NCBI RefSeq assembly: GCF_000520515.1
Contig: NZ_KI914752.1
Location: 64,806 to 97,739 of the forward strand
Source of the DNA: Arthrobacter sp. H20
GTDB taxonomy: Bacteria > Actinomycetota > Actinomycetes > Actinomycetales > Micrococcaceae
DNA: 32,934 bases
Direction: 5' to 3'
The notes under the pieces are model-generated. The model ran no database searches. It had not been told where the DNA came from and saw nothing but the letters and a program-made list of their open reading frames with translations. Within the stretch, counting starts at the first letter, position 1, and every line of letters begins with the position of its first letter. A program made the translations under genes and the position numbers. This document shows positions 1 to 32,934 of this stretch, piece by piece.

Positions 1-380
1 GTGGCTGGCCCGGTGGAGCCGTAGCACCCGCCCAACATGTTGATCGACACGGCAAAGTACCGGGTGGTATCGATGGTTTTGCCCGGGCCTACCAGCTGGT
101 CCCACCAGCCTTCCTCAGTCGAGTCCCCGCGGGCAACGTGGGTACTGCCGGTCAGCGCGTGCTGGATGAGGACGGCGTTCGACCCGTCGTCGTTGAGCGT
201 TCCCCAGGTTTCGTAGGCGAGGCAAAGATCGGGGAGATGCCCCCCTGTTTCACAGGTAAAGGGACCCAGGTTGTGGGTGCTAACCACCCCATCAGGGTGC
301 TTGGCTGGCGGTGGCACTCGTCGGGGTTCGCCCGGCTGTCCGGGGCCAGCGCCCTGATGTGTCGTCGGAATGGTTGTCAC
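1..380 (-). CDS. metX: Homoserine O-acetyltransferase, N-terminal part (runs off the window)
   Basis: MetX acetylates L-homoserine with acetyl-CoA, giving O-acetylhomoserine for direct sulfhydrylation to homocysteine in the cytoplasm. Reading the minus strand in one open frame gives LAYETWGTL, then NAVLIQHALTGSTHVARGD, STEEGWWDQLVGPGKTIDTT and SINMLGGCYGSTGPA, which are classic MetX alpha/beta-hydrolase segments. The nucleophile serine and the rest of the triad lie beyond base 1. No ATG fits the N-terminus. The GTG at 378-380 (protein MTTIPTTHQGAG...) has an AAGGCGGG stretch about 8 nt upstream and begins just after the riboswitch, so I chose it. The first ~30 residues are Pro/Gly-rich and not family-like, so the start is less certain than the identity. 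The gene is very probably controlled by the SAM-responsive leader immediately upstream. Confidence 0.93.
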   Translation of the reverse strand, partial: MTTIPTTHQGAGPGQPGEPRRVPPPAKHPDGVVSTHNLGPFTCETGGHLPDLCLAYETWGTLNDDGSNAVLIQHALTGSTHVARGDSTEEGWWDQLVGPGKTIDTTRYFAVSINMLGGCYGSTGPA

Positions 381-396
381 CGGTATCGCCCGCCTT

Positions 397-533
397 GAAG
401 TCCGCGCTTGCGCCGGGCACCATGCCCGCCGCCTGGTCGTCACCCGGGGCACCCCGCCGCGAAGGAGGGTTGCCGTCCAGCAAGCCGGGGCTCGGTAGAG
501 CGGATAATCCGCTCCGTGCTGGCACTCGTGACC
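397..533 (-). promoter_or_regulatory. SAM-IV-type riboswitch in the metX leader
   Basis: On the minus strand the leader begins GGTCACGAGTGCCAGCA and later has TTGCTGGACGGCAACCCTCC, then GGCGGGGTGCCCCGGGTGA and GACC. These match the conserved SAM-binding core of the SAM-I/SAM-IV clan: P1 is GGTC with GACC, and P2 is CCAGCA with TGCTGG. A perfect 7-bp hairpin (GAGCGGA-TTA-TCCGCTC) sits in the P2 region. After P1 there is a second hairpin (GGGCA-TGG-TGCCC) followed by GCGCAAGCGCGG, the downstream pseudoknot partner typical of SAM-IV in Actinobacteria. SAM-IV elements usually precede methionine and sulfur genes, which fits metX. The element ends about 17 nt before the chosen GTG start, and its 3' end lies close to the ribosome-binding region, so translational control is plausible. 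Exact ends are estimates. Confidence 0.92.
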
Positions 534-540
534 TGTTCCT

Positions 541-570
541 AGATAACCCGATGGAGACACTCCCGCGCAA
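541..570 (-). promoter_or_regulatory. Candidate promoter for the metX riboswitch transcript
   Basis: On the minus strand TTGCGC (565-570) and TTATCT (541-546) are separated by 18 nt and end 7 nt before the riboswitch begins. Position and spacing suit a housekeeping sigma promoter, but the hexamers are only partial matches. Confidence 0.4.
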
Positions 571-642
571 ATATGTGAACGCCAGGTGACGGCTCTGATA
601 GTCGTTCTCATGCTCGCGCAGGGCGGAACACGGCGAGCCTTC

Positions 643-666
643 TCGAGTTAGGGTCCCCTAAGTCGA
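643..666. repeat. 24-bp imperfect palindrome between metX and the VOC gene
   Basis: The sequence TCGA-G-TTAGGG-TC-CCCTAA-G-TCGA is a two-fold symmetric site: 6+6 perfect core, 2-nt centre and 4-bp outer arms. It lies 31 bp upstream of the VOC start codon and about 75 bp upstream of the metX promoter candidate. It resembles a dimeric repressor operator. A role as a small terminator is less likely because no T-run follows on either strand. Confidence 0.5.
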
Positions 667-697
667 GACCCAGATCACAAAGTGCCAAGATGGGGCC

Positions 698-1339
698 ATG
701 CGCTTGGATCATGTCTCATATGCTTGTGAACCCGACGGCCTCGTAGCAACCGCCGGGAGGATTTCCGATGCCCTGGGTGTCGACCCGGTGAAGGGTGGTG
801 TGCACCCCCGATTCGGCACGCGGAATATGATCTTTCCGATGCTGAATGGCCAGTACCTTGAGGTGGTCGAGGTCCTGAATCACCCCGCCTCGGACAAGGC
901 CCCATTTGGACAAGCGGTCCGTGCCCGGTCTGAAGCTGGCGGGGGTTGGATGGGTTGGTGCGTCGCGGTCGATGATCTGGAACCCTTTGAAGCCAGGCTC
1001 GGGCGCAGCGCCGTGCCGGGCAACCGCAAATTCCCTGACGGACAGGAACTCACCTGGCAGCAGATCGGCATCAAGGGGCTGATCGCCGACCCGCAGGTTC
1101 CCTACATGCTGAGGTGGGATGACGGCACTGAGGCGCTGCACCCCTCACAGGCCAAGCCGGCGTCGGTGCGGCTCGATTCGCTGACCATCGCTGGCTCACC
1201 CGCCCGGATCGCTGAATGGCTGGGGACCCCGGCGACCGAACCGCTGGACGGCGTGGTTGTGCAGTGGGTAGCCCCAAACGGCACGCCCGGTATCATGTCG
1301 GTGACCTTCGAAACAGCCAACGGGCTGGTCGAAATCTAG
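698..1339 (+). CDS. VOC-superfamily glyoxalase-like protein
   Basis: This 213-residue cytoplasmic protein begins MRLDHVSYACEPDGL. The LDHVSYA start is the usual opening of a glyoxalase/bleomycin-resistance (VOC) module, and the histidine is a potential metal ligand. The layout resembles the glyoxalase-like domain family (PF13468 type): an N-terminal beta-alpha-beta module, a Trp/Gly-rich centre (GGGWMGWCVAVDDL) and a C-terminal half with SVRLDSLTIAGSPARIAEWLG and GIMSVTFETANG that repeats the fold. No specific substrate can be assigned. The start ATG has an AAGATGGGG stretch 2-8 nt upstream. It stands alone between divergent metX and the convergent CPBP gene, so it is probably monocistronic. 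Confidence 0.75.
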   Translation: MRLDHVSYACEPDGLVATAGRISDALGVDPVKGGVHPRFGTRNMIFPMLNGQYLEVVEVLNHPASDKAPFGQAVRARSEAGGGWMGWCVAVDDLEPFEARLGRSAVPGNRKFPDGQELTWQQIGIKGLIADPQVPYMLRWDDGTEALHPSQAKPASVRLDSLTIAGSPARIAEWLGTPATEPLDGVVVQWVAPNGTPGIMSVTFETANGLVEI

Positions 1340-1369
1340 CCAGCTACCTGGGGCGACCGGGAGCCTCGG

Positions 1370-2188
1370 CTAATCACCGATCCCGATCGCCGAACCGAAG
1401 AGGGCGAACCCCACAAAACCGGCAATGTCCAACAGCGCATGGGCAATGACCAGCGGCATCACCCGCTTGGTCCTGGTGTACGCATACCCGAAGATCAGGC
1501 CCATGATGAAGTTACCGATGAACGGCCCGAAGCCCTGGTACAGGTGGTAGCTGCCGCGAAGCAGGGCGCTGGTAACAATGACGACCGGCGTTGACCAGCG
1601 GAGCTGGCCCAGCCGGTGAAACAGGTAGCCCACCACAATGACCTCCTCGACCACAGCATGGCGCAGTGCTGACAGGATCAGCACCGGCACCGTCCACCAG
1701 TAGGCGTCAAGCGCCGCCGGTTCGATAGCGGTCGTGATGCCCAGCGCCCGCCCGGCCGCGTAGATCCCGAGCGTGCCGACGCCGATCACCGCGGCCAGGC
1801 CGAAGCCCAGGCCGAAGTCGACCTTCGGTCGGCTGAACGTGAAGCCGAGGGTGCGGAATGCCGATTTGCCGGGCTCGGTCAGCAGGAACAGGACGAGTAA
1901 GACAGGGATCAGCGCGAAGAAGATCCCGAGCAACTGGTAGGTGAGGTCAAAATACTGGCGGTCGTTGAGCACCGGATTCAGCCGGGTGGTTTGAGCCGCC
2001 AGCGGCGCCTGGCTCATCTTGTCGAGCAGGTTCACTATCGCGTAGACAGCTGATTGTCCGAGGGACAGCCCCAGGACAATGGCAATTTCGGCGGTGATTC
2101 GGCGGCGCTGGGCGGGCGCCAGGCTCGCCACCGTGGTCGGGGCCGGCGAAGCGGACGGCGAGGGCGCATCGGTAGACATGCCAGCCAT
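1370..2188 (-). CDS. CPBP-family intramembrane metalloprotease-like protein
   Basis: This is a 272-residue polytopic membrane protein with about seven or eight hydrophobic segments after a Pro/Ser/Ala-rich cytoplasmic N-terminus. The CPBP (Abi/Rce1-type) signatures are visible. They are VVEEVIVVGYLFHRL (glutamate pair), LLRGSYHLYQG (second motif histidine) and IAHALLD (third motif His...Asp). The usual EExxxR arginine is replaced by Val. Family members process prenylated or peptide substrates or act in self-immunity; nothing here identifies a substrate. It starts 20 nt after the DeoR regulator on the same strand and may be the last gene of the sugar operon. Two starts are possible: ATG 2188 or ATG 2179 (MSTDAPSPS), the latter with AGGA at better spacing. 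Confidence 0.85.
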   Translation of the reverse strand: MAGMSTDAPSPSASPAPTTVASLAPAQRRRITAEIAIVLGLSLGQSAVYAIVNLLDKMSQAPLAAQTTRLNPVLNDRQYFDLTYQLLGIFFALIPVLLVLFLLTEPGKSAFRTLGFTFSRPKVDFGLGFGLAAVIGVGTLGIYAAGRALGITTAIEPAALDAYWWTVPVLILSALRHAVVEEVIVVGYLFHRLGQLRWSTPVVIVTSALLRGSYHLYQGFGPFIGNFIMGLIFGYAYTRTKRVMPLVIAHALLDIAGFVGFALFGSAIGIGD

Positions 2189-2208
2189 CCTAATAGGCGT
2201 TCCTGAGG

Positions 2209-3009
2209 TTAGTCAGTCACCACCATTTGAGCGACAATCACTGCTGTGCCGTGGTCCTCGAATGATTGCTGCTGCTCGGGAGTGATCCCGGAATCGGTAA
2301 TCAGGTTACTGAAGGTGTAGCCGGTCATGGTGGCAAAACACCTGGTGCCGATCTTCGAGGAGTCAGCGACAACATAGGCTCTCGACGCCCGCTTGGCAAC
2401 CATCGCGTTGACAGCTGCTTCACCCTCGTCGCTGATGGTGGGGCCGACAATCGGGTCCAGTCCGTTGACTCCCACGAACGCGAAGTCAAGGGCCACCCGT
2501 TGCAGGACGGCGTCGGCGTAGGACCCCACCAGTTCGTAGGACCGGGGGTTGACGATGCCGCCGGTGACCATGATTTTGAAGTTCGGCCGGACGGCCAGTT
2601 GGGCGGCGATGTTGATCGCGTTGGTGACCACAGTGAGGGTTGGCTTTTTTGAGGGTTCCATCAGGTCACTACGCTTGCTCAGCGCCGACGCGATCGCTGT
2701 GCTGGTGGTGCCCCCGCACAGGCCGATCACCGCGCCCTTCGGGATCAGCTCACTTGCGGCTTGAGCGATTGCCCGCTTCTGCCCGGCGTGCGGGTCACGG
2801 TTGTACCTCCCCGGCAGGTCGTAGGCGACTGTTTCGATTGTCGCCCCGCCATGGGTGCGGGTGAGCAGCCGCTGCTCCGCGAGACTGTCCAGGTCCCGCC
2901 TGGCTGTCGCCGGCGACACCTTGAGCTTGTTGACAATCTCCTCAACGTCCACCTGACTCGCCTCGGACAGCAGGTCGAGGATGGCGCTGAGCCGTTCGGC
3001 GCGCTTCAT
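2209..3009 (-). CDS. DeoR/GlpR-family transcriptional regulator of the sugar operon
   Basis: This 266-residue DNA-binding repressor has an N-terminal DeoR helix-turn-helix: RLSAILDLLSEASQVDVEEI, then LKVSPATARRDLDSLAEQRL and LTRTHGGA. The C-terminal DeoR effector domain carries GLCGGTTSTAIASAL, VVTNAINIAAQLA and VTGGIVNPRSYELVG, a fold that senses phosphorylated sugars. Its ATG overlaps the aldolase stop by 4 bp (ATGA), with an AAAGGAA site upstream, so it is co-translated with the catabolic genes. It is the obvious local regulator of both this operon and the divergent ABC transporter, with a sugar phosphate from the pathway as the likely inducer (inference). Family members of this kind include AgaR, GatR, LacR and FruR. 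Confidence 0.93.
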   Translation of the reverse strand: MKRAERLSAILDLLSEASQVDVEEIVNKLKVSPATARRDLDSLAEQRLLTRTHGGATIETVAYDLPGRYNRDPHAGQKRAIAQAASELIPKGAVIGLCGGTTSTAIASALSKRSDLMEPSKKPTLTVVTNAINIAAQLAVRPNFKIMVTGGIVNPRSYELVGSYADAVLQRVALDFAFVGVNGLDPIVGPTISDEGEAAVNAMVAKRASRAYVVADSSKIGTRCFATMTGYTFSNLITDSGITPEQQQSFEDHGTAVIVAQMVVTD

Positions 3010-3875
3010 TCAGCATTTCCTTTCCTGGCGGAATGGCCTGCCGCCGCCGCGAACAGGGTTAGCAGACGCGCCGTTTCTGGCTCGATGGCCGCACGCCCTG
3101 CGCCAATGTATTTGCGCGGGTCCACCGCGCTCGGATTGTGTTCGAGATACAGACGCACCGCGCGGGTGGAGAGGTGGTTCAAATGAGTGGAAACGTTGAT
3201 CTTGGTCATTCCGGACCGGATTGCCGCGGCGAGTGTGTGATCGGAGACCCCTGAGGACCCGTGCAGCACCAGCGGCACGTCCAGTGCCGACTTAAGCACG
3301 GCAATGAGGTTCAGGTCCAACTCGGCACTCCGCTGGGTCATCGCGTGTGAGGAGCCGACCGCAACGGCGAGGGCGTCAACGCCGGTGGCCGCCACGAATG
3401 CGGCGGCCTCCGCCGGGTTCGTTCTGACGCCCGGGGCGTGCGCGCCGTCCTTACCCCCGATCCTGCCCAACTCCGCCTCGACATACACACCGCGCTCCCG
3501 TGCGTAGGCGGCGACACAGGTGGTGGTGGCAACATTGGCGTCGAAGTCGAGGGCCGCGCCGTCGAACATCACCGATCCGAACCCGAGGTCCACTGCCGCG
3601 AACGCCAACTCGGGATCCTCCGCATGGTCCAGATGCACGGCGACTGGAACCTGCGCAGACCGGGCGATGGCCAGGGTGGCGAGCGCGATCGGTTCCAGCC
3701 GCCGGTGGTACTTCACGCAGTTTTCGGAAATCTGGAGGATCACCGGCAGCCCCGCTGCTTCGGCTCCAGCCACAAGGGCCTCGGCGGTTTCTAACTGGAT
3801 GACGTTGAAGGCTCCAATGCCGGCCTGGGTTGCTGCAGCGGCGGTCATTAGATCACGGGTCGGGATGAGGGTCAT
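3006..3875 (-). CDS. Class II fructose/tagatose-bisphosphate aldolase
   Basis: This 289-residue zinc-dependent aldolase is of the GatY/KbaY/FbaA type. It would split a ketohexose 1,6-bisphosphate into dihydroxyacetone phosphate and glyceraldehyde 3-phosphate. Visible active-site features are GAFNVIQLE at the N-terminus, HLDHAED (catalytic Asp83 and zinc His84), YVEAELGRIGG (Glu), VGSSHAM (zinc His177), VLHGSSGVSD (zinc His205) and KINVSTHLN (phosphate loop). Length and motif spacing are closer to the short tagatose-bisphosphate aldolases (~285 residues) than to long Fba enzymes. Substrate stereochemistry cannot be read from sequence. It overlaps the preceding kinase by 4 bp and has a good AGGAGG site 8 nt before its ATG. 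It supplies the last step of the predicted pathway. Confidence 0.93.
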   Translation of the reverse strand: MTLIPTRDLMTAAAATQAGIGAFNVIQLETAEALVAGAEAAGLPVILQISENCVKYHRRLEPIALATLAIARSAQVPVAVHLDHAEDPELAFAAVDLGFGSVMFDGAALDFDANVATTTCVAAYARERGVYVEAELGRIGGKDGAHAPGVRTNPAEAAAFVAATGVDALAVAVGSSHAMTQRSAELDLNLIAVLKSALDVPLVLHGSSGVSDHTLAAAIRSGMTKINVSTHLNHLSTRAVRLYLEHNPSAVDPRKYIGAGRAAIEPETARLLTLFAAAAGHSARKGNAE

Positions 3876-4891
3876 GCGCCGGCCTCCTGGTGTGGTTGGT
3901 GATGGTTTGATGGCTGCTGATCTGCCTGGCCGATGCTGACCGTGCGTTCGAGCACCCGATAGCCGGCGTCGAGTTCGCCGGCCGCTGGCATCAGGACTGC
4001 AGCGGCCGACCAGGCGGTCGCCAGCCGCAGCAGGGTCTCCCCGCTGGTGATGCCTGCGGCAAGCACGACGGCGATCGCGGCTACCGCTGCGTCCCCGGCG
4101 CCCGTCGGGTTCCCTTCGAACCGGGGCAGGGTCGCCTGCAGGGGTGGTTCATTCAGCCGGTAGAGGTACATTCCGTGCTCTCCGCAGCTGACCATCACAG
4201 TTCCCGCACCCCTGTCGAGCAGTATCCGGGCACCGCCCGAGATGGTAGTTGACCCTGTCGCTTCCAGGAGTTCCTGATGATTGGGTTTGAGGAAGTCGGC
4301 GCCGGCGTCGGCTGCCGCGAGGAGGGCTCCGCCGGAGGTGTCGATGATACTTCGAAGTCCGTGGGCCCGGGCGCGGCGGACCAGGGACGAGTAGAAATCC
4401 GGCGATGTGCCCTCAGGAAGGCTGCCGGAGCCCACCAGCACACCGGCACCGGTCAGATTTCTCTCCACCACCTGGTGCAGTGCATCCCAATCCGCATCGG
4501 TCAGGGGCCAGCCGGCCTCATTAAAAATACTCGTCTGCCCTGCCTCACCGTCGACGAAAGCCATGCTTCGTCGAGTGTCAGCTGCTACCTCGGTCAGCTC
4601 ATGCGGGACGCCGCTGCCCACCAGTTCCGCCCTGAACTCGGCGCCCGTTGCACCCCCGACCGGCGCGACAGCGAACGCCTGATGACCGGCCTGATGCACC
4701 ACTCTCGCTACGTTCAGGCCTTTCCCGCCCGCCCTCAACAGCGGAGCAGAGACCCGGTGCGAGGCGCCGGGGACGAGCTTTGGCACTTGGTAGGTGAGGT
4801 CGAGAGCCGGGTTGGCGGTAACGGTGACGATCGGTCCGCGGGGTCGAAGTGGTACTGGAGTGGCGGACTGCTCTGGGTGGCACGCCGTCAT
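3872..4891 (-). CDS. PfkB-family hexose-phosphate kinase (1-phosphofructokinase / tagatose-6-phosphate kinase type)
   Basis: This 339-residue ribokinase-fold enzyme has the LacC/FruK pattern. It shows TVTANPALDLTYQV at the start, GGKGLNVARVVHQAGH (sugar-phosphate-binding glycines), VGSGSLPEG in the middle and NPTGAGDAAVAAIA with the catalytic base Asp267 and anion hole. The family phosphorylates fructose 1-phosphate or tagatose 6-phosphate to the bisphosphate with ATP. Placement directly before a bisphosphate aldolase (4-bp overlap) supports that role, with tagatose 6-phosphate as the working guess. About 20 extra residues precede the kinase fold, and the C-terminal tail is Gln/His-rich (QADQQPSNHHQPHQ). 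The ATG overlaps the stop of the upstream ROK gene, so translation is coupled. Confidence 0.93.
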   Translation of the reverse strand: MTACHPEQSATPVPLRPRGPIVTVTANPALDLTYQVPKLVPGASHRVSAPLLRAGGKGLNVARVVHQAGHQAFAVAPVGGATGAEFRAELVGSGVPHELTEVAADTRRSMAFVDGEAGQTSIFNEAGWPLTDADWDALHQVVERNLTGAGVLVGSGSLPEGTSPDFYSSLVRRARAHGLRSIIDTSGGALLAAADAGADFLKPNHQELLEATGSTTISGGARILLDRGAGTVMVSCGEHGMYLYRLNEPPLQATLPRFEGNPTGAGDAAVAAIAVVLAAGITSGETLLRLATAWSAAAVLMPAAGELDAGYRVLERTVSIGQADQQPSNHHQPHQEAGA

Positions 4892-5841
4892 GGCGTGTCC
4901 AGCAGACTGCGGGCGCGCAGCGCAGCACCGATCAGCCCGGCGTCTTGACCCATTTGTGCCGACAGGAGGACCGGGCGGCGATGGAAGGAGAGGTTTTTCT
5001 CGACCTGTTGGCGTAGCGGGCCGAACAGCGCTTCACCGGCCTGGGCCAGGCCGCCGCCGATCACTACCGCCTCGGTGCCGAGGATCGCCACCAGTTGGGC
5101 GACGCTGAAGGCTAGGGCGGCGACGGCGTCGTCGATCACCCGCCGGGCGATGGTGTCCCCGTTCGCTGCCGCAGCAAACACGCCGCGCGCCCCGCTGACT
5201 GTCAGGCCGCTGAGCCCGGAGTAGCGGCAGGCGATTGCGCCGGCGGAGCCGACGGTTTCCAGGCATCCGTGAAGGCCACAGCTGCAGTCGAGGCCGCCGG
5301 GCACGAGGGCGTGCCCCAGTTCGCCGGCGTATCCGCTGGCCCGCACCCGCTCTCCGCCGGCGAACACGGCGCCGGCGATGCCGGTGCCGATAATCATTAC
5401 CACCACATCGTCAAGCCCGCGGGCCGCGCCGAAGCGCATTTCGGCGTCGCCGGCGGCGCCGACGTCATGTCCGTAGGTGACCGGCAGCCCGGTTGCCTGC
5501 TGCAGCCGCTCGGCGAAGGGAAAGTCACGCCAGCCCAGGTTTGCCGAGTAGATGCCGACGCCGGTGACCTCGTCGACGAGGCCTGGTGCGATCAGACCGA
5601 TGGCCCCGATGCTGTGGTCAGGCCAGGCTGCACGATACTCGGCGAGGAGCTCAGCGGATCGTTGGACAATGCTCTCCCCCGCCACCGCGGTCCTGGCGGG
5701 CGTCGCGGTGCGGCGGACGCCGAGCAGGGCTCCGCTCGGGTCCGCCAGCGCCGACTTCATGTCGGTGCCGCCCACGTCAATGGCGAGCACCAGCTCCGGG
5801 GGAAGCTCCGGGGTCGGGTGCGGCGTCGTCGGTGACCTCAT
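4888..5841 (-). CDS. ROK-family sugar kinase
   Basis: This cytoplasmic ROK kinase (317 residues from ATG 5841) would phosphorylate the imported sugar at C6. The ATP-binding start AIDVGGTDMKSAL is clear. The ROK zinc motif is intact: GELGHALVPGGLDCSCGLHG followed by CLE gives the His and the C-x-C-x4-C cysteines. EAVVIGGGLAQAGE and the C-terminal GLIGAALRA are also typical. The catalytic-loop Asp is in GHDVGAAGDAE, an atypical version of the usual NDxN. There is no helix-turn-helix, so it is an enzyme and not a NagC/XylR-type repressor. A TTG at 5859 extends the frame into the SIS gene, but I preferred the ATG 7 nt after that gene's stop; neither has a strong ribosome site. ROK kinases act on glucose, GlcNAc, ManNAc, GalNAc and allose. 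Confidence 0.9.
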   Translation of the reverse strand: MRSPTTPHPTPELPPELVLAIDVGGTDMKSALADPSGALLGVRRTATPARTAVAGESIVQRSAELLAEYRAAWPDHSIGAIGLIAPGLVDEVTGVGIYSANLGWRDFPFAERLQQATGLPVTYGHDVGAAGDAEMRFGAARGLDDVVVMIIGTGIAGAVFAGGERVRASGYAGELGHALVPGGLDCSCGLHGCLETVGSAGAIACRYSGLSGLTVSGARGVFAAAANGDTIARRVIDDAVAALAFSVAQLVAILGTEAVVIGGGLAQAGEALFGPLRQQVEKNLSFHRRPVLLSAQMGQDAGLIGAALRARSLLDTP

Positions 5842-5848
5842 GGTGGGG

Positions 5849-6778
5849 TTAGGAGCCAAGGACGACTGAGCGGGTCAGGTTGCGCGGCAGGTCGGGGTCC
5901 AGCCCGCGAGCCCGGGCCCTGGCCAGGGTGATCCTATGGATCTGAGCGAGGTCGGCCAGTGGGTGCCGCCCGGTGTGGATGTAGTCGGCGCCGGTGGGGG
6001 CGACGTCGTCGGCCAGCCCCGGAACGTCCTTGCCGAAGAGCCACACCACCCGGCCCGGGGCGGCGATCGAGATAGGTCCGTGCCGGTATTCCATGGCGGG
6101 ATAGGACTCGGTCCAGCCCTGCACTCCTTCGCGCATCTTCAGGCCAGCCTCATGGGCGAGCCCCACGGTCCAGCCGGTGCCGAGGAAGGTGAACTGCTCA
6201 GCGTCGAGCATCTCCGGGCTGACCTCTTCCGCCAGTGCAACCTCGGCGTCCGTCACCGCCTGCTCCAGATCGATGCCTACGGAAGTCAGGAGATAGGCGA
6301 GGGCTGCTGTGGCAAAACGGGTCTGCACCACCGACTGCTCGTCCGCGTAGGGCAGGGCGACGACGTCGTCAGCCAACCCGATCGCCGGCGATTCGACGTC
6401 GCCGATCACGGCGATCACCCGGAGGCTTCCCTTGAGGACGGTCATGAGTTCAAGCACCTCGGTGGTGGTACCCGAGCGGGAGATGGCCACCACTGCGTCG
6501 TAGCCGCGGCCGGCGATGGCCGATGCCTCGGAGGCAGCGAACGCGTCGGTGATTCCCTTGCCGGCGCTCTCGCGGGCGGCGGCGTAGCTTTGCGCCATGA
6601 ACCAGGAGGTGCCACAGCCAATCACCGCGACCCGCTCACCGTGATTGGGAAGCACATCCTCGGCTATCGCCTGGTTGATCGCCTGGCGCCAGACGACTGG
6701 CTGGGAGCGGAGCTCGCGGTCCATGTGCGCTCCGGCAAACACCGAGGATCCAGGTGCCTGGGTGGTGGGTTGGGACAT
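5849..6778 (-). CDS. SIS-domain sugar-phosphate isomerase/deaminase (AgaS/GlmS-like)
   Basis: This 309-residue protein has two sugar-isomerase (SIS) domains. The first shows VAVIGCGTSWFMAQS and AVVAISRSGTTTEVLELM (phosphosugar-binding Ser/Thr). The second begins around TFLGTGWTVGLAHEAGLKMR and continues with ESYPAMEYRHGPISIA. That last segment matches GlmS isomerase domains and AgaS, and the conserved Glu...His-Gly-Pro is present. The glutamine amidotransferase domain of GlmS is absent, so catabolic deamination or isomerisation of an amino-sugar 6-phosphate (for example galactosamine 6-phosphate to tagatose 6-phosphate) is the likely direction. It is the first gene of the minus operon, with AAAGGAG 6 nt before the ATG, and it faces the ABC transporter across a 296-bp control region. 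Which aldose is used remains an inference. Confidence 0.9.
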   Translation of the reverse strand: MSQPTTQAPGSSVFAGAHMDRELRSQPVVWRQAINQAIAEDVLPNHGERVAVIGCGTSWFMAQSYAAARESAGKGITDAFAASEASAIAGRGYDAVVAISRSGTTTEVLELMTVLKGSLRVIAVIGDVESPAIGLADDVVALPYADEQSVVQTRFATAALAYLLTSVGIDLEQAVTDAEVALAEEVSPEMLDAEQFTFLGTGWTVGLAHEAGLKMREGVQGWTESYPAMEYRHGPISIAAPGRVVWLFGKDVPGLADDVAPTGADYIHTGRHPLADLAQIHRITLARARARGLDPDLPRNLTRSVVLGS

Positions 6779-6832
6779 CGGGCGCTCCTTTGTGATAACC
6801 GCGGCGTGGTCCGCGACTGATTAGTGATGACG

Positions 6833-6846
6833 TTTACGGGGGTAAA
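6833..6846. promoter_or_regulatory. Palindrome TTTAC-GGGG-GTAAA, candidate operator of the sugar operon
   Basis: A perfect 5+5 bp inverted repeat with a 4-nt centre lies 55 bp upstream of the SIS-domain gene in the divergent control region. It is a plausible site for the operon's own DeoR regulator or for a global LacI-type regulator. I know of no DeoR consensus that fixes the assignment. Confidence 0.4.
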
Positions 6847-6930
6847 GCAATCAACACCAATCTAACCATCATCGACGCGATTTCGGCAGATGGGGCGCTG
6901 TAACGCTCAGGTATCGATCAGCGCGTCAGC

Positions 6931-6994
6931 TTGACGTGAGACATGGATCACGCAATTATCATTCCACTACGGATGAACAATAATGCTCATTCCA
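6931..6994 (+). promoter_or_regulatory. Candidate promoter and paired TCATTCCA repeats ahead of the ABC transporter
   Basis: TTGACG (6931-6936) and AATTAT (6954-6959) are spaced 17 nt, a fair sigma-70-like promoter. Just downstream the octamer TCATTCCA occurs twice (6959-6966 and 6987-6994), 28 bp apart and so close to the same face of the helix. Between them lies ATGAACAATAATGCTCAT, which has ATGA/TCAT ends. Repeats overlapping the start region look like repressor half-sites. The mRNA leader would be about 105 nt. Confidence 0.4.
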
Positions 6995-7074
6995 AGCGCA
7001 ATACCGTCAACTTGTTGCAAGTATTCCTGTGCCAGCTGGAGCAGCTGCACCACCTTTGGGAAAACGAGGAAACC

Positions 7075-8322
7075 ATGAAGAAATCCATCCGGACCGGATT
7101 TGTCGTAAGTGTTGCGGCGGCCGGTCTTTTGCTCACCTCCTGCGGCTTTGGCGGCGGAGAATCCGGCGGAGACGCAGAGGGCGGCACCACTCTCGACCTC
7201 CTGGTCCCCAGCTATTCCGACGGCAGCAAGGCGCTCTGGGAAGGCGTCATCGAAGAGTTCGAGGCGGCCAACGAGGGCATTACCGTCAACCTTCAGGTCG
7301 AGTCATGGGAAAACCTTGAGTCGGTGCTGAACACCCAGATCCAGGCCGGCGAGGCACCCGACATCTACAACGGCGGCGCGTTCTCCGCCTTCGCTACCGA
7401 GGGCCTGCTGTACTCGGCCGAGGAAATCGCCTCCCCGGAGACTCTCAGCGACTTCCAGGAATCCTTCGCAGCCAACGAACAGGTGGCCGGCACCCAGTAT
7501 GCCCTGCCGCTGCTTGCCTCGGCGCGCGCCCTGTTCTACAACGAGGACCTGTTTCAGGAAGCCGGCGTTGACGGCGCTCCCACCACCTGGGACGAGCTGT
7601 ACGACGCAGCCGAAGCGATCACCGAGACCGGTACTCCCGGCTACGGTATGCCGCTCGGATCGGAGGAGGCCCAGGGCGAGGCCCTCATCTGGATGGCCGG
7701 CAACGGCGGCGGGTTTGGTGACGCTGAGGAGATCACCGTCAACACCCCCGAGAACCTTGAGGCAGCCGAGTTCATGAAGCGCATGATCGACGATGGGCTG
7801 ACCCAGGCCGACCCCGGTGCCACCCAGCGCACTCCGATGATCAACGTGTTCATCCAGGGGCAGATCGGCATGGTCTATGGCTTGCCGCAGACCGTCGGCC
7901 AGATCGAAGCTGAGAACCCTGACCTGAACTACGGTCTGGCGAACATCCCAACGGCGTCGGGCGAACCCGCCACCCTGGGTGTTGCCGACCGCCTGATGTC
8001 GTTCAAGAACGACGGCGATAAGGCCGAGGCTGTCACAGCGTTCATGGACCACTTCTTCGCCCCGGAGAACTACGTCGAATGGGTCAGCACCGAGGGTTTC
8101 CTGCCCACCACCATCAGCGGTGCAGAGCAGATGTCGGGCGACGAGACCTTGGCGCCGTTCCTGGAGATGCTGCCAAGCGCCCAGTTCTATCCCACCTCCA
8201 ACCCGGCCTGGAACGCCACCGATGGTGCGTTCAAGAGCCTGTTTGGCCAGCTTGGGCAAGGAATGGAACCAGCCGAGGTGCTCGCCCAGATCCAAGCCGA
8301 AGCTGACGCAGCGGCCGAGTAG
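7075..8322 (+). CDS. ABC sugar transporter, extracellular substrate-binding lipoprotein
   Basis: This 415-residue solute-binding protein of the MalE/UgpB cluster (extracellular solute-binding family 1) captures sugar outside the membrane. It has a lipoprotein signal: MKKSIRTGF, a hydrophobic stretch and the lipobox LLTSC with Cys23, then a Gly/Glu-rich linker. Family-1 features include EFEAANEGITVNLQVESWEN, QIQAGEAPDIYNGG, ARALFYNEDLFQEAGVD, PTTWDELYDAAEAI and the C-terminal SNPAWNATDGAFKSL. The chosen ATG has GAGGA at 7066-7070 and begins exactly at the signal peptide. The same frame is open upstream from 6943, but that part is not secretory and has no ribosome site. It is first gene of the importer operon, divergent from the catabolic operon, and probably induced with it. 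Confidence 0.95.
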   Translation: MKKSIRTGFVVSVAAAGLLLTSCGFGGGESGGDAEGGTTLDLLVPSYSDGSKALWEGVIEEFEAANEGITVNLQVESWENLESVLNTQIQAGEAPDIYNGGAFSAFATEGLLYSAEEIASPETLSDFQESFAANEQVAGTQYALPLLASARALFYNEDLFQEAGVDGAPTTWDELYDAAEAITETGTPGYGMPLGSEEAQGEALIWMAGNGGGFGDAEEITVNTPENLEAAEFMKRMIDDGLTQADPGATQRTPMINVFIQGQIGMVYGLPQTVGQIEAENPDLNYGLANIPTASGEPATLGVADRLMSFKNDGDKAEAVTAFMDHFFAPENYVEWVSTEGFLPTTISGAEQMSGDETLAPFLEMLPSAQFYPTSNPAWNATDGAFKSLFGQLGQGMEPAEVLAQIQAEADAAAE

Positions 8323-8328
8323 CCTACA

Positions 8329-8361
8329 GCCAGTACCGGCGTGGTCCGCGCCGGTACTGGC
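8329..8361 (+). promoter_or_regulatory. Intercistronic hairpin after the binding-protein gene
   Basis: GCCAGTACCGGCG (8329-8341) and CGCCGGTACTGGC (8349-8361) form a perfect 13-bp stem with a 7-nt loop, starting 6 nt after the stop codon. There is no T-run, so it is more likely an mRNA 3'-end protector or partial attenuator than a full terminator. Such a hairpin would give more binding protein than permease, as known for malE/malF-type operons. Confidence 0.7.
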
Positions 8362-8397
8362 CCCTAACCATTGGCGGTAGAGAATGAGCTATTTACG

Positions 8398-9333
8398 ATG
8401 AGCGCACAGCCTGTACTGGCCGGCCCGCCCGCGTCCCACGGACGAAAGCGCCGCAGACAAAACTCCGACGGTCTCCCTGCCGCCCTCCCCTGGATCGGCC
8501 CGGTCCTCCTCCTGATCTTTGCGATCGTGATCTTCCCCGCCGGGTTCATGATCTTCAACTCCACCCGGGACATCAGCCAGAGCGGCATCGACCAGGGCAC
8601 CGCGGGGTTCGTTAACTTCGCCGAGGTGTTCTCCGACCCCAACCTCCCGCGGGTGCTACTGAACACAGTGGTCTGGGTCGTCGTCGTCGTGTCGCTGACA
8701 GTGCTCATTTCCCTGGTATTGGCCCAGTTCCTCAACAAACCCTTTCCCGGCCGCACCCTGGTCAGGATGGCGGTGGTGGTCCCCTGGGCTGCGAGCGTGG
8801 TCATGACCACCACGGTGTTCTACTACGGTCTCGATAGCAACTACGGGATCATGAACACGTTCCTCGTCGATATTGGCATCCTCGACTCGCCGTATGGCTT
8901 CACTAAGAACGTGTTTCCAGCGCTCGGGGTGGCCATCATCGTCGCGGTGTTTGTGTCCATCCCGTTCACCGCCTACACCCTCTTGGCTGGGTTGCAGTCA
9001 GTCCCTGAGGACGCGCTCGAAGCCGCCAAGATGGACGGTGCGGGCCCGTTCCGCACCTACTTCAGCATCGTGCTACCCCAGCTTCGTGGAGCCCTCGCCG
9101 TCGCGGTGCTGATCAATATCATCAACGTGTTCAATAACTTGCCGATTCTCAGAATTATCACTGGATCGATCCCCGGCTATCAGGCCGACACCCTCATGAC
9201 CTACATCTTCAAGGTGCTGCAGTTTGACCGACGGGTGGACCTTGCCAGTGCCCTCAGCGTGGTCAACTTCGCCATCGTCATTGTGATCGTTGCGGCGTAC
9301 GTGAAAATCGTCAAGCCGATGAAGGAGGCCTAG
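8398..9333 (+). CDS. ABC sugar transporter permease 1 (MalF-type)
   Basis: This 311-residue inner-membrane permease has six predicted transmembrane segments, beginning with ALPWIGPVLLLIFAIVIFPA. The cytoplasmic EAA loop that docks the ATPase is EAAKMDGAGPFRTYFSIVLP. A basic cytoplasmic head (GRKRRRQ) precedes the first helix. It would pair with the following permease to form the channel of a CUT1-type importer for di/oligosaccharides or amino sugars. The chosen ATG lies 37 nt after the hairpin; ribosome-binding signals are weak there (GAGAATGAG about 10 nt upstream). A TTG at 8371 extends the frame by nine residues and is less attractive. It ends 2 nt before the next gene. Confidence 0.93.
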   Translation: MSAQPVLAGPPASHGRKRRRQNSDGLPAALPWIGPVLLLIFAIVIFPAGFMIFNSTRDISQSGIDQGTAGFVNFAEVFSDPNLPRVLLNTVVWVVVVVSLTVLISLVLAQFLNKPFPGRTLVRMAVVVPWAASVVMTTTVFYYGLDSNYGIMNTFLVDIGILDSPYGFTKNVFPALGVAIIVAVFVSIPFTAYTLLAGLQSVPEDALEAAKMDGAGPFRTYFSIVLPQLRGALAVAVLINIINVFNNLPILRIITGSIPGYQADTLMTYIFKVLQFDRRVDLASALSVVNFAIVIVIVAAYVKIVKPMKEA

Positions 9334-9335
9334 GC

Positions 9336-10250
9336 ATGTCCACCACCACCCTCAATGATTCGGAACGCTCAGCACTGCCCCCGGTAAAAACACGTCAAAA
9401 ACGGTACGGCGCCGATCAGGTTTCCGGGCGCAGGATGGGCCTGCGGATGGCTATCGGCGCCGTCGTAGCCCTGGTGTTCCTGCTGCCCTACGCCATCATG
9501 CTGGTGGGCTCGCTGAAGACTCGGTCAGAAATCCTCGCTGTGCCGCCCGCGTACTTCCCCACAGAGGGCCTGCAGTGGAGCAACTATGCGACCATGTGGG
9601 AGACCCCTGAGACGCCGCTGCCCTACAACCTGATCTCGACGATCATCATCGCGGTTTTCGCAACCCTTCTGGTGCTTTTGGTAGCGACCCCGGCGGCTTA
9701 CTACACGGCCAGGTTCCGGTTCCCTGGAAAGACTGTGTTCCTGTTCCTTGTCATTGTGACGCAGATGCTGCAACCGGCGGTCCTGACCGCCGGCCTGTTC
9801 AGGGAGATGCTGCTGCTGGGCATCAACGACACCTGGCTGGCGATGATCCTGATCAATGCAGCGTTCAACCTGTCCTTCGCCCTGTGGATCATGCATAGTT
9901 TCTTCGCCGCGATCCCGAAGGAGATTGACGAGGCCGCCCAGCTCGATGGCGCCGGCAAGCTCACGGTGATGTTCCGGGTGAACCTGCCGCTGGTCTGGCC
10001 CGGCATCGTGACAGCAGTCATCTTCACGTTCGTGTCGTCGTGGAACGAGTTTGCGGCGTCGCTGGTGATCATGTCGACGGCGGAGAACCAGCCCCTGTCC
10101 GTGGCCCTGACCAAGTTCATCGGACAGTATGCAACCTCGTGGCAGTACGTGTTTGGCATCTCAATTGTCGCGATCATTCCGGTCATTATTCTGTTCGCGC
10201 TGATCGAGAAGCGCCTGATCGGTGGCCTCACAGCCGGCGCCGTGAAGTAG
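9336..10250 (+). CDS. ABC sugar transporter permease 2 (MalG-type)
   Basis: This 304-residue permease has six predicted membrane helices. A basic N-terminal tail precedes MAIGAVVALVFLLPYAIMLV, and a long periplasmic loop contains VPPAYFPTEGLQWSNYATMW. The EAA motif is EAAQLDGAGKLTVMFRVNLP and the C-terminus is ALIEKRLIGGLTAGAVK, the standard ending of CUT1 MalG-like permeases. A strong AAGGAGG lies 6 nt before the ATG, inside the end of the upstream gene, so translation is coupled. No ATP-binding subunit follows. Actinobacterial CUT1 importers commonly share one MsiK/UgpC-type ATPase encoded elsewhere, and I infer that here. The operon ends at this gene, 29 nt from a convergent VOC gene. Confidence 0.94.
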   Translation: MSTTTLNDSERSALPPVKTRQKRYGADQVSGRRMGLRMAIGAVVALVFLLPYAIMLVGSLKTRSEILAVPPAYFPTEGLQWSNYATMWETPETPLPYNLISTIIIAVFATLLVLLVATPAAYYTARFRFPGKTVFLFLVIVTQMLQPAVLTAGLFREMLLLGINDTWLAMILINAAFNLSFALWIMHSFFAAIPKEIDEAAQLDGAGKLTVMFRVNLPLVWPGIVTAVIFTFVSSWNEFAASLVIMSTAENQPLSVALTKFIGQYATSWQYVFGISIVAIIPVIILFALIEKRLIGGLTAGAVK

Positions 10251-10279
10251 CACCTCAACCGCCAACCTAGCTCGGGTGT

Positions 10280-10654
10280 TCAGGAATAGTTGGGGAGCTC
10301 CTGCAGCGACCACTCATTGCCGTCCGGATCGGCGAAGTAGACGAACCGGCCCCATTCCATTTCTTCGACGCCCCGTGCCGTCACTCCATGATCGGTCAGG
10401 TGTTTGAGCGCGTCGTCGGCGTTGGGCACCACGATCATGACACCCTGCTGCGACCCGGGCGGCATCTCGGTGAGGCCAGTTCCCAGCACGATGGAGCACG
10501 CAGACCCCGGCGGTGTCAGCTGAACGAAGCGGAGGTTCTCGTCAACCTGCTGGTCATGATCGGCGACGAAACCGACCTGGTCGACGTAAAACGCTTTCGC
10601 CCGGTCAACATCGGTGACGGGTATCGGGACAACTTCGATCTTCCAGTCCAGCAT
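10280..10654 (-). CDS. Small VOC/glyoxalase-family protein
   Basis: This 124-residue single-module VOC protein would act as a dimer. The N-terminus KIEVVPIPVTDVDRAKAFYV is the standard beta-alpha opening, and YFADPDGNEWSLQELP is the standard C-terminal metal-side strand with its Glu. No substrate can be named; the family covers lyases, dioxygenases and drug-binding proteins. I start at ATG 10654 (MLDWKIEVV), which has AGAGGA about 8 nt upstream. An in-frame extension to 10708 adds 18 non-family residues. It is flanked by convergent transporter genes and by hutI 97 nt upstream on the same strand, so it could be read through from the hut operon, though it has no obvious link to histidine. Confidence 0.87.
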   Translation of the reverse strand: MLDWKIEVVPIPVTDVDRAKAFYVDQVGFVADHDQQVDENLRFVQLTPPGSACSIVLGTGLTEMPPGSQQGVMIVVPNADDALKHLTDHGVTARGVEEMEWGRFVYFADPDGNEWSLQELPNYS

Positions 10655-10750
10655 TTCCAGTCCTCTCGGTAGGTGTCGCGAGTCCACCCGGTGGCGGATA
10701 CTGGTCACAGCCTAGAACCCAAAGCGGTCAGATTCCGTCCGCATTGTTTA

Positions 10751-11986
10751 TCACTTCTCCCCCAGCCCGGTGCTGACGCCCTGTTTCCAGACCGCGTAGG
10801 TCAGCGGGATACCGGGCCGGTACGCCAGATGGGTCGCGGACGGGGCGTTCAGCAACTGCAGGTCAGCCCGATGCCCGACGGCGAGGGAGCCGACCGCACG
10901 GGCGCCGTCGTCGTCGGTCCCTGCCTCCCGGTGCAGGGCGAGTGCACCACCGAAGGTGGCGGCGCGGATGGCCTCCTGCACGCTGAGCCCCATCTGCAGG
11001 ACTGCTGTCGTCACGCAGTAGGCCATCGATGTGGTGTAGGACGTGCCGGGGTTGCAGTTGGAGGCCAGGGCAATCTTGACGCCGGCGTCGAGCAGTTTGC
11101 GGCCGGGCGCCAGCGGCTGGCGGGTGGACAGGTCGCAGGCGGGCAGACAGGTCGCCACCGTTCCGCGGGTGCCTGAAGTCCCGCGGTCGCCCGCGCCGTC
11201 ATCCCACCCGGACCAGGTTCCGGCGAGGGCATCAATGTCAGCTGCATCAAGATAGTTCACATGGTCCACGCTGGCCGCGCCGAACTCGACGGCGAGCTGC
11301 ACTCCCTCACCGTGGCCCAGTTGGTTTCCATGGACCCGGAGCCCCAGCCCGGCGTCCCGGCACGCGCCCAGGATCTCGCGGGACTGCTCAGCGGTGAAAG
11401 CGCCACGCTCGCAGAACACGTCAGCGAAGCTGACGTAGGGTCTGACGGCATCGAGCATTGGCCCGCAGACCAGGCGCACATAGTCGTCCGGGGCCATCCC
11501 GGCAGGGATGAGATGGGCGCCGAGATACGTCACTTCGTCGACGGCGCCGGCCGCGATGCGCGCGCTGCGGCCCTCGTGCTCGACGTCGAGCCCATACCCG
11601 GTCTTGGTCTCAAGATAGGTAGTGCCGCCCGCATTGGCCTCGGCGACCCGGCCCAGGAGCAGCCGGGTGAGATCGTAGTCGGAGGCGGCGCGGGTAGCCT
11701 CAGTGGTGACAGCGATCCCGCCCGCTGCATAGTCCTCGCCCGCCATCCGTGCCTCGAACTCGGCGGTGCGGTCCCCGGCGAAAACGAGATGGGTGTGACT
11801 GTCCACCCAGCCCGGAAGACCGGCCCGCCCCTGAGCATCGATCATTTCATCAGCAGCGGGGGCGTCCGACGCTGAACCGATCCAGCTGATCCGCTCCCCC
11901 TCGAAGACCACCGCTGCATTCTTCAGGACGGCGTGGTCGCTGTCCTGGGTTGATAATTCACCGATGTTCGTAATCAACTTGCTCAT
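10751..11986 (-). CDS. hutI: Imidazolonepropionase
   Basis: HutI hydrolyses 4-imidazolone-5-propionate to N-formimino-L-glutamate, the third step of histidine breakdown. The 411-residue amidohydrolase shows GWVDSHTHLVFAGDR (metal His64 and His66), KTGYGLDVEHE, RVHGNQLGHGEG (His219), SVDHVNYLD (His242) and ALASNCNPGTSYTTS. In that last motif most HutI proteins have Asp (SDxNPGS) as metal ligand and base; here the codon at 11057-11059 reads Asn310. There is also a Gly/Asp/Thr-rich insertion at about residues 257-276 not expected in this loop. Identity is secure, but these changes make activity worth testing. The ATG overlaps the hutF stop by 4 bp, with GAGGGGG upstream. It is the last gene of the hut operon. 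Confidence 0.94.
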   Translation of the reverse strand: MSKLITNIGELSTQDSDHAVLKNAAVVFEGERISWIGSASDAPAADEMIDAQGRAGLPGWVDSHTHLVFAGDRTAEFEARMAGEDYAAGGIAVTTEATRAASDYDLTRLLLGRVAEANAGGTTYLETKTGYGLDVEHEGRSARIAAGAVDEVTYLGAHLIPAGMAPDDYVRLVCGPMLDAVRPYVSFADVFCERGAFTAEQSREILGACRDAGLGLRVHGNQLGHGEGVQLAVEFGAASVDHVNYLDAADIDALAGTWSGWDDGAGDRGTSGTRGTVATCLPACDLSTRQPLAPGRKLLDAGVKIALASNCNPGTSYTTSMAYCVTTAVLQMGLSVQEAIRAATFGGALALHREAGTDDDGARAVGSLAVGHRADLQLLNAPSATHLAYRPGIPLTYAVWKQGVSTGLGEK

Positions 11987-13332
11987 GAGTCCCCCTCCAT
12001 TGTGCTGGCCAGCAGGGCGGCCGGATCACCGAGGATGAGGTGGTATCCGTCGCGCGCCACCAGACGACCGGCGATGACGACGGCGGTCACGTCCGCCGCA
12101 GTGGCGGTGAGGGGTAGCTGGGCGGCGGTGGATCCAGCGGTGCGGACCGATGTTGGGTTCACGCTGACCAGGTCGCAGGGGCTGCCCACGCTGAGGGCAG
12201 CCACCGGGGTGGCCATGGAGCGGGCGGCACCGGTGGTCGCAGCGTCGAGCAGGTCTGCCGGGGTAAAGCGTCCGCGCTGGCCTGAGCCCAACCGTTCCCC
12301 GTGTTCGAGAGCCCGCATTTCCAGCCACGGGTCAATCACCGCGTGCTGATCGGTACCCAGCGCAATCCGGGTGCCAGCGTCGCGCAGTGCCCGGGCAGGT
12401 CCGATCCCGTCGGCGAGATCGGCCTCGGTGGTGGGGCACAGGACTGCTGTAGTGCCGGCCCGGCCCAGCAGGGCAATGTCCTCAGGGGTGAGGTGGGTGG
12501 CGTGCACTACGCTCAGCCGGTCGGTGAGGAGCCCGTATCGATGGAGCAGACCTGTCGGCGTGGTGCCGTAGTGCTCCAGACAGTCGGCGTTTTCGGCTGG
12601 TTGTTCCGACAGGTGGACGTGGAGGGGAACATCGGTGGGGAGGCCTGCGGCGAGGGTCCGGAGCGCGTCTTCGGGGACGGCGCGGACCGAATGCAGGGCC
12701 GCGCCGACAGTGACGAATGCGGGGTCAAACTGTGTGGCGACAGTCCCCCGGAGGGAAGTGAACCGCTCAAGCCAGGCGCCGGCGTCGGGGTCCCCGAACC
12801 GTTCCTGGTCCGGGACCAGCCGCTGGCCGATGCCGCCGGCGAGGTAACAGGTGTCCAGCAGGGTGAGACGGATTCCGGCAGTGACCGCCGCACGGCACAG
12901 GGCGAGCTCCATTGCGTGCTGCCCGTCGTCGTCGGGCCCGTACGGTGTACCACCGACCTGGTGGTGGACGTAGTGGAACTCGGCGACGCTGGACCATCCG
13001 GTGACCACCATCTCGGCGAATACCGCAGTGGCGAGGCGTTCGTAACCGGCCGGGGTCAGTTGCCCGGCGGCCCGGTACATTTCCCTGCGCCACACCCAGA
13101 AGTCGCCGCCGCCGTCGTGGGTCCGGCCCCGGAGCATCCGGTGGAAGGCGTGCGAATGGGCGTTGGCAGCGGCCGGGAACACCACTCCGGTCAGGTCCCT
13201 GCTGTCGCCCTGTGCTGCATCAACGTCGGCTGTGAGGGCGGTTATCGTACCGGCGTCACCGATCTCGATGCGCACCCGGGACCGGATGCCCTGTCCCGCG
13301 ACCCAGGCCTGCTCACACCAAAACGTGCTCAC
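11983..13332 (-). CDS. hutF: Formimidoylglutamate deiminase
   Basis: HutF removes ammonia from N-formimino-L-glutamate, giving N-formyl-L-glutamate. The 449-residue amidohydrolase carries NAHSHAFHRMLRGRTHDGGG (metal His-x-His), FWVWRREMYRAA (substrate loop typical of HutF), HYVHHQVGG, PLHVHLSEQPAEN (metal His), VVHATHLTPED (His) and ALGTDQHAVIDPWLEMRALE (catalytic Asp). All expected metal ligands are present. Translation begins at a GTG that overlaps the stop of the M20 gene by 4 bp. Its presence shows the locus uses the two-step route through formylglutamate, which needs a formylglutamate amidohydrolase, and makes the M20 neighbour interesting. Confidence 0.95.
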   Translation of the reverse strand: MSTFWCEQAWVAGQGIRSRVRIEIGDAGTITALTADVDAAQGDSRDLTGVVFPAAANAHSHAFHRMLRGRTHDGGGDFWVWRREMYRAAGQLTPAGYERLATAVFAEMVVTGWSSVAEFHYVHHQVGGTPYGPDDDGQHAMELALCRAAVTAGIRLTLLDTCYLAGGIGQRLVPDQERFGDPDAGAWLERFTSLRGTVATQFDPAFVTVGAALHSVRAVPEDALRTLAAGLPTDVPLHVHLSEQPAENADCLEHYGTTPTGLLHRYGLLTDRLSVVHATHLTPEDIALLGRAGTTAVLCPTTEADLADGIGPARALRDAGTRIALGTDQHAVIDPWLEMRALEHGERLGSGQRGRFTPADLLDAATTGAARSMATPVAALSVGSPCDLVSVNPTSVRTAGSTAAQLPLTATAADVTAVVIAGRLVARDGYHLILGDPAALLASTMEGDS

Positions 13333-14555
13333 AGCAAGTCTTCCAACACGTCGGCGAGCGCCGTTGACGCCAGATCCGCGTCGGAGCGTTCAACGAACTC
13401 CTCCGGCGAGTGGCTGATGCCGGTCGGATTGCGGATGTAGACCATGCCCGAGGGAACGTAGCCGGCCAGCACCCCGGCGTCGTGCCCAGCACCGGTGGGA
13501 AGGGTGGGCACCGGGAGGTTGCCGTTCGACTGGCTGAGGGAGTTTTGCAGCTGGCGTTGCAGGGTCGAGTCGAACTGGACAGTACTGCTGAAGGATTCCT
13601 CGGTCAGGGTCACTGAACACCCTTCGAACGCTGCGGCTTTCTGCGCCTGGCCGTGGATTGACTCAACGAGTGCCGCGGTTACCGAGTTGTCGGGGTGGCG
13701 GACGTCCAGCCACAGGTCGACGCGCGATGCGATGACGTTGGTGCCGCCTGGCACGGGCTGCAGGCGTCCTACAGTGGCACGGGCATCATCCTGACCTTCC
13801 GCAACTCTGCGGATGGCCAGCACAATCTGCGCGGCGACGATCATCGGGTCGGCGCGGTGGGCCATCAGGGTGGTACCGGCATGGTTGCCCTGGCCCTCTA
13901 CGCTCAACCGCCAGCGTCCGTGCCCGAGGATTGATGAGCCGACGCCGACTGGCGCATCCAGGTCGATTAGCGCCCTCCCCTGTTCGACGTGGAGTTCGAC
14001 GAAGTCGCCGATGGTCCGCAGTGCTTCCTCGTCCCGCCCGAGATGTGCTGGGTCCAGTCCGTTCGCTCGGCTGACGTCGGCGAAGGTGTTACCGGCCGGG
14101 TCTTTGAGGTTCCGCACCCGGTCGGCGTCGATAGCGCCGGTGAGCAGCCGTGACCCGAGGCAGGCGATCCCGAACCGGGAACCTTCCTCCTCGGGGAACA
14201 CAGCTACGGCAAGACCGCGGCGAGGTTCAACCCCGCGTTCCTTCAGCTCGTCGACGGCGGCCAGCGCCGCTGCAACGCCGAGTGGACCATCGAACGCCCC
14301 ACCACCTGGTACCGAGTCGAGGTGGCTTCCCGTGACGAGAGCTCCGGTCCGGTTCCCCGACGCGGTATCCCACCAGCCCCACATGATGCCGTTGCGGTCG
14401 GTGCTGACCTCAAGCCCGCGTTTCGAGGCTTCGGCAGTGAACCATTCGCGGAGCTCCAGCTCCGGGGTAGAGAACACTTGCCGTGAATAACCTCCCCGGG
14501 CAGAATCCCGTCCGACGTCGGAAATCGATTCCAGCAGATGACTTACGGTGTTCAT
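13329..14555 (-). CDS. M20-family amidohydrolase (allantoate amidohydrolase / N-carbamoylase type), candidate N-formylglutamate hydrolase
   Basis: This 408-residue zinc hydrolase has the N-carbamoyl-L-amino-acid hydrolase/allantoate amidohydrolase layout. The dinuclear metal site is visible: GSHLDSVPGGGAFDGPLGV (His78, Asp89), VFPEEEGSRFG (catalytic and ligand Glu), FVELHVEQGRALID (His189), and the late HDAG and NPTGISHSPEEF (His). The dimerisation/lid domain includes GQGNHAGTTLMAHRADP. The family hydrolyses ureido or N-acyl amino-acid amides. It sits inside the hut operon between hutU and hutF, while no HutG-type deformylase is found, so I infer that it hydrolyses N-formylglutamate to glutamate and formate. 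Automatic annotation would probably call it AllC. ATG 14555 has GGAGAG upstream. The gap to hutU is 81 bp without another gene. Confidence 0.88.
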   Translation of the reverse strand: MNTVSHLLESISDVGRDSARGGYSRQVFSTPELELREWFTAEASKRGLEVSTDRNGIMWGWWDTASGNRTGALVTGSHLDSVPGGGAFDGPLGVAAALAAVDELKERGVEPRRGLAVAVFPEEEGSRFGIACLGSRLLTGAIDADRVRNLKDPAGNTFADVSRANGLDPAHLGRDEEALRTIGDFVELHVEQGRALIDLDAPVGVGSSILGHGRWRLSVEGQGNHAGTTLMAHRADPMIVAAQIVLAIRRVAEGQDDARATVGRLQPVPGGTNVIASRVDLWLDVRHPDNSVTAALVESIHGQAQKAAAFEGCSVTLTEESFSSTVQFDSTLQRQLQNSLSQSNGNLPVPTLPTGAGHDAGVLAGYVPSGMVYIRNPTGISHSPEEFVERSDADLASTALADVLEDLL

Positions 14556-14636
14556 TAAAACTCTCCAGGTACGACGCTTCGCGGACGACGACGAACGGGT
14601 GGCCCAGCCGGGTAGGCGGCTCGCGACTGACTATAG

Positions 14637-16331
14637 CTACTCCTCCATGGGGATGCGCACGCCGCGTTCCGCAGCGACGTCGGCTGCACGCTCGTAGCCG
14701 GCGTCAACGTGACGGATGACGCCCATCCCCGGGTCGTTGGTGAGCGCTCGCTCCAGCTTCTCGGCTGCGAGCACCGTGCCGTCAGCAACCGAGACTTGCC
14801 CGGCGTGGATGGACCGGCCAATACCGACGCCGCCACCATGGTGGATGGACACCCAGGTGGCACCCGAGGAGGTATTGAGGAGGGCGTTGAGCAACGGCCA
14901 GTCGGCCACGGCGTCGGACCCATCGGCCATCGCCTCGGTCTCCCGGTACGGCGACGCGACCGATCCGGAGTCCAGATGGTCGCGCCCGATCACTATCGGG
15001 GCTGACACCTTGCCCTCGGCTACCAACTGGTTGAACATGAGACCAGCCTTGGCACGATCCCCATACCCGAGCCAGCAGATTCGTGCGGGAAGACCCTCGA
15101 ACTCCACCAGGTCGCCTGCCGCGTCAAGCCAGCGGTGCAGGTGCTCATTCTCGGGGAATAGCTCCTTCAGCGCTGCATCGGTGACGGCAATGTCGGCCGG
15201 ATCACCCGAGAGGGCCACCCAGCGGAACGGGCCCATGCCCTCGCAGAACAGCGGCCGGATATAGGCGGGGACAAAGCCGGGAAATTCGAAGGCCCGGGCA
15301 TATCCGCCCTGACGGGCTTCGTCACGGATTGAGTTGCCGTAGTCGAAAACCTCGGCACCGGCGTCCTGGAAGCCCACCATGGCCTCCACGTGATGAGCCA
15401 TCGAGGTCTGTGCCTTTTTGGTAAACCCGTCAGGATCGCCCTTCGCCTCCCGATCCCATTCCTCGACCGAGACGCCCTCGGGCAGGTAGCTCAGCGGATC
15501 GTGCGCCGACGTCTGGTCGGTCACGATATCGATGGTGAGTTGCCCAGCGAGATGGCGGCGCAGCAGTTCGGGGAAGATCTCCGCTGCGTTCCCGACGACG
15601 CCGACAGACAGTGCCCGCTTGTCTTCCTTGGCGGCCAGCACCTGGCGCAGGCCATCCTCAAGATCGGTGGCGACGACGTCGAGGTAACGTTTGGCTGCGC
15701 GGCGCTCCAGCCGGGAACGGTCGACGTCGACAATCAGCACTGCACCACCATTCAGCGTGACGGCGAGCGGTTGGGCACCTCCCATGCCACCGCACCCGGC
15801 GGTCAGGGTCAGCGTTCCGGCCAAGGATGCAGTGGCTGAGTTGTTGAGTTTGCGGGCGATCGCGGCGAACGTCTCGTAGGTGCCCTGCAGGATCCCCTGC
15901 GTGCCGATGTAAATCCACGACCCGGCAGTCATCTGCCCGTACATCATCAGGCCCTCGGCTTCGAGCTTCCGGAATTCTGGCCACGTGGCCCAATCACCCA
16001 CCAGATTGGAGTTGGCTAGGAGCACCCGGGGCGCCCACGTGTGGGTGCGGAAGATGCCTACGGGCTTCCCCGACTGCACGAGCAGCGTCTCGTCGTCCTC
16101 GAGGTCCTCGAGCGAGCGGACGATGGCGTCGTAGGCTTCCCAGCTGCGCGCGGCACGGCCGGTGCCGCCGTACACCACCAGGTCTTCGGGGCGTTCAGCG
16201 ACCTCGGGGTCGAGGTTGTTCATGAGCATCCGCAGCGGCGCCTCCGTCTGCCAACTCTTGGCGGTGAGGGTGGTGCCGCGAGCGGCACGGATGGATCGGG
16301 TGGGGTCGTGCTGGGTGAATGAAGTGCTCAT
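14637..16331 (-). CDS. hutU: Urocanate hydratase
   Basis: HutU hydrates urocanate to imidazolonepropionate using tightly bound NAD+. The 564-residue protein is full length and strongly conserved. It has [40 protein letters not shown]-like [49 protein letters not shown] (NAD site), [20 protein letters not shown] (active-site region), and [20 protein letters not shown] near the C-terminus. The ATG overlaps the stop of the IclR regulator by 4 bp, so regulator and enzyme are co-translated. The product feeds HutI, encoded two genes downstream. Confidence 0.97.
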
Positions 16332-17020
16332 GCTGATTCTCCAATGGTCGTGATGTTCCCCTGGGTGGTGTGTGTCTGATCGGTGGTGGTGTTGAGGATG
16401 CCGAGGGCTTCGGTGGAGACCAGTTGGCCCAGGGTTTCAGCCTGGCTCTCACTGATGCGATAGCTTGGCACCACAACGCTCAGCGAGGCAGCAATGCGGT
16501 CCCCAATCATGACCGGAGCTGCAACAGCCGTGACATCGGGTTCAATGCCGTTGCGGACCACCACGTAACCGCAGGCGGGTGCCTCACCCACGAGCACCCT
16601 GCCGGCGGCTGTGCCGCTCAGGGGAATACGGCGACCCACCCAGCTGGTGTGCCTGACTGAGTGAGTGCCCTCGCGGACAGCTAGGTAGATGCCGTAGCCG
16701 TCGTCGGCGGGAACGTTGAGGTAGGCGGACTCCCCTGTCTCGCCCACCAGACGGTCCAAAGCGGCGCCTGCCAGCGAAACCAGCGACTCATGGCTGAGTG
16801 CCTGGGCACCGAGTTGGACGATCCGCATCCCGGGTCGGTAGCCGTCGTCGTCCTTGCGGACGAAACCGGTGGCTTCGAGGGTACGCAGCAGGCGCAGGGC
16901 GGTGGAGGCCGACAGGGATGCGTCGCGGGCGGCGTCGGCCAGACTGACGGATCCCCTGTCACACACGGCACCGAGCAGGAGCAAAGCGCGTTCAACGGTG
17001 CGGGTCGATGCGTCAGCCAT
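16328..17020 (-). CDS. IclR-family regulator, probable histidine-utilisation repressor
   Basis: This 230-residue protein has an N-terminal winged helix ([13 protein letters not shown], then [20 protein letters not shown] and [14 protein letters not shown]) and a C-terminal IclR effector domain ([57 protein letters not shown]). I chose ATG 17020 because GAAGGAG lies 9 nt upstream and the helix-turn-helix begins soon after. The frame stays open to 17074, but that would place the start inside the operator region. It is first gene of the hutU-M20-hutF-hutI operon and divergent from hutH, so it very probably regulates both and itself. Urocanate is the usual hut inducer, but the ligand here is unproven. 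Confidence 0.92.
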
Positions 17021-17041
17021 TCGAGCGTCTCCTTCAGCTGT

Positions 17042-17110
17042 GAGTCTTGCATTGAAGGACATAATGCATTTCACTTATTGAAACGCTCTTTTCATTCATT
17101 GGCAAGACTC
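17042..17110. promoter_or_regulatory. Symmetrical operator/promoter region between the IclR regulator and hutH
   Basis: The 69-bp intergenic core is bounded by perfect inverted 9-mers: GAGTCTTGC (17042-17050) and GCAAGACTC (17102-17110). Inside them are TTTCA (17069-17073), TGAAA (17079-17083) and TTTCA (17090-17094), an alternating half-site series with 5- and 6-nt spacers, plus ATTGAA near each outer arm. IclR proteins bind inverted repeats of this general kind. Possible promoters inside are TTGCCA/TTCAAT at 17-nt spacing for the regulator (minus) and TTGAAG/TATTGA at 18-nt spacing for hutH (plus), both weak matches. Binding here could control both directions. Confidence 0.62.
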
Positions 17111-17130
17111 TTGTGAAAGCAGGTCCTCAG

Positions 17131-18708
17131 GTGGGCAGCACTCGAACCGTCACCGTGGGCGTCGGCGCCCTCACACCCGACGACGTTGTTGCAGTGGCAC
17201 GGTGCGGCGCCACGGTGACCATCCGCCAGGAATCAGTCGTCGCGATGAAGGCCTCCCGGCAGGTGATCGAGGACCTGGTGAACGATCCGATGCCCCACTA
17301 CGGCGTCTCCACAGGCTTTGGTGCGCTGGCAACGACTCATATCCCGGTGGCGCAACGCACCCAGCTGCAACGGAGCCTGATCCGCAGCCACGCTGCCTCG
17401 TCGGGTGCCGAAGTGGACCGTGAGGTGGTTCGAGGGTTGATGCTCGGCCGGCTGTCGACAATGGCCACCGGCCGCACAGGCGTCCGCCCCCTGGTAGCCC
17501 AGACCTACGCCGACCTCCTCAACGCGGGCGTTACGCCCATCATCGGCGAGTACGGTTCGCTGGGCTGCTCGGGCGATCTGGCGCCACTGTCACACATCGC
17601 GCTCGCGTTGATGGGTGAGGGTGACGTGCGCGACGGCGACGGCGTCCTCATGCCCGCCGGTGAGGCGCTGGCCGCCGCTGGCATCACCCCGGTGGAGCTC
17701 CGTGAGAAGGAGGGGCTCGCACTGATCAACGGCACCGACGGCATCCTCGGCATGCTGATCCTGGCCTCGGCGGATCTGCACCGTCTACTGCTGACCGCTG
17801 ACCTCTCCGCCGCCATGAGCGTTGAGGGACTGCTCGGCACTGACAGTGTTTTCGCCGCAGACATCCACGCACTCCGCCCGCATCCGGGCCAAATCTCCTC
17901 GGCGGCGAACATCCGCCGTCTGCTCGACGGATCACCGCTGATCCAGCAGCACTCAGCCAGCGAACTCAGTGAACACCGCAGCACTCGGGTACAGGACGCC
18001 TATTCCCTGAGGTGTGCCCCCCAGGTCCATGGGGCAGCGCGGTCCACGCTCACCTACGTGGAGTCTGTCGCAGCAATCGAGCTGGGGTCAGCCATCGACA
18101 ACCCCGTGGTGACCATCGACGGCCGGGTGGAGTCCAACGGCAATTTCCACGGCGCCCCGGTGGGCTACGCGCTGGACTTCCTGGCCATCGCCGTCGCCGA
18201 CGTAGCGTCAATGAGTGAGCGCCGCACCGACCGTTTCCTTGACAAGGCCCGCAGCCACGGCCTCAACCCCTTCCTGGCCCACGACCCGGGAGTCGATTCG
18301 GGTCACATGATCGCCCAGTACACGCAGGCGGGGATCGTGTCCGAGCTTAAGCGGCTTGCGAATCCCGCATCGGTGGATTCCATCCCGTCCTCGGCGATGC
18401 AGGAGGACCACGTCTCCATGGGCTGGTCGGCAGGTCTTAAGCTTCGGCGCGCGCTGGACGGGCTGACCCGCGTGCTGGCCATCGAAGTCCTGACCGCCGC
18501 CCGGGCACTTGACATGCGCGACGGCGGTCTGGCCACCTCACGCAGCGCGGCCCCCCTCCGCGCGGTGCGGGAGGTAGTCCGGACGGTAGTGGACGGCCCG
18601 GGCGCCGACCGCTACCTGGCGCCAGAAATTGAGGCCGTGCGGGTGCTCGTTGACAACGGATCGCTCCTGACCGCGGCGCAGGACGCGCTGGGCGACGAAC
18701 TGGACTAG
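17131..18708 (+). CDS. hutH: Histidine ammonia-lyase
   Basis: HutH removes ammonia from L-histidine to give urocanate, the entry step of the pathway. The protein (525 residues from this start) has YGVSTGFGALATTHI, RTGVRPLVAQ, EYGSLGCSGDLAPLSHIALA, VQDAYSLRCAPQVHGAAR and NPASVDSIPSSAMQEDHVSM, all conserved in the MIO lyase family. The MIO prosthetic group would form from Cys146-Ser147-Gly148 instead of the common Ala-Ser-Gly; a Cys version is known from actinobacterial enzymes. Two GTG starts are possible. GTG 17113 sits 3 nt after the operator arm without a ribosome site, whereas GTG 17131 follows GAAAGCAGG and gives an N-terminus (MGSTRTVTVG) that fits the family better. It is divergent from the rest of the hut operon. 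Confidence 0.95.
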   Translation: MGSTRTVTVGVGALTPDDVVAVARCGATVTIRQESVVAMKASRQVIEDLVNDPMPHYGVSTGFGALATTHIPVAQRTQLQRSLIRSHAASSGAEVDREVVRGLMLGRLSTMATGRTGVRPLVAQTYADLLNAGVTPIIGEYGSLGCSGDLAPLSHIALALMGEGDVRDGDGVLMPAGEALAAAGITPVELREKEGLALINGTDGILGMLILASADLHRLLLTADLSAAMSVEGLLGTDSVFAADIHALRPHPGQISSAANIRRLLDGSPLIQQHSASELSEHRSTRVQDAYSLRCAPQVHGAARSTLTYVESVAAIELGSAIDNPVVTIDGRVESNGNFHGAPVGYALDFLAIAVADVASMSERRTDRFLDKARSHGLNPFLAHDPGVDSGHMIAQYTQAGIVSELKRLANPASVDSIPSSAMQEDHVSMGWSAGLKLRRALDGLTRVLAIEVLTAARALDMRDGGLATSRSAAPLRAVREVVRTVVDGPGADRYLAPEIEAVRVLVDNGSLLTAAQDALGDELD

Positions 18709-18715
18709 GGATCGG

Positions 18716-19447
18716 CTATCGTGTGGTCCGGCGGCTGCCGCCGTGCCAATCTTCCTGCACCCCTGCCTCCTCGGCCGGGACTCCCAGTGCGGGAAGCTGG
18801 GGACGTTCTCTGAGGCTGCGCTTCAGCTCGGCGAACCCCGCGAAGCCGGCCAACCCGACTACGTGGTCCCATAACTGCACTGCCTCCCCGTCGCTGGGGA
18901 GCCTGCTGATAACCGGACCGAAGAACGCCACCCCGGTTGGCGGTTCGAAATGGATGATCGGGGTGCCAACATCCCTGCCGGTGAGGGCCAATGCCTCATC
19001 GCTTTCCGACTGGATGACCTCATCGAGTGCCGGGTCATCCAGGGCAGCGGTCAGTTCGGCGGGCAGTCCCGCGCTGGCGAGAATCAGTTCAGCAAAGTCA
19101 CGGGTGCCGCGGCGGTCCAGCGCAGGATCACCGTCGTCCGCAACCGGTGCCGATTCGAAGATGTGCTCACCGCACGCTGCATAAAACGCTCCCACAGCCG
19201 CTGGCCCGTGCTCGGCGCGGATGCGGGCGGCAACCCTCAGCAACCGCAATCCCGCGGTATGCCCGGCCTCGTATTCCGGCGGGAAGTGCGAGGCATAGTC
19301 AATGTGCGAGTTGATCAGCCGGAGCGAGATGAATCTCCACTCCACCGCGTAGTTCCGCTGTCCCATCACCTGGCGGACCCACTTACTGGTCATCCAGGCG
19401 AAGGGGCAGACGGGGTCAAAATAGAAGTTGATGTCGGCGTCGCTCAC
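18716..19447 (-). CDS. DsbA-family protein of the mycothiol-dependent nitroreductase (Rv2466c) type
   Basis: This 243-residue thioredoxin-fold protein has a helical insertion and no signal peptide, so it is cytoplasmic. It opens INFYFDPVCPFAWMTSKWVR, very like Mycobacterium Rv2466c-type proteins (FDPxCPWxW), and has VGTPIIHFEPP with the cis-proline typical of DsbA/FrnE proteins. The second cysteine of the CxxC site is replaced by Ala (Cys14-Pro-Phe-Ala17), so a classical dithiol exchange is not possible. A mycothiol-dependent monothiol mechanism is an inference from the family. It is convergent with hutH (7 nt apart) and stands alone. The C-terminus is Arg/Gly-rich and not conserved in my reading. 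Confidence 0.85.
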   Translation of the reverse strand: MSDADINFYFDPVCPFAWMTSKWVRQVMGQRNYAVEWRFISLRLINSHIDYASHFPPEYEAGHTAGLRLLRVAARIRAEHGPAAVGAFYAACGEHIFESAPVADDGDPALDRRGTRDFAELILASAGLPAELTAALDDPALDEVIQSESDEALALTGRDVGTPIIHFEPPTGVAFFGPVISRLPSDGEAVQLWDHVVGLAGFAGFAELKRSLRERPQLPALGVPAEEAGVQEDWHGGSRRTTR

Positions 19448-19540
19448 ATCCCAACGCTAAATCGCCTCAGCACCCGGGTCAACCGTCAGGTCTTCCAGCG
19501 CACCGTGTGCCGATGCTCCGGGGTCAGCTCCGTGCTGCAC

Positions 19541-20086
19541 TTACCAGCGGTGGGCTACATCGATAACCAGCCTGGAGGCAGTGCCTGGACCGTCAAGGGT
19601 GAACACCCTGAAGGGCAGGCGTGCCCGGACGCCAACCCCAAAGGTTGACTGGCCCTCGAAGCTGCCGGCAGAAGCCAGTTGACGGAAGGTGGTGTACCCG
19701 GCGAGGTTGACCAGTTCCTTGGGGTTGGCAGGATTGTAGGTGGCGTTGCCGAACCTGTCGTAGCTCGGAGCCTTCACAATCACCAGGAGGAAGGCGCCGC
19801 CGCGGAGCGGAATTATCTGGCCTGATTCGTCGGCCCTGACCGCGCTGACGTACTCCACCCGGTAGCCGGCCCCCTTCCCGCGAATGTCGACGACCATCCG
19901 GTCGAAGCAGGGATGTTCCCCTGCCCGCACGTTTGTCACCGGAGCGCTCGTCATGGACGAGTTGACCTTAACCAGAGATCCCCACGTTATCCCGCAATAC
20001 GGCGCCGCTGCGGCGGAGCCTGGGACTACCAGTCCCAGGCCAAGCACCAGCAAGAATGCTGCCAGCAGCGCCCCTATCTTTTTCAT
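19541..20086 (-). CDS. Secreted AMIN-like domain protein
   Basis: This 181-residue exported protein has a Sec signal peptide: MKKIGALLAAFLLVLGLGLV, then a PGSAAAA cleavage region just before PYCGITWGS. The mature part resembles the AMIN-like domain found in secreted actinobacterial proteins: NVRAGEHPCFDRMVVDIRG, GYRVEYV, and the C-terminal TFGVGVRARLPFRVFTLDGP and SRLVIDVAHRW. The two cysteines (PYC and HPCFD) could form a disulfide. Function is unknown; AMIN-type domains often bind cell-wall polymers. The second of two adjacent ATGs is chosen because GAGGGG lies 6 nt before it, and ATG 20089 is the alternative. It is divergent from the siderophore-interacting protein gene. Confidence 0.82.
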   Translation of the reverse strand: MKKIGALLAAFLLVLGLGLVVPGSAAAAPYCGITWGSLVKVNSSMTSAPVTNVRAGEHPCFDRMVVDIRGKGAGYRVEYVSAVRADESGQIIPLRGGAFLLVIVKAPSYDRFGNATYNPANPKELVNLAGYTTFRQLASAGSFEGQSTFGVGVRARLPFRVFTLDGPGTASRLVIDVAHRW

Positions 20087-20273
20087 CATGCACCCCTCAA
20101 GGGTTGTGGAATTGATAGGTACATGATGTTGCGGCTCGAGGTCTAAGAATCTGGTCAAACCAACTCTGGAGCCGAACCGTTACTGGCCTTAACGCGATAC
20201 TCCGGTGAAGGGAGATGATGACTCACCGCGCACGTTGCTAGCCTTGGATATTCCAGCCAAAGGAGAACAACTC

Positions 20274-21098
20274 ATGAGTGTTACCCCCGTCCGGAAGCCC
20301 AAGCCGCAGACCATTTTGACCGTTCAGAGCACCAAGTGGATCACCCCGGCCATGGTGCGGGTGGTGGCTGGCGGTGACGGCTTCAATGCGTTCGGCAGCA
20401 ATAACTTTACTGACCGGTACGTGAAGATCCACTTCGCTAAACCAGAACTGGGGCTGGTGCCGCCCTACAACCATGAGGCGCTCCGCGAGACCCTCGACCC
20501 CGCCGACCTCCCAGTGACCAGGACCTACACCCTGCGCTGGGTCGACTACCCCGCGCAGCGTCTGGCCATTGACTTCGTCGTGCATGGCGACGAAGGCCTC
20601 GCCGGACCGTGGGCTGCCTCCGCGCAACCGGGCGACACCCTGGTGGTGACGGGTCCCGGCGGCGGGTACACACCTGACGAGAGCGCCGACTGGCACCTGT
20701 TCGCCGCGGACGAATCGGCACTGCCTGCGGTGGCTTCGGCTCTTGAAGCGCTCGACGACGACGCCGTTGGGCTGGCTGTCCTGGAGGTGGAAACCGAATC
20801 GGACCGCCACGATCTGGTCGCTCCGCCTGGTGTTGAACTCGTGTGGTTGTACCGTCGCGGGGGCTCCGCGGGGACCCTGCTCGCCACCGCCGTTCAGCAG
20901 GCTCAATGGCGCAACGGCCGGGTGCAGGTCTTTGCCCACGGTGAACGGGAGGCGATGAAGCGGCTCCGCGACGTCTTCTTCACGGAGCGCGGTCTGGAGC
21001 GCGCTCAGGTGTCACTCTCCGGCTATTGGGCCCAGGGTCGCACCGAGGACCGCTTTCAGGCCGAAAAGAAGGAGCCCGTCGGGAAAATCCTCGACTAG
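20274..21098 (+). CDS. Siderophore-interacting protein (FAD ferric-siderophore reductase type)
   Basis: This 274-residue cytoplasmic flavoprotein of the ViuB/YqjH family releases iron from ferric siderophores by reduction. The FAD-binding domain contains TRTYTLRWV (the RxYTxR FAD motif, Arg83 to Arg88) and the family signature DFVVHGDEGLAGPWAASAQP with GPGGGY. The C-terminal NAD(P)H-binding SIP domain has HLFAADESALPAVASALEAL and ends SGYWAQGRTEDRFQAEK, the expected Tyr-Trp and Gly-Arg-Thr-Glu pattern. ATG 20274 is preceded by AAAGGAG at good spacing; the open frame upstream is ignored. No siderophore transporter or synthesis gene is nearby. The divergent leader shows only a poor match to an iron-regulator box. 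Confidence 0.93.
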   Translation: MSVTPVRKPKPQTILTVQSTKWITPAMVRVVAGGDGFNAFGSNNFTDRYVKIHFAKPELGLVPPYNHEALRETLDPADLPVTRTYTLRWVDYPAQRLAIDFVVHGDEGLAGPWAASAQPGDTLVVTGPGGGYTPDESADWHLFAADESALPAVASALEALDDDAVGLAVLEVETESDRHDLVAPPGVELVWLYRRGGSAGTLLATAVQQAQWRNGRVQVFAHGEREAMKRLRDVFFTERGLERAQVSLSGYWAQGRTEDRFQAEKKEPVGKILD

Positions 21099-21234
21099 AT
21101 CCGTTGATATGTACCGAACCGCCCAGGTAGTGGGGGCCGTGGTCGCCATTAACCGGCGTGTCGCGGCAGGACACGCGGTTGTGGGCCGAGAACCTGGGCA
21201 AACCCTGCACGCCGGCGGGCTAGCGGCTGGCCAA

Positions 21235-22425
21235 TTAGCCGGCGGGAAGTCGCTGGGGACGGGGTGTGCGCTGCAGCCAGCCCATGACCGGCTCGACGAC
21301 GCGGGCTGCGACCGGCCCGAACACTGCCGTCAGCAGAACATAGGCGGTCGCCAGCGCGGCGAGCTCCCCGGTCACCGCCCCCGATGCCACCGCCAGCCCA
21401 GCGATAACTATTGAAAACTCGCCGCGGGCAATCAACGCAACCCCGGCCCGCGCTCGGCCCAGCCGCCCAACTCCGTGCCGTCGCGCGGCCCACCAGCCTG
21501 TCGCGATCTTGGTGATAGCCGTGATGAGGGCGAGGAGGACGGCGAAACCCAGCACTGGTGGAATGGTTGCCGGATCAGTGTTTAGGCCAAACACGACGAA
21601 GAAGATTGCCGCAAAAAGGTCACGCAGGGGTTCGAGGATGCGGGTGGCGGTGGTGGCTGTCGCACCGGAAATCGCTATGCCAAGCAGGAACGCGCCGACA
21701 GCCGCCGACACCTGCATCGCGGCGGCGACGCCGGCCACCAGCAGGGCAGCGCCGAGCACAGTCAGCAGGAAGACCTCGCGGTCCTTGCTGTCCACCACCG
21801 CCGAAACCACAGTGCCGAACCGCAGGGCAATGATCAGCACCACTGTGACGACGACGAGCGAGATTCCCACCGCCTGCAGCCCGCCGACAAAGCTGGCCCC
21901 TGCCAGAACCGTGGTCAGGATCGGCAGGTACACGGCCATCGCCAGGTCTTCGAACACCAGCAGGGACAGGACAACTGGCGTTTCCCGGTTACCCAGCCGC
22001 CCCAGGTCAGTCAGGACCTTTGCCACAATTCCCGACGACGAAATGTAGGTCACTCCGCCCATCACCATGGCCCCCACGGGACCCCACCCCAGCAGAAGGG
22101 CGACGACGGCGCCCGGCGTGAAGTTCAGGACAATGTCCAGGACGCCAGCGAGCCAGGATTGCCGCAGGCCAGTGACCAGCTCCTTCGCTGTGTATTCGAG
22201 CCCCAGCATGAGCAGCAGTAGGATCACACCTATCTCGCTGGCAATCTCGCTGAACTGGTCAAGTCCGTCGAGCTCGATCAGTCCGCCGTGCCCAAAAAAA
22301 AGGCCCCCGAGAAGGTAGAGCGGGATTGGCGAGAGGCCGATTCGGCCGGCAAGACGCCCAAGGATACCGAGGCAGAAGAACACGGCCCCGAGTTCAATCA
22401 GTGTCAGTGCGCTGTCTGGCTCCAA
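21235..22425 (-). CDS. Cation:proton antiporter (CPA2, KefB/KhtU-like)
   Basis: This integral membrane antiporter (396 residues from TTG 22425) has about 12 hydrophobic segments. Family features are LGRLAGRIGLSPIPLYLLGG, EIGVILLLLMLGLEYTAKEL, TYISSSGIVAKVLTDLGRL, LLVFEDLAMAVYLPIL (conserved Asp in the transport core), AVGAFLLGIAISG and RARAGVALIARGEFSIVIAG. There is no C-terminal RCK domain; the regulatory part is the separate upstream protein, as in KhtT-KhtU pairs. That suggests K+/H+ exchange for pH and potassium balance. No ATG lies near the N-terminus. TTG 22425, 7 nt after the upstream stop, gives a family-sized protein; TTG 22491 would overlap the upstream gene. The start is therefore uncertain. 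Confidence 0.9.
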   Translation of the reverse strand: MEPDSALTLIELGAVFFCLGILGRLAGRIGLSPIPLYLLGGLFFGHGGLIELDGLDQFSEIASEIGVILLLLMLGLEYTAKELVTGLRQSWLAGVLDIVLNFTPGAVVALLLGWGPVGAMVMGGVTYISSSGIVAKVLTDLGRLGNRETPVVLSLLVFEDLAMAVYLPILTTVLAGASFVGGLQAVGISLVVVTVVLIIALRFGTVVSAVVDSKDREVFLLTVLGAALLVAGVAAAMQVSAAVGAFLLGIAISGATATTATRILEPLRDLFAAIFFVVFGLNTDPATIPPVLGFAVLLALITAITKIATGWWAARRHGVGRLGRARAGVALIARGEFSIVIAGLAVASGAVTGELAALATAYVLLTAVFGPVAARVVEPVMGWLQRTPRPQRLPAG

Positions 22426-22432
22426 GCCGGTC

Positions 22433-22915
22433 TCAGCCGCCGCTAAGGATGTCGGCGGCGGCGTCCAGGCCCTCCGCCGTTCCCACGACAATTAGGAGGT
22501 CTCCTGCGAGCAGGATGAAATCCGGCGATGGTGACGGTTCCACCTTGCCTTCACGCATCGCTGCCACTACCGAGGTCCCGGTGCGGGTCCTCATCAGGGT
22601 GTCGCCCAGCCGGTAGCCATCGAAGGGTGAACCACCCGCCACCAGGAACTGGCGGGTGTTGACTCCCGGCAGGTCACGGTGTTCCTCGGTCAGCTGTGCC
22701 ACCAGTTGGTGGGCGCCGAGGAGATTGCCCAGGGTGGCTGCCTCATCGGCAGTCAGGGGGATGGACACCAGGCAGGCATCCGGATCATCCTGTCGGGAAA
22801 TAATGAGCGCGGTCTCGCCATCGCGCTGGGTGACAGTCCCGATGCGGCGCCCTGAGGATGTCACAATGTCTTTGCGCATGCCGATGCCAGGCAACGGCGT
22901 CTTATCGACCTTCAT
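22433..22915 (-). CDS. Antiporter regulatory subunit with TrkA-C domain (KhtT-like)
   Basis: This 160-residue cytoplasmic protein is the partner of the antiporter encoded immediately downstream. The N-terminal half (MKVDKTPLPGIGMRKDIVTS, then GRRIGTVTQRDGETALI) matches the small KhtT-like regulators. The C-terminal half is an RCK-C/TrkA-C domain that binds nucleotides such as c-di-AMP in related systems: GYRLGDTLMRTRTGTSVVAA, then PDFILLAGDLLIVVGTAEGL. Ligand identity here is not visible in the sequence. The two genes are 7 nt apart and certainly co-transcribed. The ATG is 22913-22915. Upstream lies a decayed region without a recognisable promoter. Confidence 0.92.
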   Translation of the reverse strand: MKVDKTPLPGIGMRKDIVTSSGRRIGTVTQRDGETALIISRQDDPDACLVSIPLTADEAATLGNLLGAHQLVAQLTEEHRDLPGVNTRQFLVAGGSPFDGYRLGDTLMRTRTGTSVVAAMREGKVEPSPSPDFILLAGDLLIVVGTAEGLDAAADILSGG

Positions 22916-23066
22916 GGCCCAATCCTAGACCCGCAGCGGCGCAGTGGCGGTCCGGAGCGACGGCGCCGTCGGCCAGGTTCGCTGACAGCCGACGACGGCA
23001 CCTACCGGGCTCCACGGTGGTCTTGGTGGGGCGCGTCGTTGCGACGGTGTCAGCGCCGGGGCCCCT

Positions 23067-23277
23067 GAGGTCTGGCTCAGGATAAATGACCCTCGCGATC
23101 GGCACGGCGGCGCGGATGCGGCCCTCGGCGTCGTTAAGCTCCTGGGCGATCTGGGCTCCCGACTGAGAATTTCGCGGCTACCAGCAGTTCCTCTGGTCCG
23201 AGGTGGAGTGTCTTGAGGTGGATGATCCGGGTATCGCCATCCGAGTACCGCCACTGGCAGCCATGGTGTGTTTCCGT
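23067..23277 (-). pseudogene. Relic of a cation diffusion facilitator (CDF) transporter, C-terminal domain only
   Basis: Minus-strand reading gives RIIHLKTLHLGPEELLVAAK and FSV in one frame, which runs into a stop at 23134-23136. A second frame from about 23153 then continues with QIAQELNDAEGRIRAAVPIA and RVIYPEPDL. Together they match the cytoplasmic C-terminal domain of CDF metal-efflux transporters, where the segment HLGPDELLVAAK leads to RIRAAVP and VIYLEPD. A frameshift with probable loss of several residues separates the halves, a stop lies just upstream (23278-23280), and the membrane domain is gone. The remainder of 22916-23383 shows no other recognisable gene; the frame after EPDL runs to 22902 but reads as unrelated low-complexity sequence. 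Confidence 0.78.
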
Positions 23278-23383
23278 TCATCGTGGTGGGCTCCGAGGCG
23301 CCATCCATACGAAAGTGCCCAAAGGTAAGTTACCCGCTCCGGGCCCTAAACGTGTACTGCACTCTGGTTAATCTGCCGGCGTC

Positions 23384-24457
23384 CTAACGGGTGGGACGCA
23401 GCGCTTCGGCCAGCAATGGGGTGCCCGTCACCTGGTTCAGCAGCAGTGCAGCCGCCAGCTCGGCAATCCCGGATGAGGTCTGGAAACCGTACCCGCCCTG
23501 ACCCGCCAGCCAGAAAAAGCCGGCTGCCTCCGGGTCGAAGCCGACCACCGGAAGCCCGGCTTTGGTGGAAGTGCGCAGCCCGGTCCAGGCCCGGTCCACG
23601 GCGGTGATCCCCAGCGTGGTGGCCTCGTTTAGCCGTCGCACCAAAGCGTCCAGGTCGGCGGTGAGCGGTTGGGCGTCTTCGGGAGCGCTCGGTACTGACT
23701 CACACGGCGAGATCAGCAGGCCGGCTCCTTCGCTGCGGAAGTAGAAACTGTCGTCGGCTGCGGCGACCATCGGTGTTCCCGGTGCCAGCTCCCCAGTCAT
23801 TTGCACCACTGCCGCAGTCCGTCGGTAGGGCCGCAAACCCTGAATTTCCACTCCAGAGATCACCGCAAGTTCATCGGCCCACGCCCCGGCAGCGTTCACC
23901 ACGACTCCGGCGTGAATAGCGTGGGCCCCAGCCCCGACGTTCCATCCGTTTCGCAGCTGTTGAGCAGAGTGAACTTTGGCCCCGGTAAGGATGGTGACGC
24001 CGGCGTCGAGCGCTGCACGCCGATGGTAAGCAATCAGTGCATCGGTGTTCAGTGCGACGGAGGTGTGGTCGATGCCCGCGGCGGCGAACGTTTCGGGCCG
24101 GAGGTAGCGGCAGAGGGACAGTGCCTCCGCCGGACTGATTGCGGTCATCGCGCCGCTGGAGCGTTCAGCCAAGTCCTGCTGCGATCCGATCAGCATGAAG
24201 CTGCGCTGGGTGAGGAGCTGGAGGCCATGTTCCCGTTCGGCGGCGCGCAGCAGATCGAGGGTCCGCACTGTCAACTGCCGTACTTCGGGTGGCCCGTAAC
24301 TGGGGATGAGTTGCCGGGCCGATCGGGACGATGCGTGGTAGGCGAGATCCTGCTCGGCTTCGGCAAGTACCACCGTGCAGCGTCCAGCCAACCGCGAGGC
24401 GAGGGACAACCCGGCGATGCCGCCACCCACTATGAGTACGTCAGCGTTCAGTGCCAT
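23384..24457 (-). CDS. FAD-dependent amine/D-amino-acid oxidoreductase (DAO family)
   Basis: This 357-residue flavoenzyme has an N-terminal Rossmann ADP-binding motif: ADVLIVGGGIAGLSLASRL, then TVVLAEAEQ. Next is HASSRSARQLIPSYG, the region where DAO enzymes carry the flavin-contacting Ser/Arg residues. A second FAD segment is VVNAAGAWADELA. The substrate domain shows YRRTAAVVQMTG, FYFRSEGAGLLISPCE and WTGLRTSTKAGLPVVGFDPE. The C-terminal GQGGYGFQTSSGIAELAAAL binds the flavin. This resembles D-arginine dehydrogenase, glycine oxidase and sarcosine oxidase types; the substrate is not determined. It lies 65 nt downstream of kbl on the same strand, so it may be the last gene of a threonine/glycine operon. 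That would make a glycine-type substrate attractive, but it is only a guess. Confidence 0.88.
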   Translation of the reverse strand: MALNADVLIVGGGIAGLSLASRLAGRCTVVLAEAEQDLAYHASSRSARQLIPSYGPPEVRQLTVRTLDLLRAAEREHGLQLLTQRSFMLIGSQQDLAERSSGAMTAISPAEALSLCRYLRPETFAAAGIDHTSVALNTDALIAYHRRAALDAGVTILTGAKVHSAQQLRNGWNVGAGAHAIHAGVVVNAAGAWADELAVISGVEIQGLRPYRRTAAVVQMTGELAPGTPMVAAADDSFYFRSEGAGLLISPCESVPSAPEDAQPLTADLDALVRRLNEATTLGITAVDRAWTGLRTSTKAGLPVVGFDPEAAGFFWLAGQGGYGFQTSSGIAELAAALLLNQVTGTPLLAEALRPTR

Positions 24458-24522
24458 GCCAGCAGCCTACCCGGTGAGCAATCAGGATTGAGCTGGCCCG
24501 CGCACCAGGATTGGAGTGCTGG

Positions 24523-25719
24523 CTAGGCAGCGGCGTCGTCGCGGGCACCGATGAAGGCTCTCACGCAGGCTTCAATGTCCTCGGCGCTGTGGGCTGCTGA
24601 AAGCTGAACCCGGATCCTGGCGGCACCGCGGGGCACAACAGGGAAGCTGAAGGCTGTCACAAACACGCCGCGCGCCAGCATGGCGTCCGCGGCCCTGGCT
24701 GCCTCCGCCGCGTCGCCGAACATCACAGGGATGATCGCGTGCTCCCCATCAAGCAGCTCGAAGCCTTCCTCGGTCATGCGGCGACGAAAGAGTCCCGAAT
24801 TCTGCTCGAGTTTCGCCCGCAGGTCGGCGCTGTCCTGCACCAGATCCAGGGCTGTGAGGGTCGCGGCAACGATCGACGGCGCCAGGGAGTTGGAGAACAG
24901 GTAAGGGCGGGCGCGCTGGCGCAGCAGAGCCACAATTTCGGCGTGCGCGGCGACGTAACCGCCCGATGCCCCACCGAGCGCCTTACCGAACGTACCGGTG
25001 TAGATGTCGATCCGGCTGGATACACCGGCGTGCTCTGGTGTGCCAGCACCGCTCTCCCCCATGAAGCCGACGGCGTGCGAGTCGTCCACCATGACCATCG
25101 CTCCGTACTGTTCGGCGAGATCGCAGATCGCTTCCAGGGGAGCGAGGTACCCGTCCATCGAGAACACCCCGTCGGTGACGATCAGGGTGCGGCGGGCTCC
25201 CGCAGCTTCCTTGAGCTTCGCTTCCAGATCGGCCATGTCACGGTTGGCGTACCGGTACCGCTGGGCCTTGGACAGCCGGATGCCGTCGATGATTGACGCG
25301 TGATTCAAGGCGTCAGAAATCACTGCGTCTTCGGCGGTGAGGAGGGATTCGAACACCCCACCGTTCGCGTCGAAACAGGATGAAAACAGGATTGTGTCCT
25401 CGGTGCCGAGGAACTGGGACACTCGCGCTTCAAGCTCCAGATGGAGGTCCTGGGTGCCACAGATGAACCTGACCGAGGCCATGCCGAACCCACGGTCGTC
25501 GAGCGCCTGCTTGGCTGCTGCGATGATGTCGGGGTGGTCGGCCAGCCCAAGATAGTTGTTGGCGCAAAAGTTCAACACCCGTTGAGGGGCGCCGTCGAGG
25601 GTAGCCGCCTGGATATGGTTGGACTGCGGGGAGGAGATCCGCCGTTCGTTCTTGAACAGGCCTGCGCTGCGGATTCCCTCCAGTTCTTCGGTCAGCTGAT
25701 CCTGAATGCTCGTGTACAT
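24523..25719 (-). CDS. kbl: Glycine C-acetyltransferase (2-amino-3-ketobutyrate CoA ligase)
   Basis: Kbl cleaves 2-amino-3-ketobutyrate with CoA to glycine and acetyl-CoA, following threonine dehydrogenase. The 398-residue PLP enzyme of the alpha-oxoamine synthase family shows [108 protein letters not shown] and [17 protein letters not shown] with PLP lysine Lys246. It is full length with all key residues. It starts 8 nt after the tdh stop on the same strand. ATG 25717-25719 has the ribosome site inside the end of tdh. Confidence 0.97.
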
Positions 25720-25727
25720 GATGCCCC

Positions 25728-26771
25728 TTAGAATCCGGTCCAGTCGAGGACCACTTTACCGCTGGCCCCGTTGCGTGCTGTGTGAAAACCCTTTTCCCAC
25801 TGCGCTGCGGGCAGCGCATCGGTCACGACGCTTGAGATCGCCTGCTGCAGAACGGGGTTGGACTGCAGCATGGCGCTCATGGCGTACCAGGTTTCGAACA
25901 TTTCGCGGCCGTAGATGCCCTTGAGGGTGAGCATGTGGGTGACCACTTTGGCCCAGTCGATGGTGATGTCGGCCGACGGCAGACCGAGCATCGCAATCCT
26001 GCCGCCGTGGTTCATGTTGTCAATCATTTCCGGCAAGGCTGTTGGATGACCTGACATCTCCATGCCGACGTCGAACCCTTCCCGCATCCCCAGCTGCCGC
26101 TGGGCGTCCGCAATCCGGGTGGTGCCGACGTTCACCGCCAGGTCAGCACCGACGGTAAGTGCCAGGTCCAGGCGCGGCTGGGAGACGTCGCTAACGGCGA
26201 TGTAGCGGGCCCCAGCGTGGCGGGCGACGGCGGCTGCCATCAGTCCGATCGGGCCGGCACCGGTGATCAGCACGTCCTCGCCGACGAGGGGGAAACTGAG
26301 CGCTGTGTGCACTGCGTTGCCGAACGGGTCAAAGACGGCGCCCAGCTTGGGGGTGATGCCGGCCGGATGGACCCAGACGTTGGGTTCGGGGATCACCACA
26401 AACTCGGCGAAAGCGCCGTCGCGCTGCACTCCGACGCTGGCGGTCCTGATGCACATCTGACGGCGGCCAGCACGGCAGTTGCGGCAGGTGCCGCAGACAA
26501 TGTGCCCCTCGCCGGAGACCCGGTCACCCACCTTCACGTCCCGGACCCCTGCACCGAGTTCCACCACTTCGCCGTAGAACTCGTGACCGGGAATGAGGGG
26601 GGCGCTAATAGTGCTGGCTGCCCACTGGTCCCAGGACTCGATATGAAGGTCAGTGCCGCAGATCCCGGTGGTCATCACGCGGATCTTGACGTCGCCGAGG
26701 CCTGGCGTGGGTTCGGGCCGGTCGACCAGTTCGAAACCGGGGTGCGGCCCGGACTTGTAAAGCGCCTTCAC
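25728..26771 (-). CDS. tdh: L-threonine 3-dehydrogenase
   Basis: Tdh oxidises L-threonine with NAD+ to 2-amino-3-ketobutyrate, which Kbl then cleaves. The 347-residue zinc alcohol-dehydrogenase-type protein has [17 protein letters not shown] (catalytic zinc Cys38), [13 protein letters not shown] (His63-Glu64), and the structural zinc cysteines Cys93, Cys96, Cys99 and Cys107 in [17 protein letters not shown]. It also has [20 protein letters not shown] and [20 protein letters not shown] (NAD Rossmann loop). Translation begins at GTG 26769-26771 with AAGGA about 10 nt upstream. It is first gene of the tdh-kbl(-oxidoreductase) operon. The 126 bp between it and the phosphatase gene upstream should hold its promoter, though I could not fix one. 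Confidence 0.96.
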
Positions 26772-26897
26772 TGCTGGAGTTTCCTTCCACCCGCACGCGG
26801 TAGGTCAGCGTGGTACGCCCCTGCGCGTGCAGTTCATCCTGAGGAGTGCTGTAGCACCATCGCCAGCGTATCAGCAGTGTTGCCTCACGCCTGGGGG

Positions 26898-27647
26898 CTA
26901 GGCCTCGTCCTGAAGCGCCACGCACATCACTGACGCATCATCTGCCGATTCACCGATTTCTCGCTGGGTGATCCGCAGGGTGAGCAGCAACTCCTGTGCA
27001 CCTTCAGGGGTGCTGACTGCATCGAGGAACGCCTCAGGCCCCGCAACGAGACCGAGGTCGATCGCCCGCCACGCCCCGTCCGAGGCCAGCGCCACCGAAT
27101 GCGCGTGGCCCAACCGCACCAGCCGAGCCCGTTCCGCCGCTTCGGGCTCCCGCCGGGCCACCCAGACGCCATGGTCGGTATTGCGGTCCCGCCGAGCCTG
27201 CTCATGGTCTGCCCTAGTACCGGTGGGCTCGCTGATCGGAACTCCGACGTGCAGTGAGCTCCCGTCGAGCAGTCTCGCGACGACATGGCAATCGGCGAGG
27301 CTGAGCACCTGGACGCCGTCGTCGGCGGCGGTCACGAGGGAAACCGCAGCGCTGGGGAACCTGTGCGACCGCCCGCCGACCAGCCGTTGCCCTAACTCGT
27401 CAACCGTGGCCAACGCCGCAGCGAGGACAGCACGCGGGTCTGCGGATCCGGCGCTCTCGGCCAGGGCAAGGTTCAGGACCTGCGCGTACCAGGAAGGGTT
27501 GGAGGCGCCCGGGAGATCGATCTCCTCGAGGAGGGAAGTGGCGCCGTCGATCATCCAGGCGGCGTTGCCCCGATACCCGCAGGCATCTTCCATGATGTGG
27601 TTGTCGCCCTCGGACTGGACGCGGGACAGGTGGGTCCACTGCGTCAT
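26898..27647 (-). CDS. PP2C-type (PPM) protein phosphatase domain protein
   Basis: This 249-residue cytoplasmic protein has the PPM metal-binding motifs. They are NHIMEDACGYRGNAAWMIDG (Glu20-Asp21, Asp34-Gly35), a central SLADCHVVARLLDG, SVALASDGAWRAIDLG (Asp-Gly) and SADDASVMCVAL (Asp-Asp) near the C-terminus. There are no membrane segments or FHA domain, unlike PstP. The family dephosphorylates Ser/Thr residues with Mn2+/Mg2+; the target is unknown. Start ATG 27647 is chosen because it follows the stop of the upstream gene (27649) directly; a GTG at 27659 lacks usable ribosome spacing. It is likely co-transcribed with the phosphotransferase-fold gene, from which it is separated by a single nucleotide. 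Confidence 0.85.
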   Translation of the reverse strand: MTQWTHLSRVQSEGDNHIMEDACGYRGNAAWMIDGATSLLEEIDLPGASNPSWYAQVLNLALAESAGSADPRAVLAAALATVDELGQRLVGGRSHRFPSAAVSLVTAADDGVQVLSLADCHVVARLLDGSSLHVGVPISEPTGTRADHEQARRDRNTDHGVWVARREPEAAERARLVRLGHAHSVALASDGAWRAIDLGLVAGPEAFLDAVSTPEGAQELLLTLRITQREIGESADDASVMCVALQDEA

Positions 27648-27648
27648 A

Positions 27649-28611
27649 TTAGCGCGCACCCTTGTGATCGAGAGTCACGCCGTCAACCCGGGTTCCTTGA
27701 TCAACCAGCACCGAGTCCAGCACCTGGTGACCCATTGACCGGAACGTGGGGTCATCGTCGGAGTTGGCCGCCAGCGCTGCGCCGATGCACAGCGCCCAGC
27801 CCCGGGCCCGCTGCCAGGTGGCGTCGGAGGTGGCGCGCTGGGCGTTGATCCGGTTCTGGAACGCCCTGCGGCCCTGCGTCTCGAAGATCAGCCAGGCCGC
27901 CGCCAAATCGGTGGCAGGGTCGCCGCTGGTCAGGTCGCCGAAGTCCAGCACTGCCCGGAGCTCGCCACCGGACCCGAGTAGGAGATTTGCCGCGTGAAGG
28001 TCCCCATGCAGCCAGAGGGCGGGCCCATCCCAGGCCGGTAGGTCGCTGAGCTTCGCCCAGAGGGCCATGAGCTCAGTTGTGGGCAGGGCCAGTGCGGCGA
28101 GACGCTGCTGGACGGCACCGCCCCGACCGCTCAGGGCGCCGCCGCGGACCGGGTTGTAGGGAGCGTCCTCCGGTGCCGGCCGTTGGAAGGCCACCACGAA
28201 GTCCGCCAGGCCCTCGGCCGCGGGGGCACGGCCTGCGACTGACGTGCTGGTTGCGACTACGCCATCCGCCCACGGGGAAATGCTCCAGTGCCAAGGGTAC
28301 GACGACGCCGGCACTCCCGCCCGGACCGGCGCCGACGCCAAACGCAGGGGTGACTCGTGCCACTGGACCTTCGGACCGGCGTCAGACAACAGCCGCGGGA
28401 GCCAGACCTGCTCGTTCCTTATCAACTGCGCGGCAGCCTCACGGCGCGGCAGTCGCACCGCAAGGTAGTTGCCCAGCCTGAAAATGACGTTGTCCCAGCC
28501 CTCGGCGGCAGCCTCAAGCGGCAGCCCGGCGAGGTCCGGGTGCTGTTCTTGCAGCAAGCCGCGGACCAGGTCAGGAGTGATCCGCACCTCGGCGGCCGGC
28601 CTGTTCGCCAC
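27649..28611 (-). CDS. Aminoglycoside phosphotransferase-fold kinase
   Basis: This 320-residue protein has a protein-kinase-like APH fold. It shows EGWDNVIFRLGNYLAVRLPR (nucleotide-binding lobe with Arg in place of the usual Lys region), LIRNEQVWLPRL and SYPWHWSISPWADG. The catalytic loop is LWLHGDLHAANLLL (catalytic Asp and Asn), and VLDFGDLTSGDPATDLAAAW carries the metal Asp. The family phosphorylates small hydroxyl compounds including antibiotics, homoserine or sugars; resistance should not be assumed for a chromosomal copy of this type. I chose GTG 28611 because GAAAGGA lies 7 nt upstream. The open frame to 28692 instead reads through an inverted repeat. It lies between gatB and the PPM phosphatase, all on the minus strand. 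Confidence 0.85.
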   Translation of the reverse strand: MANRPAAEVRITPDLVRGLLQEQHPDLAGLPLEAAAEGWDNVIFRLGNYLAVRLPRREAAAQLIRNEQVWLPRLLSDAGPKVQWHESPLRLASAPVRAGVPASSYPWHWSISPWADGVVATSTSVAGRAPAAEGLADFVVAFQRPAPEDAPYNPVRGGALSGRGGAVQQRLAALALPTTELMALWAKLSDLPAWDGPALWLHGDLHAANLLLGSGGELRAVLDFGDLTSGDPATDLAAAWLIFETQGRRAFQNRINAQRATSDATWQRARGWALCIGAALAANSDDDPTFRSMGHQVLDSVLVDQGTRVDGVTLDHKGAR

Positions 28612-28633
28612 GAGGGTCCTTTCAGAGAGAAGC

Positions 28634-28693
28634 GGTGAGCAACCTGGACATCTGGTAGGGAAGTGGTGCTCCATCCTGTCCAGATTGCTCACC
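28634..28693. repeat. 17-bp inverted repeat (stem-loop) between gatB and the APH-fold gene
   Basis: GGTGAGCAACCTGGACA (28634-28650) pairs with TGTCCAGATTGCTCACC (28677-28693) with one mismatch across a 26-nt loop. It begins 18 nt after the gatB stop on the minus strand and ends 22 nt before the next start codon. No T-run follows, so it could be a rho-independent-like 3' end without U-tract, an mRNA-processing hairpin or a dispersed repeat unit. Confidence 0.7.
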
Positions 28694-28711
28694 CTAGTAG
28701 GGGGCGGGGTG

Positions 28712-30226
28712 TCAGCCCTCGACGCCCAGGCGCTGCAGGATCAGTTCCCGCACCCGGCCGGCGTCGGCCTGGCCGCGGGTTGCCTTCATGACACCGCCAA
28801 CGATCGCACCGACCGCCTGCACCTTGCCGCCGCGGATCTTGTCAGCCACGTCCGGCTGGGCGGCCAGTGCTGCGTCGATGGCTTCCAGCAGTGGGCCGTC
28901 GTCGGACACGACTGCCAACCCGCGTGCCTCGACCACCTCGGTGGGTGTTCCTTCGCCGGCGAGGACGCCGTCGAGCACCTCGCGGGAGAGCTTGTCGTTG
29001 ATCTTGCCGGATTCAATCAGCGAGTTCAGCTCCACAATCAGCTCTGGGGTGACGCCCAGCTCCGACGGCTCGACGTCGGCCACCTTTGCCCGCCGGGAGA
29101 TCTCGCCCATCCACCACTTGCGGGCGACAGCTGGTTTCACCCCGGCTGCAATGGTGTCCTCGATGGAGGACATCACGCCGGCGTTGACGACGTCGCGGAA
29201 CTCGGCGTCAGAATACCCCCAGTCCTGCTGCAGGCGTTTGCGGCGTTCGGCCGGTGGCTCGGGCAGTTCGGAGCGGAGCCTCTCGATCCATTCCTCGGTG
29301 GTGACGATGGGTACCAGATCGGGTTCCGGGAAGTAGCGGTAATCGTCGGCGTCGGATTTGGGGCGGCCCGAGGTCGTCGACCGGGTGTCCTCGTGCCAGT
29401 GGCGTGTTTCCTGGACAATTGCTGTTCCGGAGTCGAGCACCGCCGCATGGCGCTGGATTTCGTACCGGACCGCGTGCTCTACGGCTCGCAACGAGTTGAC
29501 GTTCTTGGTCTCGGTACGGGTGCCGAACTTCTCCTGCCCCTTGGGCTTGAGGGAGACGTTCGCGTCGCAGCGGACGTTACCGCGCTCCATCCGGGCGTCG
29601 GACACGCCGAGGTTCTTCACGACTTCGCGGATCGCCGCCACGTAGGCCTTGGCGAGCTCAGGTGCGCGGGCACCTGCCCCGACAATCGGCTTGGTGACGA
29701 TTTCCACCAGGGGAACCCCTGAGCGGTTGTAGTCGACCAGGGAATATTCGGCACCCTGGATCCGGCCGGTGGAGCCACCCATGTGGGTGAGCTTGCCGGC
29801 GTCCTCCTCCATGTGGGCGCGCTCGATTTCCACTCTGAACACTGTGCCGTCTGCCAGTTCAATGTCGATCGACCCGTCGTATGCGATCGGATCCTCGAAC
29901 TGGGAGGTCTGGAAGTTCTTCGGGGTGTCCGGGTAGAAGTAGTTCTTCCGGGCGAAGTAGCACTTTTCGGCGATCTTGCAGCCCAGAGCCAGCCCAATCT
30001 TGATTGATGATTCGACAGCCACCCGGTTCACCACCGGCAGCACTCCGGGCAAACCGAGGTCTACGGGTGTGACGTTGGTGTTAGGGGTGTCTCCGAACGC
30101 GTTGGGAGCTGATGAGAACATCTTGGTCCGGGTGTTCAGCTCCACGTGGACCTCGAAGCCCAGCACCGGATCGTACTTCTCGAGGGCTTCCTCGAAGGTC
30201 AGAATTTCTTCGGTTGCCATGCTCAT
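28712..30226 (-). CDS. gatB: Asp-tRNA(Asn)/Glu-tRNA(Gln) amidotransferase subunit B
   Basis: GatB binds the misacylated tRNA and activates its carboxylate with ATP, receiving ammonia from GatA. The 504-residue protein has PVLGFEVHVELNTRTKMFSS, PVDLGLPGVLPVVNRVAVES, KNYFYPDTPKNFQTSQFEDP, HMEEDAGKLTHM, VDYNRSGVPLVEIVT, MERGNVRCDANVSLKP and DADDYRYFPEPDLVPI. The C-terminal YqeY-like tail (GGKVQAVGAIVGGVMKATRG) is intact. Its ATG overlaps the gatA stop by one base (TGATG), with GGAGGA upstream. It is last of the gatC-gatA-gatB operon and essential in bacteria lacking GlnRS or AsnRS. Confidence 0.98.
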   Translation of the reverse strand: MSMATEEILTFEEALEKYDPVLGFEVHVELNTRTKMFSSAPNAFGDTPNTNVTPVDLGLPGVLPVVNRVAVESSIKIGLALGCKIAEKCYFARKNYFYPDTPKNFQTSQFEDPIAYDGSIDIELADGTVFRVEIERAHMEEDAGKLTHMGGSTGRIQGAEYSLVDYNRSGVPLVEIVTKPIVGAGARAPELAKAYVAAIREVVKNLGVSDARMERGNVRCDANVSLKPKGQEKFGTRTETKNVNSLRAVEHAVRYEIQRHAAVLDSGTAIVQETRHWHEDTRSTTSGRPKSDADDYRYFPEPDLVPIVTTEEWIERLRSELPEPPAERRKRLQQDWGYSDAEFRDVVNAGVMSSIEDTIAAGVKPAVARKWWMGEISRRAKVADVEPSELGVTPELIVELNSLIESGKINDKLSREVLDGVLAGEGTPTEVVEARGLAVVSDDGPLLEAIDAALAAQPDVADKIRGGKVQAVGAIVGGVMKATRGQADAGRVRELILQRLGVEG

Positions 30227-31794
30227 CAGTTGGTTCCTCCTGCAGTGCTAGTCTCCACGCGGTCGGCAGCTTCGGGGTTTGGCGCGGCAACTCGCAGCGC
30301 CGGGGCGCGGTCCAGCAGCGGGCCGCCCCAGCTGGCTTCAAGGAGCGATTCCAGCACCGCACCCACCCGGTACAACCGGGCATCCTCGCGGGCCGGAGCC
30401 AGCAATTGAATACCAACGGGCAGACCGTCTTCGTCAGCAAGACCACCGGGCAAGGACAGCCCCGGCACGCCTGCCATGTTGGCGGGAATGGTGGCGACGT
30501 CGTTCAGGTACATGGCCAGCGGATCGTCGAGCTTCTCCCCCAGCTTGAACGCCGTCGTCGGAGCCGTCGGGGAAATCAGGACATCTGCCTGTTTGAAGGC
30601 TGCGTCGAAGTCCCGCTGAATGAGGGTGCGAACCTTCTGCGCCGACCCATAGTAGGCGTCGTAGTAGCCGGCGCTCAGCGCATAGGTGCCGAGGATGATG
30701 CGGCGTTTGACCTCGTCGCCGAACCCTGCGGCACGCGTGGCGCCCATGACGCGTTCGATGGTGGGAGCGCCCTCTGGCACCACCCGCAGCCCGAACCGGA
30801 CGCCGTCGTACTTGGCCAGGTTCGAGGATGCCTCGGAGGGCATGATCAGGTAGTAGGCGCCCAGCGCGTAGTCAAAGTTGGGGCAGGACACTTCGACGAT
30901 TTGGGCACCGGCGCCGCGCAGCAGCTCCAGCGACTCACCGAAACGGGTCAGCACGCCGGCCTGGTAACCCTCGCCCTGAAGTTCCTTGATGACGCCGATG
31001 CGCATGCCCTCGACGTTGCCCAGCCGGGCGGCTTCGACCAACGCGCCGAGGGAGTCGGTGAGGGAGGTGGAATCGTTGGGGTCGTGGCCGCCGATCACCT
31101 CGTGCAACAGTGCCGAGTCAAGAACGGTCCGTGAGACGGGTCCAATCTGGTCCAGCGACGAGGCCATCGCAATGGCACCGTACCGGGAGACTCCCCCGTA
31201 CGTTGGCTTCACACCGACGGTGCCGGTGACAGCTCCGGGCTGGCGGATGGAGCCTCCGGTGTCGGTGCCAAGGGCCAGCGGCGCTTCAAAGGCGGCGACG
31301 GCGGCAGCCGAGCCGCCGCCCGAACCACCCGGAATGCGATCCAGGTCCCACGGGTTGCGGGTGGGACCATATGCCGAATGCTCGGTGGAGGAGCCCATGG
31401 CGAATTCGTCCAGGTTGGTCTTGCCGAGGATGGGCATACCCGCGGCGCGGAGTCTACGAATCACCGTGGCGTCGTAGGGGCTGTGCCAGCCTTCAAGGAT
31501 CTTCGACCCGGCGGTAGTCGGCTGGCCCTTGGTGACGATCAGGTCCTTGACCGCGATCGGGACGCCGGCGAGCGGGTGGAGCTTCTCGGAATTGGCGCGC
31601 GCCTTGTCGACTCCCGCGGCGACGGCGAGGGCCTCATCGGTGTTGACGTGCAGGAAGGCGTGGACGCCGTCGTCGCCGCCGTCGACAGCAGCGATCCGGT
31701 CGAGGTGGGCCTGGGTGGCTTCGACTGCCGAAACTTCTTTGGAGCCAAGTTTCTGCGCGAGCGCTGCAGCGCTGAGCCGGATGAGTTCAGTCAT
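30226..31794 (-). CDS. gatA: Asp-tRNA(Asn)/Glu-tRNA(Gln) amidotransferase subunit A
   Basis: GatA is the glutaminase of the complex; it releases ammonia from glutamine for transfer by GatB. The 522-residue amidase-signature protein carries the Ser-cisSer-Lys triad: [12 protein letters not shown] (Lys83), [20 protein letters not shown] (cis-Ser158) and [17 protein letters not shown] (nucleophile Ser182). [20 protein letters not shown] and [20 protein letters not shown] are also classic. Ser182 and its partners sit at the spacing expected from studied GatA enzymes. It starts 3 nt after gatC. The C-terminus has a non-conserved tail of about 20 residues ([15 protein letters not shown]). Confidence 0.98.
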
Positions 31795-31797
31795 GGA

Positions 31798-32094
31798 TTA
31801 TTCCCCGTCCAGGATTGCTGGGACCTTGAAGCGTCCGTCGGCGTTGTCGGGGGCGCCGGAGAGGGCTTCCTCGTTGGTGAGGGTCTCGCCGACCACATCC
31901 TCACGGTAGACGTTGCTCAGCGGGATGGGGTGGCTGGTGGCGGGGATTTCGTCACCAGCCACCTCGCTTACCCGCTTGATCGAATCGACAATTACCGCAA
32001 GCTCACCGGCCATCCGGTCCAGCTCCTCGGCATTCATATCTATGTGGGCCAGCCGCGCCAGGTGCGCAACTTCCTCACGGTTGATCTCAGCCAT
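31798..32094 (-). CDS. gatC: Asp-tRNA(Asn)/Glu-tRNA(Gln) amidotransferase subunit C
   Basis: GatC is the small (98-residue) scaffold that wraps around the GatA-GatB interface. It has the typical start MAEINREEVAHLARLAHIDM, then a coiled-coil-like helix (ELDRMAGELAVIVDSIKRVS) and the C-terminal PLSNVYREDVVGETLTNEEA leading into the GRFKVPAIL belt that docks on GatA. GGGAGA lies just before the ATG. It is first gene of the operon; a possible -10 (TAGACT on the minus strand, around 32135) lies upstream, but no convincing -35 was seen. Confidence 0.97.
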   Translation of the reverse strand: MAEINREEVAHLARLAHIDMNAEELDRMAGELAVIVDSIKRVSEVAGDEIPATSHPIPLSNVYREDVVGETLTNEEALSGAPDNADGRFKVPAILDGE

Positions 32095-32188
32095 AAATCT
32101 CCCATGGTCAATGAATTGGTGTTTGGTTCCAGTCTACGTGCGGTGCACGCCCCGGCCGATTCGAGCAGCACATGGAGAACAGGCCCGT

Positions 32189-32610
32189 TCAGGATCGTCG
32201 ATGACCGATTCGACTGCGTCGCACACTCAGCCGTCGTGGGCCTTCCCCCTCGTCAAGCTCAGTTCCGGACCGGGGTCCAGGCAGCGTTCCAGGTAACGGT
32301 GGTGAGGTGGAGTCGTGGGTGTGCCCGGTAGGAGTGGACACCCGTAGGGTATGTCTGCTTCCTGGCCGCGAATAGGGTCCCGGGCGTGGCTGTGCTGTCC
32401 AGCCAGGGTGTTCTTTGGTGTGGTTACAGGCTTCGCAGAGTCCTGCCCCGTTGGCGATGGAGGTGGGCCCGCCCCGGTGCCAAGGAATGATGTGGTCGAT
32501 GTGCCGAATCGGTGCGTCACAGTAGGGCGTGCGACAGGTGTCGTCCCGGGCAATGATGAACCGGCGTTGGGCCGGGGTGAAAAGCCTGGCCTTGGAGTCC
32601 ACCGCCACTA
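32189..32610 (-). pseudogene. DUF222/HNH endonuclease, 5'-truncated (C-terminal part)
   Basis: About 140 residues remain: [20 protein letters not shown], then [30 protein letters not shown] and [14 protein letters not shown]. This is the HNH nuclease module (Cys pairs and His/Asn residues) that ends the actinobacterial DUF222 (13E12-repeat-like) proteins. A full-length member has about 300 more N-terminal residues; they are absent. A GTG at 32608 could restart translation, but sequence beyond it no longer matches the family. The break coincides with the left end of the IS630-type element, which suggests disruption by insertion. The C-terminal tail after STSPPLPG is non-conserved. The nuclease fold is complete, so residual activity of a restarted fragment cannot be excluded. 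Confidence 0.78.
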
Positions 32611-32934
32611 GTGTAGCGTGTCGTTGATTCCTTTGGGGCTGATTGTTTGTCAGACTTGATTCATGGTTTATTTGGCGAGGGCATTGGAGTTGCGTGACGG
32701 GGACAAAGGTGCCCTGGAGGCGCTGACTCGTGGGAAAGCATCGACCGCGACAGTGGCTCTGCGGGCGCGGACGGTTTTGTTGGCTGCCGACGGGGTGCCG
32801 AATTTCCAGATCGAGAAGATGACAGGGTTTTCGGCGCCAACCGTTTTGAAGTGGCGCAATCGTTATGCCGAGGGCGGCATCGAGGCCTTGTCTGATGTCC
32901 AGCGCCCGGGCCGGGAGCGGGAGATCGACGAGCT
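32611..32934 (+). mobile_element. IS630-family insertion sequence, left part (runs off the window)
   Basis: The element holds an IS630-type transposase start, and its outer edge abuts the truncated HNH gene. IS630/Tc1-mariner elements insert at TA; TA dinucleotides at 32609-32610 and 32614-32615 are the best junction candidates. The terminal inverted repeat cannot be confirmed because the other end lies outside the window. I place the edge at 32611 provisionally. Confidence 0.6.
32663..32934 (+). CDS. IS630-family transposase, N-terminal part
   Basis: Ninety codons are visible, in frame to the window end. The protein begins [20 protein letters not shown] and continues through [20 protein letters not shown] and a helix-turn-helix ([20 protein letters not shown]) to [15 protein letters not shown]. 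This is the typical N-terminal helix-turn-helix and RPGR linker of IS630 transposases; the catalytic DDE domain would follow outside the window. ATG 32663 has no good ribosome site, which is common for transposases. There is no sign of decay in the visible part. Confidence 0.85.

Follow-up and report, generated by a model that had tools for sequence, protein, structure and literature searches.

A metal-dependent M20-family amidohydrolase of actinobacterial hut operons as a putative N-formyl-L-glutamate hydrolase

Results

Organization of the hut locus

The window, which is the whole analyzed stretch of 32,934 nucleotides from Arthrobacter sp. H20, contains a compact minus-strand block with, in order, genes for an IclR-type regulator, HutU, an M20-family amidohydrolase, HutF, and HutI, and hutH is divergent (Table 1). 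Genes overlap by 4 bases at three of the four junctions (IclR/hutU, M20/hutF, and hutF/hutI), and hutU is 81 bases away from the M20 gene. The M20 open reading frame encodes 408 residues and is intact, without internal stop. According to the initial annotation, HutH, HutU, HutI, and HutF are all encoded at this locus, and the profile matches agree, with HutI and the TIGR02022 score of HutF slightly under their cut-offs. The best PDB match of the window HutF, its closest solved relative, is 3mdu, an N-formimino-L-glutamate iminohydrolase (E 2.2e-66), and therefore the pathway should yield N-formylglutamate.

Table 1 Features of the hut locus in the window.
Feature	Coordinates	Strand	Evidence
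hutI, imidazolonepropionase	10751..11986	-	TIGR01224 290.1 bits, slightly under cut-off 298.15
hutF, formimidoylglutamate deiminase	11983..13332	-	NF006681 532.7 (cut-off 362); TIGR02022 396.6 (under cut-off 413.05)
M20-family amidohydrolase, proposed N-formyl-L-glutamate hydrolase	13329..14555	-	NF006770 601 bits, Peptidase_M20
hutU, urocanate hydratase	14637..16331	-	TIGR01228 887.3 bits (cut-off 375)
IclR-type regulator	16328..17074	-	IclR_C and HTH_IclR domains
hutH, histidine ammonia-lyase, divergent	17113..18708	+	TIGR01225 623.3 bits (cut-off 539.15)

The genome that carries the window is a 3.44 Mb draft of 88 contigs with 94.57% completeness. It gave no match to PF05013 (FGase), for which the Caulobacter positive control matched, none to the HutG model TIGR01227 at E 1e-60, and none to PF02971 (FTCD). 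Its sole arginase-family protein (L001) was considered as a hidden HutG and rejected, as it exceeds both agmatinase cut-offs and does not reach the HutG cut-off. The genome contains the HutF branch of histidine use, with HutH, HutU, HutI, and HutF present and HutG and FTCD absent. The absence of a HutG/NfoD-type hydrolase, on which the initial annotation was built, is observed both at the locus and in the draft genome at its level of completeness, and a HutG elsewhere in the genome, which that annotation named as evidence against its proposal, was looked for without a match.

Family assignment and active-site residues of the M20 protein

Among NCBIfam models, the M20 protein fits NF006770 best (601 bits, cut-off 372), a model that bears the name "allantoate amidohydrolase". 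In Pfam, it matches Peptidase_M20 and, more weakly, M28, and it contains no PF05013 domain, which places it outside HutG/NfoD. It belongs to the hydantoinase/carbamoylase-type M20 proteins, with 297 bits on TIGR01879 (cut-off 204) together with the metal ligands and the catalytic glutamate. The AllC model TIGR03176 gives 210.1 bits (cut-off 597.75), and we rejected an AllC identity on this score; the ErtE model NF058540 gives 299 bits (cut-off 520). The closest solved relative is 3n5f, an N-carbamoyl-L-amino acid hydrolase, which we take to be the L-carbamoylase of Geobacillus stearothermophilus.

Alignment with 3n5f and AllC indicates that the metal and catalytic residues H78, D89, E123, E124, H189, and H382 are intact and that Q192, H225, N273, and R286 are likewise in place. 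The description of an M20 enzyme between hutU and hutF with preserved metal residues is thus upheld by its coordinates, its NF006770 and Peptidase_M20 matches, and this alignment. All ten residues are found in 81 of 81 aligned members of the clade defined by NF006770 (M20 clade), and so are four clade marks, W61, H212, W282, and N376. These marks are missing from 5 other M20 proteins, 6 proteins of family f16, 3n5f, and AllC. The alignments leave out two split matches (G013 and G028:C140) and include G028:C43 as L021, and the support for the clade in the tree is 0.715 with few outgroups. In the related N-carbamoyl-beta-alanine amidohydrolase, the ligand residues given in the available text are Glu131, His385, Arg291 (carboxylate), and Gln196 (PMC10952681). 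R286 and Q192 are taken as the counterparts of Arg291 and Gln196, by family position and not by direct alignment.

Co-occurrence of the M20 clade with HutF in Actinomycetota

One draw of 197 actinobacterial genomes was used for six protein families. The NF006770 scores in this draw split into two groups, at least 508 bits (full-length or frame-summed) and at most 328.8 bits, and the M20 clade, over the cut-off, is present in 25 genomes. HutF is present in all 25 (Fisher p = 4.7e-20, relatedness ignored). In 24 of them, a clade copy is found no more than 260 bases from HutF, and in G009 the distance is ~1.3 kb; an additional copy (G028:C43) is without hut genes in the fetched 14 kb. NF006770 members in Actinomycetota are mostly found at hut loci, despite the name of the model. 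The statement in the initial annotation that a similar gene accompanies hut genes in other Actinobacteria proved accurate, and M20 genes beside hut genes were also found in Arthrobacter and Nonomuraea records (L163 and L164).

HutF was matched at E 1e-60 or better in 50 genomes, and 44 were counted after six with weak TIGR02022 matches of 209-256 bits (G108, G166, G189, G001, G032, and G150) were dropped. The M20 clade accounts for 26 of the 44, namely the 25 above and G124, where the gene is cut by the contig end. Five others (G088, G139, G178, G094, and G154) have a peptide deformylase (PDF)-family reading frame in the hut operon, none of them with the M20 clade, and five of family f16 have a more distant M20 protein there; in a sixth f16 genome (G164), the contig with the distant M20 breaks off before reaching a possible hutF. 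The hut locus of the remaining eight showed no clade M20, PDF, or divergent M20; in at least two of these the contig is cut there, and we counted the eight against the M20 reading. Five loci (L045-L047, L049, and L050) contain no candidate deformylase among the neighbor genes in the scanned part.

HutU is present in 75 of the 197 genomes. FTCD (PF02971), which represents a different route for formiminoglutamate, is present in 59, including three of the 25 M20 genomes, and these three were also counted against. HutG was found in a single genome of the draw (G008), a member of the window's own family that has HutU and lacks both HutF and the M20 clade. PF05013 proteins occur in 16 genomes, and G088 has one elsewhere in its genome. 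Nine of the 16 are M20 genomes, in which the protein is likewise encoded elsewhere, another observation that we counted against. Ten of the 16 were scored on the HutG deformylase model and gave 30-84 bits against a cut-off of 278.75, over stretches of only ~220 residues. With ten actinobacterial PF05013 proteins as queries, FGase matches were obtained only in L143-L146, four loci fetched on account of this family; the window, L163, L164, 20 hut loci of the phylum, 80 PDF loci, 24 M20 loci, and 60 family loci gave none, in a search that a very distant HutG could escape.

M20 and HutG in the window's family

Among 120 genomes of the window's own family, 49 have the M20 clade, 65 have HutG, and 11 have both, where ~26.5 would be expected if the two were independent (two-sided Fisher p = 9.0e-9, relatedness ignored). 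Therefore, the two routes to glutamate largely, though not strictly, exclude each other. In the window's genus, the window included, M20 is present in six of six genomes and HutG in none. The initial annotation had suggested a search of actinobacterial hut loci for co-occurrence with HutF and absence of HutG; the first part was seen throughout (25/25), and the second was seen largely, in the family draw, with HutG present in 11 of the 49 M20 genomes. These 11 genomes were counted against the M20 reading.

A peptide-deformylase gene in the same operon slot

The PDF-family reading frames in the five HutF genomes are flanked by hutU and hutF, or by hutF and hutI in L043. Their NF001159 scores are 143.8-157.7 bits (cut-off 125), and the motifs GAGxAAxQ, EGCLS, and HExDHLDG are conserved in them. 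A GTDB genome scan with an alignment of these hut-operon PDFs gave 444 relatives, and the best 80 of the 444 were examined. HutF is directly next on the same strand in 44 of these 80, mostly in the order hutU-PDF-hutF-hutI, and 45 have some hut gene no farther than 8 kb away, whereas neither M20 or HutG nor FGase was found near any of the 80; locus lengths (at least 14 kb in 38 of 80, under 8 kb in 10) limit these neighbor searches. Two of the loci (L063 and L072) are apparently from the same assemblies as two others (L042 and L044). A second PDF is encoded elsewhere in all eight hut-PDF genomes checked.

In the other 35 of the 80 relatives, no hut genes are present, and the record titles name Myxococcota, Deltaproteobacteria, and similar groups. 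We abandoned a role in histidine use for all such PDFs: of 20 genomes with non-hut relatives, only 12 gave a HutF match, 11 of these below the TIGR02022 cut-off, and the wider group of PDFs is therefore not bound to histidine. The PDF stretch RYPYKP-IPLT was also rejected as a hut-specific mark, because the 35 non-hut relatives conserve it just as strictly and a peptide deformylase in the PDB, 1sv2, has a similar insertion.

Since a PDF member occupies the same slot, hutU-X-hutF, the hut-slot PDF probably catalyzes the same step as the M20 enzyme. In our view, the replacement of the M20 gene by a gene from a formyl-removing family is the best single argument that the slot is for deformylation. 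In the open-licence set of PubMed Central, no literature was found that joins peptide deformylase and formylglutamate.

M20 copies outside hut loci

Fifty-five M20 copies from the window's family were fetched. HutF is at most 126 bases away in 44 of them; the other 11, which lack hut genes over ~7 kb, were counted against the M20 reading. Three of the 44 (L182-L184) lie in a divergent complete hut operon that also contains hutF and M20. In L182, HutU, HutI, HutF, and M20 exceed their cut-offs, and HutH exceeds that of NF006871 and falls short of that of TIGR01225. The 11 non-hut copies do not group apart from the others in the tree, and their active-site residues match those of the hut copies, W61, H212, W282, and N376 included.

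Nine of the 11 are immediately preceded, at a distance of 48-180 bases, by a same-strand gene for an FAD amine oxidase; L203 has such a gene nearby on the opposite strand, and L185 has none. Four of the 11 (L174, L177, L193, and L203) also contain a type III glutamine-synthetase homologue, a class II amidotransferase homologue, and a Glu_synthase-domain protein, and L203 additionally contains oxidative N-demethylase genes. Ammonium-transporter-family matches are found within ~7 kb of all 11. Such neighbors were not found at the window, L163, L164, or any of the 44 hut copies, apart from one transporter match in L164. The available text of PMC5023230 describes a cluster of gamma-glutamylmethylamide synthetase and MgsA-C in some Gram-positive methylotrophs, seen in Mycobacterium genomes, and the cassette at the four loci resembles it.

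A glutamate with a one-carbon substituent on its nitrogen is the theme common to both contexts, and this is consistent with an N-formylglutamate substrate. In the second context, we infer that N-formylglutamate would be made by the amine oxidase.

Discussion

We consider it likely that the window M20 protein is an N-formyl-L-glutamate hydrolase, judging from gene order, family, residues, co-occurrence with HutF, exclusion of HutG, and replacement in the slot. In the route from HutH through HutU and HutI, HutF would convert formiminoglutamate to N-formylglutamate, and the metal-dependent M20 enzyme would carry out the last step, from N-formylglutamate, its predicted substrate, to L-glutamate and formate. 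As in its M20 relatives, a two-metal mechanism may operate, in which a metal-bound water would attack and E123 would be the general base. The alpha-carboxylate would be bound by R286 and N273; these roles follow those in the family and in PMC10952681. In a racemase/L-carbamoylase tandem, the Geobacillus stearothermophilus enzyme is described, in the text available, as recognizing N-formyl substrates more efficiently than N-carbamoyl ones (PMC7431475); the chemistry known for this family therefore includes formyl removal.

The assignment proposed in the initial annotation remains the best supported, by HutF co-occurrence, HutG exclusion, and slot replacement, but it is not new. The deformylase hypothesis for the hut M20 is already in print: the SEED subsystem "Experimental - Histidine Degradation" predicted COG0624 as an alternative N-formylglutamate deformylase (PMC3223725, Table 3 case 20, in the part available). 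The same 2011 report found no deformylase activity for a Streptomyces avermitilis protein, and its authors listed the prediction as invalidated, with the locus tag, metal, and assay conditions unstated in the available text (PMC3223725). This published negative result is the strongest evidence against the deformylase reading. Our searches found no literature joining formylglutamate, Streptomyces, histidine, and allantoate amidohydrolase.

That negative test also favors the alternative we regard as unlikely but the strongest of those considered, in which M20 splits another N-substituted glutamate, for example N-carbamoyl-L-glutamate derived from oxidized imidazolonepropionate (hydantoin propionate), in a side or repair reaction, and N-formylglutamate is handled elsewhere. 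A relative named for such a substrate exists, as the N-carbamyl-L-glutamate amidohydrolase ErtE matches at 299 bits, under the cut-off of 520. However, M20 is paired with HutF, which is expected to produce N-formylglutamate, and is replaced by a gene of a deformylase family; a carbamoylase role would not predict the exclusion of HutG, and no hydantoinase was found over cut-off among the ten window proteins scanned. It is quite improbable that deformylation in Streptomyces-like genomes is really due to an unlinked PF05013 protein, with another role for M20 in histidine use: although PF05013 is present in nine of the 25 M20 genomes, including six of seven in family f4, it is absent from 16, the window's included, the ten scored proteins fall far below the HutG model, and the four fetched loci have no hut gene within ~6 kb. 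That M20 is an allantoate amidohydrolase, as its top model is named, placed in the hut operon for nitrogen economy, is very improbable, given the AllC score of 210 of 597.75 bits, four residues invariant in 81 of 81 clade sequences and all lacking in Escherichia coli AllC, and no allantoinase over cut-off among the same ten proteins.

Beyond the N-formyl-L-glutamate hydrolase assignment, we tentatively suggest, with confidence somewhat short of even, that N-formyl-L-glutamate hydrolysis evolved at least three times (FGase, the carbamoylase-like M20, and a PDF paralogue acting on a free formyl amino acid), and that M20 also serves a second pathway, in which methylamine-derived N-methylglutamate would be converted with an FAD amine oxidase to N-formylglutamate and then to glutamate and formate. 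As far as the literature searched shows, the replacement in the slot by a deformylase family, the exclusion of HutG at the family level, and the second, N-methylglutamate-like context are new. If these proposals are true, the last step of histidine breakdown would be closed in many Actinomycetota, and a family automatically annotated as "allantoate amidohydrolase" would be corrected. The hut operon would also offer a clear example of one reaction carried out by unrelated enzymes in one operon slot, and the hut-linked peptide deformylases would represent a new use of a much-studied drug-target family.

Comparison with known systems

HutG/NfoD (PF05013, TIGR02017) has the same predicted reaction and the same position in the pathway after HutF, whereas the window M20 belongs to an unrelated family and its genome has no PF05013 match. 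Peptide deformylase (PF01327) fills the slot hutU-X-hutF in other Actinomycetota as M20 does in the window, but the two families are unrelated, also in fold. Within the M20 subfamily, the L-N-carbamoylase (3n5f) and AllC (1z2l) have metal and catalytic residues in common with the window protein, while the hut-type clade has its own invariant W61, H212, W282, and N376 and is mostly found in hut operons. ErtE (NF058540), which ends the ergothioneine pathway, is an M20 enzyme named for an N-substituted glutamate, like the proposed role of the window protein, which is far under its cut-off and adjoins a HutF-type deiminase. The alternative deformylase of SEED has the same proposed activity and pathway, and the COG0624 (M20-type) Streptomyces protein is probably of the window's family; slot replacement, HutG exclusion, and the second context, absent from the available part of its account, are what the present analysis adds.

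Hut operons with a PDF-family gene or a distant M20 relative

The slot between hutU and hutF, which holds the M20 amidohydrolase gene in the window, is filled by a peptide-deformylase-family (PDF) gene at L042, L044, L048, and L051 and in 44 of the loci L063-L142 (the best 80 of 444 PDF relatives); at L043 the PDF gene sits between hutF and hutI. The M20 gene is absent from all these Actinomycetota hut operons. At L048 and L051, a PhyH-type dioxygenase-like ORF separates hutU from the PDF gene. The hut operon of the actinobacterial family f16 houses a distant M20 relative (L052, L053, L054, L057, L058, and L059), 27.7-33.9% identical to the window's M20, which perhaps represents an independent recruitment.

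Features of the window and of hut loci from other genomes (L numbers)
Feature	Position	Context	Remark
PDF gene	L042:7007-7582	between hutU and hutF	
PDF gene	L043:9144-9719	between hutF and hutI	
PDF gene	L044:8759-9334	between hutU and hutF	
PDF gene	L048:4937-5518	between hutU and hutF	
PDF gene	L051:8803-9384	between hutU and hutF	
PhyH-type dioxygenase-like ORF	L048:4053-4937	between hutU and PDF gene	Pfam PhyH
PhyH-type dioxygenase-like ORF	L051:7946-8800	between hutU and PDF gene	weak ectoine-hydroxylase match
Sugar-type ABC binding protein	window 6943-8322	beyond hutI	
Permease	window 9336-10250	beyond hutI	
Mycothiol-dependent nitroreductase-like protein and siderophore-interacting protein	window 18716-21098	other flank, away from hutI	
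Divergent hut operon, M20 last	L182:959-8209		counterparts in L183, L184

Other settings of the M20 clade

Proteins of the divergent hut operon are 40% (HutH), 45% (HutU), 37% (HutI), and 42% (HutF) identical to those of the window, and all three genomes with this operon also have HutG. Beyond the operon at L182, the opposite strand encodes an aminotransferase resembling HisC together with a binding protein for polar amino acids.

Eleven M20-clade copies lie outside hut loci (L174, L177, L185, L193, L197, L201, L202, L203, and L204-L206). An FAD amine-oxidase gene directly precedes the copy at nine of these loci, and an N-methylglutamate-synthase-like cassette accompanies four (L174, L177, L193, and L203).

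Among plasmid-collection records, M20 adjoins hutF in Nonomuraea gerenzanensis (L164), whose 'plasmid' record of 11.85 Mb is the size of a chromosome, and in Arthrobacter sp. StoSoilB13 (L163). Of the named relatives found, the Arthrobacter M20 is the nearest (68%).
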